Shown: in pieces, positions 1 to 64,000 of the stretch
Layout: each line of letters opens with the position of its first letter
Numbering within the stretch: position 1 is the stretch's first letter
NCBI RefSeq assembly: GCF_024437655.1
Contig: NZ_JANBVF010000016.1
Location: 1 to 64,000, forward strand
DNA length: 64,000 nucleotides
From: Chitinolyticbacter albus
GTDB lineage: Bacteria > Pseudomonadota > Gammaproteobacteria > Burkholderiales > Chitinibacteraceae
Direction: 5' to 3'
Translations under genes and position numbers: made by a program
The notes under the pieces: generated by a model
Databases searched by the model: none
What the model was told of the DNA's origin: nothing
The model's input: the letters and a program-made list of their open reading frames with translations, nothing else

Positions 1-65
1 CGCACCTAAACCACCGCGCCGCAGGCGCAAATCGCCCCAACACGCGCTGAAAGCGCTACGCCCCC

Positions 66-962
66 TTAATCCCAATACCCCACCGCCCCATAAGCAGTTT
101 TCAAATGATCCACAAACCGCCTCACCCGCTGTGGGAGGTGCTTGCGCTGCGGCATCACTGCGTAGACCGGGTAATCGGGCGAGGCGTAGCCATCGAGCAC
201 TGTCACCAGCCGGCCATCGGTAAGATCGTCCTTCACCTCCCACAGCGAGCGCCAGGCAAGGCCATAGCCCGCCAGCGCCCACTCGTGCAGCACGGCGCCG
301 TCGTTGCATTCGAGCACGCCGCTCACCTTGCGGCTGATAAGCTCGCCATCCTGCTTGAAGGTCCAGCCGCGGGCCTGGCTCGCGCCGAGTGATAGGCACT
401 CGAAGCGGTCCAGATCGTCCAGCGTCTGCGGCACGCCACGTGTGGACAGATAACTCGGCGCGGCGACCACCACGCGGCGGTTCTCCGCCAGCCGCACCGC
501 TACCAGGCTGGAATCGGCCAGCTCGCTGATACGGATGGCGCAATCGATGCGCTCGCCAGCAAGGTCCACCAGCCTATCCGACAGATCAAGCGTGACGCGC
601 AGTTCCGGGTGCTGGCGCTGGAAGGTGGCCACGTGCGGCGCCACATGGCGGCGGCCGAAGCCCGCGGGGGCGCTGATGCGAAGGTGGCCGCGCACCCGGG
701 CGCTGCCCGAGCCGACGGCGGCTTCGGCGTCGGCCAGATCCGCCAGAATGCGCTGGCCGTCCTCGAAGAAAGCAGCGCCTTCCTGCGTGAGGGTGACGCG
801 CCGCGTGGTACGTACCAGCAGCTTGGCGCCGAGGCGCTCTTCCAGTGCATCGAGCCGGCGGCCGATCACGGCCGGCACCACGCCCTCGGCACGGGCGGCG
901 GCAGACAGGCTGCCCAGATTCACTACCGAAACAAACGTCTGTAGCTGTTTGAGCGCATCCAT
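66..962 (-). CDS. LysR-family transcriptional regulator
   Basis: A 298-aa DNA-binding regulator of the LysR family. The N-terminus (about residues 1-60) is the winged helix-turn-helix, with the typical opening [14 protein letters not shown] and the recognition region around [25 protein letters not shown]. The remainder, from about residue 90, is a type-2 periplasmic-binding-like effector domain ([19 protein letters not shown]). Length is normal for the family. It is divergent from malate synthase with about 105 bp between the starts, the usual arrangement of a LysR gene and a target, so aceB is a candidate target by position only. The effector is unknown; the closest general type is the CrgA/AaeR-like group common in Betaproteobacteria. 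Confidence 0.9.
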
Positions 963-1067
963 TATGTACTTAAAAGTAAAAGAACCTGTCGCAGTTTAGC
1001 GCTTTTTTGTGATGGCGCAGCGCACTACACTGCAATGCAACATCCAGCCGCAACCCAGGAGTACCGC

Positions 1068-2663
1068 ATGTCCACCTTGCCCGCCGGCGTTCAAGTCCAC
1101 GCCGAGATCACCCCCGCCTTTGCCGGGATCCTCACGCCCGATGCCCTGGCTTTCGTTGCCAAGCTGCACCGCCGCTTCAACGGCCGCCGCCAGGAGCTGC
1201 TGGCCGCGCGCACGCTGCGCCAGGCCGAGCTCGATGCCGGCAAGCTGCCGGACTTCCTGCCGCAAACGGCACACATCCGCAATGGCGATTGGCAGATCGC
1301 GCCGGTGCCTGCCGATCTGGCGCTGCGGCGCGTGGAGATCACGGGCCCCGTCGAGGCCAAGATGATCATCAACGCGCTCAATTCCGGCGCGGACAGCTAC
1401 ATGACCGATTTCGAGGATTCCAACACCCCGAACTGGTCCAACCAGATCCAGGGTCAACTCAACTTGAAGGCCGCCGTGCGCCGCACGCTGGCGTTTCGCA
1501 ACGAGTCGGGCAAGGAATACCGGCTCAACGACAAGATCGCCACGCTGGTGGTGCGCCCGCGCGGCTGGCACCTCGATGAGAAGCATGTGACCGTCGATGG
1601 TGAACGGGTATCGGGCGGGGTGTTCGATTTCGCGCTATTCCTGTTCCACAACGCCAAGGAACAGCTCTCGCGCGGCACTGGGCCGTATTTCTACCTGCCC
1701 AAGATGGAATCGCACCTGGAAGCGCGGTTGTGGAACGACATCTTCGTCGCCGGCCAGGCCGAGCTTGGCCTTGCCCAGGGCACGATCAAGGCCACCGTGC
1801 TGGTCGAGACCATCCTCGCCGCGTTCGAGATGGAAGAAATCCTCTACGAGCTGCGCGAGCATTCGGCTGGGCTCAATGCCGGGCGCTGGGATTACATCTT
1901 CAGCTGCATCAAGAAGTTCAAGACCAACGCCGATTTCTGCCTGGCCAACCGTGCGCAGATCACCATGACCGTGCCCTTCATGCGCGCCTATGCGCTGAAC
2001 CTGGTGAAGGCCTGCCACAAGCGCGGCGCCCCCGCCATCGGCGGCATGAGCGCGCTGATTCCAATCAAGAACGATCCGGCCGCCAATGAAAAGGCCATGG
2101 CCGCCGTGCGCGCCGACAAGACGCGCGATGCCGGCGACGGCTTCGACGGCGGCTGGGTGGCCCACCCGGGCCTCGTGCCGATCGCGATGGAGGAATGGGT
2201 GAAGGTGCTGGGCGACGCGCCCAACCAGATCGCCAAGCAGCGCGACGATGTGCAAACCCGCGCAGCCGACATCCTCAACTTCCAGCCCGAAACGCCGATC
2301 ACCGAGGCGGGCCTGAGGATGAACATCGACGTGGGCATCCAGTACCTGGGCTCGTGGCTGTCCGGCAATGGCTGCGTGCCTATCCACAACCTGATGGAGG
2401 ACGCCGCCACCGCCGAGATCAGCCGCTCGCAGGTGTGGCAGTGGATCCGCTCGCCCAAGGGCGTGCTCGACGACGGCCGCAAGGTGACCGCCGAGCTGGT
2501 GCGCACGATGATCCCGCAGGTGCTGGACGCCATCCGCGCCGAGCATGGCGATGCGGAGTTCGAACGCGTGCCCTATGCCCGCGCTGCCGCCATCTTCGAA
2601 ACAATGAGCACCAGCACCGAGTTCGCCGAATTCCTCACGCTGCCGCTGTACGAGGAAATCTGA
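1068..2663 (+). CDS. aceB: Malate synthase A
   Basis: Condenses glyoxylate with acetyl-CoA to give malate, the second step of the glyoxylate shunt, in the cytosol. The protein is 531 aa, matching the family's ~530 aa. Family landmarks are [20 protein letters not shown] near residue 110, [13 protein letters not shown] near 165 and the conserved [14 protein letters not shown] region with catalytic acidic residues near 275. An upstream in-frame ATG exists, but the start chosen here has CAGGAG seven bases before it, and the protein then aligns with normal family length. A strong terminator follows 17 bp after the stop, so the gene is probably monocistronic. The adjacent divergent LysR gene may control it. 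Isocitrate lyase is not in the window. Confidence 0.97.
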
Positions 2664-2680
2664 CCGTTACCGCTGCCAGC

Positions 2681-2713
2681 AAAAAGCCGACCCCTGAGGG
2701 TCGGCTTTTTGTT
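2681..2713 (+). terminator. Rho-independent terminator after aceB
   Basis: A 13-bp perfect stem, AAAAAGCCGACCC paired with GGGTCGGCTTTTT, around a CTGA loop and followed by a T-rich tail. It lies 17 bp after the malate synthase stop and can also serve the convergent gene. Confidence 0.92.
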
Positions 2714-2736
2714 TGGACTGGCCGGTGAGGCCAGCA

Positions 2737-3138
2737 TCAGCAAGGCGGCTGCTTCGCGATTCGCACACAGTCCCCACCCAACGTGCCGTCGCCGTATTGC
2801 GCTGCCAGGAACAAGCTGTCTTCACCGCCTTCCAGCACCAGCACCTCACGCAGCGCATCTGCGTATCGCGTGTCGATGGGCCGGCCTATCAGCGGCGCCC
2901 AGTAGGGATGCGCCGTCATCTCCACAGCGGTCAGCGTACCTTCGTTGACAAACGACTGCGCTTGCAGCTCGATGCAATATCCCCCAGGCGCGCTGGCCCA
3001 CGAGACAAAGCACACCTCGTCGCCATCGAACCACAACGCCACCTCGCCATCGATCTGGTGCCAAGCCGAACTCGCATCAGGCCATATCGTTGGCAACTCG
3101 TGATCGAACAAGTGGTAATGGACTGCGCGCAGAATCAT
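2737..3138 (-). CDS. Hypothetical protein, 133 aa
   Basis: I do not recognise this protein. The chosen start (MILRAVHYHLFDHELP) has AGGTGAG eight bases upstream, whereas a longer reading adds 75 arginine-rich, unprotein-like residues. It is soluble with no signal peptide or membrane segment. It is rich in aromatic and acidic residues (HQIDGEVALWFDGDEV, SWASAPGGYCIELQAQ) and ends in a short cysteine-containing tail, GGDCVRIAKQPPC. It converges on malate synthase and shares its terminator. Codon usage is slightly less GC-biased than that of its neighbours. Confidence 0.6.
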   Translation of the reverse strand: MILRAVHYHLFDHELPTIWPDASSAWHQIDGEVALWFDGDEVCFVSWASAPGGYCIELQAQSFVNEGTLTAVEMTAHPYWAPLIGRPIDTRYADALREVLVLEGGEDSLFLAAQYGDGTLGGDCVRIAKQPPC

Positions 3139-3428
3139 GGGCTCACCTGAGGACGTAATCGCCAACTGGGAGGAGCGGCGGTGGCAGCAATTGGGCCGTG
3201 CCCTATGAACATCATGTGTAGCTCGTATTGGGGAACGGACGATCGTGAAAAGAGCGGCAGGACAACGGCGCCGCCATTCTAAGCCTGAGCGCCGTACGCG
3301 GCAGCTTACCGCTTGATACGCCGGTACTCGCAAAAGCGCGGCCTCACCCTCACCTGTTCGCAAACCCGCCTATACAGCTGCGGCCTCATGGTAGGCACCG
3401 CAGCCGAGTAATCGAGCCAGGAATCCCG

Positions 3429-5213
3429 ATGCCCTCACCTTCCCCGACCCGCCGTATCACGCCATTGCTGGGCTTGTTGCCTTTCCTGCGGCCCTTTCTC
3501 GGCCGCTGGATCGCCGCCTTTACCGCGCTGGCCGTGGCCGCCGGTGCCACGCTGACGCTACCGGTGGCGTTTCGCCACCTGATCGACCAGGGCTTTGCTG
3601 CAGGCAACCGCGGGCATATCGATCGCTATTTCATCGCGCTGTTCGCGGTCTCGATGGTGCTGGCCGCCGCCACCGCGCTGCGCTTTTACTGGGTATCGTG
3701 GCTGGGCGAGCGCACCACGGCCGATCTGCGCCGCGCGGTTTACGAGCACGTATTGCGGATGAGCCCGCAATTTTTCGAAACCACGCAGACCGGCGAGGTA
3801 CTGTCGCGGCTCACCACCGATACCACGCTGATCCAGACCGTGGTCGGCACCAGCCTGTCGATGGGGCTGCGCAATGCCTTCCTGTTGCTGGGCGGGCTCA
3901 CCATGCTAATCGTCACGAGTCCGGCGCTGTCCGGCTACATCCTGCTGACGCTGCTCTTGGTGATCGCACCCATCCTGGTGTTCGGCCGCCAGGTGCGGCG
4001 GCTCTCCAAGGCCAGCCAGGACAAGGTGGCCAATGCCAGCGCGCTGGCCGGTGAAATCCTCAACGCCATGCCCACCGTGCAGTCGTTCACCCGCGAGCCG
4101 TACGAGGCTGCGCGCTTCGCCGCCTCGGTCGAGTCGGCCTACGCCACCGCGCTGCAGCGCATCCGCGCCCGTTCGTGGCTGACTGCGGTGGTGATCCTGC
4201 TGGTGTTCGCCGCCGTGGTGTTCGTGCTGTGGCTGGGCGCCCAGGCGGTGATGGATGGCCGCATGAGCGCGGGCGAGCTGTCGCAGTTCATCCTCTATGC
4301 CGTGGTCACCGCCGGCGCGGTGGGCGGCATCGCCGAAGTATGGGGCGATCTGCAACGCGCCGCCGGCGCGGCCGAACGGCTGCTGGAGCTCTTGGCGCTG
4401 CAATCGCCGGTAGCCGATACAGGGCTGCCGCTGCCCCTGCCGCAACAGGGTGAAGGCCTGCGCTTCGAGGCAGTGGGGTTCGCCTACCCGTCGCGCCCCG
4501 GCATTGCCGCGCTGGACGACCTGACGCTGCATATCCAGCCCGGCGAGCACGTGGCGCTGGTGGGCCCGAGCGGCGCGGGCAAGACCACACTGTTCCAGCT
4601 GCTGTTGCGGCTGTACGACCCGCAGCACGGCCGCATCACCTTCAATGGCATTGCCACCCACGATCTCGCGCTGGCCGAGCTGCGCTCGCAGATCGGCGTG
4701 GTGCTGCAAGAAACGGTGATCTTTGCCGGCAGCGTGGCCGACAACATCCGCTACGGCCGGCTGGACGCTAGCGATTCCGAAGTGCGCGCCGCCGCCGAAA
4801 TGGCTGCCGCCAGCGACTTCGTTGATGCCTTGCCCGAAGGCTATGACACTTTCCTCGGCGAGCGCGGCGTGCGTCTTTCGGGCGGGCAGCGTCAGCGCAT
4901 CGCCATCGCCCGCGCCATCCTCAAGAACCCGCCCATCCTGCTGCTGGACGAAGCCACCAGCGCGCTCGACGCCGCGAGCGAGCGCGCGGTGCAGCAGGCG
5001 CTCGACAATGCCGCGCACAACCGCACCACGCTGGTGATCGCGCATCGCCTGGCCACCGTGCAGCAGGCCGATCGCATCGTGGTACTGGAGCACGGCCGCA
5101 TCGTTGCCGAAGGCAGCCATGCCGAACTGCTGGCGAGCTCGCCGCTGTATGCCAGGCTGGCAGCACTGCAGTTCGCTGACGGTGCGCCGATCGAAGCGCA
5201 CAGAATGGTGTGA
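3429..5213 (+). CDS. ABC exporter, fused membrane and ATPase domains
   Basis: A 594-aa half-transporter of the ABCB/MsbA type, which works as a homodimer in the inner membrane to export lipids, drugs or other hydrophobic substrates. Residues about 10-315 form the six-helix exporter domain (FFETTQTGEVLSRLTTDTTL is the conserved cytoplasmic-loop region). From about residue 340 is the nucleotide-binding domain: Walker A GPSGAGKTT near 380, signature LSGGQRQR near 485, Walker B ILLLDEATSALD near 500 and the H-loop VIAHRL near 540. All ATPase motifs look intact. It stands alone before a bidirectional terminator, so the substrate cannot be inferred from context. MsbA itself is possible but not supported by nearby lipid A genes. 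Confidence 0.93.
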   Translation: MPSPSPTRRITPLLGLLPFLRPFLGRWIAAFTALAVAAGATLTLPVAFRHLIDQGFAAGNRGHIDRYFIALFAVSMVLAAATALRFYWVSWLGERTTADLRRAVYEHVLRMSPQFFETTQTGEVLSRLTTDTTLIQTVVGTSLSMGLRNAFLLLGGLTMLIVTSPALSGYILLTLLLVIAPILVFGRQVRRLSKASQDKVANASALAGEILNAMPTVQSFTREPYEAARFAASVESAYATALQRIRARSWLTAVVILLVFAAVVFVLWLGAQAVMDGRMSAGELSQFILYAVVTAGAVGGIAEVWGDLQRAAGAAERLLELLALQSPVADTGLPLPLPQQGEGLRFEAVGFAYPSRPGIAALDDLTLHIQPGEHVALVGPSGAGKTTLFQLLLRLYDPQHGRITFNGIATHDLALAELRSQIGVVLQETVIFAGSVADNIRYGRLDASDSEVRAAAEMAAASDFVDALPEGYDTFLGERGVRLSGGQRQRIAIARAILKNPPILLLDEATSALDAASERAVQQALDNAAHNRTTLVIAHRLATVQQADRIVVLEHGRIVAEGSHAELLASSPLYARLAALQFADGAPIEAHRMV

Positions 5214-5262
5214 AGGGCGAATACGGGGCCGGCCAGTACGCCTTGTGGCGCGCCGCAATGTG

Positions 5263-5294
5263 GAAAAGCCCGGCCGAAGCCGGGCTTTTCTGTT
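5263..5294. terminator. Bidirectional rho-independent terminator
   Basis: The hairpin AAAAGCCCGGC-CGA-GCCGGGCTTTT has A-rich and T-rich flanks on both sides. It sits between the convergent ABC exporter and DUF4397 lipoprotein genes and can serve both. Confidence 0.88.
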
Positions 5295-5312
5295 TACCCC
5301 GAAGCTGCAAGG

Positions 5313-6086
5313 TTAGGGCGTATTCACCAGCTCGAGGGTGGCCTTGGACGCGTCATCGGACTTGGCGACCAGTACCTTGATGCTTTCCGGCACCAGCGCA
5401 CCGATGCCATCGGCCGGAATCGGCAGCAACAGCCAGTCGGCGTTCTTGGCGAGCGTCACCGTGGACTGGAAGATCACCGTCTTGCTGCCGGCGGTGGTGA
5501 TGCGCAGCAGGTAGTCGCCGCCTTCCAGCTCCTTGGAATCGTTGCCCGAGGACGGGTTGGCGGTCTTGTAGGTGACTGCGGCGAAATCCGGGCTGACGGT
5601 GTTGATATCCACGCCTGGCGCAGTCAGGTAAACATCGATGTTCTGCGCATTGAACGCGGCGTTGACCACGCGCACCCGGGCGTCGTCGCTGGTTATGCCC
5701 TTGTTGTACGGGTCTTCGATCAGCAGCACATCGGCCGCGCCATCGCCGATCAGCGCCACCGCGGTGTACTTGTCGCCGCGCTTGGCATCCAGCGCCACCG
5801 CGCCATAGCTGGTGGTGCCGTCCGGGCTCTTGACCGCGAGCTCGGTCTGGCCGCTATCCACATCGAAATACTGCGAGGCGAACTTGTAGCCCACATCGGT
5901 CGCATCGGCCACGGCAGCGCCATTGCGATAGATCGTGACGTTCGGCCCGGCCGGAATGGCGTGGACCAAGCGAACCTTGGGGTCGGCAATATCCAGTCGA
6001 TCGTCGATATCATCGTCCCCGCCACCGCAGGCCGATAGCAAGGTGGCGGAGACGATACCCAGCAATAGCAGCTTCAGTAGTTTCAT
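5313..6086 (-). CDS. DUF4397-domain lipoprotein
   Basis: A 257-aa exported protein. The chosen start gives a textbook lipoprotein signal, MKLLKLLLLGIVSATLLSAC, with the lipobox LSAC placing the lipid-anchored cysteine at residue 20. The longer in-frame reading would bury this signal. After an Asp-rich linker, the mature part holds two repeats of a DUF4397-like beta fold (VRLVHAIPAGPNVTIYRNG and VRVVNAAFNAQNIDVYLT). This domain is common in surface or periplasmic lipoproteins of Gram-negative bacteria and has no defined activity. The aspartate after GGGDDD (not Asp at +2) fits outer-membrane sorting, which is an inference. The gene is monocistronic and converges on the ABC exporter. Confidence 0.85.
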   Translation of the reverse strand: MKLLKLLLLGIVSATLLSACGGGDDDIDDRLDIADPKVRLVHAIPAGPNVTIYRNGAAVADATDVGYKFASQYFDVDSGQTELAVKSPDGTTSYGAVALDAKRGDKYTAVALIGDGAADVLLIEDPYNKGITSDDARVRVVNAAFNAQNIDVYLTAPGVDINTVSPDFAAVTYKTANPSSGNDSKELEGGDYLLRITTAGSKTVIFQSTVTLAKNADWLLLPIPADGIGALVPESIKVLVAKSDDASKATLELVNTP

Positions 6087-6284
6087 GATTGTTTTTCCTT
6101 TGTAGTGATCCGGTACGGCGCCCTGCCGCAGTGAGGAAAAAGTACAGCCGCACCGGCTGGCGGGCTGCCGGCTCATCTCGGATCATGGCGTCGGCCTATT
6201 CCCACAGCGTATGCCAGTCGCGTGGACGCTTGTCGCCGCCCCGGCGGACCGCTAGCATCGCTTGCCCGCTCCCGGATCTTCTTC

Positions 6285-7361
6285 ATGCTCCTTGCCACCT
6301 GGTCACGCCGTTTTCCCGTCACCGCATTCTTGATCGCGGCCAATGTCGCGGTCTTTGTCGTACAGCTGGCCATGGGCGTGCCGCTCGATGGTGCGCATGG
6401 CAGCACGCTGGTGAACTGGGGAGCGAACTTCTCCGTGCTCACGCTGGGCGACGAGCCCTGGCGACTCTTCATCAGCATGTTCCTGCACATCGGCGCACTG
6501 CACCTGGCGGTGAACATGTATTCGCTGCTGGTGTTGGGCCCGCTGGTCGAGCGCTTTGTCGGACGTGCCCGCTATGGCGCCATCTATCTGGGCGGCGGCC
6601 TGATCGGCGGCCTGGCGAGTGCATGGTGGAACCCCTTGGTGATCAGTGCCGGTGCGTCCGGCGCCATCATGGGCTTGGCGGGGGCCTATCTGGCCTTGCT
6701 GCTGCTGTTTCGCCAGCGCATACGCCGTGCCGATACCAGGATCCGGCAGCTGGCCGTCATCATTGCGCTCAATATCGGCATGGGGCTTGCCATTCCCGGC
6801 ATCGACAATGCCTGTCACCTCGGCGGCCTGGCGGGCGGTGCGCTCCTGGCCGCCGTCTACGCCGGCGCAGCAGGGCGTACACGGCCGTGGTTGAACTACG
6901 CTGCGATCAGCCTCGCTTGTGCACTGCTGCTGGCCGCGATCACCTGGACCAGCCGCAGCGACGCGCTGCATTTCGATCGCGCCATCGAGCAGGCCATCGT
7001 GGCCAACAACAGCTACGGCGATTTTCGCGGCTTCTGGCTCGCAGGCAACGAGGACGCCCGGCTTGCGCAGTTCGAAGCCGCGCAGCAATCGTGGCAGCAG
7101 TGCGTGGTGGCGATGCAGCAACCGTGGCGGCTGAACCAGGCCGATCGGGCGCTGGCCAGCCAGCTGGCGAACTATTGCAACCTCAGGCTGGCGCAATACC
7201 GCGTCAACCGAGCGCAGTGGGAAGAACAGGGCAGCGCCGCCCTGCTCGATACCCGCTACGCCGCCGAGGCCGACGCGCTGCGCGCCGCGCTATGGGGCAA
7301 CTTCGAGCCACGCGCCACGCTGGCGCTGCAGCGCCTGCAGCTGGTGGGGCGGCGCGACTAG
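6285..7361 (+). CDS. Rhomboid-family intramembrane serine protease
   Basis: A 358-aa multi-pass inner-membrane protein. The rhomboid core occupies residues about 10-195, with the HxxxN motif (H73, N77 in LHIGALHLAVN), the catalytic serine in GASG (S125) and the catalytic histidine in HLGG (H178). All active-site residues are present, so it should cleave single-pass membrane substrates. About 150 residues follow that lack rhomboid character (one more predicted membrane segment, then a soluble Gln/Arg-rich domain). This makes it longer than GlpG-like enzymes and closer to rhomboids with a C-terminal accessory domain. The start was chosen where the first helix begins (MLLATWSRRFPVTAF); its ribosome-binding site is weak. 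No substrate is evident from the context. Confidence 0.92.
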   Translation: MLLATWSRRFPVTAFLIAANVAVFVVQLAMGVPLDGAHGSTLVNWGANFSVLTLGDEPWRLFISMFLHIGALHLAVNMYSLLVLGPLVERFVGRARYGAIYLGGGLIGGLASAWWNPLVISAGASGAIMGLAGAYLALLLLFRQRIRRADTRIRQLAVIIALNIGMGLAIPGIDNACHLGGLAGGALLAAVYAGAAGRTRPWLNYAAISLACALLLAAITWTSRSDALHFDRAIEQAIVANNSYGDFRGFWLAGNEDARLAQFEAAQQSWQQCVVAMQQPWRLNQADRALASQLANYCNLRLAQYRVNRAQWEEQGSAALLDTRYAAEADALRAALWGNFEPRATLALQRLQLVGRRD

Positions 7362-7514
7362 GCATCGTTGCCCGGACGGGACACTGGCGCTGCCACGCAT
7401 GACCGGCCAAGGCTGTGCCCTGCAAGTGGCGCCATGTCAGACAAGCGAGCGAGCTACCGGCACGAGATGGAGCACGCAGGCGTTACCTGACTGATTTGTT
7501 TTTCTGACGTCAAA

Positions 7515-7520
7515 TTGACA
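7515..7520 (+). promoter_or_regulatory. Possible -35 element upstream of the YiaA-type gene
   Basis: A consensus TTGACA hexamer lies in an AT-rich patch about 120 bp before the YiaA-type gene. The best -10 at 16-17 bp (TGTAGC) is poor, so this is only a candidate. A TGACGTCA palindrome lies just upstream. Confidence 0.3.
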
Positions 7521-7638
7521 AAAATCTCGCCACACCTGTAGCGACGTGATAAAACTGCTCCCGCGCGGCTGCGTGCACGCAGTGACGCAGACGAGCTGGG
7601 CCGCCGCGCCCATGACCATCAAAATCAGGAGGAAATCC

Positions 7639-8064
7639 ATGTCCGCATCCATCCAGCGCCCGTCCGGCGCCTTCGTCGCAGCCTCTTGGGCCGCCTTGCT
7701 GATCGGTGCCGTGGTCTATCTGCTCGGGCTGTGGAATGCCCAGATGCAGCTCAACGAAAAGGGTTATTACTTCGTGCTGCTGAGCTATGGCTTGTTTGCC
7801 GCCGTATCGCTGCAAAAATCGGTGCGTGATCGACTGGAAGACATTCCTGTCACGGGCATGTACTACAGCCTCGCGTGGGTATCGGTGATCCTGGCCGTCG
7901 CCCTCTTGGCCATCGGCCTGTGGAACGCCACGCTTACCAATTCGGAAAAGGGCTTTTACGCCATGGCCTTTTTGCTGAGCCTGTTCGGCGCCGTGGCCGT
8001 GCAAAAGAACGTGCGCGATATCCAGGGCTTCAAGAGCGCGGGTCCGGCTACCCAACCCTTCTAA
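7639..8064 (+). CDS. YiaA/YiaB-family inner-membrane protein
   Basis: A 141-aa small membrane protein. It contains two tandem copies of the YiaA/YiaB two-helix domain, seen as an internal duplication: [16 protein letters not shown] in the first half and [16 protein letters not shown] in the second, each followed by a conserved QKxVRD segment. Four membrane helices are expected. The start is set by a near-perfect AGGAGG six bases upstream. Its length matches E. coli YiaA (about 145 aa). Function in the family is unknown. A strong hairpin lies 10 bp after the stop, so it is likely transcribed alone. Confidence 0.87.
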
Positions 8065-8074
8065 TCGTTTCGCT

Positions 8075-8101
8075 GCCCGATCGCACCGGCTGCGATCGGG
8101 C
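8075..8101 (+). terminator. Hairpin after the YiaA-type gene
   Basis: A perfect 11-bp stem GCCCGATCGCA / TGCGATCGGGC with a 5-base loop, 10 bp after the stop. There is no T tract, so it may stabilise the 3' end or terminate only weakly. Confidence 0.45.
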
Positions 8102-8214
8102 CGAATCGCCAAGTCTACGCCCAGCCTGACGTCCGCCGAACGGGCCCGCCATCCGGAAGAAGCCCGGGGATTGCGTGACCTGCCTGCGGTGCCCGCACTG
8201 AGGAAGCCACAACC

Positions 8215-8535
8215 ATGATGGCGCAATGCACCGGCCTTGCCTTGCTGCTCCTGCTGTCCGGCCATGCGGCAGCTGAGTATGACCCCTGGCAGCACTACGA
8301 CAAGACCTTGAAGACCCTGCCCAAGGATGCCGCCGCCGTGCTCGATCGCGGCGTGACCTGCAACCATCTCGCCGGTGAGTTCAACGGCGATGGTTCGGAA
8401 GCGGACAAGAAGCGCAACCGGGAGCTGACCAAGCTGCGCTGTGACACCGTCGATAGTGACATCAGCCGCATCAAGACGCGCTACAAGAGCCAACCCAAGG
8501 TGCTGCAGGCCATCCGTACCTACTACGAAGAATGA
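8215..8535 (+). CDS. Small secreted protein of unknown function
   Basis: A 106-aa protein with a clear Sec signal peptide (MMAQCTGLALLLLLSGHAAA, cleavage expected after AAA near residue 20). The mature part is short, charged and mostly helical, with two cysteines (VTCNHLAGEF and LTKLRCDTVD) that could form a disulfide in the periplasm. It ends in basic helix-like sequence (RIKTRYKSQPKVLQAIR). The spacing NHLAGEF...DKKRNRELTKLRC resembles small lysozyme-inhibitor-like or DUF-type periplasmic proteins, but I cannot assign it. Two adjacent ATGs could serve as start. It precedes a glutathione transferase gene by 43 bp and may be co-transcribed with it. Confidence 0.65.
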   Translation: MMAQCTGLALLLLLSGHAAAEYDPWQHYDKTLKTLPKDAAAVLDRGVTCNHLAGEFNGDGSEADKKRNRELTKLRCDTVDSDISRIKTRYKSQPKVLQAIRTYYEE

Positions 8536-8578
8536 AGCCGGCGTGATCGGCCCCTCGGCGCAATCCTAGGAACACATC

Positions 8579-9181
8579 ATGATCGTCTATGGCGATATCG
8601 CTTCGGGCAACTGCTACAAGATCAAGCTGCTGCTGACCCTGCTGGGCTTCGCGCATGAATGGCGCCACGTGAACATCCTGCAAGGCGACACCCGCAGCGC
8701 CGAATTCCTGCAGCTGAATCCCAACGGCAAGATTCCGGTGCTGGTATTGCCCAGTGGCGAGTGCATCAGCGAATCGAACGCCATCCTCAACTACCTGGCC
8801 GAGGGCACGCCGTTCCTGCCGAGTGAGCGCCTCGCCCGTGCCCGTGTGCTCGAATGGCAATTCTTCGAGCAATACAGCCACGAGCCCTATATCGCGGTGG
8901 CGCGCTTCATCAAGCACTACCTCGGCCTGCCCGAGGCGCGCCGCGCCGAGTTCGACGCCAAGCAGGCCGGTGGCCTGAAGGCACTGGCAGTGATGGAGCA
9001 ACAACTGGCGAAGACGCCCTACCTGACCGGCAGCGACTACACCATCGCCGACATCTCGCTCTACGCCTACACCCACGTGGCGAACGAGGGCGGCTTCTCG
9101 CTCGATAGCTTCCCCGCCGTGCGCGCCTGGCTCGATCGCATCGCCAGCCATCCGCACCATGTGACGATGCAGCAGGCCTGA
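8579..9181 (+). CDS. Glutathione S-transferase family protein
   Basis: A 200-aa cytosolic protein with the canonical two-domain GST fold. The N-terminal thioredoxin-like domain (about residues 1-75) starts MIVYGDIASGNCYKIKL and holds the glutathione-site motifs NPNGKIPVL (cis-proline) and SESNAIL (Glu-Ser pair). The C-terminal helical domain includes the N-capping motif LTGSDYTIADISLYAY. The active-site area has Ser/Cys near positions 9-12 rather than an obvious tyrosine, as in many bacterial beta/theta-like GSTs. It presumably conjugates or reduces electrophiles; the substrate is not inferable from the neighbours. Confidence 0.92.
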   Translation: MIVYGDIASGNCYKIKLLLTLLGFAHEWRHVNILQGDTRSAEFLQLNPNGKIPVLVLPSGECISESNAILNYLAEGTPFLPSERLARARVLEWQFFEQYSHEPYIAVARFIKHYLGLPEARRAEFDAKQAGGLKALAVMEQQLAKTPYLTGSDYTIADISLYAYTHVANEGGFSLDSFPAVRAWLDRIASHPHHVTMQQA

Positions 9182-9190
9182 CCCCGCGAA

Positions 9191-9210
9191 GCCGGGGCTG
9201 CGGCCCCGGC
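9191..9210. terminator. Hairpin between convergent GST and VOC genes
   Basis: An 8-bp perfect GC stem, GCCGGGGC-TGCG-GCCCCGGC, in the 34-bp gap between convergent genes. No T tract on either side, so only a possible terminator. Confidence 0.4.
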
Positions 9211-9215
9211 CATGA

Positions 9216-9620
9216 TCAACGCTCGACGTTCACCATCCACGGCACGCCGAACCGGTCGCGGAGCATGCCAAAGCCCTGCGCCCAGAAGGTGGGGCCGTAT
9301 GGCATCTGCACCTCGCCGCCCTCGGCCAGCGCATCGAACAGGCGCCGGCCTTCCTCCTGCGTGGCCGGGCTCAGCGACAGACTGAAACCGCTCATGGCCA
9401 CCGGCTGGCTTGGCATGCCATCGGATGCCATCAATTGCGTTTCACCGATGGTCACGTTGGCGTGCATCACCTTTTCGCGCCAGGCCACGTCGCCTTGCTG
9501 GCCTTCGGGCGCATCGGAAAAACGCATCAGGTAGCCAATCTGCGCACCGAGTACATCGTGGTAGAAGGCCAACGCCTCCTCGCAGCGGCCGGCGAAAAAC
9601 AGATAGTTCTGGACTTGCAT
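9216..9620 (-). CDS. VOC-family (glyoxalase/PhnB-like) protein
   Basis: A 134-aa single-module protein of the vicinal-oxygen-chelate superfamily, PhnB/3-demethylubiquinone-methyltransferase-like branch. Recognisable parts are the opening VQNYLFFAGRCEEALAFYHDVLG, the central IGETQLMASDG and the C-terminal YGPTFWAQGFGMLRDRFGVPW. The family forms dimers with betaalpha-betabetabeta modules, and many members have no known reaction. The ATG chosen has AGGAG five bases upstream; a GTG two codons earlier overlaps that Shine-Dalgarno sequence and is less likely. Confidence 0.9.
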   Translation of the reverse strand: MQVQNYLFFAGRCEEALAFYHDVLGAQIGYLMRFSDAPEGQQGDVAWREKVMHANVTIGETQLMASDGMPSQPVAMSGFSLSLSPATQEEGRRLFDALAEGGEVQMPYGPTFWAQGFGMLRDRFGVPWMVNVER

Positions 9621-9790
9621 ATGCACTCCTTTCGATCGTGTTGTTGTCGGATCCCGCCGCCCACGGCCCGGGTGTCACCATAGCAGCCGGTGCGGCAGAC
9701 ATCTTGAAACCGGCCGATGACGGTTTGATGTGGCTTTGCGCCCCCCGGTAAACCGGCTAAAGTAGCCGCACGCAGAACGACCGTTCCACT

Positions 9791-11815
9791 ATGGATTTCG
9801 CCGCCCTCGCCCCTACCCTTCAGTCGCGCTTGGCCAAGCTCGGGATCAATCGTGCCTTCGACCTGGTATTGCACCTACCGCTGCGCTACGAGGACGAGAC
9901 CCAGCTGCTGCCAATCGCCGATGCACTGATGGGCACGAGCGTGCTGGTCGAGGGCGAGGTGCAAACGCTGGATGTGATGTTCCGCCCCAAGAAGCAGCTG
10001 GTGGCGCGCGTGGCGGACGCCAGCGGCATGCTGGTGGTGCGGCTGATCAACTACTACCCCAACCAGGCGGCGCAGCTCGCTGTCGGCAAGCGGGTGCGGC
10101 TGTACGGCGAAATCCGCCGCGGCTTCTGGGGTGACGAAATGGTCCACCCCAAGATCAAGAGCGTGGGCGACGGCGCGGCGCTGTCCGAGGCGCTGACCCC
10201 CGTCTACCCGACCACGGCTGGCATGAACCAGGCGGCGATCGCCAAGCTGATCGGCAAGGCGCTGCGCGAGTGCCGGCTCTCCGATACGCTGCCCGCCGCG
10301 ATGCTGGCCGACTACGGCTTGCCGGCCTTTGCCGACAGCGTGCAGCTCTTGCACGCGCCCACGCCGGACATCCCCAACGTGCTGCTGCAGCACCGCACCC
10401 ACCCGGCCTGGCGCCGGCTGAAGTTCGACGAGCTCTTGGCACAGCAGCTCAGCCTGCGCATGGCGCGCGCCGCGCGGCGCGAGAAGAACGCACCGGTGAT
10501 CGCGGCCGACGGTCGCCTCGCCGCGCAACTCGTTGCCAGCCTGCCGTTCGCACTGACGCGCGCGCAGAACAGGGTCTTGCTCGACATCGCACGCGATCTG
10601 AAAACGCCGCATCCGATGCAGCGGCTGCTGCAGGGCGACGTCGGTTCGGGCAAGACCATCGTTGCCGCCATTGCCGCCTGCCATGCGATCGAATGTGGCT
10701 ACCAGGTGGCGCTGTTGGCGCCGACCGAAATCCTGGCCGAGCAGCACTATCGCAAACTCTCGAGCTGGCTCGCGCCGCTGGGCATCAAAGTGGTGTGGCT
10801 GGCCGGCTCCCTCAAGGCCAAGGACAAGCGCGCCGCGATCGAGGATGCGGCCCTCGGCACCGCGCCGCTGGTGGTCGGCACCCACGCCATTTTCCAGCAG
10901 CAGGTGGAATTCAAAAACCTGGGCCTCGTCATCGTCGACGAGCAGCATCGCTTCGGCGTTGCGCAGCGGTTGGCGCTGCGTGCCAAGGGTTCAAGCCCTC
11001 ACCAGCTGATGATGAGCGCCACGCCGATACCGCGCACGCTGGCAATGAGCTTCTATGCCGATCTGGACGTGAGCGTGATCGACGAGTTGCCACCGGGGCG
11101 CACGCCCATCGTGACCAAGCTGATCTCGGACGCCCGCCGCGACGAGGTGATAGCGCGCATTGCCGCCAAGGTGATGGAGGGTCGCCAGGTGTACTGGGTG
11201 TGCCCGCTGATCGAGGAATCCGAAGCATTGCAGTTGCAGACGGCGGTCGATGCCCACGCGCAGTTGTCGGAAGAACTGCAAGGCGTGGCCGTCGGCCTGT
11301 TGCACGGCAGGATGAAGCCGGACGAGAAGGCGGCGGTGATGGCCGAATTCATCGCCAACCGCATCCAGGTGCTGGTGGCGACCACGGTGATCGAGGTTGG
11401 CGTGGATGTCGCCAACGCCAGCCTGATGGTGATCGAACACGCCGAGCGCATGGGCCTCGCGCAATTGCACCAGCTGCGCGGCCGCGTCGGTCGCGGTGCC
11501 CACGCCAGCCTGTGTGTGCTGCTCTACAGCGGGCCGCTGGGCGACACGGCCAAGGCGCGGTTGCGGGTGATCTTCGAGAACACCGACGGCTTCGTCATCG
11601 CCCAGGAAGACCTGCGCATCCGCGGGCCGGGCGAGCTTGCCGGCGTGCGGCAATCGGGCGTGCCGATGCTGCGCTTTGCCGATCTGGAGGCCGATGCCGA
11701 CCTCGTCGAAGCTGCCCGTGAAGCGGCCGAAGGGCTGCTCGCCAACGACTTGCCGGCCACGATCGCTCATCTGGATCGCTGGCTGCCCGGGCGTGAAGCC
11801 CTGTTGCGTGTTTAG
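9791..11815 (+). CDS. recG: ATP-dependent DNA helicase RecG
   Basis: A 674-aa monomeric superfamily-2 helicase that reverses stalled replication forks and branch-migrates Holliday junctions. The N-terminal wedge/OB domain (residues about 1-160; VLVEGEVQTLDVMF and KRVRLYGEIRRGFWGDEMVHP) binds the junction. The helicase core has Walker A GDVGSGKT near residue 282, the DEQH box in VIVDEQHRFGV near 381, MSATPIPRTLA, and the C-terminal helicase motifs with the QLRGRVGRG arginine finger near 565. Length is slightly below E. coli RecG (693 aa) and normal for the family. It stands alone; a repeat-like element begins right after its stop. Confidence 0.97.
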   Translation: MDFAALAPTLQSRLAKLGINRAFDLVLHLPLRYEDETQLLPIADALMGTSVLVEGEVQTLDVMFRPKKQLVARVADASGMLVVRLINYYPNQAAQLAVGKRVRLYGEIRRGFWGDEMVHPKIKSVGDGAALSEALTPVYPTTAGMNQAAIAKLIGKALRECRLSDTLPAAMLADYGLPAFADSVQLLHAPTPDIPNVLLQHRTHPAWRRLKFDELLAQQLSLRMARAARREKNAPVIAADGRLAAQLVASLPFALTRAQNRVLLDIARDLKTPHPMQRLLQGDVGSGKTIVAAIAACHAIECGYQVALLAPTEILAEQHYRKLSSWLAPLGIKVVWLAGSLKAKDKRAAIEDAALGTAPLVVGTHAIFQQQVEFKNLGLVIVDEQHRFGVAQRLALRAKGSSPHQLMMSATPIPRTLAMSFYADLDVSVIDELPPGRTPIVTKLISDARRDEVIARIAAKVMEGRQVYWVCPLIEESEALQLQTAVDAHAQLSEELQGVAVGLLHGRMKPDEKAAVMAEFIANRIQVLVATTVIEVGVDVANASLMVIEHAERMGLAQLHQLRGRVGRGAHASLCVLLYSGPLGDTAKARLRVIFENTDGFVIAQEDLRIRGPGELAGVRQSGVPMLRFADLEADADLVEAAREAAEGLLANDLPATIAHLDRWLPGREALLRV

Positions 11816-11995
11816 CACCGCCGACAGATCCTCGGCGGCTTCGTGCTCGCCGGCCATCCGTCGTGTACTTTCTGCAACCGAAGGGGTTCCGGTCATCGCC
11901 CTTCAGGGCAACCGACGGAAGTGCAATGCGCCGCCTTTGCGGGCGCTTCGCGCTGATGGCCAGAACCGCTTTGCCGGCGTTTTTTAGCCACGCCT
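11816..11995 (+). repeat. Divergent third copy of the intergenic palindromic element
   Basis: This non-coding stretch starts immediately after the recG stop. It contains a core, ACCGAAGGGGTTCCGGTCATCG followed by CCCTTCAGGG, that aligns with the cores of the two better-conserved copies near 27.76 kb and 32.58 kb (about 80 percent over ~34 bases by eye). It opens with a perfect hairpin, CCGCCGA/TCGGCGG. Its right end, read on the minus strand, has GGCTAAAAAACGCC, resembling the GCTAACAAAACC terminus of the other copies. It is longer than they are and probably has an internal insertion. Confidence 0.5.
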
Positions 11996-12116
11996 AACCG
12001 ATCGTCGGCGGCCTGCGACGAACGGCGCATCCATCGCACCAGCACGCGTGCTTTACGCTGCGCCCAACGCCGACTTGTGCTTAACATTCAGTTACTTGGA
12101 TGTCGAGCACCCACCG

Positions 12117-12665
12117 ATGGAAATCGGCAGCGCCACCTCTTATGCCCTACATGGGCCCGACAGCGCCTACTCCACATGGACGGGCCTGGGGACCTCGTCG
12201 TCGCGTTATGCCAACACGGCATCACATCGCATCACGCCCGACCAGGAATTGAGCCCGCAGGATGAAGCGCTGGTGCAATCGCTGACACAGACAGACCGCC
12301 AAGTACGGGCGCATGAACAGGCCCATCTGGCGGCGGCGTCCGGGCTGGCGATGAGCGGTGCCAGCTTCGAGCTGGTCACCGGCCCCGATGGCCAACGCTA
12401 CGCGGTCGCCGGCGAAGTACGCATCGATCTCTCGCCCGGCAACACACCGGAGGAAACGCTGCGCAAAGCCCGTGTCATCCAGGCTGCCGCGCTGGCACCC
12501 GCCGATCCTTCCAACGCCGACCGCGCCATCGCGGCGCAAGGCCGTGCGATGGAACTGCAGGCACAGGCCGAACTGGCCCAGCAGTCCACCAAGCAGCGCA
12601 AGCTGGGCAATGCCTATGACAATGGCAATGCCAGCGACGCCCGCGTGGTCGATGCAGCGGCCTGA
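12117..12665 (+). CDS. Putative metalloprotease of the SprA-related (CJM1_0395) family
   Basis: A 182-aa protein with an HExxH zinc-binding motif (HEQAHLAAA, H66-H70). It sits in the conserved block QVRAHEQAHLAAASGLAMSGASF followed by GPDGQRYAVAGEVRIDLSPG. That arrangement (HEQAH, then a glycine-rich stretch and YAVGGEV-like segment) is typical of the SprA-related putative metalloprotease family, whose members are mostly uncharacterised. The region before residue 55 is Ser/Thr-rich and low in complexity. The C-terminus is an Ala/Gln-rich helix (AELAQQSTKQRKLG) and may be a coiled coil. No signal peptide is seen with this start. The hybrid kinase lies 96 bp downstream, probably with its own promoter. 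Confidence 0.75.
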   Translation: MEIGSATSYALHGPDSAYSTWTGLGTSSSRYANTASHRITPDQELSPQDEALVQSLTQTDRQVRAHEQAHLAAASGLAMSGASFELVTGPDGQRYAVAGEVRIDLSPGNTPEETLRKARVIQAAALAPADPSNADRAIAAQGRAMELQAQAELAQQSTKQRKLGNAYDNGNASDARVVDAAA

Positions 12666-12723
12666 ACGGAAGCCTGTGCTTCTTTTCCACCACACGGCAT
12701 TCGCATTTCGCAGGTCTTACGGA

Positions 12724-12729
12724 TAAAAT
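12724..12729 (+). promoter_or_regulatory. Candidate -10 element for the hybrid kinase gene
   Basis: TAAAAT lies 33 bp before the kinase start, in an otherwise GC-rich region. No good -35 hexamer is visible at 16-18 bp. Confidence 0.35.
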
Positions 12730-12761
12730 CGCGTTCCGTACAGGTTTTCCCCTAGGTGCTC

Positions 12762-14864
12762 ATGACCACACTGCGCCAGCCTATCCCCCGTCGGGTCCGC
12801 ACGGCATTCTGGGTCACGCTTTGCGTCTTGGGCGGAATTCTTGCGTTGACCATCTGGTGCGAGTATCAGCTGCGCGAGCGCCTCGCCGGCGTCACCGATT
12901 TCAGCACCCAGGATGAATCGTGGAATACCTTCTCGCTGAATCGCGAGTTCATGCGCTTCAGCACCGCGGCACGGCTGGCGCGCCACGAGCCCGAACGCTT
13001 GGCCGAGCTGACCCTGCGCTACGACATCCTGGTCAGCCGGGTCGTCAGCACGCAGAACGGCGCAATGAAAAGCCTGTTTGGCGAGGGGCATACCTACAGC
13101 GAGCTGCTGGCCCCGATAAACCGGCTGTTTACCGAATTCGATCCCCGCATCGTGCGCGGGCTCACGCCGGCTGATCTTGTCGCGCTGAACAGGACACTCG
13201 ATCGCATCGAACCTCAGGTTCACCTGGCCATCCAGGAACTGCAGGCCCGTTTCAGCGATCGGCTGTTGCACAACGAGAAGCTGATCGTGACGTTGGGCGA
13301 CTGGCGTATCGCGCTGCAGCTGCTGCAGTTCCTACTGATGCTGCTGTTTGCCGCGATTGCGCTGCGCGAGGTGTGGCGCAGCGAACGCCGCAGTGGCGAG
13401 CTCGATGCGGCCCGCGCCGACGCCCTGACCGCCAGCGCCGCCAAGACCCGTTTCCTTGCCAGTATCAGCCACGAAATGCGCACGCCGCTGACTGCCATCA
13501 TCGGTTATTCAGAGCAGCTGCTGAACAACGACGGCCTCGCGCCGGAGCAACGCCGCCATCTGGAGCACGTGCGCCAGAGCAGCCACTATCTTTCGGGGCT
13601 GATCGGCAATGTGCTCGACGTTGCCAAGATCGAAGCCGGCAGTGTGCAGCTGAGCGAGGAAACGATCACGCTCTCAGAACTGGCAGACGATCTCCACGCC
13701 ATTTTCGAATCGCAGGCACTGGCGCAGCACACCCATTTCTCGCTGACCGTCAGCAACGAGCTGCCTCCCTACCTCGCGCTGGACGGTCGCAAGCTGAGGC
13801 AGATCCTGATCAATCTGATCGGCAACGCGCTCAAGTTCACCGCAAACGGCATCGTGGTGGCCCAGCTCGACGGGCAGGAGGATGCCGATGGCCTGTTGCT
13901 ACGCGCCCGCATCCGCGATACCGGCCTTGGCATAGGCCAGGACGAGCTCGTGCGGCTGTTCAACCCGTTCGAGCAGACGCAGAGCGGCAAGCTCGTCGGC
14001 GGCACCGGGCTGGGCCTGTACATCAGCCAGGACTACGCACGGCGTATGGGCGGCGAGATCACCGTGGACAGCACGCAGGGGCACGGCTCGACCTTTACGC
14101 TGACGGTACGCGCCACCGCGGCGGCGGCGGCACCGACCGTCCCCGATTCAGGCCCGACGCGGCTGGACGGCCTCAAGCTATTGATCGCCGATGACCAGGA
14201 CATCAATCTGCAGCTGATGCGCGATATCCTCACCGCCGCCGGCGCCGAGGTCCGCGCCGTCGACAATGGTTTGTCGGTGCTCGACGAGCTGTCGGCCGAT
14301 CCGGACTGCGATTGCGTGCTGCTCGACTACAACATGCCGGGGCTCGATGGCCTGGCCGCCAGCCGCGCACTGCGCGCGCGAGGTTGGGCCGGTCGCATCG
14401 TGCTGGTCAGCGCCGGATTGAAACCGCAAGGCGAGCTGGCGGCGCAGGGCGTGAACCTGTGGCTGGCCAAGCCGTTCACGATCCGATCGCTCACCGACGC
14501 GGTATTCGCACGACAAAGCGAACCTGCCTCGCTCGCGCCCAGCCCTTTGCTGTGCGACGAGGAACAAGCGTGCAAGCAGCTGGGCTGCACCGCCGAGCGT
14601 TGGCGCGAGCTGGCCCAGCGCGGCCTCGCGCGCATCGACGCCCTGCTTGCCGACTACACCGCCAGCGACGACGCCGACACGCGGCGGCGGCATGCCCACA
14701 GTGCTCGCGGCATCGCGCTGCAGATCGGCGCCAACTTACTCGCACAGCGGCTCGCCGAGCTGGAAGCCACGCCCTCCGATGCACTGCACGCTGCTGCCAG
14801 CCAGCTTTGCGCCACCACCCGGGGCGCTTTGAGCATCCAACCAACCGAAATCGATCCGCCATGA
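12762..14864 (+). CDS. Hybrid sensor histidine kinase with receiver and Hpt domains
   Basis: A 700-aa inner-membrane phosphorelay kinase. Order of parts: TM1 about residues 12-34; a helical periplasmic domain about 35-180; TM2 about 183-203; HisKA with phospho-His in SHEMRTPL (about H237); a HATPase domain (NLIGNALKFT, RDTGLGIG, GTGLGLYIS); a receiver with IADDQDIN and phospho-Asp in LLDYNMPG (about D522); and a C-terminal Hpt-like domain with HAHSARGIALQIGA (about H646). All phosphotransfer residues are present. The ATG was preferred over an upstream GTG two codons earlier. The stop overlaps the next start (ATGA), coupling it to a small exported SUOX-fold protein that may report to the periplasmic domain. 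No output regulator is adjacent. Confidence 0.93.
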   Translation: MTTLRQPIPRRVRTAFWVTLCVLGGILALTIWCEYQLRERLAGVTDFSTQDESWNTFSLNREFMRFSTAARLARHEPERLAELTLRYDILVSRVVSTQNGAMKSLFGEGHTYSELLAPINRLFTEFDPRIVRGLTPADLVALNRTLDRIEPQVHLAIQELQARFSDRLLHNEKLIVTLGDWRIALQLLQFLLMLLFAAIALREVWRSERRSGELDAARADALTASAAKTRFLASISHEMRTPLTAIIGYSEQLLNNDGLAPEQRRHLEHVRQSSHYLSGLIGNVLDVAKIEAGSVQLSEETITLSELADDLHAIFESQALAQHTHFSLTVSNELPPYLALDGRKLRQILINLIGNALKFTANGIVVAQLDGQEDADGLLLRARIRDTGLGIGQDELVRLFNPFEQTQSGKLVGGTGLGLYISQDYARRMGGEITVDSTQGHGSTFTLTVRATAAAAAPTVPDSGPTRLDGLKLLIADDQDINLQLMRDILTAAGAEVRAVDNGLSVLDELSADPDCDCVLLDYNMPGLDGLAASRALRARGWAGRIVLVSAGLKPQGELAAQGVNLWLAKPFTIRSLTDAVFARQSEPASLAPSPLLCDEEQACKQLGCTAERWRELAQRGLARIDALLADYTASDDADTRRRHAHSARGIALQIGANLLAQRLAELEATPSDALHAAASQLCATTRGALSIQPTEIDPP

Positions 14865-15364
14865 CCGACATTCTGACCCGCCGTTGGCTGCTGGCCTGCC
14901 TTCTGGCCCTGCTCAGCCCGCTCTCGGGCGCGCGGGACACGCCGAAAGGGCCGGTGGTGCTGACCATTTCCAGCGCCATCGAGCACGGCCAGCCAGGCCC
15001 TGCCTTGTTCGACGACGCGATGCTGCAGCGTTTCAAGCAATACCGCCTCACCGTCCCGACCCCCTGGTATCCGCAGCCCCAGACCTTCGAAGGCCCGTTG
15101 CTGCGCGACGTGCTGGCCGCAGTGGGTATGCGTGGCACGCAGTTGTCGCTGAGGGCGCTGAACGACTATGTCACGATCATTCCGATCGACGATAGCCAGC
15201 GCTATAACGTGATCCTCGCGCGCAAGCGCAATGGCAAGCTGATGACCGTGCGCGACAAGGGGCCGCTATTCGTGATGTATCCGTTCGATACGCACGTCGA
15301 GCTGCGCAACACCGAGTACTACCGGCGTTGCGCTTGGCAACTGATGCAGATCGTTGTCGAATAA
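14861..15364 (+). CDS. Exported SUOX-fold protein, likely pterin-binding type
   Basis: A 167-aa exported protein: signal peptide about residues 1-24 (RRWLLACLLALLSPLSGARD), then one small domain resembling the molybdopterin-binding domain of sulfite-oxidase-like enzymes. Hallmarks are TFEGPLLRDVLAAVG, ALNDYVTIIPIDD, ILARKRNGKLM, DKGPLFVMYP and ELRNTEYYRRCAWQL. It lacks the heme and dimerisation domains of true oxidoreductases and shows no cysteine at the molybdenum-ligand position in the core. Small periplasmic proteins like this, such as Agrobacterium PruR, bind pterins and control a partner membrane protein. Here the partner by gene overlap is a hybrid histidine kinase. That functional reading is inference; fold membership is fairly secure. 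Confidence 0.8.
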   Translation: MTDILTRRWLLACLLALLSPLSGARDTPKGPVVLTISSAIEHGQPGPALFDDAMLQRFKQYRLTVPTPWYPQPQTFEGPLLRDVLAAVGMRGTQLSLRALNDYVTIIPIDDSQRYNVILARKRNGKLMTVRDKGPLFVMYPFDTHVELRNTEYYRRCAWQLMQIVVE

Positions 15365-15465
15365 GCGCGGCCAACGCAACCGATCAGCCACGTGGCGCAA
15401 CGTCTGGCCCTGCTGCGCACGGCCAGGGCGCCTTCGGGTTCGCGGTTTTTAGCACGCACGCCGCT
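15365..15465. other. Hairpin-rich spacer between convergent genes
   Basis: This stretch runs exactly from one stop codon to the other. It contains a large interrupted hairpin, GGCGC...CTGGCC / GGCCAG-GCGCC, then GCGGTTTTTAGC, so it can act as a terminator on the plus strand. Both ends weakly resemble the GCTAA-AAA-CC termini of the palindromic elements elsewhere in the window, so it could be a degenerate member. Confidence 0.35.
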
Positions 15466-16197
15466 TTACATCGGCCACACCGCCAGGATCAGCGGCAGCG
15501 CCAGCGAGGTGAGCACGGCGTTCAGCCCCATCGCCAGCCCGGAGAACGCGCCAGCAGTCTGAGAGAGTTGCACCGCACGCGCGGTACCCAGGCCATGGGC
15601 GGCGACGCCGAGCGCGAAGCCTTGCACCATCAAGTCCTTCACCCCAAGCAAGCGCATCATCGGCGCCACGATCACCGCACCGAAAATGCCGGTGACGATG
15701 ACCACATTGGCGGTCAACGCCGGCAAGCCGCCCAGATGCTCCGAAATCGCCATCGCGATCGGCGTGGTCACCGACTTGGGCGCAAACGAGATCAACGATA
15801 CGGCTGATAGGCCGAATAGCTGGCCCAGCAGCAGCGCGCTGGCGATGCCGGTGAGGCCGCCCACCGCCAAGGCGATGGTCAATGGCGCGAGCGAAGCGCG
15901 TACGTGATGCAGGTTGAGGTACAGCGGCACCGCCAGCGCCACCGTGGCGGGCCCGAGCAGCCAGTGCAGTGGCCGTGCGCCGCGGAAATAATCGGCATAG
16001 GGCACCTGAAACAGCGTCAGCGCCAGCGCGAGGCCCGCCATCGTCAGCAGCAGCGGGTTGCACAGCGGGAAGTGACGAGTCAGGCGGAATGCCTTGTCGG
16101 CCAGCAGGAACACGGCGGCCGTCACCACCAGCCACAAGGCGGGGAAGTCATGCAGCCAGGCCCATGCCTGCTGCCAGTGCGCGGCCAATGTGTTCAT
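15466..16197 (-). CDS. lrgB: LrgB-family membrane protein
   Basis: A 243-aa multi-pass inner-membrane protein of the LrgB/CidB family, the partner of a LrgA/CidA holin-like protein. Family landmarks are FAPKSVTTPIAMAISEHLGG and GFALGVAAHGLGTARAVQL, both strongly conserved. In Gram-positive bacteria such pairs influence murein hydrolase export and lysis. In other bacteria and plants LrgAB-like proteins have been linked to pyruvate or glycolate transport. Which applies here cannot be told from sequence. It overlaps lrgA by four bases (ATGA), so the two are translationally coupled. The start was set to that overlap rather than to an upstream in-frame codon. Confidence 0.93.
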   Translation of the reverse strand: MNTLAAHWQQAWAWLHDFPALWLVVTAAVFLLADKAFRLTRHFPLCNPLLLTMAGLALALTLFQVPYADYFRGARPLHWLLGPATVALAVPLYLNLHHVRASLAPLTIALAVGGLTGIASALLLGQLFGLSAVSLISFAPKSVTTPIAMAISEHLGGLPALTANVVIVTGIFGAVIVAPMMRLLGVKDLMVQGFALGVAAHGLGTARAVQLSQTAGAFSGLAMGLNAVLTSLALPLILAVWPM

Positions 16198-16535
16198 CGC
16201 CGCCGCCTCAGCAGCCATTGCAGCGTCAGTGCCGTCACTGCCAGCGTGATCGCGGTGGACAATGCGATCACCGCCGCCATCGCCCAGCCCTCGGTCGCGA
16301 GACGCGGGCCCAGCTCCATCACGCCGACGCCAGCCGGCACGAAGAACAGCGGCATATAGCGCAACAACCCCGACGAAACCCGCGCCACCCGGGGCTCGAC
16401 GCCACGCCGCATCAGCAGCCAGCCGGTGAGCAACAGCATGGCTAGCACGCTGCCGGGTATCGGCAGGCCGGCGATGCGGGCGATCATCTCGCCGGCGAGC
16501 AGGAAGGCACAGAGGATAGTGAGGCCGTAGAGCAT
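16194..16535 (-). CDS. lrgA: LrgA/CidA-family holin-like protein
   Basis: A 113-aa membrane protein with four predicted helices. It shows the CidA/LrgA features LAGEMIARIAGLPIPGSVLAML near residues 14-35 and LLRYMPLFFVPAGVGVM near 58-74, followed by a short Arg-rich tail. It is the first gene of the lrgAB pair. A plain role is an oligomeric membrane pore or transporter partner for LrgB. Its regulator is not adjacent: the upstream neighbour is murI, in the same orientation but 84 bp away. Confidence 0.92.
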   Translation of the reverse strand: MLYGLTILCAFLLAGEMIARIAGLPIPGSVLAMLLLTGWLLMRRGVEPRVARVSSGLLRYMPLFFVPAGVGVMELGPRLATEGWAMAAVIALSTAITLAVTALTLQWLLRRRR

Positions 16536-16619
16536 GGCAAGACGACGCGGCAGTGGGACATTGCCACCTTAGCCGAGTGGGCTGGCCGGTGGCAGGGCAA
16601 TCATGCGTTCAGACCACAA

Positions 16620-17429
<810 letters not shown>

Positions 17430-17672
17430 GGAACGGCTCCCGAAAGGCGGGATTCTACGCGCTCGGCACCGCGTACCCAAGCCACTGAGCTTGGTCGATC
17501 GCCGAAGTGGTCGTTTACGATCCGATCGCGACCGCGCTCGGGGCTGTGCCGGCATGCGGCAAGGCGCAGGACGCGTGGCGCGATAAATAACTTGGGGTGG
17601 CTTGCCCCGGCGGCAACGCGCCGGAAATGCCCAGTATCCTTGGGGTCAAGCCGGCAAGCCCCCAAACAGGCG

Positions 17673-18428
17673 CTAAGCCAGCAACCAGGCCGGTGCCACC
17701 GTGATCTCCCGGCTGGCGAATTCCGCGCGCAGCCGCTCGGCAAACCGGTGCGCCAGCGGCGTGTCGCCATGCAGACAAAGACTCTGCGCAACGATGGCCA
17801 GCCAGCTTCCGTTTTCGGCGCGCAAGCCTCCCTTGAGCACCAGATCGCACGCCTGGCCAACGGCGATGGCTGCGTCGTCGTGCACCGCATTGGGGTGGCT
17901 ACGCGGAACCAGCTGCCCGTTGGCCTGGTAGGCGCGATCGACAAAGGCCTCCGCCACTGGGCGCAAACCCGCCGCCGCGGCCGCCGTGAGCAGCACCGAA
18001 CCTGCCATGCCCATCAGAGCAAGCTCCGGGTCAATCTCGCGTATGGTCTCGGCCAGGAGTTGCGCCAGCGCGGGATTGCGGGCCGCGTCGTTGTAAAGCG
18101 CGCCATGCGGCTTGACGTAGGCGATGCTGACGCCTTCCTCGATACAGACGGCATTGAGCGCCCACAACTGCGACGTCAGCACCTCCACCAGCAGCATGGG
18201 CGACAGATCGAGCGAGACCCGGCCGAAATGCTGGCGATCCGGGTAGCTCGGATGGGCGCCGATGGCTACGCCGTGTTGCTTGGCCAGCCTCACCGTACGG
18301 CGCATGGTGTCCACGTCGCCGGCGTGTCCGCCGCACGCTACGTTGACCGACGAGATCAGCGGCATCAGCGCTTCGTCGTAGTCGTAGCCTTCGCCCAGGT
18401 CTGCATTCAGATCGATCACAGCGGCCAT
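17673..18428 (-). CDS. pxpA: 5-oxoprolinase subunit A (LamB/YcsF family)
   Basis: Subunit of the ATP-dependent prokaryotic 5-oxoprolinase PxpABC, which opens L-5-oxoproline (pyroglutamate) to L-glutamate. The 251-aa protein shows the LamB/YcsF signatures DLNADLGEGYDYD, SVNVACGGHAGD, GAHPSYPDRQHFGR and YVKPHGALYND. It is the last gene of the run queG-pxpB-pxpC-pxpA and overlaps pxpC by 13 bp. PxpBC perform the ATP-dependent phosphorylation chemistry and PxpA the other part of the ring-opening reaction. About 240 bp follow without a gene. Confidence 0.95.
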   Translation of the reverse strand: MAAVIDLNADLGEGYDYDEALMPLISSVNVACGGHAGDVDTMRRTVRLAKQHGVAIGAHPSYPDRQHFGRVSLDLSPMLLVEVLTSQLWALNAVCIEEGVSIAYVKPHGALYNDAARNPALAQLLAETIREIDPELALMGMAGSVLLTAAAAAGLRPVAEAFVDRAYQANGQLVPRSHPNAVHDDAAIAVGQACDLVLKGGLRAENGSWLAIVAQSLCLHGDTPLAHRFAERLRAEFASREITVAPAWLLA

Positions 18429-19351
18429 GCCAAGCTCCTTGTAATGCGGTTGATCCAGTCTCGCTGTGCCAAGAGAGCCGCCAACGCCCCCTGGCCACTG
18501 ACCTCGGCGAAGCGCACGCGTTCACCGGGCGAAAATTGCGCGGCCCGCCATAGATCAGCGGCAATGACCACCAGCGGCTTGGCATAACCGCCCGTTGTCT
18601 GCGCATCGGCCAAGAGGATGATCGGTTGGCCCGACGGCGGCAGTTGCACCACGCCCGGCAGCACCGCGTGCGACGCCAGCTCGCCGGAACCATCGAGCGC
18701 CAGCGTCGGCCCTGCGAGCCGCGCACCCATGCGGTTGCTATCCGGGCTCAACGTCCACACCGCGCCCAGCAGGGCTTTTTGCTGCGTACGTGCAAGTTGC
18801 GGCCATTCCGGGCCCGGCAGCACCCGCAGCACTTCGCCGCGCTGTGGCGCGCGCACCGCGGCGCCAGCCCTTGCCGGTTGGTCCGGCTTGCCCACGCGCA
18901 GCACATCGCCGGCGCGCAGCGCGCGACCGGCGTAACCGCCGAGCCCCGCCAGCAATGCAGTCGCGCGGCTGCCCAGCACCGGTGGCACGTCGATGCCGCC
19001 GGCCACGCACAGGTAAATGCGCGCGCCCGCGTTGGCATAGCCCAGACACAACACGCTACCTGCCGACGCACGCACGCTCTGCCAGCCGGGCACCGGGATG
19101 CCATCGAGCTGCGCCGCCACCATGGCGCCGGTGAGCGCGAAGACACAATCTTGTTCGAAGCCCAGTTGCAAGCCACCCAGCGTCACTTCGAGTGCGGCAG
19201 CGCCTTCCGGGTTGCCGACCAGCCGATTGCCAATGCGCAACGCGGGTGTATCGCATGCGCCGCCGGCAGGCACGCCCAGCGCCCGATAGCCCGGGCGCCC
19301 CAGATCCTCGACCGTGGTTTGCGGGCCTGGTTTGAGCACGGTGAGGCTCAT
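18416..19351 (-). CDS. pxpC: 5-oxoprolinase subunit C (biotin-dependent carboxyltransferase-like)
   Basis: A 311-aa subunit of the PxpABC 5-oxoprolinase, formerly called KipA/allophanate-hydrolase subunit 2-like. It opens with MSLTVLKPGPQTTVEDLGRPGYRALGVP and continues with SGACD-like PAGGACDTPALRIGNRLVGNPEG, both hallmarks of the family. It is coupled by a four-base overlap to pxpB upstream and by 13 bp to pxpA downstream, which fits one multi-subunit enzyme made in fixed proportions. Confidence 0.95.
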   Translation of the reverse strand: MSLTVLKPGPQTTVEDLGRPGYRALGVPAGGACDTPALRIGNRLVGNPEGAAALEVTLGGLQLGFEQDCVFALTGAMVAAQLDGIPVPGWQSVRASAGSVLCLGYANAGARIYLCVAGGIDVPPVLGSRATALLAGLGGYAGRALRAGDVLRVGKPDQPARAGAAVRAPQRGEVLRVLPGPEWPQLARTQQKALLGAVWTLSPDSNRMGARLAGPTLALDGSGELASHAVLPGVVQLPPSGQPIILLADAQTTGGYAKPLVVIAADLWRAAQFSPGERVRFAEVSGQGALAALLAQRDWINRITRSLAWPL

Positions 19352-19995
19352 GGCACCGCCACGAAGCGCACCGTATCGCCCGGAGCCAGGAGCACCGGCG
19401 TTTCACGGTAAGGATCGAATAGTTGTATGTCGCTGCGGCCGATCAATTGCCAGCCACCTGGAGACGCCAGCGGATAAACGCCGGTCTGGTTGCCGGCAAT
19501 GCCGACCGAGCCTGCCGGTACGCGCCGGCGCGGCTCGGCACGCCGCGGCACGGCAATGCGCGCATCGAGCCCACCCAGATAGGCAAAGCCTGGCAGAAAA
19601 CCCAGGCAGTAGACGACGTATTCCGCCGCCGTATGCCGTTCTATCACTTCGGATTCGGCCAGATCGAGCAACGCGGCGACGACGGCAAGATCCGGCCCCT
19701 GCTCGCCGCCATAACGCACCGGGATCTCGATCACCCGCCCCTCGCCGAACTTGCCGCCCAAGCTATGGGTCCACGCGCCTTCCAGCGCCTTTTCGACCAA
19801 ACGCGCCGCCGTGACCAGCGGATCGAAGCGCCCGCTGAGGTTGCCCATGCCCAGCACCCACTCGACCTCAGGCAGGCGTTGCTGCAGTGCATGCCAGGCT
19901 GCCCACAGCCGGCGCTGGCTGGGCAGGTCGGTGCCTACCGTCAGCGTCAGCGCGCATTCGCCCAGCGCCTGTATGGTCAGCGGTGCCTCGCTCAA
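19348..19995 (-). CDS. pxpB: 5-oxoprolinase subunit B, TTG start
   Basis: A 215-aa KipI-like subunit that pairs with PxpC. The C-terminal half has the family motifs YVVYCLGFLPGFAYLGG, VPRRAEPRRRVPAGSVGIAG and QTGVYPLASPGGWQLIG. No ATG or GTG lies near the point where family alignment begins (LSEAPLTIQALGECALTL). A TTG there overlaps the queG stop as TTGA, so I take TTG as the start. Reading further upstream gives Arg-rich sequence antisense-like to queG and is rejected. The overlap predicts translational coupling to queG. Confidence 0.88.
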   Translation of the reverse strand: MSEAPLTIQALGECALTLTVGTDLPSQRRLWAAWHALQQRLPEVEWVLGMGNLSGRFDPLVTAARLVEKALEGAWTHSLGGKFGEGRVIEIPVRYGGEQGPDLAVVAALLDLAESEVIERHTAAEYVVYCLGFLPGFAYLGGLDARIAVPRRAEPRRRVPAGSVGIAGNQTGVYPLASPGGWQLIGRSDIQLFDPYRETPVLLAPGDTVRFVAVP

Positions 19996-21068
19996 GCCTG
20001 CACTCCGTGTTGTTGCAAAGCCCAGATCACGTGCTCGCGCACCAGTGCGCTGCTGTCGTCCTGGCGCGCGCGCAGTGCATTGAGCACGGCGTCGCTGGTC
20101 GGCGCGTTGCCGAGGCCGACCGCCAGATTGCGCAGCCAGCGTTCGTAGCCGATGCGGTAGACGGCGCTGCCGGCCATGCGCTGCTGGAAATCGGCCTCGC
20201 TCCAGGCAAAGAGTTCGACCAGCTCGACATCGTCGAGGCCGTGGCGCACATGGAAATCGTTCTCCCCGGTCAATGCCGCGAAGCGGTTCCATGGGCAGAC
20301 CAGCTGGCAGTCGTCACACCCATAGACACGATTGCCCAACATGGGCCGCAACTCGACGGGAATACTGCCCTTGAGTTCAATGGTGAGGTAGGAGATACAA
20401 CGACGCGCATCGACCGTGTATGGCGCGACGATGGCGCGGGTCGGACAGAAATCGAGGCAGCGGGTGCAGCGGCCGCAGTGCTCGTTCTCGGTCGGCGGAT
20501 CGAGCGGCAGGTCAAGGTCGGTGAAGAGCTCGCCCAGGAAGAAGAACGAACCATGGTCGCGGTTGATCAGCAGCGTGTGCTTGCCGCGCCAGCCCAGGCC
20601 CGCCCGCTCGGCGAGCGCCACTTCCAGCACCGGCGCCGAATCGACGAATACGCGATGACCGTAGGGGCCGATCAGCGCGGTGAGCCGGTCGGCGAGCTGC
20701 TGCAGCTTGGCTCTCAGCACCTTGTGGTAGTCGCGCCCCAACGCGTAGCGCGACAGGTAAGCCTTGCTGCCATCGGCCAGCACCGCTTCGCTCTGCGCGG
20801 ACGACGGCGGCAGATACGGCAGGAACACGCTGACGATGGAGCGCGTGCCCGGTACCAGCTCGGTCGGGCGGGCGCGTTTGAGGCCGTGTCGTGCCATATA
20901 ATCCATCTCGCCGTGAAAACCGGCGTCCAGCCATGCCACGAGGCCCGCCTCGGTGTGGCCAAGATCGGTGCCGGTGATGGCCGCGCGGGCAAACCCGAGC
21001 TCCTCGGCCCAGCGCTTGAGCTGCGCCGCCACCTCTTCCTTATCCAGAACGTCGAGCTGCCTATGCAT
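19992..21068 (-). CDS. queG: Epoxyqueuosine reductase
   Basis: Last step of queuosine synthesis in tRNA: reduces epoxyqueuosine to queuosine using cobalamin and two [4Fe-4S] clusters. The 358-aa protein has the N-terminal region WAEELGFARAAITGTDL, the DSAPVLEVALAERAGLGWRGKHT block near residue 140, and ferredoxin-like cysteine clusters CGRCTRCLDFCPTRAI near 195 and CDDCQLVCPWN near 250. A HEAT-like C-terminus follows. The start ATG shares the hexamer ATGCAT with the start of the divergent tsaE gene. It heads the queG-pxpBCA run. E. coli also keeps queG next to tsaE-ami-mutL-miaA. Confidence 0.95.
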   Translation of the reverse strand: MHRQLDVLDKEEVAAQLKRWAEELGFARAAITGTDLGHTEAGLVAWLDAGFHGEMDYMARHGLKRARPTELVPGTRSIVSVFLPYLPPSSAQSEAVLADGSKAYLSRYALGRDYHKVLRAKLQQLADRLTALIGPYGHRVFVDSAPVLEVALAERAGLGWRGKHTLLINRDHGSFFFLGELFTDLDLPLDPPTENEHCGRCTRCLDFCPTRAIVAPYTVDARRCISYLTIELKGSIPVELRPMLGNRVYGCDDCQLVCPWNRFAALTGENDFHVRHGLDDVELVELFAWSEADFQQRMAGSAVYRIGYERWLRNLAVGLGNAPTSDAVLNALRARQDDSSALVREHVIWALQQHGVQA

Positions 21069-21542
21069 ACCCCAGATGATACGCGAAAGCTGTTTCTCGC
21101 CGACGAAGCGGCCACGCTGGCGCTGGGCGCGGCGCTGGCCGGCGCGCTGGAAGCCGGCCTCGTCGTATTCCTCGAAGGCGACCTCGGCGCCGGCAAGACC
21201 ACACTCACGCGCGGTCTGCTGCGTGCACTCGGCCACACCGGTCGTGTGAAAAGCCCCACCTACACGCTGGTTGAACCTTATGTGGTTTCGAATTTATACT
21301 TGTATCACTTTGATTTGTATCGATTTCACGACCCTTCCGAATGGGAAGACGCAGGCTTTCGTGATTACTTCAATCCGGAAAGCGTTTGCCTGATCGAATG
21401 GGCCGACAAGGCCGCAGCGTTATTGCCCGAGCCGGATTGGTTGATCCAGCTGGCGCCGCAGGCTGAAGGACGAATCGCCGAGATCGCCGCCAGAACACCC
21501 CACGGAACCGCATGCCTCGCCCGCCTCGCCCTGCCGACCTGA
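21063..21542 (+). CDS. tsaE: tRNA threonylcarbamoyladenosine biosynthesis ATPase
   Basis: A 159-aa P-loop ATPase of the TsaBDE complex, which makes t6A at position 37 of ANN-decoding tRNAs. Walker A is GDLGAGKTTLTRGLL near residue 42, followed by VKSPTYTLVEPY, YHFDLYRF and the Walker B-like CLIEWADK. Its length is that of E. coli TsaE. The start MHTPDDTRKLFLADE lies in the ATGCAT hexamer that also starts queG on the other strand. Its 3' end overlaps amiC by 31 bp, so both are probably one transcript. Around 21.28-21.34 kb the codons become notably AT-rich (YVVSNLYLYHFDLYRFHD). Confidence 0.95.
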   Translation: MHTPDDTRKLFLADEAATLALGAALAGALEAGLVVFLEGDLGAGKTTLTRGLLRALGHTGRVKSPTYTLVEPYVVSNLYLYHFDLYRFHDPSEWEDAGFRDYFNPESVCLIEWADKAAALLPEPDWLIQLAPQAEGRIAEIAARTPHGTACLARLALPT

Positions 21543-22822
21543 ACCCGACCCGCCGCCAGCTGCTGAGCGCCGCAGGCAGCGTGCTGCTGCTCTCGGTGCT
21601 GCCAGTCGGCGCCCGTGCTGCTACGCCGTCGGTGGTGGCAGTGCGGATGTGGCCGGCGCAGGCCTACACCCGCGTCACCATCGAATCGGATGCGCCGCTC
21701 ACGTTCAAGCAGTTCCTGCTGAAGAACCCGAATCGGCTCGTCGTCGACCTCGAAGGCATCGATCTCAACAACGAGCTGCAGAGTCTGGCCGGCAAGGTGA
21801 GCGCGGACGATCCTTATATCCAGCAGCTGCGCGCAGGCCGCTTCAAACCGGGCGTGGTGCGGCTGGTGATCGATCTGAAGACCGAGATCAAGCCACAGGT
21901 ATTCACGCTGCCGCCGGTCAGCGACTACCAGCACCGGCTGGTCGTCGATGCCTATCCCGCCGTGCAGACCGATCCGCTGCTCGCCTTTCTCGACGATCAG
22001 CAGACGCCGCCCACCGCCGCCATTCCTGAGCCGATCAAGCCGGAAACGGCGCGGTCCAATCAACCGGCAACTGACGCGCCAGTGCGGCGTGAAGACCTCA
22101 AGGTCGATCGCCTGGTCACCGTGGTACTCGATCCTGGCCACGGCGGCGAAGACCCCGGTGCGGTCGGACCGCGTGGCAACCACGAAAAGACCGTGGTGCT
22201 GGAGATCGCGCGACGGCTCAAGGCCTTGCTGGAGGCGGAGCCGAACATGCGAGTGGTGCTGACGCGTGACGGCGACTATTTCGTGCCGCTGGGCACGCGG
22301 GTACGCAAGGCGCGCGCCGCCAAGGCCGATCTGTTCATCTCCATCCATGCCGATGCCTTCACCCGGCCCGAGGCCAACGGCTCGTCGGTGTTCGCCTTAT
22401 CCGAGCGCGGCGCCACGTCGACCGCCGCGCGCTGGCTGGCGCAGACGCAGAACGACGCCGATCTGATCGGTGGCGTGAAGCTCGATGTGAAGGATGCCCA
22501 CCTCGCCCGCACGCTGATGGACCTGACCCAGACGGCGACCATCAACGACAGCCTCAAGGTCGGCAAGCATATGCTGGGCGAGCTTGGCGGCATCAACCGC
22601 CTGCACAAGGCCCACGTCGAACAAGCGGGTTTCGCCGTGCTGAAGGCACCGGATATCCCGTCGGTGCTGGTCGAGACGGCGTTCATCTCCAATCCGGAAG
22701 AGGAAAAGCGCCTGATCAGCGAGGATTATCAGCAAAAAATGGCGCTGGCATTGTTTGCCGGCATCAAGCGCTATTTCGCAGCCAACCCGCCGCTGGCGCG
22801 CACCCGCGTCGCCACCAAGTAG
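21512..22822 (+). CDS. amiC: N-acetylmuramoyl-L-alanine amidase, Tat-exported, AMIN domain
   Basis: A 436-aa periplasmic zinc amidase that cuts septal peptidoglycan for daughter-cell separation. The N-terminus has a twin-arginine signal (PTRRQLLSAAGSVLLLSV, Ala-rich cleavage near residue 37), as in E. coli AmiC. An AMIN localisation domain follows, about 40-140. The Amidase_3 domain from about residue 205 has the zinc ligands and catalytic residues in VLDPGHGGEDPG, VVLEIA, SIHADAF and VLVETAFISNPEEE. Such enzymes need an EnvC/NlpD activator; a degenerate LytM protein of that type is encoded near 37.7-39.0 kb. It overlaps tsaE and ends at a terminator. Confidence 0.95.
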   Translation: MPRPPRPADLNPTRRQLLSAAGSVLLLSVLPVGARAATPSVVAVRMWPAQAYTRVTIESDAPLTFKQFLLKNPNRLVVDLEGIDLNNELQSLAGKVSADDPYIQQLRAGRFKPGVVRLVIDLKTEIKPQVFTLPPVSDYQHRLVVDAYPAVQTDPLLAFLDDQQTPPTAAIPEPIKPETARSNQPATDAPVRREDLKVDRLVTVVLDPGHGGEDPGAVGPRGNHEKTVVLEIARRLKALLEAEPNMRVVLTRDGDYFVPLGTRVRKARAAKADLFISIHADAFTRPEANGSSVFALSERGATSTAARWLAQTQNDADLIGGVKLDVKDAHLARTLMDLTQTATINDSLKVGKHMLGELGGINRLHKAHVEQAGFAVLKAPDIPSVLVETAFISNPEEEKRLISEDYQQKMALALFAGIKRYFAANPPLARTRVATK

Positions 22823-22831
22823 CGCCCAAGA

Positions 22832-22856
22832 CAAAGCCCCGCACTGCGGGGCTTTT
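22832..22856. terminator. Bidirectional terminator after amiC
   Basis: The hairpin AAAGCCCCGC-ACT-GCGGGGCTTTT, ten bases after the amiC stop, is flanked by A and T runs. It also serves the convergent small gene. Confidence 0.9.
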
Positions 22857-22876
22857 CACTGCATCGAACAGATCGA

Positions 22877-23209
22877 TCAGGCGCGGGTGTCGAGCACGCT
22901 GCCGCTCTGGTAGGGGTAGACCTGCTCGCCGTTGGGTCGGTTGATGTTGACCGACATGTCAAGGTTGTCGTCCTGCTGCACGGTCACCGTCGCCTCGGCG
23001 TCCTGCTGCGCGGCGGCCACGGCCATGTAGATATCAACCTGGTTCTGCTGCTGGTTACCGATGTACATCGTTTCGACCATTTCCTTCTGGTCTGACGACA
23101 GCGTCTTCGGTTCCTGCTTGGCAGCCAGCTCGGGCTGGCGCTCCACAACGGGAAGTTGGGTGGGGCGAAGCGGCGCGGTAGGGGTCGACGGCAACTGCGA
23201 GACGTTCAT
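22877..23209 (-). CDS. Hypothetical protein, 110 aa
   Basis: I do not recognise this protein. The chosen start MNVSQLPSTPTAPLRPTQ has GAGGAG nine bases upstream. The first ~45 residues are Pro/Gln-rich and disordered. The centre (SSDQKEMVETMYIGNQQQNQVDIYMAVA) is a predicted amphipathic helix, and the C-terminus is polar (MSVNINRPNGEQVYPYQSGSVLD). There is no signal peptide or membrane segment. The layout of a short disordered head plus a Gln/Asn-rich helix recalls small motility-associated proteins, but nothing nearby supports that. It converges on amiC and shares its terminator. Confidence 0.65.
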   Translation of the reverse strand: MNVSQLPSTPTAPLRPTQLPVVERQPELAAKQEPKTLSSDQKEMVETMYIGNQQQNQVDIYMAVAAAQQDAEATVTVQQDDNLDMSVNINRPNGEQVYPYQSGSVLDTRA

Positions 23210-23361
23210 GACGGTTCTCCTCGATACGCTACGAATTCTAGTGGCCACAGCAAACAATGCGAAGTGAATTGTTGTTATGAATCAGCCACATAATCACCAT
23301 TTGTCGGATCGACGCAGGAAAGCCACCGTCTGTCCCGGTCTGGGGCGGCGCAGGGCGCTGA

Positions 23362-23367
23362 TATACT
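23362..23367 (+). promoter_or_regulatory. Candidate -10 element for mutL
   Basis: TATACT lies 29 bp before the mutL start. No convincing -35 is visible, so the call rests on the hexamer and its position. Confidence 0.35.
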
Positions 23368-23395
23368 CGGCCTTTGCGCCGTTTTCGTTGCCGCC

Positions 23396-25245
<1,850 letters not shown>

Positions 25246-25249
<4 letters not shown>

Positions 25250-26037
25250 TGAGCACTGTACTCGCCGTCAAGCTGTTCGCCGGGCCGGCAGTCATCGCTC
25301 TTGCCAGTCTGGTCGGCAAGCGCTGGGGACCGGGTGTTGCGGGTCTCCTGGGTGGCATGCCACTGATTTCCGGTTGCGTGATCGCTGCGCTGTGGTTGCA
25401 ATACGGGCAGGACTACGCCACCCACGTGGCGGGCGCATCGCCGGTCGGCCTGTGGGGGAATCTGGTTTACATGCTGGTGGTCGGTCATGCTGCGCAATGG
25501 CTGGACGGCAGGCGCTGGAGCTGGTTGGGCATCCTGCTGTGCGGTTGGGCCAGCTATGCGGCCGTGGCGCTACTGGTCGTGCACGCTGGCATCGAGCGCA
25601 GCCTGTTCTGGGGGCTGGCGGTACTCCCGTCATTGCTGCTGTCGGCGCGCTATCTGCTGCCGTCCCCCAAGGCCGCCCCGCGCGTGGTACCGCTGCCGCG
25701 CATCGAACTATTCGCACGCATGATGGCCGCCCTGCTGCTGGTCTCTGTGCTGACCGGACTGACACAACTGCTCGGCCCGAGCCTGACCGGCCTGCTCGCG
25801 CCCAGCCCGGTGGTCGCCACCGTGCTGCCCGCCTTCACCATGGCCAACGCCGGCGGCGACGCGGTACTGCTGCAGATGCGCGGCTTCCTGATCGGGCTGG
25901 TCGGCATGGGCACGAGCCTGCTCAGCCTTGCACCGCTGACTATTTATCTGGACGCCTGGGCCGCCCCCGTCGCCATCGTGATCGCCATTTTCAGCGGCTT
26001 CGGCGCCAACTGGCTGATGCAGCGGATGGCGCGATGA
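25246..26037 (+). CDS. Multi-pass membrane protein of unknown function
   Basis: A 263-aa hydrophobic protein with roughly eight predicted helices; I cannot assign a family with certainty. Visible features are a GxxG-rich opening ([28 protein letters not shown]), a Trp/Gly-rich central part ([15 protein letters not shown]), a short basic loop near residue 140 ([15 protein letters not shown]) and a second bundle with [10 protein letters not shown]. No catalytic motif is evident; a transporter or permease is possible. It overlaps the mutL stop and the miaA start by four bases each (ATGA), so it is translated as part of the mutL-miaA run. Two adjacent ATGs could serve as start. Confidence 0.8.
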
Positions 26038-26972
26038 GCCCCGCCCTCTTTCTGATGGGCCCAACCGCCTCGGGCAAGACTGCCTGCGCCATGGCGCTGG
26101 TCGAGGCCGGCCTGCCGGTGGAGCTGATCTCGGTCGACTCCGCACTGGTGTTCCGCGACATGGACATCGGCACCGCCAAGCCCACGGCGGCCGAGCTCGA
26201 GCGCGCGCCGCACCAGTTGATCGACATCATCAGCCCGGAAGCGGCCTATTCGGCCGCGCAGTTTCGCGACGACGCGCTGCGGCTGATGGCGGACATCACC
26301 GCGCGCGGCCGCCTGCCGGTGCTGGTCGGCGGCACCATGCTCTACTTCAACACGCTGCAGCACGGCATCCACGATCTGCCGCAGGCCGATCCGGCGTTGC
26401 GCGCCGAGCTGCACGCCGATGCCGAGCGCCTCGGTTGGCCGGCGCTGCATGCGCGCCTGGCCGCGCTTGATCCGGCGACGGCGGCGCGGTTGTCGCCCAA
26501 CGATCAGCAGCGGATCGAGCGCGCGCTGGAGATCTGCCTCACTGCCGGCCGGGCTATGTCCGAGCTGCTGGCGCAACCGGCCTCGCAGCCACTGCCGTAT
26601 GCGCTGACCAAGCTCGCGCTGTTGCCGAACGACCGCACAGTGCTGCACCAGCGCATCGCACAGCGTTTCGACATCATGCTGGCGCAGGGCCTCGTCGACG
26701 AAGTGGCCGGCTTGCGCAGCCGCTATACGCTGTCGCTCGATCTGCCGTCGATGCGTTGCGTCGGCTACCGCCAGGCCTGGGAATACCTCGATGACGACAT
26801 CGACCTGGCCACGCTGCGCGACAAGGGCATTGCCGCAACGCGCCAGCTCGCCAAGCGCCAGCTCACCTGGCTGCGCGGCATGGACGACGTGAAAGCCCTC
26901 GATTGCCTGCAGCCCGACCTCGTCACAGCTGTGCTGGCGCGGACACGGCAGCTGCTGGGCGCTGCGGGATGA
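26034..26972 (+). CDS. miaA: tRNA dimethylallyltransferase
   Basis: Adds the isopentenyl group of dimethylallyl diphosphate to A37 of tRNAs that read codons starting with U. The 312-aa protein has the P-loop GPTASGKT at residues 9-16, [19 protein letters not shown], the conserved LVGGTMLYF and the C-terminal [14 protein letters not shown]. The family's usual DSRQ/DSMQ has a Leu-Val variant here (DSALVF rather than DSMQVY), but the catalytic aspartate remains. It overlaps the membrane protein gene by four bases upstream and the convergent MarC gene by 50 bp at its 3' end. Confidence 0.96.
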
Positions 26973-27624
26973 AGGCCGGATCGTGCAACAGATCGCGCAC
27001 GCCGTTGATCAAAAACTGCACGCCGATGCAGATCAGCAAAAAGCCCATCACCCGCGACACGGCATTGATGCCGTTTTCCCCCAGCAGCGCGTAAAGCCGC
27101 TTGGCCGCGCGCAGGCTCAGCCACGACAGCCACATCACGGTGACTATGCCGACGATCACCACCAGGTACCCCAACCACACCGGCAGATCAGTGTTGTTGT
27201 GCATCGACGACGACATCGACACCACCACGGCGATCGAGCCCGGCCCTGCGATCGACGGCATCGCCAGCGGCGTGAACGAGATATCGCGCTTGGACTCGGC
27301 CTCGCGCTGGGCGGCATCGGGCAAGGTGCTCGATTCGGTGGGGAACAGCATGGTGAAGCCGATGTAGGCGACAATCAGCCCACCGGCGATGCGCAGGCCG
27401 GGAATGGAGATCGCAAAAAAATCCATGATCAGCGCGCCGACCAGCAAGAAGGTGATCAGGATGCCGGCGGCGAAATAGCAGGCGCGAGTGAGCTGGCGCT
27501 CACGCTCCTCGGGCGAGAGGTGAGCCACCATGGTCGGCAGCACGGTAGCGGTGTAGAGCGGGTTGACGATGGGCAGCAAGGCCGTGATCGTGGCAAGGAA
27601 GGTGGCGATCAGTTCCTGCAGCAT
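26923..27624 (-). CDS. MarC-family integral membrane protein
   Basis: A 233-aa inner-membrane protein with six predicted helices, of the MarC/YchE/YhgN family. Landmarks are [20 protein letters not shown] near the N-terminus, [37 protein letters not shown] and [19 protein letters not shown]. MarC was once thought to affect multiple antibiotic resistance, but that has been withdrawn and the family has no firm function. The start was placed where the first helix begins ([10 protein letters not shown]). Its last 50 bp run antisense to the end of miaA. Confidence 0.92.
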
Positions 27625-27690
27625 GCGGCCTCCAAGGTGCCGGGTATGCCACAGCATGGACCAGATCGCCCGCCGCTGCCGATAGCGCCT

Positions 27691-27841
27691 AGAGCCGCAA
27701 ACAAAATCCTGCTGGCGGCGTTGCGCTCACTGGTCGTACATCTCGTACTGCCGGCGACCGAAGGAAGTCCGGTTTATCGCCTTTCAGGACGTTTCGCGCG
27801 CCTTGCCAGCACCATTTCACTGGGGTTTGTTAGCGGGCTCT
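27691..27841 (-). repeat. Palindromic intergenic element, copy A
   Basis: A 151-bp non-coding element with imperfect terminal inverted repeats: AGAGCCGCAAACAAAATCC at one end and AGAGCCCGCTAACAAACCCC read inward from the other. It is about 75 percent identical by eye to copy B with a single gap, sharing the core GAAGTCCGGTTTATCGCC-TTTCAGGACG. The end next to pfp overlaps the last base of the pfp stop codon. It lies between the pfp 3' end and the MarC gene. Confidence 0.8.
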
Positions 27842-29088
27842 CAACAGCGATTGAACGGCGCCAGCCGTTTCTCCATCTGCACCCAGCCCCAGTGCGGATA
27901 ATCGGGCAGGCCGTCGCGGAACGGCGGCGGCGCCTCGCCCTGGATCAGTGGTAGGAAGTACTCGCGCCCGGCCGGAGACAGGTGCAGACCGTCACTGGTG
28001 AGGTACTCCAGCGGCAGCGGTTTCTCGCGGTTGGCCACGTCCGCCAGCGGCACCGCCTCGATGCGCCAGCGATAGGGCTCGCTATCTTCGCGCACGATGG
28101 CCGGCATTACGCTCTTCAACCCCGCAATCGCGTAGCTCACTGCGGCCTCGCCCACCGCTACCGCCTGCGCGAGATCGGTGGCGCTGGCGATATGACGCGC
28201 CGCACGCTGCAGGTAATCGGCCACCGCCCAGTGGCATTTGTGGCCGAGCTCCGCCTTGACGAGGTTGGCGAGGATAGGCGCCACGCCGCCGAGCTGCGCA
28301 TGGCCAAAGGCATCGGCACCACCCGATTCGGATAGGAACACGCCATGTGCATCGCGTATGCCCTCGGCCGCGACCACCACGCAGTAGCCGACGCGGTCAA
28401 CCGCCGCCTGCACCGCCTTGAGGAAACGCCCGGACTCGAACGGCACCTCCGGGGTGAGGATGACATGCGGTGCAGCATGCGGCACATCGGCAGCCAGGCC
28501 CGATGAGGCGGCAATCCAGCCGGTATGCCGGCCCATCACCTCCAGCACGAACACCTTGGTCGAGCTCGCGGCCATCGACGCGGTATCGAGCCCGGCCTCG
28601 CGCACCGAGGTGGCCACATACTTGGCCACCGAGCCGAAGCCAGGCGAGTTGTCGGTCAACGGCAGATCGTTGTCTATGGTCTTGGGCACGTGCACCGCGG
28701 TGAGATCGACGCCGTGGTATTGCGCGAACTCCGCCACCTTGAGGCAGGTATCGGCCGAATCGCCGCCGCCGTTGTAGAAGAAGTAGCCGATGTTGTAGGC
28801 CTCGAACAGCTCGAACAGGCGCTTCAGTTCCGCGCCGTGCTTGAGCTTGTGCCGGCACGAACCGAACGCGCCGCCCGGCGTGTGCTTCAGCCGCGCCAGC
28901 AGCTCATCCGGCATCTGCACGGTATCGACCAGCACTTCGTCGAGCGCACCCAAAATGCCGTTCTGCGCGCAATACACGGTGCCGATCGCTTCCGGATGGC
29001 GACGCGCCGCGGCGATCACCCCCCAGGCCGATGCATTGATCACCGGGGTGACGCCACCCGATTGGGCATAAAGCGCGTTCTTGGGCAT
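27841..29088 (-). CDS. pfp: 6-phosphofructokinase, pyrophosphate-dependent type
   Basis: A 415-aa cytosolic enzyme that interconverts fructose-6-phosphate and fructose-1,6-bisphosphate. The phosphoryl-donor site reads NGGGDSADT, with Asp where ATP-type enzymes have Gly (GGDGS), and the catalytic block reads VPKTIDND, with Lys where ATP-type enzymes have Gly (PGTIDND). Asp plus Lys is the known signature of pyrophosphate use. Other landmarks are TPGGAFGSCRHKL, SVAKYVATS and VLEVMGRHTGW. With PPi as donor the reaction is readily reversible and could serve both glycolysis and gluconeogenesis. It is monocistronic, with a palindromic element abutting its stop. Confidence 0.95.
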   Translation of the reverse strand: MPKNALYAQSGGVTPVINASAWGVIAAARRHPEAIGTVYCAQNGILGALDEVLVDTVQMPDELLARLKHTPGGAFGSCRHKLKHGAELKRLFELFEAYNIGYFFYNGGGDSADTCLKVAEFAQYHGVDLTAVHVPKTIDNDLPLTDNSPGFGSVAKYVATSVREAGLDTASMAASSTKVFVLEVMGRHTGWIAASSGLAADVPHAAPHVILTPEVPFESGRFLKAVQAAVDRVGYCVVVAAEGIRDAHGVFLSESGGADAFGHAQLGGVAPILANLVKAELGHKCHWAVADYLQRAARHIASATDLAQAVAVGEAAVSYAIAGLKSVMPAIVREDSEPYRWRIEAVPLADVANREKPLPLEYLTSDGLHLSPAGREYFLPLIQGEAPPPFRDGLPDYPHWGWVQMEKRLAPFNRC

Positions 29089-29399
29089 GTAGGCATCCTA
29101 GGCTGGAGTTCGACCCTGCCAGTTTTGCGCAGCGCAGCATCGGCGGCATCGGGAGTTTCAGCTAGGGAAAAGTCGCGATGCCCCTGCTTGAAGCGATGGC
29201 ATGTCAGCGTGGCACCGCGATGCCCCTCGGGCGTGGTCGGTAGCAACGCCGGCACGCGATGCCAAGCGCGCCACGCAGCAGATTCACGAGTCAGCAGCGC
29301 CCGCCGGCATCATTCGAGCGATCGCGCTGCACCCGGCCGCGGACCCTGCGGTACTGGCGCTGTCGCTGCCGACGGTTCCACCACGACGCGAGCTGGCGC
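29089..29399. other. Intergenic region without a recognisable gene
   Basis: About 310 bp between pfp (its 5' end) and the alpha/beta hydrolase (its 3' end), both on the minus strand. I see no protein with family-like sequence in either strand and no clear terminator. CGCGATGCCCCT occurs twice, about 45 bp apart. The pfp promoter should lie in its left part. Confidence 0.5.
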
Positions 29400-30143
29400 T
29401 TACAGGCCCAGTCGCTGCCGCAATGCGTCTACCAGCGCGTCGCGCGCCGCCATACTGCCGAATACATGATCGGCCCCCGCGACCTCCACCCAGTGAGCAC
29501 CCGCGATCGCGCTGGCATAGCGCCGGCCGATCTCGACCGGCACAGCCGCATCATCACCACCATGCACCACCAGCGTCGGCACGGTAATGTGCGTCAGCGG
29601 TGTCCATGGATCAAGCTCGGCGGCTTCGCGTTGCAGCGGCAAGCCTATGGGCAAGGCGAGCAGGTCGTAGCGTCCATCGCGCAGCGGCGAACCCGCAGCG
29701 CAGCTGCGCGCGATGACATCGGCGAGATTGCCGGCCGGCGCCAGCAGCGACAACGTCACCAGATCGTCATCGGCCAGCTCGGCGGCAACGAGGCTTGCCA
29801 CCAGGGCCCCCATGCTGAAGCCAGTAAGATGCAGCCGCATGACAGGATGGCGGGCGCGGACGAATTCAAGCAGACGGTGCGTCTGCCGGACCTGATCGGC
29901 CACCGTGATGGCATCGAACAGCCCGCCACTCTCGCCGCAACCGCGAAAATCGAAGCGATACACCGTCACGCCCAGCGCATTCAGCCGCCGAGCCAAGTCG
30001 ACGAAGTAGTAGGCCAGCTCCAGCCTATGCCCGGTGAACCCATGCAACAGCAGCATCACATGGCCCGACGGCTGGATCGGGGTGTCGATACTGCCGATCA
30101 GATCGACTCCATTGTCGTCGTAGACCACCGTGCTGATCGCCAT
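29400..30143 (-). CDS. Alpha/beta hydrolase
   Basis: A 247-aa alpha/beta-hydrolase-fold enzyme, serine hydrolase type. Visible parts are the oxyanion-region motif LLLHGFTGHRLE near residue 30, YRFDFRGCGESGG near 70, the nucleophile elbow GFSMGA near 110, the acid in VHGGDDAAVP near 195 and the histidine in GADHVFG near 225. It belongs to the class often labelled as short-chain esterases or acylaminoacyl-peptidase-like hydrolases. The substrate is unknown. The start follows a GGCGG-rich leader; a longer reading adds Arg/Ser-rich residues and is rejected. Confidence 0.9.
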   Translation of the reverse strand: MAISTVVYDDNGVDLIGSIDTPIQPSGHVMLLLHGFTGHRLELAYYFVDLARRLNALGVTVYRFDFRGCGESGGLFDAITVADQVRQTHRLLEFVRARHPVMRLHLTGFSMGALVASLVAAELADDDLVTLSLLAPAGNLADVIARSCAAGSPLRDGRYDLLALPIGLPLQREAAELDPWTPLTHITVPTLVVHGGDDAAVPVEIGRRYASAIAGAHWVEVAGADHVFGSMAARDALVDALRQRLGL

Positions 30144-30267
30144 GCCGCCTCCGCTACCCGAAAGAAAGCCTGACGATAGCGGCTGTACTGCCCGCAAACC
30201 AGTACGCGACGACCAGAGCGCAAGCCGGGCATGACCGACGTAGCGGCGAAAAGACTCTGAACAGGCC

Positions 30268-30798
30268 TTAGATCGTGCGCACCACTTCGTGCGATGCGCC
30301 ACGCAGCACGCGCAGCGCCTCGTCGGTCTGACGCGTCGATACCGGATGGACCACCACCGCCCAGCGTCCGGCTCGGACCGCCTTGCGCACTGGCGCCACG
30401 ACCGCCAGGTGGTCTGGCCGCGCTGTGATCAATCCGCCCGCCAGCAGCCCGAACACCAAGCCCAGCGCACCCAGCACGGCCGCAGCCGCCAACGGGCTGC
30501 TGACCACGGCGCGCTCGCCGGAAAAATACAAGGCGACGAACACTGTCACGCCAATCAGCGCGCCGGCAAACGCCAGCGTCAGGTGCGCTCGGACGGCGGT
30601 GTGCGCGATGCCACGCGACTCCGGCTCCAGCTTGCGACCGAACTGGCCATCACCGGGGCCAACCAGCTGCACCTGATCCTCCTGCACGCCGGTGGCGATG
30701 CGCACCTGCTCCGCCGCCGCCTGCGCACCCGTCTCGGAATCGAACAACGCCGCCACCTTGGTCAGCGCATGCTCTCCAGATATAAGTTTGCTCAGCAT
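30268..30798 (-). CDS. Hypothetical membrane protein with two central helices
   Basis: A 176-aa protein with a soluble N-terminal part (MLSKLISGEHALTKVAALFDSETGAQAAAEQV) that looks like the alpha-beta fold of small stress-protein-like domains. Two adjacent hydrophobic helices follow near residues 75-125 (LTLAFAGALIGVTVFVALYF and AAVLGALGLVFGLLAGGLI), then a second soluble segment (RAGRWAVVVHPVSTRQTDEA). The layout suggests a membrane hairpin between two related cytosolic halves. GGAG lies nine bases before the chosen ATG. I do not recognise a named family. Confidence 0.7.
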   Translation of the reverse strand: MLSKLISGEHALTKVAALFDSETGAQAAAEQVRIATGVQEDQVQLVGPGDGQFGRKLEPESRGIAHTAVRAHLTLAFAGALIGVTVFVALYFSGERAVVSSPLAAAAVLGALGLVFGLLAGGLITARPDHLAVVAPVRKAVRAGRWAVVVHPVSTRQTDEALRVLRGASHEVVRTI

Positions 30799-30960
30799 GA
30801 TCTCGCTCCATGCACCCTGTTTGCTCATTGTGCGTCCGTAAGCGGTGGCGCACTGTCGGCGGGCCCATGCGAATGCTGTAGGACGGGGCCGTCAGGCGCT
30901 GACGGCACTACCCATTCGATCGGCCGATCGCCAACCCACACTCGCTGACATGTAGCGCAT

Positions 30961-31203
30961 GGGCTTCTGCCGCCCTTTCCCGACCACCTGATGTCAAGCA
31001 CAGGCAATATGTGAGCATACGGCTGTGTCCCAGCAATGATGCGCCCGGCCCGCTCGGCACTGTTGGCGGAGATGGGCGTGTTCGGCACCGACACAGAGTG
31101 GCCTGACTTGGCTGTGGCCGGGATCATGGCGATGCTCGCTTTATCGACGGCATTCCAGGTACTGCGACAGGCGCGGCACGAGCTGGTATCGACCTGCGCC
31201 TGA
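30961..31203 (+). pseudogene. Relic of a short cation-transporter (CDF-type) gene
   Basis: The frame ending at 31203 reads [17 protein letters not shown] then [26 protein letters not shown]. This matches closely, without gaps, the C-terminal helices of the ~200-aa cation-transporter family (typically ...GVFGTGTGWPDLIVAAIMA...ILRQA..EL). The part before residue GVF is degenerate: the family's conserved CSRND...GN block is replaced by CVPAMMRPARS, and an in-frame stop (TGA at 31012-31014) interrupts GNM-stop-AYGC. No N-terminal half is visible. So this is the decayed 3' end of a gene, not an intact one. A short ATG-started reading of 55 aa could still be translated, but I consider it unlikely to be functional. 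Confidence 0.7.
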
Positions 31204-31243
31204 GCAAGCGATGCGGCGCCTCCCGGCTGTCATCCATGACGGG

Positions 31244-31249
31244 TACAAT
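31244..31249 (+). promoter_or_regulatory. Candidate -10 element for argJ
   Basis: TACAAT lies 35 bp before the argJ start in the context GGGTACAATCGCC. The -35 is not obvious. Confidence 0.35.
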
Positions 31250-31283
31250 CGCCGTTTTGACCGAACGCCTGAGGAAGCTGACC

Positions 31284-32513
31284 ATGCCCGTGAACCTGCC
31301 CGAACTCGATCCCAGCCAGCTCCACCCCGTCGCCGGTGTGGAACTCGGTATCGCCTCCGCCGGCGTGAAGACGCCCGGCCGCCGCGATGTGCTGGTGATG
31401 CGATTGGCAGAAGGCACGCAGGTGGCGGGGGTGTTCACGCTGAACAAGTTCTGCGCCGCGCCGGTGCGCGTGTGCCGTGAGATCCTGGCCGCCGGCCACC
31501 GGGTACGCGCGCTGGTGGTGAACACCGGTAATGCCAACGCCGGAACCGGCCTCGACGGCCTTGCCCGCGCCCGCAAGGTGAGCGCGGCGCTCGCGGGCGA
31601 ACTGGGCGTGGCGCCCGAGCAAGTGCTGCCCTTTTCCACTGGCGTGATCCTGGAGCCGTTGCCGGCCGACAAGATCGTCGCCGCGCTGCCGGCGGCCGTG
31701 GCTGATCTCAAGCCCGCGCAATGGGCCGAGGCCGCACGCGCCATCATGACCACTGATGTCGCGCCCAAGGCTGCCAGCCGACAGGTTGCGATCGGCGGCA
31801 AGACCGTGACCATCACCGGCATCAGCAAGGGCGCCGGCATGATCCACCCGAACATGGCGACCATGCTGGGTTATGTGGCAACCGACGCCGCCGTGTCGCA
31901 GGCGGTGCTGCAAAAGCTGGCGAAATGGACGGCCGATCGCTCGTTCAACTCGATCACCGTCGATGGCGACACCAGCACCAACGACAGCTACATCCTGATC
32001 GCCACCGGCGCTGCCGGGAATGCTGAGATCGACGAGGAAGCCAGTGCCGACTTCGCCGCCTTCCGCGATGCGCTGCTCGACGTGGCGCAGACGCTGGCCA
32101 AGGCCATCATCCGCGACGGCGAGGGCGCGACCAAGTTCATGACCGTAAAGGTCGAGGGCGGCAAGAACTGGGATGAGTGCAAGGCCGTCGGCTACGCCAT
32201 CGCCAAGAGCCCGCTGATCAAGACCGCGTTTTTCGCGTCCGACCCCAACCTTGGCCGTATCCTGTGCGCGATCGGTTACTCGTCGGTGGACGATCTCGAT
32301 GTCGAGCAGCTGGAAGTGTGGCTGGGCGATGTGCTGGTCGCCGAAAAGGGCGGCCGCGCCGCCAGCTACACCGAGGAACAGGGCCAGCGCGTGATGAACG
32401 AGGCCGAGATCACCGTCACCGTAAAGCTGGGCCGCGGCAGCGAAGCCGCCACGGTGTGGACCTGCGATTTCAGCTACGACTATGTGAAGATCAACGCGGA
32501 CTACCGCAGCTAA
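31284..32513 (+). CDS. argJ: Bifunctional ornithine acetyltransferase / N-acetylglutamate synthase
   Basis: Transfers the acetyl group from N-acetylornithine to glutamate, recycling it in arginine synthesis; bifunctional members also use acetyl-CoA. The 409-aa precursor cleaves itself between Ala and Thr in [13 protein letters not shown] (about residue 190), making Thr the nucleophile. Other signatures are [24 protein letters not shown] and the C-terminal [15 protein letters not shown]. The start was set at [11 protein letters not shown], which has GAGG ten bases upstream and matches Neisseria ArgJ. No other arg gene is adjacent. A palindromic element begins at its stop codon and is followed by a terminator. 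Confidence 0.96.
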
Positions 32514-32660
32514 GAGCGGCTAACAAAACCTTGCTGGCAGTGTCGCGCTCACTGGCCATACCTCGTAGTGCCTGCGGCCGGAGGAAGTCCGATTCATCGC
32601 CTTTCAGGACGTATCGCACTTCTTGCCAGAAACGCTACGCTAGGTTTTGTTCACCGCTCT
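32513..32660 (+). repeat. Palindromic intergenic element, copy B
   Basis: A 148-bp element with strong 19-bp terminal inverted repeats, AGAGCGGCTAACAAAACCT and AGAGCGGTGAACAAAACCT (17 of 19 identical). Its first base is the last base of the argJ stop codon TAA. The internal core GGAAGTCCGATTCATCGCC-TTTCAGGACG is shared with copy A. A partial second palindromic arm lies just inside the ends (TTGCTGGCA and TTGCCAGA). The argJ transcript should run through it to the terminator downstream. Confidence 0.85.
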
Positions 32661-32669
32661 AAATAAGAG

Positions 32670-32694
32670 AAACGGGCGCCACGGCGCCCGTTTT
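32670..32694 (+). terminator. Rho-independent terminator downstream of argJ
   Basis: AAACGGGCGCC-AC-GGCGCCCGTTTT, a near-perfect GC stem followed by T4. It lies after the palindromic element and 11 bp before the YnfA gene. Confidence 0.85.
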
Positions 32695-32705
32695 GACATC
32701 CCACG

Positions 32706-33035
32706 ATGCCGCTACTGCATACCACCCTGCTTTTCATCGCCACCGCCATCGCCGAGGTCGTCGGCTGCTATTTGCCGTGGCTCTGGCTGAAGAAGGATGG
32801 CTCGCCGTGGCTGCTGCTGCCGGCCGCGTTCTCGCTGGCGCTGTTCACCTGGCTGCTGACGTTGCACCCGACCGCGGCGGGCCGCACCTACGCCGCTTAT
32901 GGTGGCGTCTACATCGTCGTGGCGCTCATCTGGCTGTGGGCGGTGGACGGCATCCGCCCCACGGCCTGGGACCTCGTCGGTGGCGTGGTGGCACTCACCG
33001 GCATGGCCATCATCATGCTGGCGCCGCGAAGCTAA
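32706..33035 (+). CDS. YnfA-family (UPF0060) membrane protein
   Basis: A 109-aa inner-membrane protein with four helices. It has the UPF0060 hallmarks [17 protein letters not shown] near the N-terminus, [24 protein letters not shown] in the middle and [17 protein letters not shown] at the end. The family resembles small-multidrug-resistance-type transporters in size and topology, but the substrate is unproven. The gene starts only 11 bp after the argJ terminator and probably uses a promoter overlapping it. Confidence 0.93.
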
Positions 33036-33134
33036 ACTCCGCCGCAGATGCGCGCGCACGTTCAAGCCAACCTCAGCACGGGCGATCAAGCGCAAGGGCC
33101 AAAGCCGCAGCATAGTGACGGCATCTTTTTTTGA

Positions 33135-34052
33135 ATGAACTGGCCACCCATGACCCCCTTCGAACGTATCCAACGCGCCATCGACTTCATCGAAGCTCAC
33201 TTGCGGGAAAAGATGAGCATGGCCACCATCGCGGCACCGACCAATTACTCGGCTTTCCATTTCCAACGTCTGTTTCGCGCGATCTCCGGATTTTCGGTTC
33301 AATCCTACATACGTCAGCGTCGCCTCACCGAAGCGGCGCGCATGCTGGCCAACCCACAAACCACCATCCTGGATGCTGCCGTCGCCTATGGCTATTGCTC
33401 GCACGAAGCCTTCACCCGGGCATTCGAAGCCTGCTTCGCCGTACCCCCTTCCGAATACCGTAAACAGCGCAACAAACCCGCCGGACAACGCAAACTGGAT
33501 CTGTGCACCGGCGCGCCCTTTCGCGACGGCGTCGGTGGCAAGGCGCCAGACATCCGTTTTCTGGAAACCCGCACCGTCATCGGCAAGGTCTATCGCACCC
33601 ACCTGGAAAGCGGGAATTTCTATGCCGACATCGGTGGCTTCTATCGGGATTTTGGCGAAAGCGGCAGCTATCTAAATATTCCCGACAGGGCGCAGCCGGG
33701 CCTGTGTCATGGTGTTTCCTGCCATTACCAGGACGATGGCCAGTTCGATTTCGTGATCGGCGAAAAAGTGATCCAGCCGGCAACCGCATTGCCGGAAGGC
33801 TTTACCGCGGTCAGCCTGCCAGCAGGCTGGTATGCAGAATTCGATGCGTCCGGCCCGATCGATACGGTTCCTCGAATCCGGGACTATATCTATGGCATCT
33901 GGCTCCCCAATAGCCGCTATGAACGCACCGACGGCCCGGATTTCGAAGTAACCGATGTCCCAGCCTCATGCTTTCCCGACGACCTGCGCATCAAGGTCTA
34001 CATTCCTCTTCGAGAGGAAACCGTGCACCAGGCGCCCAGCCCACGCCTTTGA
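33135..34052 (+). CDS. AraC-family regulator with GyrI-like effector domain (first copy)
   Basis: A 305-aa regulator. Residues about 10-110 are the AraC DNA-binding domain with two helix-turn-helices (MATIAAPTNYSAFHFQRLFR and ILDAAVAYGYCSHEAFTRAF). Residues about 140-300 are a GyrI-like/BmrR-type ligand-binding domain (VIGKVYRTHLESGNFYADI ... LPAGWYAEFDASGPIDTVPRIRDYIYG). Two ATGs five codons apart are possible and neither has a good Shine-Dalgarno sequence. The gene lies just before a second regulator of the same design in the same direction, 239 bp apart. Its codon use is less GC-biased than that of its neighbours, which may indicate later acquisition. Confidence 0.88.
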   Translation: MNWPPMTPFERIQRAIDFIEAHLREKMSMATIAAPTNYSAFHFQRLFRAISGFSVQSYIRQRRLTEAARMLANPQTTILDAAVAYGYCSHEAFTRAFEACFAVPPSEYRKQRNKPAGQRKLDLCTGAPFRDGVGGKAPDIRFLETRTVIGKVYRTHLESGNFYADIGGFYRDFGESGSYLNIPDRAQPGLCHGVSCHYQDDGQFDFVIGEKVIQPATALPEGFTAVSLPAGWYAEFDASGPIDTVPRIRDYIYGIWLPNSRYERTDGPDFEVTDVPASCFPDDLRIKVYIPLREETVHQAPSPRL

Positions 34053-34291
34053 GTCAAGCGTGTTGCAAGCACACCCTTTGACGCACACTCCTGCGGATCA
34101 TCAAGATTCAATCTTCCAGCGCTTGAGGTCACCCCTAGGGTCCGCTATCGAGGCAACAGGGTTCCACACTCGGGAAGCGGCGCAATGATGCGAGCAAGTT
34201 GGCTGGCGACTCGCACCATGCGGTTCAACGCGGCCAAAAGCGCAAATGCGATCAATCCGGCCCGGCTAGCATCCGGGTCGAGGAGCACAGC

Positions 34292-35131
34292 ATGAAACCT
34301 GACACCCTGGCCCGTTACACCGAGCGTATCTGCAAGGTGCTCGACTACCTGTACGCGCATAGCGACAGCGAGCCCGATCTTTATACGCTGGCCGATGTGG
34401 CCTGCCTGTCGCCGTATCACTTTCATCGCGTGTACCGCGGGCTGATGGGCGAAACGCTGGGGGACACGCTGAAGGAAATTCGCCTGCGCAAGGCGGCGGG
34501 CGAGCTGGCGCGCACTCGTGTGCCGCTCAGCCGCATCGCCGAGCGCGCGGGTTTCGGCTCCTTGCCGGCGTTCAGTCGGGCTTTCCAGCAGCGTTACGGC
34601 GCATCGCCCGGGCGTTACCGCGCGATCCGCGCGCTGCCTTTCCCCTATGCAGAGGAGCAGGACATGTACCCCATCGAGATCACCGAAGAATCCGGCACCC
34701 CCCTGGTCGGGTTGGCCCACCACGGGGACTATCACCAGATCGGTCTCGCCTTCAATAAGCTGTTCCTGCACGCCGGCAACGCGGGCTGGATGCAGCCCAT
34801 GCCGCGCTGCATCGGCCTGTTCTACGACGACCCCAACCAGGTACCCGAGGAGAAGCTACGCTCGCACGCTGCCATCGGCATCGCCGCCGTGCCCGATCCC
34901 TTGCCGACGCCATTCGAGGGCCTGGCCATCCCCGCCGGCAGAACTGCGACGCTGCGCTATACCGGCCCTTACTCCGATCTGCCCGAAGCCTATGCCTGGC
35001 TGTTCGGCCACTGGCTGCCGCAAAGCGGGGAGGAACCGCGCGATTTTCCGGCCTACGAGGAGTACATGAACGACCCCAAGACCACGCCGCCGGCCGAGCT
35101 TCTCACGCTGATCCATCTGCCGCTCGTTTGA
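34292..35131 (+). CDS. AraC-family regulator with GyrI-like effector domain (second copy)
   Basis: A 279-aa regulator of the same architecture: AraC helix-turn-helix domain in residues about 8-110 (YTLADVACLSPYHFHRVYRG and LSRIAERAGFGSLPAFSRAF) and a GyrI-like effector domain from about 120 (MYPIEITEESGTPLVGLAHH ... PAGRTATLRYTGPYSDLPEAYAWL). It is clearly diverged from the first copy, so this is an old duplication or an independent acquisition. AGGAG sits seven bases before the chosen ATG. Proteins of this class bind cationic amphiphiles or drugs; no efflux gene is adjacent. The start of a longer reading is discounted. Confidence 0.92.
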   Translation: MKPDTLARYTERICKVLDYLYAHSDSEPDLYTLADVACLSPYHFHRVYRGLMGETLGDTLKEIRLRKAAGELARTRVPLSRIAERAGFGSLPAFSRAFQQRYGASPGRYRAIRALPFPYAEEQDMYPIEITEESGTPLVGLAHHGDYHQIGLAFNKLFLHAGNAGWMQPMPRCIGLFYDDPNQVPEEKLRSHAAIGIAAVPDPLPTPFEGLAIPAGRTATLRYTGPYSDLPEAYAWLFGHWLPQSGEEPRDFPAYEEYMNDPKTTPPAELLTLIHLPLV

Positions 35132-35155
35132 GAAACGCCGACGTGCGGCAGGCGT

Positions 35156-35185
35156 AAAAAAGAGCAAAGGGGCATAACGCCCCTT
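35156..35185 (-). terminator. Minus-strand terminator of the 47-aa gene
   Basis: Read on the minus strand: AAGGGGC-GTTAT-GCCCCTT, then GCTCTTTTTT. It lies 33 bp after the stop of the small gene and marks the end of its transcript. Confidence 0.82.
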
Positions 35186-35218
35186 CGCCCTTACGGATTA
35201 GGTCTCAGGTTCCGGTAG

Positions 35219-35362
35219 CTACCGATACGGTTCGGCGACTTCGAGGGCAAGATTCCTCGTATCGTCGTGGTCGAGATTGGTAGGGGTTTTGAAGGCCCGG
35301 AACAAGTTCATCAACGCATCGTTGACCGTACTCGCTAAGCCTTCCAGGAAGTCGAATCGCAT
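35219..35362 (-). CDS. Small protein of 47 aa, unknown function
   Basis: An ATG with an excellent Shine-Dalgarno sequence (AACAAGGAG, six bases upstream) opens 47 codons. The sequence begins MRFDFLEGLASTVNDALMNL, continues FRAFKTPTNLDHDDTRNLAL and ends EVAEPYR. The N-terminal ~25 residues can form an amphipathic helix (Phe/Leu on one face); the C-terminal half is acidic and polar. There is no membrane segment or signal peptide. A rho-independent terminator follows 33 bp downstream, and a ~190-base structured leader with a plausible promoter lies upstream. Together these make a complete one-gene transcription unit, even though the gene falls below usual length cut-offs. I do not recognise the protein. 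Confidence 0.72.
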   Translation of the reverse strand: MRFDFLEGLASTVNDALMNLFRAFKTPTNLDHDDTRNLALEVAEPYR

Positions 35363-35557
35363 TGCGATCTCCTTGTTTCGAAGGTTTCACTAACTACGTC
35401 GCAGATTTTGCTGACAGGTGTCGCCCCCACCGGGAAACCGGATCGGGCAACTCGTTGCCGGAGTGTCGTCTCCGACCGCGCGGACAGCCTGTGGGGCTGC
35501 CGGCCTGTTAACACAACCGAACGTCCGCCACGACCAGATTGTCGTGATGGCACTGTC
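35363..35557 (-). other. Structured leader region of the 47-aa gene
   Basis: About 190 bases between a candidate promoter and the small gene. The region is rich in self-complementary segments: CCGG-TTTC-CCGG (GAAA tetraloop if read on the plus strand), GGCAA-CGAG-TTGCC, and a CAGCC/GGCTG stem near 35495. It does not match any riboswitch or common RNA I can recall (not c-di-GMP, TPP, cobalamin, SRP, 6S or tmRNA by eye). It could be a regulatory leader or an independent small RNA. Confidence 0.4.
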
Positions 35558-35587
35558 AATTTAGCAGCCACTAATACACAGCGTCAA
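35558..35587 (-). promoter_or_regulatory. Candidate promoter of the 47-aa gene
   Basis: On the minus strand TTGACG (35582-35587) is followed after 18 bp by TAAATT (35558-35563), five and four of six consensus matches. Transcription would start near 35551, giving a leader of about 190 bases. Confidence 0.4.
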
Positions 35588-35611
35588 ACACCGTATGTCG
35601 TCAATATGAAC

Positions 35612-35637
35612 AAAAACAGCCACTTATGTGGCTGTTT
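35612..35637 (-). terminator. Terminator of the ArsR-family gene
   Basis: Read on the minus strand: AAACAGCCAC-ATAA-GTGGCTGTTTTTG, a perfect 10-bp stem followed by T5. It lies 22 bp after the ArsR stop. Confidence 0.88.
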
Positions 35638-35659
35638 GGGGCTCGTAGTGGCTTTGCGC

Positions 35660-35998
35660 CTACTTGGAAAAGGCACAGAACACGTCGCGCAGCATGGCGA
35701 TCACTTCCAGCGTGCGGGTATCGCCAACGCGGTAATAGACGCGGTTGGCGTCCTTGCGGGTGCGCAGCACGCCCTTTTCGCGCATCAGCGCCAGATGCTG
35801 CGAAATGTTCGATTGCGTGGTGCCAACCTGCTCCACGATGTCCTGCACGCTGACCTCGTGCTCGCCCAGTACGCAGAGGATCTTCAGTCGCAACGGGTGC
35901 GACATGGCCTTCATCGCGCGCGACGCCTGCTGGATGTGCTCGTCGCTCATCAATTCGGTGGGGGGAAGCATCATCCTCTGCACTTTTTGGCCGTCCAT
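35660..35998 (-). CDS. ArsR/SmtB-family transcriptional regulator
   Basis: A 112-aa winged-helix repressor. The core RAMKAMSHPLRLKILCVLGEHEVSVQDIV, followed by the recognition helix TTQSNISQHLALMREKGVL and the wing RKDANRVYYRVGD, is canonical. Cysteines are at positions near 42 (ILCVL) and 108 (VFCAF). The classical ELCVCDL metal motif is absent (the spot reads EVSVQDI), so it is probably not an arsenite sensor of the ArsR type; a redox or other signal is possible. Two further ATGs lie eight codons in, so the start is uncertain. It is divergent from gpmI with ~135 bp between them. Confidence 0.92.
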   Translation of the reverse strand: MDGQKVQRMMLPPTELMSDEHIQQASRAMKAMSHPLRLKILCVLGEHEVSVQDIVEQVGTTQSNISQHLALMREKGVLRTRKDANRVYYRVGDTRTLEVIAMLRDVFCAFSK

Positions 35999-36049
35999 CA
36001 GACGTTCATATTATTGGATCTGTGACAAGGCAAGCCTATGTCGTTGCGG

Positions 36050-36055
36050 TAGAAT
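36050..36055 (+). promoter_or_regulatory. Candidate -10 element for gpmI
   Basis: TAGAAT lies about 80 bp before the gpmI start, in the gap to the divergent ArsR gene, making this a plausible promoter. The -35 is weak. Confidence 0.35.
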
Positions 36056-36133
36056 ACTACCCATCTTTGGAACCCCACTGCAACGGGCGATCCGCCCGCG
36101 ACAGCGCCGTTTTTGCTTGAGGTACACCCCAGT

Positions 36134-37681
<1,548 letters not shown>

Positions 37682-37693
37682 CGCCTGCCAATC

Positions 37694-39016
37694 TTGCGCG
37701 CCGTTGCGCTTGTCCTGCTGATGGCACTCTCCGGTGCGGCGCATGCCGCCCCGGAGACTCTTTCGCGTGCCAACAGCCAGAAGCACCAGGCTGAGCTCAA
37801 GGATTTGCGCGGCAAGATCGACGCGCTGAAGCAGGACCTCGCCACCAACGAATCGAACCGCCAGGAAGCGGCGGACGCGCTCAAGGATTCCGAGCGCGCG
37901 ATCTCCGAAGCCAATCGCGTGCTCGGTACCCTGGCCGAGGAGCGTCAGCTCACCGCGCTGGAACTGGCGCAGCTGGAAGCCGACATCGCCAGCGCGCGCA
38001 CCGGCATCCGCGCCAGCCAGGCCCGGCTCGCCGCGCTCTTGAGCGCGCGCTACAAGACACGCGAACTCGAAGCCTGGCGCTTGATCCTCGATCAGGAAGA
38101 CCCCAGCCAGGCGAGCCGCGATCTCAGCTACTACCGTTACCTCGCCCGCGCCCAGCAGCAGCTTGCCGCGCGGCTCGAGGCCCAACTGACCGAGCTCAAC
38201 CGTCTCGCCGCCGAAATCCGCGACAAGAACGCCGAGCTCAAGGCCATCGCGGCCGAGAAGGCACGGCAGAAGGCGCTGCTGGTCTCGGAGCAGGCCGAAA
38301 AGCAGCAGCTGGTCACCAGCCTCAATCGCGAAATCAGCCAGCAACGCACCCAGATCCAGAAGCTGTCCGCCGATGAAAAACGGCTCTCGGACCTCGTCAA
38401 GCGGCTCGAGGCCATCATCAAGCAGCAGGAGGCGCGCCGCGCGCGCGAAGCCGCCAAACGCCGCGCCGATGCGGAGCGCCGCGTCCGAGCGGAGGCGGAG
38501 CGCCGCGTCAAGGCCGCCAACGCCAAGATCGCCCAGGGCGGCAAACCGGCCCCGGGCAGCAAGCCAGCGATCGAGCCGGTGCGCGCCGTCAACCAGGCCG
38601 AGCCCGATGCCAGCCTCAACGGTCGCCAATTCGCCGCGCTCAAGGGCCGGCTACGCCTTCCGCTCAAGGGCGAGGTGATCGGCCGTTTCGGCGCCGCGCG
38701 CGCGGAAGGCACCACCTGGAAGGGCGTATTCATCCGCGCCTCCAGCGGGCAGCCCGTGAAGGCGGTGGCCGGTGGCGAAGTGGTGTTTGCCGACTGGCTG
38801 CGTGGCTTTGGCAATCTCATCATTGTCGACCACGGTGATGGCTTTCTCAGCCTCTATGCCGCCAACGAAAGCGTGCTCAAGCAGGTCGGCGATCGGGTCG
38901 GCCCGGGAGACACCATCGCCACCAGCGGCAACAGCGGTGGCATGGCCGAATCGGGCGTATACTTCGAGCTCAGAAAAAACGGCCAGCCTATCGACCCGCT
39001 AGCCTGGACCGGCTGA
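37694..39016 (+). CDS. envC: EnvC-type murein hydrolase activator, TTG start
   Basis: A 440-aa periplasmic protein that activates septal amidases such as AmiC. The signal peptide covers residues 1-18 (MRAVALVLLMALSGAAHA) if translation begins at the TTG, which is the only start giving a full signal. A long coiled coil occupies about residues 25-260. A LytM (M23) domain at the end is degenerate: the metal-ligand H in GxHxGxD is replaced (EGTTWKGVFIRA) and HxH reads YAANES in place of YAHL, as expected for EnvC-like activators that lack catalysis. It sits between gpmI and ctpA. Its likely client amiC is encoded near 21.5 kb. Confidence 0.9.
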   Translation: MRAVALVLLMALSGAAHAAPETLSRANSQKHQAELKDLRGKIDALKQDLATNESNRQEAADALKDSERAISEANRVLGTLAEERQLTALELAQLEADIASARTGIRASQARLAALLSARYKTRELEAWRLILDQEDPSQASRDLSYYRYLARAQQQLAARLEAQLTELNRLAAEIRDKNAELKAIAAEKARQKALLVSEQAEKQQLVTSLNREISQQRTQIQKLSADEKRLSDLVKRLEAIIKQQEARRAREAAKRRADAERRVRAEAERRVKAANAKIAQGGKPAPGSKPAIEPVRAVNQAEPDASLNGRQFAALKGRLRLPLKGEVIGRFGAARAEGTTWKGVFIRASSGQPVKAVAGGEVVFADWLRGFGNLIIVDHGDGFLSLYAANESVLKQVGDRVGPGDTIATSGNSGGMAESGVYFELRKNGQPIDPLAWTG

Positions 39017-39042
39017 CACGAGAACACGGAGTTCCACACGGT

Positions 39043-40518
39043 ATGACCGCTCATTCTTCCAAGAAAAACGGGAAGTTCCAGAAAATTGCCCTGCTCGCAG
39101 CCGGCGCCAGCCTCGGTGTAGCGATCAGCCTGTCGTTCAACGTCATGGCCGACAAGGATACGGTGGCCTCCCCGCTGCCGATCGAGGATCTGCGCGCCTT
39201 TTCCACGGTGTTCGGCCTTATCAAGCAGAACTACGTCGAGCCGGTCGAAGACAAGAAGCTGATCTCGGAAGCGATCAAGGGCATGGTGGCCGGGCTCGAC
39301 CCGCACTCGTCCTATCTGGATGCAGAAGCCTTCAAGGATCTGCAGGAGAACACCCAGGGCGAGTTCGGCGGTCTCGGGCTCGAAGTAAACATGGAAGATG
39401 GCCTCGTGCGCGTGGTCTCGCCGATCGAGGACACGCCCGCCTACCGCGCCGGGGTGAAGGCTGGCGATTACATCGTCAAGATCGACGACACCCAGGTGCA
39501 GGGGCTGTCGCTATCGGAAGCGGTGAACAAGATGCGCGGCAAGCCCGGCAGCGCGGTCACGCTGACAGTGTTGCGCAAGGGCGCCGCCAAGCCCATGGTG
39601 CTCAGCCTCAAGCGCGCCGTGATCAAGGTGCAGAGCGTGAAGTCCAAGCTCGCCGAGCCCGACTACGGCTACATCCGCGTCACCCAGTTCCAGGAACACA
39701 CGACCGAGAACGTCGCCAAGGCGATCGAAACGCTCTACAAGGACAACAAGGGTGCGCTCAAGGGTCTGGTGCTCGACCTGCGCAACGATCCGGGTGGCCT
39801 GCTCAACGGCGCCGTCGGCGTTTCCGCCGCCTTCCTGCCGAGCAACGCCCTCGTCGTCTACACCGAGGGCCGCACCGAGGACGCCAAGATCAAGCTGACC
39901 GCCAGCCGTGAGAACTACCAGCGCGGCGGCAAGGACGACTACTTCAAGAACGTGCCGGCCGATGCCAAGACCGTGCCGCTGGTGGTGCTGGTCAATGGCG
40001 GCTCCGCGTCCGCGTCGGAAATCGTCGCCGGTGCGCTGCAGGATCACAAGCGCGCGCTGGTCGTTGGCACCCAGACCTTCGGCAAGGGCTCCGTGCAAAC
40101 CATATTGCCGATCGACGCCAAGTCCGCGCTCAAGCTCACCACGGCGCGCTATTACACGCCGAACGGCCGCTCGATTCAGGCCAAGGGCATCACGCCGGAC
40201 ATCGTCGTCGAGGAAGCCACGGTCAACGGCAAGGAAGAGAGCGGCCTGATGCTGCGCGAGGCGGATCTGCAACGCCACCTCGACAATCCGAGCGGTGAAT
40301 CTGGACCGGCTCCCGCCCCCAAGCCGGCCATCCTACCCAAGCCTGAAGTCAAGGCGCCTGCCGCCAAGCCGGCCTCGGGCACCGAGGAAGCCGAGTTCAA
40401 CCCGCGCGAGCTTGCCTCCAAGAGTGACTTCCAGCTGCAACAGGCGCTGTCGGTACTCAAGGTGCAGCAGTTGCTGCTGCAGCAAAAACAGCCGGCCAAG
40501 CCCGCAGTCAAGAAGTAG
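39043..40518 (+). CDS. ctpA: S41 carboxy-terminal processing protease
   Basis: A 491-aa periplasmic serine protease of the CtpA/Prc family. N-terminal membrane anchor or signal about residues 10-34 (IALLAAGASLGVAISLSF), PDZ domain about 100-180 (GLGLEVNMEDGLVRVVSPIEDTPAY), catalytic domain with Ser in NGGSASASEIVAG (about 325) and the Lys in TFGKGSVQT (about 350). After the fold comes a Pro/Ala/Lys-rich linker and a C-terminal helix with Gln/Lys repeats. Such proteases trim cell-wall hydrolases, which fits the neighbouring envC gene 26 bp upstream. Terminator directly downstream. Confidence 0.95.
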   Translation: MTAHSSKKNGKFQKIALLAAGASLGVAISLSFNVMADKDTVASPLPIEDLRAFSTVFGLIKQNYVEPVEDKKLISEAIKGMVAGLDPHSSYLDAEAFKDLQENTQGEFGGLGLEVNMEDGLVRVVSPIEDTPAYRAGVKAGDYIVKIDDTQVQGLSLSEAVNKMRGKPGSAVTLTVLRKGAAKPMVLSLKRAVIKVQSVKSKLAEPDYGYIRVTQFQEHTTENVAKAIETLYKDNKGALKGLVLDLRNDPGGLLNGAVGVSAAFLPSNALVVYTEGRTEDAKIKLTASRENYQRGGKDDYFKNVPADAKTVPLVVLVNGGSASASEIVAGALQDHKRALVVGTQTFGKGSVQTILPIDAKSALKLTTARYYTPNGRSIQAKGITPDIVVEEATVNGKEESGLMLREADLQRHLDNPSGESGPAPAPKPAILPKPEVKAPAAKPASGTEEAEFNPRELASKSDFQLQQALSVLKVQQLLLQQKQPAKPAVKK

Positions 40519-40536
40519 GGCCTCGCGATCCGCCGC

Positions 40537-40562
40537 AGCCCCGCCACACGGCGGGGCTTTTT
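40537..40562 (+). terminator. Rho-independent terminator after ctpA
   Basis: AGCCCCGCC-ACAC-GGCGGGGCT followed by T5, 18 bases after the ctpA stop. It ends the gpmI-envC-ctpA unit. Confidence 0.93.
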
Positions 40563-40604
40563 CATGCGCGTCGTCTACGCTGAAGCGTAAAGCGGGAGCC
40601 CGCC

Positions 40605-40976
40605 ATGAATACGGAACGCCATGCCCGGATCGACCTGAGCGGCGACGCGCCAGCCGCGGCCGCCTGGCTCGCCACGCAATCGGTGCTGCACGCACAGGCC
40701 TGGGGCAACCACATTGTGTTGCTGCGCTACCGCCTGACCGACTGCGAGCTGGCCAGCCTCGAAACCGCGCTGATGGCACAGGGCTGGACGCTCGATCAAC
40801 ACCTGGTCGCGCGGCTGCGCCGCTCGCTCGCCCACTACGCCGAACGCCTCGCGCGCGACAACCTTGGCGTCCCCGAACACAATCTCAAGACCGACGGCGT
40901 CTATCGCCAGGTATGGCAGCACCATGCGCACGGCGATCGGGACGACACGCCCGAGGAGCTGCGCCGCTACCTTTGA
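40605..40976 (+). CDS. Hypothetical protein, 123 aa
   Basis: I do not assign a function. The N-terminus (MNTERHARIDLSGDAPAAAAW) leads into a ferredoxin-like pattern (HIVLLRYRLTDCELASLETALMAQGWTLD) similar in layout to small metal-binding-type folds, followed by a helical basic region (LRRSLAHYAERLARDNLGVPEHNL) and an acidic end (DRDDTPEELRRYL). There is one cysteine (TDCELAS) and no membrane segment. RBS GGGAG lies seven bases before the ATG. It lies between the ctpA terminator and moeB; the 61-bp gap to moeB contains a -10-like TATAAT, so it may be transcribed separately. Confidence 0.75.
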   Translation: MNTERHARIDLSGDAPAAAAWLATQSVLHAQAWGNHIVLLRYRLTDCELASLETALMAQGWTLDQHLVARLRRSLAHYAERLARDNLGVPEHNLKTDGVYRQVWQHHAHGDRDDTPEELRRYL

Positions 40977-41007
40977 CCGGGTACGGCGATAGGGGCAGAC
41001 CACCGGG

Positions 41008-41013
41008 TATAAT
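41008..41013 (+). promoter_or_regulatory. Candidate -10 element for moeB
   Basis: A perfect TATAAT 25 bp before the moeB start. No clear -35 at 16-18 bp. Confidence 0.42.
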
Positions 41014-41037
41014 CGACCACCCTTCCGGTATGCCGCC

Positions 41038-41826
41038 ATGACCGCCTGCACCACCCGCTCCGCCCAGATCGATCTGAACGACACCCAGCTGCTGCGCTAC
41101 AGCCGCCATATCCTGCTCGATGAAATCGGCGTGGAAGGGCAGCAGCGCATCGCCACCAGCCATGTGCTGGTGATCGGTGCGGGCGGCCTGGGCTGCCCGG
41201 CCGCACTCTATCTCGCCGCCGCGGGTGTGGGCACGCTGACGCTGGTCGACGATGACATAGTTGAGCTCACCAACCTGCAGCGGCAGATCGCGCACCGGCA
41301 CGACAGCATCGGCGCGCCCAAGGTGGCCTCGGCCGCCGCGACGCTCGCTGCGCTCAATCCGGATACCCGCGTCCAGGCCTTGCAGGAACGCGCGACGGGC
41401 GAGAAGCTGCGCGAGCTGGTCGCAGCCGCCGATGTGGTGCTCGATTGCAGTGACAATTTCGCCACCCGCCATGCGATAAACCGGGCCTGCGTCGCGTTGC
41501 AAACGCCGCTGGTTTCGGGCGCAGCGGTCCGCTTCGACGGCCAGCTCACCACCTTCGATGCCCGCCAGCCCGATGCGCCGTGCTACCACTGCCTGTTCGG
41601 CGAGGAAGGCGAAGCCGGCGACGGCCCCTGCGCCACCTTTGGCGTATTTGCGCCACTGGTCGGCATCATCGGTACCGCGCAGGCGGCGGAAGCACTCAAG
41701 CTCGTGGTCGGGCTGGGCGAGCCGCTGGTGGGGCGGCTGCAGTTGCTCGATGCACGCAACATGCAGTGGCGTGAACTGCGCTACCGGCGCGATCCGCTGT
41801 GCCCGGTCTGCGGCGCGGCGCATTGA
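41038..41826 (+). CDS. moeB: Molybdopterin-synthase adenylyltransferase / HesA-MoeB-ThiF family
   Basis: A 262-aa E1-like enzyme that adenylates the C-terminal glycine of a ubiquitin-fold sulfur carrier such as MoaD or ThiS. Motifs are the nucleotide-binding GAGGLGCPAALYLAAAGVG near residue 47, NLQRQIAHRHDSIG, DCSDNFATRHAINRAC near 140 and two zinc CxxC pairs (CYHC and CPVC). The sequence is closest to MoeB in layout, but ThiF-like roles cannot be excluded without the partner gene. No moa/mob genes are adjacent. It is followed after 79 bp by lemA. Confidence 0.92.
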   Translation: MTACTTRSAQIDLNDTQLLRYSRHILLDEIGVEGQQRIATSHVLVIGAGGLGCPAALYLAAAGVGTLTLVDDDIVELTNLQRQIAHRHDSIGAPKVASAAATLAALNPDTRVQALQERATGEKLRELVAAADVVLDCSDNFATRHAINRACVALQTPLVSGAAVRFDGQLTTFDARQPDAPCYHCLFGEEGEAGDGPCATFGVFAPLVGIIGTAQAAEALKLVVGLGEPLVGRLQLLDARNMQWRELRYRRDPLCPVCGAAH

Positions 41827-41905
41827 GCATCTGCGCCACACTGCAGGCTTGCTGACTGCCGGAAGTGGCGAGGCGCGTTATCATTGCGCGAACGGGGAGG
41901 GGCAT

Positions 41906-42496
41906 ATGGCATTGATGATTTTTCTGGCGCTGATCGTGGTGATCGCGCTGTACGTGATCTCGATCTACAACAACCTCGTCACGCTCAAGCATGGCGTGGC
42001 GCGCGCCTGGTCCAATATCGACGTGCTGATGAAGCAGCGCCACGACGAATTGCCCAAGCTGGTCGAAACCTGCAAGCAATACATGCAGTTCGAAACCGAG
42101 ACGCTGGAGCGGGTGATGCTGGCGCGCGCCCAGGTGGCCAGCGCACGCGAAACGCGCAACATTCCGGCGCTGGGCACGGCCGAAACGGCGCTGCGCGCGG
42201 GGCTCGGCCAATTGTTCGCCACAGTCGAGGCGTATCCGGAGCTGTCGGCCAACGAGCATTTCCGCCACCTGCTCGCGCGCATCACCGAGCTGGAAGACGG
42301 CATTGCCGATCGTCGTGAAACATATAACGACGCGACCAACCTCAACAACGTGCGTATCGACCAGTTCCCGGACGTGTTGATTGCACGCAGCCTGGGCTTC
42401 GGCGAGGCACGCCTGCTGCACTTCAACGACGCCGAAAAACGCGACGTCGACTTCAAGACGCTGTTCAAGCCCGACCAGGTCGGCCCTGCTCAATAA
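41906..42496 (+). CDS. lemA: LemA-family membrane protein
   Basis: A 196-aa protein with an N-terminal membrane helix at residues about 3-22 (LMIFLALIVVIALYVISIYN) followed by the LemA-type helical domain (VARAWSNIDVLMKQRHDELPKLVETCKQYM, then ATLNNVRIDQFPD-like NLNNVRIDQFPDVLIARSLGF). It is anchored in the inner membrane with the coiled helical domain in the cytoplasm. No defined function exists for the family. It is followed three bases later by a GIDE-domain membrane protein; LemA and GIDE-type genes often travel together, so the pair may form a membrane complex. Confidence 0.93.
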   Translation: MALMIFLALIVVIALYVISIYNNLVTLKHGVARAWSNIDVLMKQRHDELPKLVETCKQYMQFETETLERVMLARAQVASARETRNIPALGTAETALRAGLGQLFATVEAYPELSANEHFRHLLARITELEDGIADRRETYNDATNLNNVRIDQFPDVLIARSLGFGEARLLHFNDAEKRDVDFKTLFKPDQVGPAQ

Positions 42497-42499
42497 GCG

Positions 42500-43468
42500 A
42501 TGCTGTTCAACCTCACCGCGCTGCAACGCGCCTGGGCGGACTGGATCGCCGCCGCACTCAGCGCCGGGCTGCTGCTACTCGCGTGGATATCGTGGTCGAA
42601 TACCGGCTGGTACTGGGGATGGGGCCTGAGCACCCTCTTCGGCATCGCCGGCTGGCACACACAACGTGCGCGTTATCTGGCCATATACAACACGCCCCTC
42701 ACCCGCGTCGCGAGCACGAGCCAGGGCTATGTCCGCCTTGCCGGCATCGCCCGCGCCAGCGATGGCGTGCCGCTGGTATCACCATTTGGCACGAGCTGCG
42801 TCTGGTATCACTGCATCGAAGAGGAGCGCCAGGGCGGCCCTGGCAACAACCGGGGCTGGACCAAGCTTAGCGACGTGACCAGCAGCGATACCTTCGCGCT
42901 CGACGATGGCAGTGGCCACTGTCTGATCGATCCGGATGGCGCCGACCTGCGCGTGGGCGACGCCAGCATCACCTATTACGGCGAGGTGCGGCGTACCGAG
43001 TGGTGGATCTTCCCTGGCCAGCGCATCGAGGTGCTCGGCGACTTCGCTACGCTGCTGCACGATAGCTCGCTGCGCAATCAGCGTGAGCGCGTCTCGGGCC
43101 GGCTGGCCGAATGGAAGCACGACAAAGCCGGCCTGCTCCATCGTTTCGATGCCGACGGCAATGGCGAGATCGATCAGGCGGAATGGGATACGGTCCGCCG
43201 CGCCGCCGAGCGCGAAGTGATGCAGGAAACGGTCAGCGCCCCCCGCGAGACCGGTACCCACCTCGTACGCAAGCCGGCCCGGCGTGCTCCCTTCTACATC
43301 GTAACCGGCGAGCTCGATGCGCTGGCGCGCTATCACCAACGCTGGTCGTGGACCTACTTCGCACTGGGGGTGCTGGCGCTGCACGGGCTGTGGTGGCTGG
43401 GGCACTCACCCGATTTCGTTGAGCTGCATTTGCAGCCACCGCTGTATATCCGCTTTTTCGGCGACTGA
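42500..43468 (+). CDS. GIDE-domain membrane protein with an EF-hand-like loop
   Basis: A 322-aa inner-membrane protein. Two close N-terminal helices (about residues 18-50, AALSAGLLLLAWISW and WGWGLSTLFGIAG) precede a GIDE/MULAN-like domain (VRLAGIARASDGVPLVSPFGTSCVWYHC, DGSGHCLIDPDGADLR, EWWIFPGQRIEVLGDFATL). Around residue 215 there is an EF-hand-type loop, DADGNGEIDQAEW, with the acidic residues at positions 1, 3, 5 and 12 of a calcium loop. A last helix, about 282-302, follows a basic stretch. GIDE domains are named for a eukaryotic ubiquitin ligase, but here no RING finger is present. Coupled to lemA by three bases. Confidence 0.85.
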   Translation: MLFNLTALQRAWADWIAAALSAGLLLLAWISWSNTGWYWGWGLSTLFGIAGWHTQRARYLAIYNTPLTRVASTSQGYVRLAGIARASDGVPLVSPFGTSCVWYHCIEEERQGGPGNNRGWTKLSDVTSSDTFALDDGSGHCLIDPDGADLRVGDASITYYGEVRRTEWWIFPGQRIEVLGDFATLLHDSSLRNQRERVSGRLAEWKHDKAGLLHRFDADGNGEIDQAEWDTVRRAAEREVMQETVSAPRETGTHLVRKPARRAPFYIVTGELDALARYHQRWSWTYFALGVLALHGLWWLGHSPDFVELHLQPPLYIRFFGD

Positions 43469-43618
43469 GGCGTAACCCTGCCGCGCAAGCCCGGAGCCGC
43501 GTGCGGTGAAAACGCAGCGCGATGCTGGGCGCAGCCGGCGGCTTCTTTCTCCAATGCGCTCCACGCCGCAGTGCCGCGCCACGATAAAATAGTGGTTTCT
43601 CCATCAACGGCCCCGCCC

Positions 43619-45232
43619 ATGCGCATCGCCCTCGCCCAATTCAATCCCGTCGTCGGCGACCTGACCGGCAACCTCGACCTGATACTCGCCGCGGCGGCGG
43701 ACGCGCACGCCCAGGGCGCCGACGTACTGGTCACGCCAGAGCTCGCACTCACCGGTTACCCACCAGAAGACCTGCTGCTGCGCCCCGCCTTCCTCAAGGA
43801 CTGCGCGCGCGCCATCGGCCGCCTGATCGACGAAGTCGACGGCATCACACTGGTGGTCGGCCACCCTTACGGCTCGGGCGACGAGTGCTTTAACGCGGCG
43901 ACCGTAATCCGCGATGGCAACGTGCTGGGGCGCTACGAAAAGATGCTGCTGCCCAACGACACGGTGTTCGACGAGGTGCGCTATTTCACGCCGGGCTACG
44001 CGCCGCTGGTGTTCGAGGTAGCGGGCGTGAAGGCCGGCGTGCTGATCTGCGAGGATGTTTGGGAGCTCGACCCGGCCGCCGCCGCACGCGACGAGGGCGC
44101 CGAGTTGCTGCTGGTGCTCAATGCCTCGCCCTATCACCAGGCCAAGCAATCGACCCGGCAGGCGGTGTTGCGCGATCGCGCCACCGAAAACGACGTGCCC
44201 GCGGTGTATGTGAACCTGGTCGGCGGCCAGGACGAGCTGGTGTTCGATGGCCATTCGTTCGCGGTGAATCGCGCCGGCGCGGTCGTCGCCGAGCTGCCGG
44301 CGTTCGAGCCGGCACTGCAGCTGGTCGAGTTCGCCGAGGGCGATCTCAAGCCCGCCGCCCGCGTGACCGAATACGCCGAGGAGGAAAGCGTCTACCGCGC
44401 GCTGGTGCTCGGCGTGCGCGACTACATCACCAAGAACCGCTTTCCCGGCGTGCTGCTGGGCTTGTCGGGCGGCATCGATTCCGCCCTGACCCTGGCCATC
44501 GCCGTCGATGCGCTCGGCGCCGACAAGGTCCACGCGGTGATGATGCCCTCGCGCTACACCGCCGACATCAGCGTGGACGATTCGCGCGAGATGATCGCGC
44601 GCCTGGCTTGCCAGTATTCCGAGATCGAGATCTGGCCGATGTACGAGGCGTTCATGAACGGCCTCGCTCCACAGTTTGCCGGCACCGCCGTCGACACCAC
44701 CGAGGAAAACCTGCAAAGCCGCATCCGCGGCACGCTGCTGATGGCACTCTCCAACAAGAGCGGCCGCCTGGTGCTGACCACGGGCAACAAGAGCGAGATG
44801 ACCACCGGCTACGCTACGCTCTACGGCGACATGGCCGGCGGCTTCGCGGTGCTGAAGGACGTGGCCAAGACGCTGGTGTTCCGCCTGGCGCGCTGGCGCA
44901 ATACCACCGGCGCCTATGCGCTCACCGACGTGATCCCCGAGCGCATTATCACCCGACCACCCTCGGCCGAACTGCGACCCGACCAGAAGGATGAGGACAG
45001 CCTGCCGCCCTATGAAGTGCTCGACGCCATCCTGCAGGCCTATGTCGAGGAGAACTGCTCCAAGGCCGAGATCGTCGCCCGTGGCTACGCCGCGATCGAT
45101 GTCGATCGCGTGGTGTGGCTACTCAAGGTGAACGAATACAAGCGCCGCCAGGCGCCGGTTGGGCCGCGGGTGACGCATCGTGCGTTCGGCAAGGACTGGC
45201 GCATGCCGATCACCAATCGCTGGTCCAACTGA
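43619..45232 (+). CDS. nadE: Glutamine-dependent NAD+ synthetase
   Basis: Makes NAD+ from deamido-NAD+ using glutamine-derived ammonia and ATP. The 537-aa protein has an N-terminal nitrilase-type glutaminase domain (residues about 1-250) with catalytic Glu in TPELALTGYPPEDLL, Lys in YEKMLLPN and Cys in LICEDVWE, and a C-terminal synthetase domain with the P-loop-like GLSGGIDSALTLAI near residue 285 and TTGNKSEMTTGYATLYGDM near 390. The start MRIALAQFNPVVGDL was chosen because the family begins there; the upstream in-frame codon adds 16 unrelated residues. It is monocistronic, with a strong terminator. Confidence 0.97.
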   Translation: MRIALAQFNPVVGDLTGNLDLILAAAADAHAQGADVLVTPELALTGYPPEDLLLRPAFLKDCARAIGRLIDEVDGITLVVGHPYGSGDECFNAATVIRDGNVLGRYEKMLLPNDTVFDEVRYFTPGYAPLVFEVAGVKAGVLICEDVWELDPAAAARDEGAELLLVLNASPYHQAKQSTRQAVLRDRATENDVPAVYVNLVGGQDELVFDGHSFAVNRAGAVVAELPAFEPALQLVEFAEGDLKPAARVTEYAEEESVYRALVLGVRDYITKNRFPGVLLGLSGGIDSALTLAIAVDALGADKVHAVMMPSRYTADISVDDSREMIARLACQYSEIEIWPMYEAFMNGLAPQFAGTAVDTTEENLQSRIRGTLLMALSNKSGRLVLTTGNKSEMTTGYATLYGDMAGGFAVLKDVAKTLVFRLARWRNTTGAYALTDVIPERIITRPPSAELRPDQKDEDSLPPYEVLDAILQAYVEENCSKAEIVARGYAAIDVDRVVWLLKVNEYKRRQAPVGPRVTHRAFGKDWRMPITNRWSN

Positions 45233-45252
45233 CTTTGCTGCATGCATAAATT

Positions 45253-45288
45253 AAAACAAAGCGCCGGATCACTCCGGCGCTTTGTTTT
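45253..45288. terminator. Bidirectional terminator between nadE and the TetR gene
   Basis: AAAACAAAGCGCCGG-ATCACT-CCGGCGCTTTGTTTT, a 15-bp perfect stem flanked by A and T runs. It serves convergent nadE and the TetR-family regulator. Confidence 0.95.
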
Positions 45289-45297
45289 TCATCCAAA

Positions 45298-45894
45298 TCA
45301 GAGATTGGCCTGCCAGCCCGCCAACAGTTCAGCGATGCGCGGTGGCGCCGTCAGCTGATCTAGCATCCAGCGCACGGCCTTGGCCAGCCGCTCGACATCG
45401 TAATCGACCGAGAAACGATGCAGCGTCACCCCATGCAGGAAGCAGCGCAGCGCGACTTCTTCGGCATCTGCCGGATGCAGGGCATCGTGGCCAAACAGGC
45501 GTTCAATGGTGCCATCGAAGGCAGCAGCCGTGCTTTCCGAGAGCTTGGCATCACCACGCGAGGCCATCCAGATTTCCAGGATGGCGATGGTCGCATTGCG
45601 ATCCGGCTCCAGCAGGAAGCCATTGAGCATCACGAACAGCCGCTCCTTGGGCGTGAGCGGACCAAGTTCGTCGAGACGGCGGCATTCCTCGTCGAGCAGG
45701 GCCTGCACCACCAGCGGCAGCAAGTCGTAGCGGCCCTTGGGATAGTGATGTCGCAAAGCGCCGCGACTGACGCCGGCCCGCTCGCAAACCCGCGCTTCGC
45801 CAAGCGCGGCATAGCCTTGCTCGGCCAATAATTGGGTAGTCGCCTCGATAAGCCGGCTCTGCGTGAAAGAGGAGCGTTGTGCTTGGGTTGCCAT
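45298..45894 (-). CDS. TetR/AcrR-family transcriptional regulator
   Basis: A 198-aa repressor-type regulator. Residues about 8-55 are the TetR helix-turn-helix (SRLIEATTQLLAEQGYAALG then ERAGVSRGALRHHYPKGRYDLL); the rest is a helical ligand domain (MLNGFLLEPDRNATIAILEIWMASRGD). The start MATQAQRS leaves a normal length; extension upstream crosses a likely operator. A 15-bp perfect palindrome lies 49 bp before the start, so autorepression is plausible. No transporter or enzyme gene faces it; the next gene upstream is a response regulator in the same orientation. Confidence 0.92.
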   Translation of the reverse strand: MATQAQRSSFTQSRLIEATTQLLAEQGYAALGEARVCERAGVSRGALRHHYPKGRYDLLPLVVQALLDEECRRLDELGPLTPKERLFVMLNGFLLEPDRNATIAILEIWMASRGDAKLSESTAAAFDGTIERLFGHDALHPADAEEVALRCFLHGVTLHRFSVDYDVERLAKAVRWMLDQLTAPPRIAELLAGWQANL

Positions 45895-45942
45895 GTGGCC
45901 GATTCTAACCGAGCGCGAAAAACACACCACAATATGAGCATT

Positions 45943-45957
45943 ACATACGGCGTATGT
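45943..45957. promoter_or_regulatory. Palindromic operator candidate, ACATACG-G-CGTATGT
   Basis: A perfect 7-1-7 inverted repeat 49 bp before the TetR-family start, in an AT-richer stretch with AATATGAGC nearby. This is typical of TetR-family operators (short, about 15-17 bp); the pairing with this regulator is by position. Confidence 0.65.
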
Positions 45958-46251
45958 GTCTCGTTTTTCACTGCAAATGCGCATCACCCTCAGGCGCCGT
46001 TACACCGTCCAGCCCGCGAGCTGCCTCAGTCCAGCGCATTCTGCACGGCACAAAAACTGCGGGTTTGATAGCGAGGCATGCTGTTCAAGACCCGTCTCAT
46101 GATGCCATCGCCTTGGCCTTACGCCGCTCGCGACCAGTCGCTGCGCCTCGCCCCCGGCCCTGGCCCAGGTGCGCCGGATTCCTTTGCGAGTGGGGGGACA
46201 CCGTGACCATGCGCAGGGCGCGACGATCTGAATCCCGGCACCCAGCCAAGC
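45958..46251. other. Intergenic region without a recognisable gene
   Basis: About 290 bp between two minus-strand genes. I see no protein-like reading, no terminator with a T tract for the response regulator and no RNA motif I recognise. The left end carries the operator candidate described separately. Confidence 0.5.
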
Positions 46252-47361
46252 TCAGCGGCGCAGGCGATCGAACGACCACCCCAGCGCCAGCTCCTGGTCG
46301 GCGTATTCGAGGAAGGGCTGCAGCCCGGCGAGCAAAGCCGGCAGGTGCGGACGCAGCTCCTCGTGCATGCCTTTGTGCAGCATCAACAGCGCTTCGGCCA
46401 GCGTCGGCGCTGGCGTAGCGTCAGCGGCCTCGGGTGCCAACACCCGGTTTTCCCCCGGCGTGGCGTAGAGACGATCATTGGCAACCGCGATCAGCGCGGC
46501 GGCATCGTCACCGCTGTCTTCGCGTGAATTGGCGATGGCCACGCTCGCCGTCACCGCCAGCTGGCTGCCACGGAAGCTGATCTTGGCGCCAGCAAGCGCC
46601 TGGCGCAGCCGTTCGGCAAGGATGCGTGCCTCGCTCAGCGTGGTTCCCGGCGACACCACGGCGAAGCGCGGTCCCTCCACGTGGGCCAGCGTGTCCTCGC
46701 GTCGAAGTTTGGCCGCAAGCTGCTTGGCCAGCAAACTCAGCATCTGCTCCACGACACGGCTTCCGAGCTGATCGGACAGCGGCTGGTAGTGGTCGATTTC
46801 GACCAGCAGCAGTGTCACCTCGCCCTGATGCCGCTGGGCGAAGGCGAGCGCCTGCTCGGTCTGCAGCATCAAGAGGTGCGACGTGCCTGCACCGGTCTTG
46901 GCATCCACGGTGGTCGACCGCGCCGCCTCGCTACGGGTTTCCAGCAGGGCTTTTTGCGACACCGCACGTTCGATATTGGCGTTCACGCGCGCCAGCATCT
47001 CGGCACGGTCGGTCGATTTGGTGACGAAATCGCTGGCGCCGCGCTCTACGCAATGCAGCCGCGTCGCCTCGTCCTCTTCGCCGGAAATGATGATGATCGG
47101 CAAGCGACGCAGACGCTCGTCGCCGGAAGCACGGATGCGCGTCAGCAAGCCTATGCCGTCAAGCTCGGGCATGGTCAGATCGGACAGCAGCAACTGGATG
47201 GATTCGTCGGCCAGCACGGTACGCCAGCCCGCCTCGCCATCGCCTTCCTCGATCACATCGAACTGGTCGCCAAGATGCTTGCGCACCGTAGCGCGCACGA
47301 TGCGCGAATCGTCGACGATCAGGATGCGCGGGCGACCGGCAAGTTCATTGGCTGCTTGCAT
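46252..47361 (-). CDS. Response regulator with degenerate GGDEF domain
   Basis: A 369-aa cytosolic regulator. Residues about 10-130 are a receiver domain with acidic pair IVDDSR, phospho-Asp D61 (LLSDLTMPELDG), Ser in ISGEED and Lys in FVTKSTD. Residues about 160-310 have the shape of a GGDEF domain (LTLLLVEIDHYQPLSDQLG, AILAERLRQALAG), but the catalytic motif reads EGPRF (229-233), so cyclase activity is not expected. Five residues upstream RRED (220-223) keeps the RxxD pattern of the c-di-GMP inhibitory site. A C-terminal helical tail of ~55 residues follows. It is monocistronic; no cognate kinase is adjacent. Confidence 0.9.
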   Translation of the reverse strand: MQAANELAGRPRILIVDDSRIVRATVRKHLGDQFDVIEEGDGEAGWRTVLADESIQLLLSDLTMPELDGIGLLTRIRASGDERLRRLPIIIISGEEDEATRLHCVERGASDFVTKSTDRAEMLARVNANIERAVSQKALLETRSEAARSTTVDAKTGAGTSHLLMLQTEQALAFAQRHQGEVTLLLVEIDHYQPLSDQLGSRVVEQMLSLLAKQLAAKLRREDTLAHVEGPRFAVVSPGTTLSEARILAERLRQALAGAKISFRGSQLAVTASVAIANSREDSGDDAAALIAVANDRLYATPGENRVLAPEAADATPAPTLAEALLMLHKGMHEELRPHLPALLAGLQPFLEYADQELALGWSFDRLRR

Positions 47362-47487
47362 TTGTACTGGGACCTTTGCTTACAAATCCCGCCCAATCTA
47401 GCACACTCGAGCACAATTGGCCGAGCCGGGGTCGGACATACGCCAGCCAGCTACCGCAAACTGCTGCCTGCGGCATACACTGTCACC

Positions 47488-47838
47488 ATGCATCACGCCC
47501 AGCTCAACCTCTGCATCGCTCCCCTGACCCGCGCCGAGACCGACGCCGCGGTGCAGGCGCTCGCCGCGCTGCAGACGCAGGTGGTCCGCGTGATCCGGCA
47601 GCCGCTGGGCGGCGAGCTGTGCCTTGCCGTCATCGAGGCCGAGCGCACGGTGCAGGACGAAAGCCCGGTGTGGTGCCTGGAAAAACTCGCCGCCGGCATG
47701 TGGAACGAGATCGGCCGCTACGCCCGGATCAGCGCGAGCTGGCAGCAGGGCGATGACGAGGAGCTGTGGTATGAATATGGCGAAGACGACTATCGCCGGC
47801 TGATGCAGGCGTTCCGCCTGATGAAGCGCCGCGCCTGA
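47488..47838 (+). CDS. Hypothetical protein, 116 aa
   Basis: A small, soluble, unassigned protein. The opening HAQLNLCIAPLTRAETDAAV and the end DDYRRLMQAFRLMKRRA are helical, and the middle (VVRVIRQPLGGELCLAVIEAERTVQ) reads as beta-strand with a conserved-looking VWCLEKLAAGMWNEIGRYARIS. There are three cysteines and no signal peptide. It is divergent from the response regulator and convergent with rpsT, and ends just before a bidirectional terminator. An in-frame start much further upstream would run through the response regulator and is rejected. Confidence 0.7.
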   Translation: MHHAQLNLCIAPLTRAETDAAVQALAALQTQVVRVIRQPLGGELCLAVIEAERTVQDESPVWCLEKLAAGMWNEIGRYARISASWQQGDDEELWYEYGEDDYRRLMQAFRLMKRRA

Positions 47839-47852
47839 AAATCACGGGCAAT

Positions 47853-47880
47853 AAAAAAAACCCCGGCGAACCGGGGTTTT
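47853..47880. terminator. Bidirectional terminator between convergent genes
   Basis: AAAAAACCCCGG-CGAA-CCGGGGTTTT, with A-rich and T-rich flanks. It serves the 116-aa gene and rpsT. Confidence 0.93.
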
Positions 47881-47898
47881 CATCTTCCACATGGCAGC

Positions 47899-48165
47899 TT
47901 AAGCAGCCATGGCCTTGATGGCGGCGGACAGGCGGCTCTTATGGCGAGCGGCCTTGTTCTTGTGGAAGATCTTCTTGTCGGCGATGCCATCGATCACGGA
48001 AACCGATTGCTGGAACACCGATTTTGCGGCGCTCTGGTCGCCGGCTTCGATAGCCTTCAGCACCTTCTTGACCGCGGTGCGGAAAGCCGAACGCTGGCTG
48101 GCATTGTGCTGGCGGGCTTGTTCAGCCTGACGCGCACGCTTGCGAGCTTGGGCGCTGTTAGCCAT
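47899..48165 (-). CDS. rpsT: 30S ribosomal protein S20
   Basis: An 88-aa ribosomal protein that binds 16S rRNA early in 30S assembly. It has the normal length and the typical Lys/Arg/Ala-rich helical sequence: [64 protein letters not shown] lies eight bases before the ATG. It is divergent from murJ, the arrangement found in many Betaproteobacteria. Confidence 0.98.
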
Positions 48166-48350
48166 TTGAATAACTCCTGAAGCTGTGGTCTTAAACCACC
48201 CGAAGCCTCAAGGCGCCGGGTAAGTCGATTCGGAAACGCCGGATCATATAGCAAGCCGCCGCCGCTTGCAAGGCCGAACGCTGCGCAGAACGTTCTACGC
48301 GCGACAGGCCACGCAGGGTAACATGCCGCATCTCCCCGCCGCCTTGCGCC

Positions 48351-49889
48351 ATGAACCTGCTCAAATCGCTTGCCGCCGTTAGTTCGATGACCATGGTTTC
48401 CCGCGTACTGGGCTTTGTGCGCGACATGCTGATTGCGCGACTGTTCGGTGCCAGCGCCGGCACCGATGCCTTCTTCGTCGCGCAGAAGCTACCCAACATG
48501 CTGCGGCGCGTTTTCGCCGAGGGCGCGTTCTCGCAGGCCTTCGTGCCCATCCTCGCCGAATACAAGAACCAGCAGGGCGACGATGCCAGCCGGGTGTTCC
48601 TGGCGCACGTATCGGGAATGCTCACGCTGATCCTGGCCGTGGTCACCACCCTGGGCATACTCGCCGCGCCGCTGGTGGTGTGGATTTCGGCGCCCGGCTT
48701 TGCCAAGGAAGCGGGCAAGTTCGCACTCACCGTCGATCTGTTGCGCATCACCTTCCCCTACATCCTGCTGATCTCGCTCTCGTCGCTTGCCGGCGCGGTG
48801 CTCAATACCTGGAACCGCTTTTCGGTACCGGCCTTCGTGCCCACGCTGCTCAACGTGGCGATGATCGTGTTCGCGCTGTGGCTATCGCCCTATTTCGACC
48901 CACCGCTGATGGCGCTGGGCTGGGGCATGCTCGCCGGTGGCATCCTGCAGCTGGTCTGGCAGTTTCCGGCCCTCAAAGAGATCGGCATGCTGGTGCTGCC
49001 GCGGGTGAAGCTGCGCGATCCCGCAGTCTGGCGGGTGATGAAGAAAATGGGCCCTGCGCTGTTCGGCGTTTCGGTCGGGCAAATCTCGCTGTTGATCAAT
49101 ACCGCCTTCGCCTCATTCATGGTTTCGGCCTCGGTATCATGGATGTACTACGCGGACCGCCTGATGGAATTTCCCAGTGGCGTACTGGGCGTGGCGCTCG
49201 GCACCATTTTGCTGCCGTCACTTTCCAAGACCTATGCCAGCAACGATACCGCCGAGTACTCGCGTCTGCTCGATTGGGGGCTACGTCTCGCGCTGCTGCT
49301 GGCGCTGCCCTCGGCCGTCGCGCTGGCGGTGATCTCCGGCCCGTTGACCATCGCGCTGTTCCAGTACAAGGAATTCACCCTGCACGATGCGGCGATGACG
49401 CAGCAGGCGCTGATCGCTTATTCGGTCGGCCTCGTCGGCCTGATCATGGTGAAGATCCTGGCGCCGGGCTTTTATGCACGGCAGAACATCAAGACGCCGG
49501 TGAAGATTGCACTCGTCACGCTGACGCTGACGCAGCTGATGAACCTCGCCTTCGTCTGGCACCTCAAGCACGCGGGCCTCGCGCTCGCCATCGGCCTTGG
49601 CGCCTGCTTCAACGCCGGCGTGCTGCTGCGGCAACTGCGCCGCCACGGCATCTACACCCCGCAGCCGGGCTGGCCACGCTTCTTCGCCAAACTCGTCACC
49701 GCCGTTACTGTGATGGCCGCCGTGCTGATCGCGGCGCAATGGCTGCTACCGGCCTTTCATAGCGCGGGCTTGTTGCTGCGCCTCACTTGGCTGGGCATCT
49801 TGGTCGCAGCCGGTCTCGTGGCTTATTTCGGTACGCTGGCCGCGCTGGGTTTTCGGCCACGCGACTTCTCGCGCCGCGCCGTGCAGTAA
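48351..49889 (+). CDS. murJ: Lipid II flippase
   Basis: Moves the peptidoglycan precursor lipid II across the inner membrane. The 512-aa protein is a MOP-superfamily transporter with about 14 helices. It begins [27 protein letters not shown], the canonical MurJ opening containing the essential first-helix arginines, followed by [26 protein letters not shown]. Length and topology are normal. It is divergent from rpsT, with about 185 bp between them; no good Shine-Dalgarno sequence is visible before the ATG. It ends shortly before a convergent HD-GYP gene. Confidence 0.96.
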
Positions 49890-49916
49890 GCCGGCCATCG
49901 GCCGGCCGCACCGTCG

Positions 49917-52826
49917 CTACACGCTGGCCAGCAACGCAGCCTCGTCGACAGTGTCGATCTGCCCCGGCTGCAGATAGACCATGGCATAGCGCCGGTAGAC
50001 GCCCGATTCGACGAACAGGCGAAACAGCGCCACATCGACATGCGCCTCCCGCGCCATGCGCGCCATGATGGCCAGCGCTTCCGAGAGTTTCTTGCCCTCC
50101 TTGTACGGCCGGTCGATCGCGGTCAATGCTTCGAAGATGTCCGCGATCGCCATCATGCGCGCCGGCACGCTCATCTCGTCGCGACTCAGCCCCTTGGGAT
50201 AACCGGTGCCATCCATTTTCTCGTGATGGCCGCCGGCGAGCTCGGGCACGCTGGCCAGATGGCGCGGGAACGGCAGTTTCTCCAGCATCACGATGGTCTG
50301 CACGATATGTTCGTTGATCTTGTAGCGCTCCTCCATCGTGAGCGTGCCACGCGCCACCGACAGGTTGTACAGCTCGCCACGGTGATACAGATGTTCGGGC
50401 ATACGCATGGTGAAGCCGTATTCGTCCGGCAGCACATCATGGGACGAGCGCGCGATTTCGTGCTCGGGGCGGTCGGCCAGCAAGGGCTCGTCCACCGGCA
50501 GCGACGGCTCCGGGAACGCCGCCATGCGTAGGTGCTCCTCGTGCGAGACACCCAATCGATTGGACAGCGTGCGGCGCCAGCTCCGAGTCGCGATGCGCTG
50601 CAAGCGCTCGATCTTGTCCGGCGCCATGAACTCGCTGCCGAGGTTGCAGGCGGCGACAAAGGCGAAATCATCGTCCAGCCGGGCAAGCTCGGCGTCGCGC
50701 GCCACGGCCAGCGCCGACGCATCGCCACCGGCCGCAACGCCCTGCCAGTAGGTCAGCTCGACATCGCGCTTGAGCACCTCAAACCGGGTACGGATTTCAT
50801 GGATACGGTCGTACAGCGTTTCGAGCTTGGTCGCCTTGTCGACCACGTATTCCGGCGTGGTGACCTTGCCGCAATCGTGCAGCCAGGCGGCGATGCGCAG
50901 CGCTTCGCGCTCGTCAGTATCGAGCGTGAAGCCGGCAAAGGGTCCCGTTTCTGCATCGCACGCGGCATCGGCCAGCATCTGGGTCAGCACCGGAACACGC
51001 TGGCAATGGCCGCCGGTATAGGGGCTCTTGGCATCGATGGCGCCGGCCACCAGCTGGATGAAAGCCTCGAGCAGTGCCTTTTGCTCGGCGATCAGCTTCT
51101 GCGTGTCGATGGCGGCCGCCGCACTGCCGGACAGCGCCTCGATCAGCGCCACAAGCTCAGGACTGACCTCGCGCTTGGCGCCCAGCGCATCACGATCGTC
51201 CTCGAGGATCAGCAATACCCCGAGCGACGCACCGCGCCGGTCTATCAGCGGGATCGCGATCAGCGTCATCGGCCGGCTAAATTCGGCCATGCCTTCGAAC
51301 CACTCGGCCAGCGTGGCGATGCCGTGCGTCACCGTCACCGTCCGCCCGCTGTGTGCGGCCTCGGCCACCGGATGCTCTGCGTCCACCGCCACCCAGGGCG
51401 GCAAACCCTGCGCCGGCCCCTCCTCCCAGCGCACCTGCGCTGGCGCCAGCCGGCCATCGGCCTCGCGCAGATAGATCACCCCGCCATGGGCCGCGGCGAT
51501 ATGAATCGTTTCGCCCAGGATGCGTGCCAGCAACGTATCGAAGTGTCGCTCGGACGCCAGCGCGGCGCCGATATCGACAAACTGCCGTATGGTCGACTTC
51601 ATCACGCTCATGGCCTGCGCCAGCTCGTCGATTTCCGAGATGAACGAGCTCACGGTCATCGGCCGCTCGAAATGCAGCGCCTGGATATCGCGCGCCTCGC
51701 GGGTCAAGGCGACCAGCGGGCGAGACGCCAGCCGGGACAGCCACACCGTCAGCGGAATCATCAACGCCAAGAGGCCGATGGCGATCATCACGGTTTCGCG
51801 GCGCAAGCGACGCGCGTCGGCCAGCAATTCATCCTCGGGCGCGGCCAGGACCAGCGACAGCTGCTGCTTGCCGCCCGGTACAGCGATGCTCGCCACATGC
51901 CCCTGCCAATCCCGTCGCTCCGCCTTGACACGATGGGTGCCGGCGCCAAGCGCCAGCGTCGCCGGCAGCACGGCCACGCCCAACGACTCAACGTCAGCCA
52001 GCTTGAAACCATTCGCACCATCGGTGCGCAGGATACGGGCCGGATCGCGGTAGGCGACCATCCGACCCTGGGCGTCGACCAGCGCAAGCTCGGCCCCCGG
52101 TGTGATGCGTTCGGCGGCGAGCGCCGTCGACAATGCCGACAGCGTGATGTCGACCGCGACCACGGCATTGCCATCCGGCGTGCGCCGGGCCAGCGTGGTG
52201 CCGACCTCTCGCGTGGTGAAGAACACGTACGGTGCAGTGGCCACCACCAGATCCTGCGCCACTGCCGCGCCGTACCAGGGTCGTTGGCGCGCGTCGAACA
52301 GGTAGGCCGGATCAAGCTGTTCGCCCAGCCGGCGCAAGGCAGCGTCGAAATACAGATAGCGCCCAACCACGCTGCCGGCAGGCCGCTCCACGCTCTGCAC
52401 CAGCCAGACCGTGCCAGGGGGCGGTGAGAAACGGGCCCGCATCGTCGCCGCGTCATAGTGTCGCAACAGGAAGAAATCGCCACGAGTGTTGCCCGCGTAG
52501 ATCGCCGACTGTGCCGGCTGGCTCTGCAACGCGCGTACCAGATAAGGCAGGTTGATTAGACGAGCGTCGAGCGAGCCCGCCCGCGCAAAATCGTGCTGCG
52601 CCAAGAGATCGACCACCGTGGTACTGCCACCATACAGCGCGCTGACCCGCTGCGTGGTCTGCTCGCCGATGCGGCCAAACAGCGATTGCGACGCCGACAG
52701 CAACATGCGGCTGGCCTGGCGGTCGTTGTAGATAATGCTGATCGTCGCAAACACGGCGATCAGCAGCAGGAACAACCAGGAGATATGGATATGCAGTGGA
52801 TAGCGGACACGTTCGGTCTGGGACAT
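49917..52826 (-). CDS. Membrane sensor with HD-GYP c-di-GMP phosphodiesterase domain
   Basis: A 969-aa inner-membrane signalling protein. Order: TM1 about residues 14-33; a large dCache-like periplasmic sensor about 35-335 (contains YDAATMRARFSPPPGTVW and ERITPGAELALVDAQGR); TM2 about 345-365; HAMP-like linker; GAF-like domain about 440-590 (VIYLREADGRLAPAQVRW); HD-GYP domain about 610-960, with metal ligands in HDCGKVTTPEYVVD near 650 and the GYP motif in HHEKMDGTGYPKGL near 867. The catalytic motifs look intact, so c-di-GMP hydrolysis is expected. The start follows the aminotransferase terminator; an upstream in-frame reading is antisense to that gene and rejected. Confidence 0.92.
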   Translation of the reverse strand: MSQTERVRYPLHIHISWLFLLLIAVFATISIIYNDRQASRMLLSASQSLFGRIGEQTTQRVSALYGGSTTVVDLLAQHDFARAGSLDARLINLPYLVRALQSQPAQSAIYAGNTRGDFFLLRHYDAATMRARFSPPPGTVWLVQSVERPAGSVVGRYLYFDAALRRLGEQLDPAYLFDARQRPWYGAAVAQDLVVATAPYVFFTTREVGTTLARRTPDGNAVVAVDITLSALSTALAAERITPGAELALVDAQGRMVAYRDPARILRTDGANGFKLADVESLGVAVLPATLALGAGTHRVKAERRDWQGHVASIAVPGGKQQLSLVLAAPEDELLADARRLRRETVMIAIGLLALMIPLTVWLSRLASRPLVALTREARDIQALHFERPMTVSSFISEIDELAQAMSVMKSTIRQFVDIGAALASERHFDTLLARILGETIHIAAAHGGVIYLREADGRLAPAQVRWEEGPAQGLPPWVAVDAEHPVAEAAHSGRTVTVTHGIATLAEWFEGMAEFSRPMTLIAIPLIDRRGASLGVLLILEDDRDALGAKREVSPELVALIEALSGSAAAAIDTQKLIAEQKALLEAFIQLVAGAIDAKSPYTGGHCQRVPVLTQMLADAACDAETGPFAGFTLDTDEREALRIAAWLHDCGKVTTPEYVVDKATKLETLYDRIHEIRTRFEVLKRDVELTYWQGVAAGGDASALAVARDAELARLDDDFAFVAACNLGSEFMAPDKIERLQRIATRSWRRTLSNRLGVSHEEHLRMAAFPEPSLPVDEPLLADRPEHEIARSSHDVLPDEYGFTMRMPEHLYHRGELYNLSVARGTLTMEERYKINEHIVQTIVMLEKLPFPRHLASVPELAGGHHEKMDGTGYPKGLSRDEMSVPARMMAIADIFEALTAIDRPYKEGKKLSEALAIMARMAREAHVDVALFRLFVESGVYRRYAMVYLQPGQIDTVDEAALLASV

Positions 52827-52906
52827 GGCAGTGGCATCGGGCGGGCGCTGTTTGAGTTTAGAAGGCGCATCACCGTTTCGCCCACCGTTCGCCCCGCCAC
52901 AAAGCA

Positions 52907-52933
52907 AAACGCCCCGCACAAGGCGGGGCGTTT
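52907..52933 (-). terminator. Terminator after the aminotransferase gene
   Basis: Read on the minus strand: AAACGCCCCGC-CTTGT-GCGGGGCGTTTTGCTTT, 20 bp after the aminotransferase stop and upstream of the HD-GYP gene. Confidence 0.85.
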
Positions 52934-52953
52934 CCGGCACGACCTGTGCGGGA

Positions 52954-54156
52954 TCAGACCACCTGGGCGATCGCGTCAGCCACGTAGCCGATGTTGCCGC
53001 TGTTGAGCGCGGCCAGGCAGATGCGACCGGTCGACACGGCGTAGATGCCATGCTCGGCGCGCAGCACCTCGACCTGGGCTGCGGTGAGGCCGGTGTAGGA
53101 GAACATGCCGCGCTGATTGACCACGAAGGAGAAATCCTGCGCCACGCCACGGGCCTTCAGCGTGTCGACGAGGCCCGAGCGCATTGCGCGGATGCGGTCA
53201 CGCATGCCGGCCAGCTCCGCTTCCCACTGCGCACGCAGCTCGGTGCTCGACAGCACGGCGGCCACCAGCGCGCCACCGTGGATCGGCGGGTTGGAGTAGT
53301 TGGTGCGGATCACGCGCTTCAGTTGGCTCAATACGCGACCCGACTCTTCCTTGCCGCTGGTGATGATGGACAGCGCGCCAACGCGCTCGCCATAGAGCGA
53401 GAAGCTCTTGGAGAACGAGCTGGAGATGAAGAACTGCAAGCCCGAGGCAGCAAAGGCGCGCACGGCGACCGCGTCAGCGTCGATGCCGTCGGCAAAGCCC
53501 TGGTAGGCCATGTCGAGGAAGGGCACCAAACCCCGCTCGCGGCAGGCTTCGACCACTTCGCCCCATTGCGCGTCGGTGAGGTCCGCACCGGTCGGGTTAT
53601 GGCAGCAGGCGTGCAGGATGATGACCGAGCCCGGCGCGTACGACAGCAGCGCGGCCTTCATCGCAGCGAAGTTCACGCCGCGGGTGACGGCATCGTAGTA
53701 CGGGTAGTTTTCGACCTGGAAACCGGCCGATTCGAACAGTGCGCGGTGGTTTTCCCAGCTCGGATCGCTGATGTAGACCGTCGCATCGGGCGACAGGCGC
53801 TTGATGAAATCGGCGCCGATCTTGAGCGCGCCAGTGCCGCCCAGGGCCTGGGCGGTGACGACGCGACCGGCGTCGGTCAGCTCGCTCTTGTCGCCGAACA
53901 GCAGGTTCTGCACGGCGTTGTTGTAGACGGCCGGGCCTTCGATCGGCTGGTAGCCGCGCGGCGGCGCGTTCTTCAGCCGGGCGTCCTCAGCGGCCTTGAC
54001 GGCGGCCAGCAGCGGCAGCTTGCCGTTGTCGTCGTAGTACACGCCGACGCCCAGGTTCACTTTGTTGCTGCGGGTGTCGGCGTTGTAGGCTTCGTTCAGA
54101 CCCAGGATGGGGTCACGGGGCGCCATTTCCACGGCGGCAAAGATCGAGGCGGTCAT
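52954..54156 (-). CDS. Aromatic/aspartate aminotransferase (class I)
   Basis: A 400-aa PLP enzyme of the AspC/TyrB family that transfers amino groups between aspartate or aromatic amino acids and 2-oxoglutarate. Motifs are NLGVGVYYDDNGKLPLL, the conserved HACCHNPTGADLT (PLP-binding Asn/Pro region), the Tyr in DMAYQGFADG, and the PLP lysine in SSSFSKSFSLYGERVG. The Arg for the substrate carboxylate is in TNYSNPPIHGG/RICLAAL. TyrB and AspC cannot be told apart safely by eye. The start MTASIFAAVEMAPRDP gives normal length. It is a single gene with its own terminator. Confidence 0.95.
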   Translation of the reverse strand: MTASIFAAVEMAPRDPILGLNEAYNADTRSNKVNLGVGVYYDDNGKLPLLAAVKAAEDARLKNAPPRGYQPIEGPAVYNNAVQNLLFGDKSELTDAGRVVTAQALGGTGALKIGADFIKRLSPDATVYISDPSWENHRALFESAGFQVENYPYYDAVTRGVNFAAMKAALLSYAPGSVIILHACCHNPTGADLTDAQWGEVVEACRERGLVPFLDMAYQGFADGIDADAVAVRAFAASGLQFFISSSFSKSFSLYGERVGALSIITSGKEESGRVLSQLKRVIRTNYSNPPIHGGALVAAVLSSTELRAQWEAELAGMRDRIRAMRSGLVDTLKARGVAQDFSFVVNQRGMFSYTGLTAAQVEVLRAEHGIYAVSTGRICLAALNSGNIGYVADAIAQVV

Positions 54157-54266
54157 GCAGTGCTCCAAGGCGTTTTCGGGCGCAACTTCGCCCATCGACA
54201 ATGAAAACGCCATTCTACACAGCCCGCCGCCCGCGCTGACAGGGGGCCGGCGTAACAGCGGGTAAA

Positions 54267-54896
54267 TCAGGGCGCCGGCGCATGCGGCTTGGTAGGCGCC
54301 GGCGTGGCCGCAGCATCGGGAACCGGCTTGATGGCATTCGACGTGCCCGAGGTGATCGGCTCCCGCTTGAGGCAACCGGCCATCTCGCTCAATTTCTGCC
54401 CGGGGCGCACCACGCAACGGGTGTTGCCAAAACGCAAGTAGCCCTTGTCGGCGGGTGCCGCGGCCGCCGCGGGTGGCTGGGTAGCGGCATGCGCAGCCGC
54501 GCTGGCCGCGGCAACTTGCGCCTTGAGCGCCTCGAACTCGCCCTTGAGCACGGCGTAGGAGGCCTCGGTCGCGGCGTGAGTGGCGTTGAGTTCGGTCAGT
54601 TTGCCCTGCATCGCTTCGGTGGCCAGCCGCGCTTCGCGCCAGCCATCGGCATTGCGCTGCAGCGCGCTGCGCAGCAGCGTGATCTGGTCGACGTACTGCT
54701 TTTCGTTGAACTCCCGCACGAAATAACCGACCGCCAGGCCGATGCCCAGCAGCAGGATCACCCCAAGCACGCCACCGGCGATCATCAGCTGCAGGCGAAA
54801 GCGCTGCAGCACGGACGGCGTGGTCGATGCATCGCCCGCAGCCTCGATCACGGGCTGGTCCGTGGTGATGATTTCGACGATGGGTTGATCGCTCAT
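54267..54896 (-). CDS. Single-pass membrane protein with coiled coil, unknown
   Basis: A 209-aa protein: acidic cytosolic N-terminus, one strong helix at about residues 38-60 (LMIAGGVLGVILLLGIGLAVGYF), then a predicted coiled coil (about 62-135, with KQYVDQITLLRSALQRNA and ATEASYAVLKGEFEAL), an Ala/Pro-rich linker and a short region with two cysteines (NTRCVVRPGQKLSEMAGCLKRE). The C-terminus is Pro/Ala-rich. The topology resembles a small envelope scaffold, but I do not recognise a family. It follows the LEA2 lipoprotein gene by nine bases and closes a three-gene run. Confidence 0.8.
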   Translation of the reverse strand: MSDQPIVEIITTDQPVIEAAGDASTTPSVLQRFRLQLMIAGGVLGVILLLGIGLAVGYFVREFNEKQYVDQITLLRSALQRNADGWREARLATEAMQGKLTELNATHAATEASYAVLKGEFEALKAQVAAASAAAHAATQPPAAAAAPADKGYLRFGNTRCVVRPGQKLSEMAGCLKREPITSGTSNAIKPVPDAAATPAPTKPHAPAP

Positions 54897-54905
54897 GGCG
54901 CGGTC

Positions 54906-55385
54906 TCAGAACTGCTGGGTCTTGGGTTTGGGGGCAAACAGGCCATCGATCGCGGGAACGTCGCCCTCAACCGTAAAGGGCACACCGTCGGCACGCATCG
55001 GTATGAACAGCTTACCGGCGAGCTTGTAGCGTGGCGACCCCGATTCGGTGGCGCGGCGCAGCTGGCGGATCAAGCTTGCCAGATTGCTGGTCACGTCGAT
55101 CGCGATGCGCGCCTCGCCCAACGCCGGCAATGTAATCGCTTGCGCGGCGACGCCGGATGCCAAGGGCTGGCCATTGATTTCCAGCGTGGTATCGAGCCCC
55201 TTGATCGGGATGGCGATATCGTTCGGATTCTCGATGCGCAGCGTCAGCGTAAAGCGCTGCTCGAGCAGCCCGGCCTCCTTGAGCGCAATGCCGGCCAGCG
55301 ACACGCGCGGCTTCTCGAAATGGCTGGGGACGCCCGCGCAGGCAGTAAGCAACAGGGTGCAGGCGATCAGGATCAGGCGGCGCAT
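54906..55385 (-). CDS. LEA type 2-family lipoprotein
   Basis: A 159-aa lipoprotein: signal peptide MRRLILIACTLLLTAC with lipobox LTAC (cysteine at residue 16), then a single LEA14-like beta-sandwich domain (FEKPRVSLAGIALKEAGLLEQ, FTLTLRIENPNDIAIPIKGLDTTLEINGQ). The domain occurs in desiccation- and envelope-related proteins and has no enzymatic activity. It sits between a thioesterase gene (one base apart) and a coiled-coil membrane protein (nine bases apart). Confidence 0.9.
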   Translation of the reverse strand: MRRLILIACTLLLTACAGVPSHFEKPRVSLAGIALKEAGLLEQRFTLTLRIENPNDIAIPIKGLDTTLEINGQPLASGVAAQAITLPALGEARIAIDVTSNLASLIRQLRRATESGSPRYKLAGKLFIPMRADGVPFTVEGDVPAIDGLFAPKPKTQQF

Positions 55386-55386
55386 G

Positions 55387-55797
55387 TCAGTGCTCCTCCA
55401 GCATGGGCAGCAAGCGTTCGGCTATGGCGCCGGTGAAGGGGCGCGCGCCTTGCTGCTCGGGATGGATGACGGCGAAGGTGACGTCGGCCTCGGCCACCAG
55501 TTTGTCGTTATCGGCCCGCACGATGCGCTGCGCGACCACGCCGTGGCGCTCGCCGATCTCCGACAGCCAGGTTTCGACCACCAGCTCGTCGCCCATGGTC
55601 GCCGGACGCTTGTAGCGGATGTCGATGCGACTCACCACCAGCGCCAGCCGCTCCTGCATGAACCAGTCGAGCTGGCCCGCGGACTCCATCATTTCCCAGC
55701 GCGCCTCCTCCAGGAATTCCAGATAGCGGGCATTGTTCACATGGCCGTAGAGATCGAGATGATATCCGCGAACCTTGATCGGCGTGCGTTGCGGCAT
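55387..55797 (-). CDS. Hotdog-fold acyl-CoA thioesterase, YbgC-like
   Basis: A 136-aa protein of the 4-hydroxybenzoyl-CoA thioesterase group. The active-site Asp lies in LDLYGHVNNARYLEFLEEAR (residues about 11-30), with the helix that covers the site, followed by IRYKRPATMGDELVVETWL and the end strand AEADVTFAVIHPE. Such enzymes act as homotetramers on short acyl- or aromatic-CoA substrates; specificity cannot be read from the sequence. The start MPQRTPIKVRGYH avoids an upstream Arg-rich reading. It leads a run with the LEA2 lipoprotein (one base between) and a membrane protein. Confidence 0.92.
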   Translation of the reverse strand: MPQRTPIKVRGYHLDLYGHVNNARYLEFLEEARWEMMESAGQLDWFMQERLALVVSRIDIRYKRPATMGDELVVETWLSEIGERHGVVAQRIVRADNDKLVAEADVTFAVIHPEQQGARPFTGAIAERLLPMLEEH

Positions 55798-55976
55798 GAA
55801 GCCATCCTGACGGGTTGCTATGGTCGCATCTTGGTCCGGCAACGGCCTGCGAGACAAGAGGGGAAAATCACCCGGCGCGCCGCAGTCGGGCCCAAAGCTT
55901 GATCTGGACACTATGAAAGCCGGCGCGGCTTGCTACATAATCGGCCGCATCACTTAGATCGCTGACCACCAAAGCG

Positions 55977-58172
55977 ATGGATCTCCGCCATTCGCGGCCG
56001 TTCCGCCTTGCGCTGCTGTTCCTCGCAGTGTCGCTCGCGCTGATCGGCATCGCGCCCTACTTCATCGACGCCGAATACGCGCGCAACGAGCTCAAGCTCG
56101 TGATGCAGCGCGAGACCGGCCGTACGCTGCGCATCACCGGCCAGACCCGCGTGGTGCTGTTGCCACGCCCGGCGCTGACCGCCAGCGGCGTGAGCCTGTC
56201 CGAACCGGATGGCATGACGCCGTTCGCCAGCGCAGATCAGGTGCGCGTCGAGTTCTCGCTGTGGTCGCTGCTGCGCCAGCGCGAAGCGACGCTCACCCGG
56301 CTGGAAGCCACCCGTCCACGCCTGGCGATCAAACGCCTCGCCAATGGCAGCTACAACTTCGACGACCTGCTGGCGCGCCGCAGCACCACCTCGCCCCTGC
56401 ATTTCGACCCGCGGGGCGTGCACTTCGACGACGCGCGCATCGATTTCAGCGATGCCGCCAGCGTAGAGACGGTGCGGCTGACCCGGCTCTCGGTCATGCT
56501 CGACGAACCGGCCGATCCCAAGACCGGTCGGCTCGATCTGAACGGCGAACTCGCGCTGCTGCGCGCCGGGCAGGTGCAATGGCAGGCAACGCTGGAGGCC
56601 GGCGCCGCGTTGCGCTACGACGCCACGGAGCGGCGGCTGTTCATTGCCGGCCTGCAGCTTGACCTGCACCAGCGCGGCAAGAGCGCGCCGCAGCTGGCGC
56701 TCTCCAACGCCCGGCTCAACGCCACCGGCAACCTGGTCTACGGTTGGCAACCGTTGCGGCTCGCCGGGGGCGCGCTCAGGGTATCGGCCGTCGGCACCCG
56801 CGCGCAGCAGTCGTGGCAATGGACGCTGGATGCACCGCGCATCGAGGTGCGCGACTACATCGCCCGATTGCACGACCTCAAGCTCGCGCTCGACATCCGC
56901 AGCCCGCAAAACCGGGTGACCGCCGAGTTCAAGGTGCCGGCACTGGCCGGCACGCGGCAGGGTTCGCTGCGCGCGGACAAGGCGGCCATCGACGTGAAGC
57001 TGAGCTCCGCCGACCAGACCTTCGTGCTGAACTTCCTCAGCCCGCTCGAGCTCCATCGCGGCTCGCTCGCCAAGCTGCCCGGTTACCAGCTCACCGGCAG
57101 CTACACCAACCGGTCACTACCGCGCGGTGCCATCCCCTTCGCGCTCGAAGGCGATGCCGAGCTCGATCTCAAGCGCGAGACGTTGCAACTGACCAACCGC
57201 GGCACGCTCGACGGCGCCCAGCTCGCGACGCTGTTCGAGGTGAAACACTTTGTCGACCCACGCTATCGCTTCGACCTGGATCTGGCCCGGCTCGATCTCA
57301 CGCCCTATCTGCCCGCGGTGGCCGACGGCGCACGCGGCGTCGACTCCGAAACCCCGATCGACCTGGGCTGGCTGGCGCAACTGAATGCCAGTGGCCGCCT
57401 GCAACTGGGCGAACTCATCGTCCAGAACCTGCACCTGCAACGCATCGCGCTTGGCTTTAACGCCGAGGATGGCGTGGCAAGGCTCGATCCGCTGTCAGCG
57501 CATATCTACGGCGGCGAACTGACGGGCACGCTCGCCATCGATACCGGCGGGCGCGTGCCGCAGTTCCATGTCAGGCAGCAACTCAGTGGCGTCAATATCA
57601 ATCCGTTGATGCGCGATCTGCTGGCGATCCAGCGCTTCGAAGGCCAAGGCGAGCTGGCGCTCGACATCACCGCCGTCGGCAACCGGCTCTCGCAAATCCG
57701 CAGCAGCGCCAGTGGCCAGGCCAAGCTCGCCCTGATGCAGGGCGCCATCCGCGGCATCGATCTCGAAGCGGTACTGCGCGCCGCCAACCAGCAACTGAAG
57801 CGGATGAGTGGCGAACCGGTCCAGCTGGCGGATCTGCAGGCAAGCACCCGGTTTTCCACGCTGAACGCCAGCATGACGATCAAGGACGGCCTCGCCCGCA
57901 ACGACGATCTGGCCGTCACCACCGGCCTGCTGCGCCTGTCTGGCCAGGGCGAATTCGACCTCGGCCGCGCCCGGATCGATTACGCACTGAAAGCCAGCAC
58001 CAACCCCAAGGTGCCGGAACTGCGCCAGCTATCCGGGCTGACCTTGCCCATTACGCTCACCGGCTCCTTTGCCGCGCCGGAATACCACATCGATTACGGC
58101 AGCCTGCGCCAGCAGCTGCTGCAGCGGCAGGGCCGTGCGCGTGCGCCAGACACACCGGCGCCAAAGCGATGA
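55977..58172 (+). CDS. asmA: AsmA-family envelope protein
   Basis: A 731-aa protein of the AsmA/YhdP-type family. N-terminal membrane anchor about residues 9-30 (LALLFLAVSLALIGIAPYFID), then a long periplasmic beta-rich region made of repeated DUF-type segments (RTLRITGQTRVVLLPRPALTASGVSL; FDDLLARRSTT; HVRQQLSGVNINPLM). The C-terminal AsmA_2 region (GLTLPITLTGSFAAPEYHIDY) is clear. AsmA-like proteins are thought to bridge the periplasm and affect lipid supply to the outer membrane. It overlaps mutY by four bases, so the two are co-translated. It is divergent from the thioesterase run. Confidence 0.92.
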   Translation: MDLRHSRPFRLALLFLAVSLALIGIAPYFIDAEYARNELKLVMQRETGRTLRITGQTRVVLLPRPALTASGVSLSEPDGMTPFASADQVRVEFSLWSLLRQREATLTRLEATRPRLAIKRLANGSYNFDDLLARRSTTSPLHFDPRGVHFDDARIDFSDAASVETVRLTRLSVMLDEPADPKTGRLDLNGELALLRAGQVQWQATLEAGAALRYDATERRLFIAGLQLDLHQRGKSAPQLALSNARLNATGNLVYGWQPLRLAGGALRVSAVGTRAQQSWQWTLDAPRIEVRDYIARLHDLKLALDIRSPQNRVTAEFKVPALAGTRQGSLRADKAAIDVKLSSADQTFVLNFLSPLELHRGSLAKLPGYQLTGSYTNRSLPRGAIPFALEGDAELDLKRETLQLTNRGTLDGAQLATLFEVKHFVDPRYRFDLDLARLDLTPYLPAVADGARGVDSETPIDLGWLAQLNASGRLQLGELIVQNLHLQRIALGFNAEDGVARLDPLSAHIYGGELTGTLAIDTGGRVPQFHVRQQLSGVNINPLMRDLLAIQRFEGQGELALDITAVGNRLSQIRSSASGQAKLALMQGAIRGIDLEAVLRAANQQLKRMSGEPVQLADLQASTRFSTLNASMTIKDGLARNDDLAVTTGLLRLSGQGEFDLGRARIDYALKASTNPKVPELRQLSGLTLPITLTGSFAAPEYHIDYGSLRQQLLQRQGRARAPDTPAPKR

Positions 58173-59203
58173 CATCATTTTCCAACCGGCTCCTCGCCTG
58201 GCAGGCCACGCACGGCCGGCACGACTTGCCCTGGCAGGTGGCCGACCCCTATCGCGTCTGGCTGTCCGAGATCATGCTGCAGCAGACGCAGGTGACCACG
58301 GTCATCCCCTATTACCAGCGTTTCCTGGAACGATTCCCGAGCGTGGCCACGCTCGCCGCAGCCCCGCTCGACGACGTACTCGCGCTGTGGAGCGGTCTCG
58401 GCTACTACAGCCGTTCGCGCAACCTGCATGCCGCAGCCATCATGGTGCTCGAGCGCTTTGGTGGTGTGTTTCCGCAAGAACCTGCCCTGCTGGCAGAGCT
58501 CCCTGGCGTGGGCCGCTCGACCGCCGCTGCTATCGCGGCATTCTCGTATGGCGTGTGCACCCCCATCCTCGATGGCAACGTGAAGCGTGTACTGGCGCGC
58601 TGGGCCGGCATCGAGGGTTTTCCCGGAGAGAAGGCCATCGAGAACCGGCTCTGGCAACTGGCCGCATCGCTGCTGCCGGCAGCCGCGGCAGACATGCCGG
58701 CCTACACGCAGGCGCAGATGGATCTGGGCGCCACCGTCTGTACGCCGAAGAAACCGGCCTGTCTCGCCTGTCCGCTGCAGGACGATTGCGCCGCCAGGCT
58801 GCTGGGTCGCCAGCACGAGCTGCCGACGCGCAAGGCAAAGAAAGCAATACCGGAGCGCAACACGGTGATGATGCTGATCCGCAACAACAACGGCGAGCTG
58901 TTGCTGGAGCAACGCCCCCCCACCGGGATCTGGGGCGGCTTGTGGAGCCTGCCCGAAGTGGCATCGACGCTGGATGCCGAGGAAACCTGTCGCGCGCGCT
59001 TTGACCTCACGGTACAGCTGGAGCCGGCACTGCCCGATTTTGTCCATGTGTTCACCCACTTCCGGCTGACGATCACACCGCAGCCGGCCGCCGTGCTCGT
59101 CAGCCCGCCGCGGCTGCACGAAGCCGGCGCACGCTGGTTCAGCCCTGAGGCCGCGCTCCGGGCTGGCATCCCCAGCCCCTTGCGCAAGCTGCTGACCCGT
59201 TAA
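58169..59203 (+). CDS. mutY: A/G-specific adenine DNA glycosylase
   Basis: A 344-aa base-excision enzyme that removes adenine mispaired with 8-oxoguanine. The N-terminal domain carries the HhH-GPD core (LPGVGRSTAAAIAAFSYGV, catalytic Asp in LDGNVKRVLAR) and a [4Fe-4S] cluster with cysteines in VCTPKKPACLACPLQDDC. The C-terminal part (TVMMLIRNNNGELLLEQRPP, WGGLWSLPEV) is the NUDIX-like domain that reads the 8-oxoguanine strand. The start overlaps the asmA stop (ATGA). Length is normal. Confidence 0.96.
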   Translation: MTSFSNRLLAWQATHGRHDLPWQVADPYRVWLSEIMLQQTQVTTVIPYYQRFLERFPSVATLAAAPLDDVLALWSGLGYYSRSRNLHAAAIMVLERFGGVFPQEPALLAELPGVGRSTAAAIAAFSYGVCTPILDGNVKRVLARWAGIEGFPGEKAIENRLWQLAASLLPAAAADMPAYTQAQMDLGATVCTPKKPACLACPLQDDCAARLLGRQHELPTRKAKKAIPERNTVMMLIRNNNGELLLEQRPPTGIWGGLWSLPEVASTLDAEETCRARFDLTVQLEPALPDFVHVFTHFRLTITPQPAAVLVSPPRLHEAGARWFSPEAALRAGIPSPLRKLLTR

Positions 59204-59220
59204 GCGAGCGCTGCCTCCAT

Positions 59221-59457
59221 TCAGGTACATCCCTCGCCCGTCGCTACCGCGTGGACTGCTGGGCAGTAGGCAATCCCGTTGCCGCTCCCGGCGTCGGTAG
59301 GCCACCATCCCGGTGAAAGTCGCGTGCATAGCGCGACGGCGTATCGCCGGTGTCGATCGCATGCGGTGCGCGCAAGATTGTCACCCAGGCGATGAAATCC
59401 CAGCAGCGCGCCCGGGGGTACTTCCTGGTCGTGGAGCAGGATGGCGATGGGTTGCAT
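59221..59457 (-). CDS. Possible small gene or gene remnant
   Basis: A weak candidate. An ATG with AGGA seven bases upstream opens MQPIAILLHDQEVPPGALLG, but the remaining ~55 residues in this frame look unlike protein (Arg/Cys-rich). Around 59250-59405 the +1 frame on the same strand reads WDFIAWVTILRAPHAID, then TGDTPSRYARDFHRDGG and ends at 59244. That would fit an older gene with a frameshift. I assign no function; the stretch may be non-coding. It lies between mutY and the antiporter gene; the remaining ~190 bp to the antiporter hold nothing I recognise. Confidence 0.3.
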   Translation of the reverse strand: MQPIAILLHDQEVPPGALLGFHRLGDNLARTACDRHRRYAVALCTRLSPGWWPTDAGSGNGIAYCPAVHAVATGEGCT

Positions 59458-59650
59458 ACAGTGTCCTGTAGGAAAGCGATCGGCCTGCCGGACAAGGCGG
59501 TGTAAAAACGGCGCCTGGCCCGGATAGCCCACCCTCGATGCCGGATCAGGCGCGGACCTGATCCCACGCGGCATTGCCGATCACCGCGATGCAAAAATCA
59601 GGGCCCAGACGGATCATCGCGATCTTTTATGCCCGAACCGGAGCCACGCA

Positions 59651-60961
59651 ATGAATTCCGTCGTGATCGCCGTCGTCCTGATGCTGGCGCTGTCGCTCCT
59701 CCGCGTGAATGTGGTGATCAGTCTGCTTGCCAGTGCGGTGGCCGGCGGACTGCTCGGGGGTCTGGACCTTGCCGGCACGCTCAACGCCTTCAACGGCGGG
59801 CTCGGTGACGGCGCCGGAGTGGCACTCTCCTACGCGCTGCTTGGTGCCTTCGCCATGGCGATCGCCGCCTCAGGCCTGCCGCACGCGCTGGCCGATGGCC
59901 TGGCGCATGCAGTGAAGAAAGGCGGCGGCGGGCGCGGGGTGAAGTGGACGATCTTTACCGCGCTGCTGCTGCTGGCGATCTCGTCGCAGAACCTGCTGCC
60001 CATCCATATCGCCTTCATCCCGCTACTGGTGCCGCCCCTGCTCCATACGCTGGGCGAATTGCGGGTGGACCGGCGCCTGTTGGCCTGCATCATCACTTTC
60101 GGCCTGATCACGCCGTATATCTTCATGCCGGTGGGTTTTGGCGAGATTTTCCTCAAGCAGATCCTGCTCAGCAGCATCGCCAAGGCCGGGCTCGATGCCG
60201 GCCAGGTGAACGTGATGCAGGCCATGGCCATCCCCGCCGCGGGCATGGCCTTGGGGCTGGCGATCGCGCTGTTCAGCTACCGCAAGCCGCGCGACTACGA
60301 TCTGGCGCAGCTCGCCCGCGCCGAACACGAGGAAGCGCGCTACACGCCGCGCTCACTGGCAGTGGCCGGCGTTGCGGTGGTCATCACCTTCGTCACGCAG
60401 CTGTGGGCCGATTCCATGTTGCTGGGCGCGCTGGCCGGCTTCGTCGTCTGCGTGGCGGGCGGTTCCATCCGCTGGAACGAGGCGGACCACGTGTTCATGG
60501 AAGGCATGAAGATGATGGCCGGTATCGGCCTCATCATGATCGCCGCCTCCGGCTTTGCCGAGGTGATGAAGGCCACGGGCGATATCGGCCGGCTGGTCGA
60601 GGCCTCCGTCGCCGTCGTCGGCGACAACAAGGGGCTGGCGGTATTCCTGATGCTGCTGGTCGGGCTTATCGTCACGTTGGGCATCGGCTCGTCATTCTCC
60701 ACCGTGCCCATCCTCGCCACGCTGTATGTGCCGCTATCGCTGCAGCTGGGCTTGTCGCCGACGGCCATCGTCTGCCTGATCGGCACCGCCGGGGCGCTCG
60801 GCGACGCCGGCTCGCCGGTGTCCGATTCGACGCTGGGTCCCACCGCCGGCCTTAACGTCGACGATCAGCACGACCATATCTGGGATACCGTGGTGCCGAC
60901 CTTTCTGCACTACAACCTGCCGCTGCTGGCGGCGGGCTGGGTGGCGGTGATGGTGTTGTGA
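59651..60961 (+). CDS. Na+/H+ antiporter family protein
   Basis: A 436-aa inner-membrane transporter with about 11-12 helices, of the NhaC-type Na+/H+ antiporter family. Typical passages are SLLRVNVVISLLASAVAGGLLGG, SYALLGAFAMAIAASGLPHALADG, LLLLAISSQNLLPIHIAFIPLL, MPVGFGEIFL and SVSDST-like GSPVSDSTLGPTAGLN near the end, where polar residues lie within the helices. It should exchange Na+ for H+, but related members may move other anions or metabolites. It stands alone, about 450 bp after mutY, and converges on mnmA 24 bp later. Confidence 0.9.
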   Translation: MNSVVIAVVLMLALSLLRVNVVISLLASAVAGGLLGGLDLAGTLNAFNGGLGDGAGVALSYALLGAFAMAIAASGLPHALADGLAHAVKKGGGGRGVKWTIFTALLLLAISSQNLLPIHIAFIPLLVPPLLHTLGELRVDRRLLACIITFGLITPYIFMPVGFGEIFLKQILLSSIAKAGLDAGQVNVMQAMAIPAAGMALGLAIALFSYRKPRDYDLAQLARAEHEEARYTPRSLAVAGVAVVITFVTQLWADSMLLGALAGFVVCVAGGSIRWNEADHVFMEGMKMMAGIGLIMIAASGFAEVMKATGDIGRLVEASVAVVGDNKGLAVFLMLLVGLIVTLGIGSSFSTVPILATLYVPLSLQLGLSPTAIVCLIGTAGALGDAGSPVSDSTLGPTAGLNVDDQHDHIWDTVVPTFLHYNLPLLAAGWVAVMVL

Positions 60962-60985
60962 GCGCCGTGGTGCGCTGCAGGCCCG

Positions 60986-62062
60986 CTACTGGATGATGCC
61001 GCCGCCCAGGCACACGTCGCCCTGGTACAGCACCATCGATTGCCCCGGCGTCACCGCCCACTGCGCTTCGTCGAAATCGAGCTCGACCCCGCCTTCCACA
61101 TGGCGCAGCGTGCACGCGGCATCCTGCTGGCGATAGCGGGTTTTGGCGGTGTAGCGCCCCTCGACCGGCAGCTCGCCGAGGATCCAGGAGCAATCGAGCG
61201 CGCGCAGCGTCGGCTTGAGCAACAGCGGATGGTCGTGCCCCTGCACCACGATCAGCTCGTTGGTCTCAAGGTTCTTGCCGCCGACGAACCATGGCTCGCC
61301 ACTACCCGCCTTGTCGCCGCCGATGCCCAGGCCCGAGCGCTGGCCCAGCGTGTAGTACATCAACCCCATGTGCTCACCCAGCACGCGACCTTCCGGCGTG
61401 ACCATCGCGCCCGGTTTTTTCGGCAGGTAGCGGTTGAGGAAGTCGCGGAACGGCCGCTCACCGATGAAGCAGATGCCGGTGCTGTCCTTCTTCCTGGCGT
61501 TGGGCAGGCCGATTTCTTCGGCGATGCGGCGCACCTCGCTCTTTTGCAGGCCGCCCAGCGGAAACACCGCCTGGCTCACCTGCTCTTGGCTCAGCCGGTA
61601 GAGGAAGTAAGTCTGGTCCTTGGATTGATCGGCGGCGCGGATCAGTTCGGTGCGGCCGTCGCTGCGCAGCCGGTTGCCGCAGTAATGGCCGGTCGCCATC
61701 TTGGCGCCGCCCAGTTCGATCGCGTAATCGAGGAAGCAGCGGAACTTGATTTCGCTATTGCACAGGATGTCCGGATTCGGCGTACGGCCAGCGGAGTACT
61801 CGGCCAGGAAGTACGAGAACACCCGGTCCTTGTATTCCTTGGCGAAATTGACGAGCTCGATGTCGATACCCAACAGGTCCGCCACCGCGATGGCGTCCAT
61901 GCTGTCTTCCTTGATCGAGCAGTATTCGTCGTTATTGTCGTCTTCCCAGTTCTGCATGAACACGCCGTGCACCTCGAAGCCCTGCGCCTTCAAAAGGTGC
62001 GCCGTCACCGACGAATCGACGCCGCCGGACAGGCCGACGACGATCTTGGTCGCTGCGCTCAT
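60986..62062 (-). CDS. mnmA: tRNA-specific 2-thiouridylase
   Basis: Thiolates U34 of tRNA-Lys, -Glu and -Gln using ATP and sulfur relayed from IscS. The 358-aa protein has the PP-loop [15 protein letters not shown] at residues 10-24, the catalytic cysteines in [12 protein letters not shown] (about 98) and [16 protein letters not shown] (about 200), and MTGHYCG-like ATGHYCGN. Length is normal. It is the last gene of the run rluE-nudJ-mnmA; the preceding NUDIX gene overlaps it by four bases. Same order next to icd as in E. coli. Confidence 0.97.
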
Positions 62063-62520
62063 GCTGCCTCCCGGTGATCGAAGTCGCGCAGCAGTGCCAA
62101 CGGGTAGCGCAGTCCGGCCAGATAGTCGTCGATGCAGGCAAGGATCAGCGGGCTGCGGTGTTCGGCGCTACGCGCGACCACTTCATCGCGGCTCAGCCAC
62201 ACCGCGGCCTCGATGCCATCGTCGAGCGCGCGGCCCGGCTCGTGACCGGTGATCTCGCCGGTGAAGGCAAAGCGCAGATAAGTCAGCTCCGGGCGCTCGG
62301 GCGGGCTCCACTGGTAGATGCCGACCAGGGCCATCGGCACAAAGTGGTGCGCGGTTTCCTCGAGCGTTTCGCGCACGCAGGCGGCGGCGATGCTCTCGCC
62401 GTGCTCGACATGGCCAGCCGGCTGGTTGAGCTTCAAGGCGCCGAGGATGCGCTCCTCGACCATCAGAAAGCGTCCGTCGCGCTCGATTAGCGCAGCCACG
62501 GTCACATTGGGATGCCACAT
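62059..62520 (-). CDS. nudJ: NUDIX hydrolase, NudJ-like
   Basis: A 153-aa pyrophosphohydrolase. The Nudix box is complete ([22 protein letters not shown], residues about 34-55, with the Glu pair for metal binding). The neighbouring region [22 protein letters not shown] is typical of the NudJ group, which hydrolyses thiamine-pathway phosphates (HMP-PP) and nucleoside di- and triphosphates. It overlaps mnmA by four bases and follows rluE by about 38 bp, matching the E. coli rluE-nudJ-mnmA order, which strengthens the assignment. Confidence 0.9.
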
Positions 62521-62558
62521 AGAATCGGATTTTCCAGTAAAAACAGGATTGTACAGGA

Positions 62559-63185
62559 TCAACGCGGCTTGTTCGGCCCGCGCCGGCCGCGCTGCTTGGG
62601 CGCACTCGACCTGGGCCGGGCCGTGGTGCTCGCCATCGGCGCCGCCACCAGCAGCTCGCGCCAGGCGCCGGGCGCCAGTTCAGCCAGGGTATGGTCGCCG
62701 ACCGCCCAGCGGATCAGCCGCAATGTGGGAAAGCCAATCTTGGCCGTCATCCGCCGCACCTGACGGTTTTTGCCCTCGGCAATGCAGATTTCCAGCCAGC
62801 TGGTGGGAATCGCGGCACGAAAGCGCACCGGTGGGTCACGCGGCCACAGGCCCGCGGGCTCGGCCATCACCCGTACCGCAGCCGGCAGCGTGACGAAGTC
62901 TCCCAGATCAACGCCGCGCCGGAGCGGCTCGAGCGCCGCGTCGTCCGGCGCGCCTTCCACCTGCACCCAGTAGGTCTTCACGAGCTTGTGCCGGGGGTCG
63001 GCAATGCGCGCCTGCAAAGGCCCGGAATCGGTGAGCAGCACCAGCCCTTCGGAGTCGGTATCGAGCCGGCCGGCCGGGTAGACATCCTTGATTGGCACGT
63101 AGTCGGCCAGCGACTGGTGCGGCGGGCTGGGGGAAAACTGGCAGATCACACCGTAAGGCTTGTTGAGCAGAATAAGCTTGGCCAT
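62559..63185 (-). CDS. rluE: 23S rRNA pseudouridine synthase, RluE type
   Basis: A 208-aa enzyme of the RsuA/RluE family that makes pseudouridine in 23S rRNA (position 2457 in E. coli). The catalytic aspartate is in YPAGRLDTDSEGLVLLTDSG near residue 41; VKTYWVQVEG, WLEICIAEGKNRQVRRM and LRLIRWAVG are further family blocks. The C-terminal tail is Arg/Pro-rich. The start MAKLILLNKPYG gives the family's normal length. It is divergent from icd with ~140 bp between starts and precedes nudJ. Confidence 0.94.
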   Translation of the reverse strand: MAKLILLNKPYGVICQFSPSPPHQSLADYVPIKDVYPAGRLDTDSEGLVLLTDSGPLQARIADPRHKLVKTYWVQVEGAPDDAALEPLRRGVDLGDFVTLPAAVRVMAEPAGLWPRDPPVRFRAAIPTSWLEICIAEGKNRQVRRMTAKIGFPTLRLIRWAVGDHTLAELAPGAWRELLVAAPMASTTARPRSSAPKQRGRRGPNKPR

Positions 63186-63326
63186 GCACCAATTGTAACG
63201 CGACCATCGATTATCCCGGCGAGCGCGACTTGGCAGCGCTGGCGCGTTCACGCGATAATCGCGCGTTTCCAGCGCGCACCGAAAAAGCGCGCCGAAGTCC
63301 AAACCTAACTGATGGGAAAGTCAACG

Positions 63327-64000
63327 ATGAGCCATATCAAGGTGCCCGCCGAGGGCGCGAAGATCGTTCCGAACCTCGCCACCCCGGATAACCCGATCAT
63401 TCCGTTCATCGAAGGTGATGGCATCGGCGCCGATATCACCCCGGTGATGAAGGAAGTGGTCGATGCAGCCGTAGCCAAGTGCTATGGCGGCGCGCGCAAG
63501 ATCAACTGGATGGAAATTTTCTGCGGCGAGAAGGCCGCCAAGCTTTACGGCAACGACACCTATCTGCCGCAGGAAACGCTGGATGCGCTGAAGGAATACG
63601 TCGTTTCGATCAAGGGCCCGCTGGCAACGCCGGTCGGCGGCGGCATCCGCTCGCTGAACGTGGCGCTGCGCCAGCAGCTGGACCTCTACGTCTGCCTGCG
63701 CCCGGTACGCTATTTTGAAGGCGTGCCGTCGCCGGTGAAGAAGCCCGAGCTGATCGACATGGTGATCTTCCGCGAGAACACCGAAGACATCTACGCCGGC
63801 ATCGAATGGGACGCCACCAGCGAAGGCGCCAAGAAGGTGATCGAGTTCCTGCAGGAACAAATGGGAGTGAAGAAGATCCGCTTCCCGGAATCGTCCAGCA
63901 TCGGCATCAAGCCGGTCAGCAAGGAAGGCACCGAGCGCCTGGTGCGCAAGGCCATCCAGTACGCGATCGACAACAACCGCAAGTCCGTGACGCTTGTCCA
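63327..64000 (+). CDS. icd: Isocitrate dehydrogenase (NADP+), 5' part only
   Basis: Oxidatively decarboxylates isocitrate to 2-oxoglutarate in the TCA cycle. The first 224 codons are present and the gene runs off the window edge. It begins [59 protein letters not shown] (with the serine corresponding to the E. coli phosphorylation site) and [16 protein letters not shown] are diagnostic. GGGAAAG lies six bases before the chosen ATG; another ATG 15 bases upstream is less well placed. It is divergent from rluE, as in E. coli. Confidence 0.97.

Follow-up and report, generated by a model that had tools for sequence, protein, structure and literature searches.

Positions 35587 to 35156 of the minus strand of the window (the whole 64,000-nucleotide stretch analysed here) were described in an earlier note as a complete transcription unit for an unrecognised 47-amino-acid protein with a long structured leader. 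When the sequence was re-read, the promoter, the ~190-nt leader, the Shine-Dalgarno sequence, the 47 codons and the terminator were each found on the minus strand at the positions given for them, and the analysis below confirms the observation of such a unit. The features discussed are the following.

35612 to 35626, minus strand: conserved upstream element TAAGTGGCTGTTTTT, a candidate activator site 48–51 nt 5′ of the -10 element
35558 to 35587, minus strand: whole sigma-70-type promoter, from the promoter scan and the aligned loci
35587 to 35582, minus strand: -35 element TTGACG (promoter scan), followed on the same strand by an 18 nt spacer
35563 to 35558, minus strand: TG-extended -10 element TAAATT (promoter scan)
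About 35551, minus strand: putative transcript start and 5′ end of the leader
35525 to 35551, minus strand: P1, the 5′-terminal hairpin of the leader, with at least 6 pairs in 16 of 16 loci
35394 to 35524, minus strand: conserved leader domain, made up of a closing helix, an ACAGG/CCUGU helix and hairpins P2, P3 and P4 (from folds and covariation)
35358 to 35398, minus strand: proposed alternative hairpin CGUA:UGCG, GUGA:UCGC, CCUU:AAGG, from energies of truncated RNA and unsupported at full length
35369 to 35374, minus strand: Shine-Dalgarno sequence AAGGAG, of which GGAG is unchanged across 16 aligned loci
35219 to 35362, minus strand: 47-codon reading frame plus stop, MRFDFLEGLASTVNDALMNLFRAFKTPTNLDHDDTRNLALEVAEPYR (ATG at 35362, stop at 35221–35219)
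35291 to 35344, minus strand: putative coding hairpin of 22 pairs, codons 7–24, from invariance and from stability against recodings
35156 to 35190, minus strand: rho-independent terminator (stem 35185–35167, T-run ending at 35156)

Promoter, terminator and upstream element

The earlier note held that five such elements in order are unlikely by chance. The scan counts make only a modest case for this, since a 701-base scan contains one promoter-like site where 0.3 are expected and three terminator-like sites where 0.7 are expected; it is because the unit is conserved in relatives that it is far more than chance. The -10 element is visible in alignments of 16 loci and is preceded by TG in 15 of them, and a -35 of the TTGAC type is found in the 11 loci outside the genus Chitinibacter; the five loci of that genus have no clear -35. 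A GC-rich hairpin 3′ of the stop codon is likewise visible in alignments of the 16 loci, and the terminator stem carries compensated changes among relatives.

The promoter start that had been proposed is present, but the conserved unit probably begins further upstream, with the element at 35626–35612. At its fixed distance TAAGTGGCTGTTTTT matches at 13–15 of 15 positions in eight of the 16 loci and at 9–11 of 15 in three more, and it was not found there in the five Chitinibacter-genus loci (best matches elsewhere, 8–10 of 15). Near-copies of it in eight genomes fall elsewhere in five of 13 places, compared with 10 places for a reversed control, which is the control level. In the window the same letters also form the 3′ arm of a terminator-like hairpin (35612–35637) behind the upstream ArsR-type gene. 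By eye, the element is likewise half of a terminator-like hairpin in the nearest relative, and several relatives retain it without the other hairpin arm. TAAGTGGCTGTTTTT may bind a dedicated activator, and transcription is probably also under control through this element.

A conserved 47-residue protein

Absence of the frame from close relatives was the observation named earlier as speaking against the gene; the frame, its start and its stop are intact in 17 of 17 sequences (the window included), all of the same length and with no indels. The ratio pN/pS over all pairs is 0.23, and the comparison of synonymous and nonsynonymous change that had been suggested gives, for seven disjoint species pairs, 43 synonymous differences on 212 sites but 21 nonsynonymous ones on 754 sites (p about 1e-14). 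Because synonymous changes so far outnumber amino-acid changes, the frame must be translated, and these sequence comparisons show the 47-residue protein to be the product of a real gene under purifying selection. Both ends of the protein are conserved, since its longer relatives read MAIxF[ML]EGLxSTVND...EPFR.

The protein remains unrecognised, as first described. It has no match in Pfam (cold-shock domain included) or in PHROGs and no significant match in NCBIfam (best E 0.17, in one of 15 members) or in PDB (best E 0.76). AlphaFold predicts a helix at residues 2–25 and a weaker one at 32–42 with low overall confidence (pLDDT 68.9, pTM 0.36), and a search of PDB with the predicted structure gave no matches at E up to 10. 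The helix at 2–25 is amphipathic (moment 0.52–0.53), a hydrophobic membrane span is absent (19-residue Kyte-Doolittle mean 0.73 at most), and the tail is acidic and conserved. The product is thus predicted to be an amphipathic helix with an acidic tail, the helix being modelled.

Distribution and neighbourhood

When 61 genomes, among them the window's own, were searched with the DNA, 20 gave matches. These are the window's own genome, 16 others with 72–92% DNA identity over most of the unit (in one of them split into two pieces), two (L018 and L019) with only a 47-nt match inside the gene, and L020, of a genus without the gene, whose 30-nt match lies inside a long unrelated frame (a glycosyltransferase by eye) and was set aside as chance. 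With a protein profile, 19 of 43 Chitinibacteraceae genomes match. Seventeen, again counting the window's own, have the 47-residue form, the named records among them being of Chitiniphilus, Andreprevotia, Chitinibacter, Chitinilyticum and Amantichitinum; the other two (one metagenome-assembled genome called Formivibrio and one genome called only Proteobacteria bacterium, here the Formivibrio-type pair) have a 52-residue form. The profile search found no protein in the other 24 genomes, 23 of which make up four genera without any match. Among 399 genomes of the order, 18 match at E up to 0.1. Nine of these are of the same family, one (G232, E 5e-8) is a clear homologue in another family, where one of five genomes has the gene, and eight are weak matches (E 0.008–0.1) that were dropped as chance, all of them covering the profile only in part; five of the eight lie in frames of at least 200 residues, two contain a stop and one is in a 34-residue frame. 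At class level, only the window's own genome matched among 369. No relatives were found in phages (query, the 52-residue form), in plasmids (query, the window protein) or in viral contigs (query, alignment A4), and the window's genome has a single copy.

Neighbouring genes were re-checked one by one with tblastn in 19 loci; the window genes are named by Pfam, and those of the relatives bear the names that we presume from their sequences. A divergent gene that we take to encode an ATPase lies directly upstream in eight of the 19 loci (three Andreprevotia, Chitinilyticum aquatile, Amantichitinum, the two Formivibrio-type genomes and the genome from outside the family), and in five of those eight it is followed further out by a presumed Nudix-type gene. 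Four loci (L002, L010 and both Chitiniphilus records) and the window have an ArsR-type gene upstream. Downstream there is an AraC/GyrI-type regulator in seven loci and in the window, a presumed histidine-kinase-type gene in six loci, all of the genus Chitinibacter, and a presumed GGDEF-type gene in two. Since the neighbours vary between genera the unit is autonomous; the gene is inherited, with one old neighbourhood common to two families, and yet it is autonomous.

Two further observations concern the surroundings. In the window, two adjacent AraC-type regulators with GyrI-like effector domains (33138–35128, plus strand), both also matching Cass2 in Pfam, converge on the unit, and in seven of 19 other loci the unit is flanked by a relative of one of the two. 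In another family of the order, L053:1489-1641 holds a leaderless homologue that uses different synonymous codons and lies beside the ATPase gene and the Nudix-type gene, an arrangement that is possibly ancestral.

The leader RNA

Sixteen leaders were aligned; that of L021, in which an insertion separates leader from gene, was omitted from the alignment and is still found by the leader model R1. The leader had been called stem-rich, and it is indeed structured, but it is better described as one defined fold, a 5′ hairpin followed by a closed domain with three hairpins. The P1 hairpins are very different in sequence among the 16 loci, the domain varies in length from 108 to 148 nt, and its architecture appears in 16 of 16 single-sequence minimum-energy folds. 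The search for covariation that had been proposed found it: 95% of 581 alignment cells are paired, against 33–44% when the partners are slid by one to three columns, and 10 pairs, including all seven pairs of P4, have changes on both sides. None of 500 shuffles of the leader reaches the covariation score or the percentage paired; the count of double-sided pairs is reached by seven and that of pair types by 12. On the other side, the alignment of P2 is poor, with 75% paired, and little covariation comes from the outer and ACAGG helices, which hardly vary. By its covariation, then, the leader is shown at the level of the alignment to be a functional RNA structure, and a conserved, covarying structure directly 5′ of a gene is what defines a structured cis-regulatory RNA.

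Model R1, run with stricter filters and 79 candidates scored per genome, finds exactly one leader per genome in 17 of the 43 family genomes, the same 17 that have the 47-residue form, always by its coordinates just upstream of the gene. In the order it finds nine of 399 genomes, all Chitinibacteraceae, with eight candidates scored per genome, so that weak relatives could be missed. At the two Formivibrio-type loci and at the locus of the homologue outside the family it finds no leader, even at E 10. Rfam has no match in the window at the curated gathering score; sub-threshold matches to P31, SCARNA18 and STnc350 between 35100 and 35700 (E 0.095–0.54, two of them on the other strand) were rejected as chance.

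The P3 loop ACGACA is invariant, as is a GUUGU toward the domain's 5′ side, and by eye the two could form a pseudoknot; because both are invariant, covariation between them is impossible. In Chitinibacter sp. GC72 an insertion of ~258 bp (L026:2720-2977) lies between the leader and the Shine-Dalgarno sequence; by eye it has terminal inverted repeats CAGGGTCTGTTGG...CCAACAGACCCT, and it is predicted to fold as one giant hairpin. As read from its sequence, this insertion appears to be a natural uncoupling of leader from gene.

A second constraint inside the coding sequence

Codons 7–17 are identical in nucleotide sequence in 17 of 17 genomes, the rare codons TTA and AGT included. TTA occurs seven times, as 0.3% of leucines, in 44 window frames chosen by length and third-position GC, and the gene's own TTA is kept by all 17. 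In the same species synonymous divergence is 0.565 in codons 26–47 and 0.13 in codons 2–25; two of 200,000 random choices of codon positions are as invariant as codons 7–23, and four of 20,000 shuffles have any window as invariant. Because codons 7–17 are identical in all 17, rare TTA included, the coding RNA must be under a second constraint, and these comparisons of sequence show a constraint on the nucleotides of those codons.

The cause of that constraint is probably the hairpin of codons 7–24, which in each of the 17 genomes is more stable than 95–100% of 300 synonymous recodings. For the relatives with longer proteins, three in number, the fractions of recodings at least as stable are 0.15, 0.017 and 0.093, and their folds are unlike that of the window. 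One compensated pair (C-G to G-C) sets the Formivibrio-type sequences apart from the rest. An antisense promoter was also considered as the cause, but a sigma-70-type scan of the opposite strand gave no promoter-like site in 35050–35750.

These results bear on the reading that the RNA structure of the coding region is a by-product of codon preference or recent descent and that the leader is a 5′ region without a switch that binds a protein or senses temperature. The coding hairpin is indeed one inherited event in 17 genomes, and in its covariation controls 77 of 500 shuffles reach two pairs and 432 of 500 the number of pair types. However, recent descent fails to explain the steep difference in synonymous divergence within the gene, and the rare codons argue against codon preference, so this reading seems improbable.

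What the leader may do

The earlier note suggested riboswitch-like control or a dual-function RNA, and the constraint inside the coding sequence is compatible with both. The reading that we favor is that of a stand-alone small-protein gene in a chitin-degrading bacterium, whose leader controls translation of its own gene; we hold it to be evenly poised between right and wrong. The gene would be monocistronic and the leader a cis-acting control element of that one gene. Folding of the domain would be set by a ligand, by a protein (possibly the gene's own product) or by temperature, and would determine if the region of the start codon and Shine-Dalgarno sequence becomes paired with the strand directly behind the domain. 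ACGUA, the strand that ends the outer helix of the domain, could instead pair with UGCG at the start codon, and GUGA:UCGC and CCUU:AAGG would close over the Shine-Dalgarno sequence. The hairpin of codons 7–24, in the same RNA, would probably tune early translation or bind a partner.

In RNA that runs from the domain to codon 6, two exclusive folds lie within 1.5 kcal/mol of one another in 13 of 16 species, and in the remaining three the closed domain is favored by 2.3–4.8 kcal/mol. Such near-equal exclusive folds in the modelled, truncated RNA would have the anatomy of a translational switch, although with the domain closed a different small hairpin often takes up the start codon region, which is thus not simply open. 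At full length, 5′ hairpin and complete coding sequence included, the calculated ensemble gives the sequestering pair a probability of 0.09 or less in 16 of 16 and the closing helix of the domain a value below 0.5 in 13 of 16. The Shine-Dalgarno sequence is mostly paired in all 16 (unpaired fraction 0.04–0.45), and removal of the leader shifts its accessibility by no more than 0.15. Covariation lends no support to the sequestering pairs, since they hardly vary. Folding during transcription, which these calculations ignore, may favor the domain. In one sequence the closed domain is preferred by 3.5 kcal/mol at 10 °C and by 0.5 kcal/mol at 42 °C, a drop that is uninformative on a temperature switch. 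Metabolite riboswitches usually control several genes, and this leader has one. The leaderless homologues, in the two Formivibrio-type genomes and in the genome outside the family, also count against the favored reading.

The main rival is a dual-function RNA, a transcript that codes for the small protein and, in trans, serves as a regulatory RNA or scaffold, with the invariant codons 7–17 and the invariant leader loops as contact sites for targets or proteins. The unit is self-contained, keeping a promoter and terminator of its own as the neighbourhood changes, the leader is accompanied by the gene in 17 of 17 genomes, and the frame, judged by its substitutions, encodes a translated small protein, as this reading would have it; the identity of codons 7–17 with their rare TTA and AGT, matched by so few shuffles, fits it as well. 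Against it, the leader lies directly 5′ of the Shine-Dalgarno sequence, the usual place for control in cis, and selection clearly acts on the protein itself. We regard a dual-function RNA as possible, if on the unlikely side. A bolder proposal would join the leader, the start region and codons 7–24 into one RNA machine acting in cis and in trans, its 3′ half carrying the protein under two codes at once. It would be a dual-code RNA of a new class, derived within one bacterial family from an older small-protein gene that had no leader; this we consider doubtful. That the transcript is a type I toxin-antitoxin mRNA, its small membrane-acting toxin silenced by the structured leader and an antisense RNA, is very improbable, since the short amphipathic product, the long folded leader and the mostly paired Shine-Dalgarno sequence, which would suit it, are outweighed by the absence of a membrane span, the acidic conserved tail, the lack of any promoter-like site in a sigma-70-type scan of the opposite strand in the interval given above, and a single genomic copy with no plasmid, phage or viral-contig relative found.

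Comparison with known systems

The unit adds a family of small proteins that none of the searched libraries contains and a covarying leader without an Rfam family, the two being tied one-to-one. Gain or loss of the leader can be studied directly in the leaderless relatives (two Formivibrio-type genomes and one of another family), and codons 7–17, where protein code and RNA constraint coincide, are a clean test case of dual coding.

Type I toxin mRNAs such as tisB have a small product, a long structured leader and a poorly accessible ribosome site. The unit described here resembles them in all three, but differs in having no membrane span, no antisense promoter seen and a single chromosomal copy. 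In cspA-type thermosensing leaders a long folded leader with alternative folds precedes a small protein, much as here, but the protein of this unit has no Pfam cold-shock domain and its leader has no Rfam match at gathering score.

The literature searched, at the level of its abstracts, contains nothing recognised as this unit. Among dual-function bacterial RNAs, SgrS/SgrT (PMC4021124) and VcdRP of Vibrio cholerae (PMC8672173) are reported to be likewise small transcripts that encode a small protein and have conserved RNA parts; they differ from the present unit, which has a multibranched conserved leader, a nucleotide constraint that overlaps the coding region and no known base-pairing target. 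Orphan riboswitch candidates (PMC7266159, PMC6429828) share with it a covarying RNA directly 5′ of the Shine-Dalgarno sequence, and the exclusive alternative pairing proposed here could likewise hide that site; here, unlike there, one gene and one family are involved, there is no ligand, and the alternative fold is unsupported at full length. Structured leaders on small-protein genes and dual-function RNAs are known kinds of unit, and what sets this unit apart is that its dual constraint is unusually strong.
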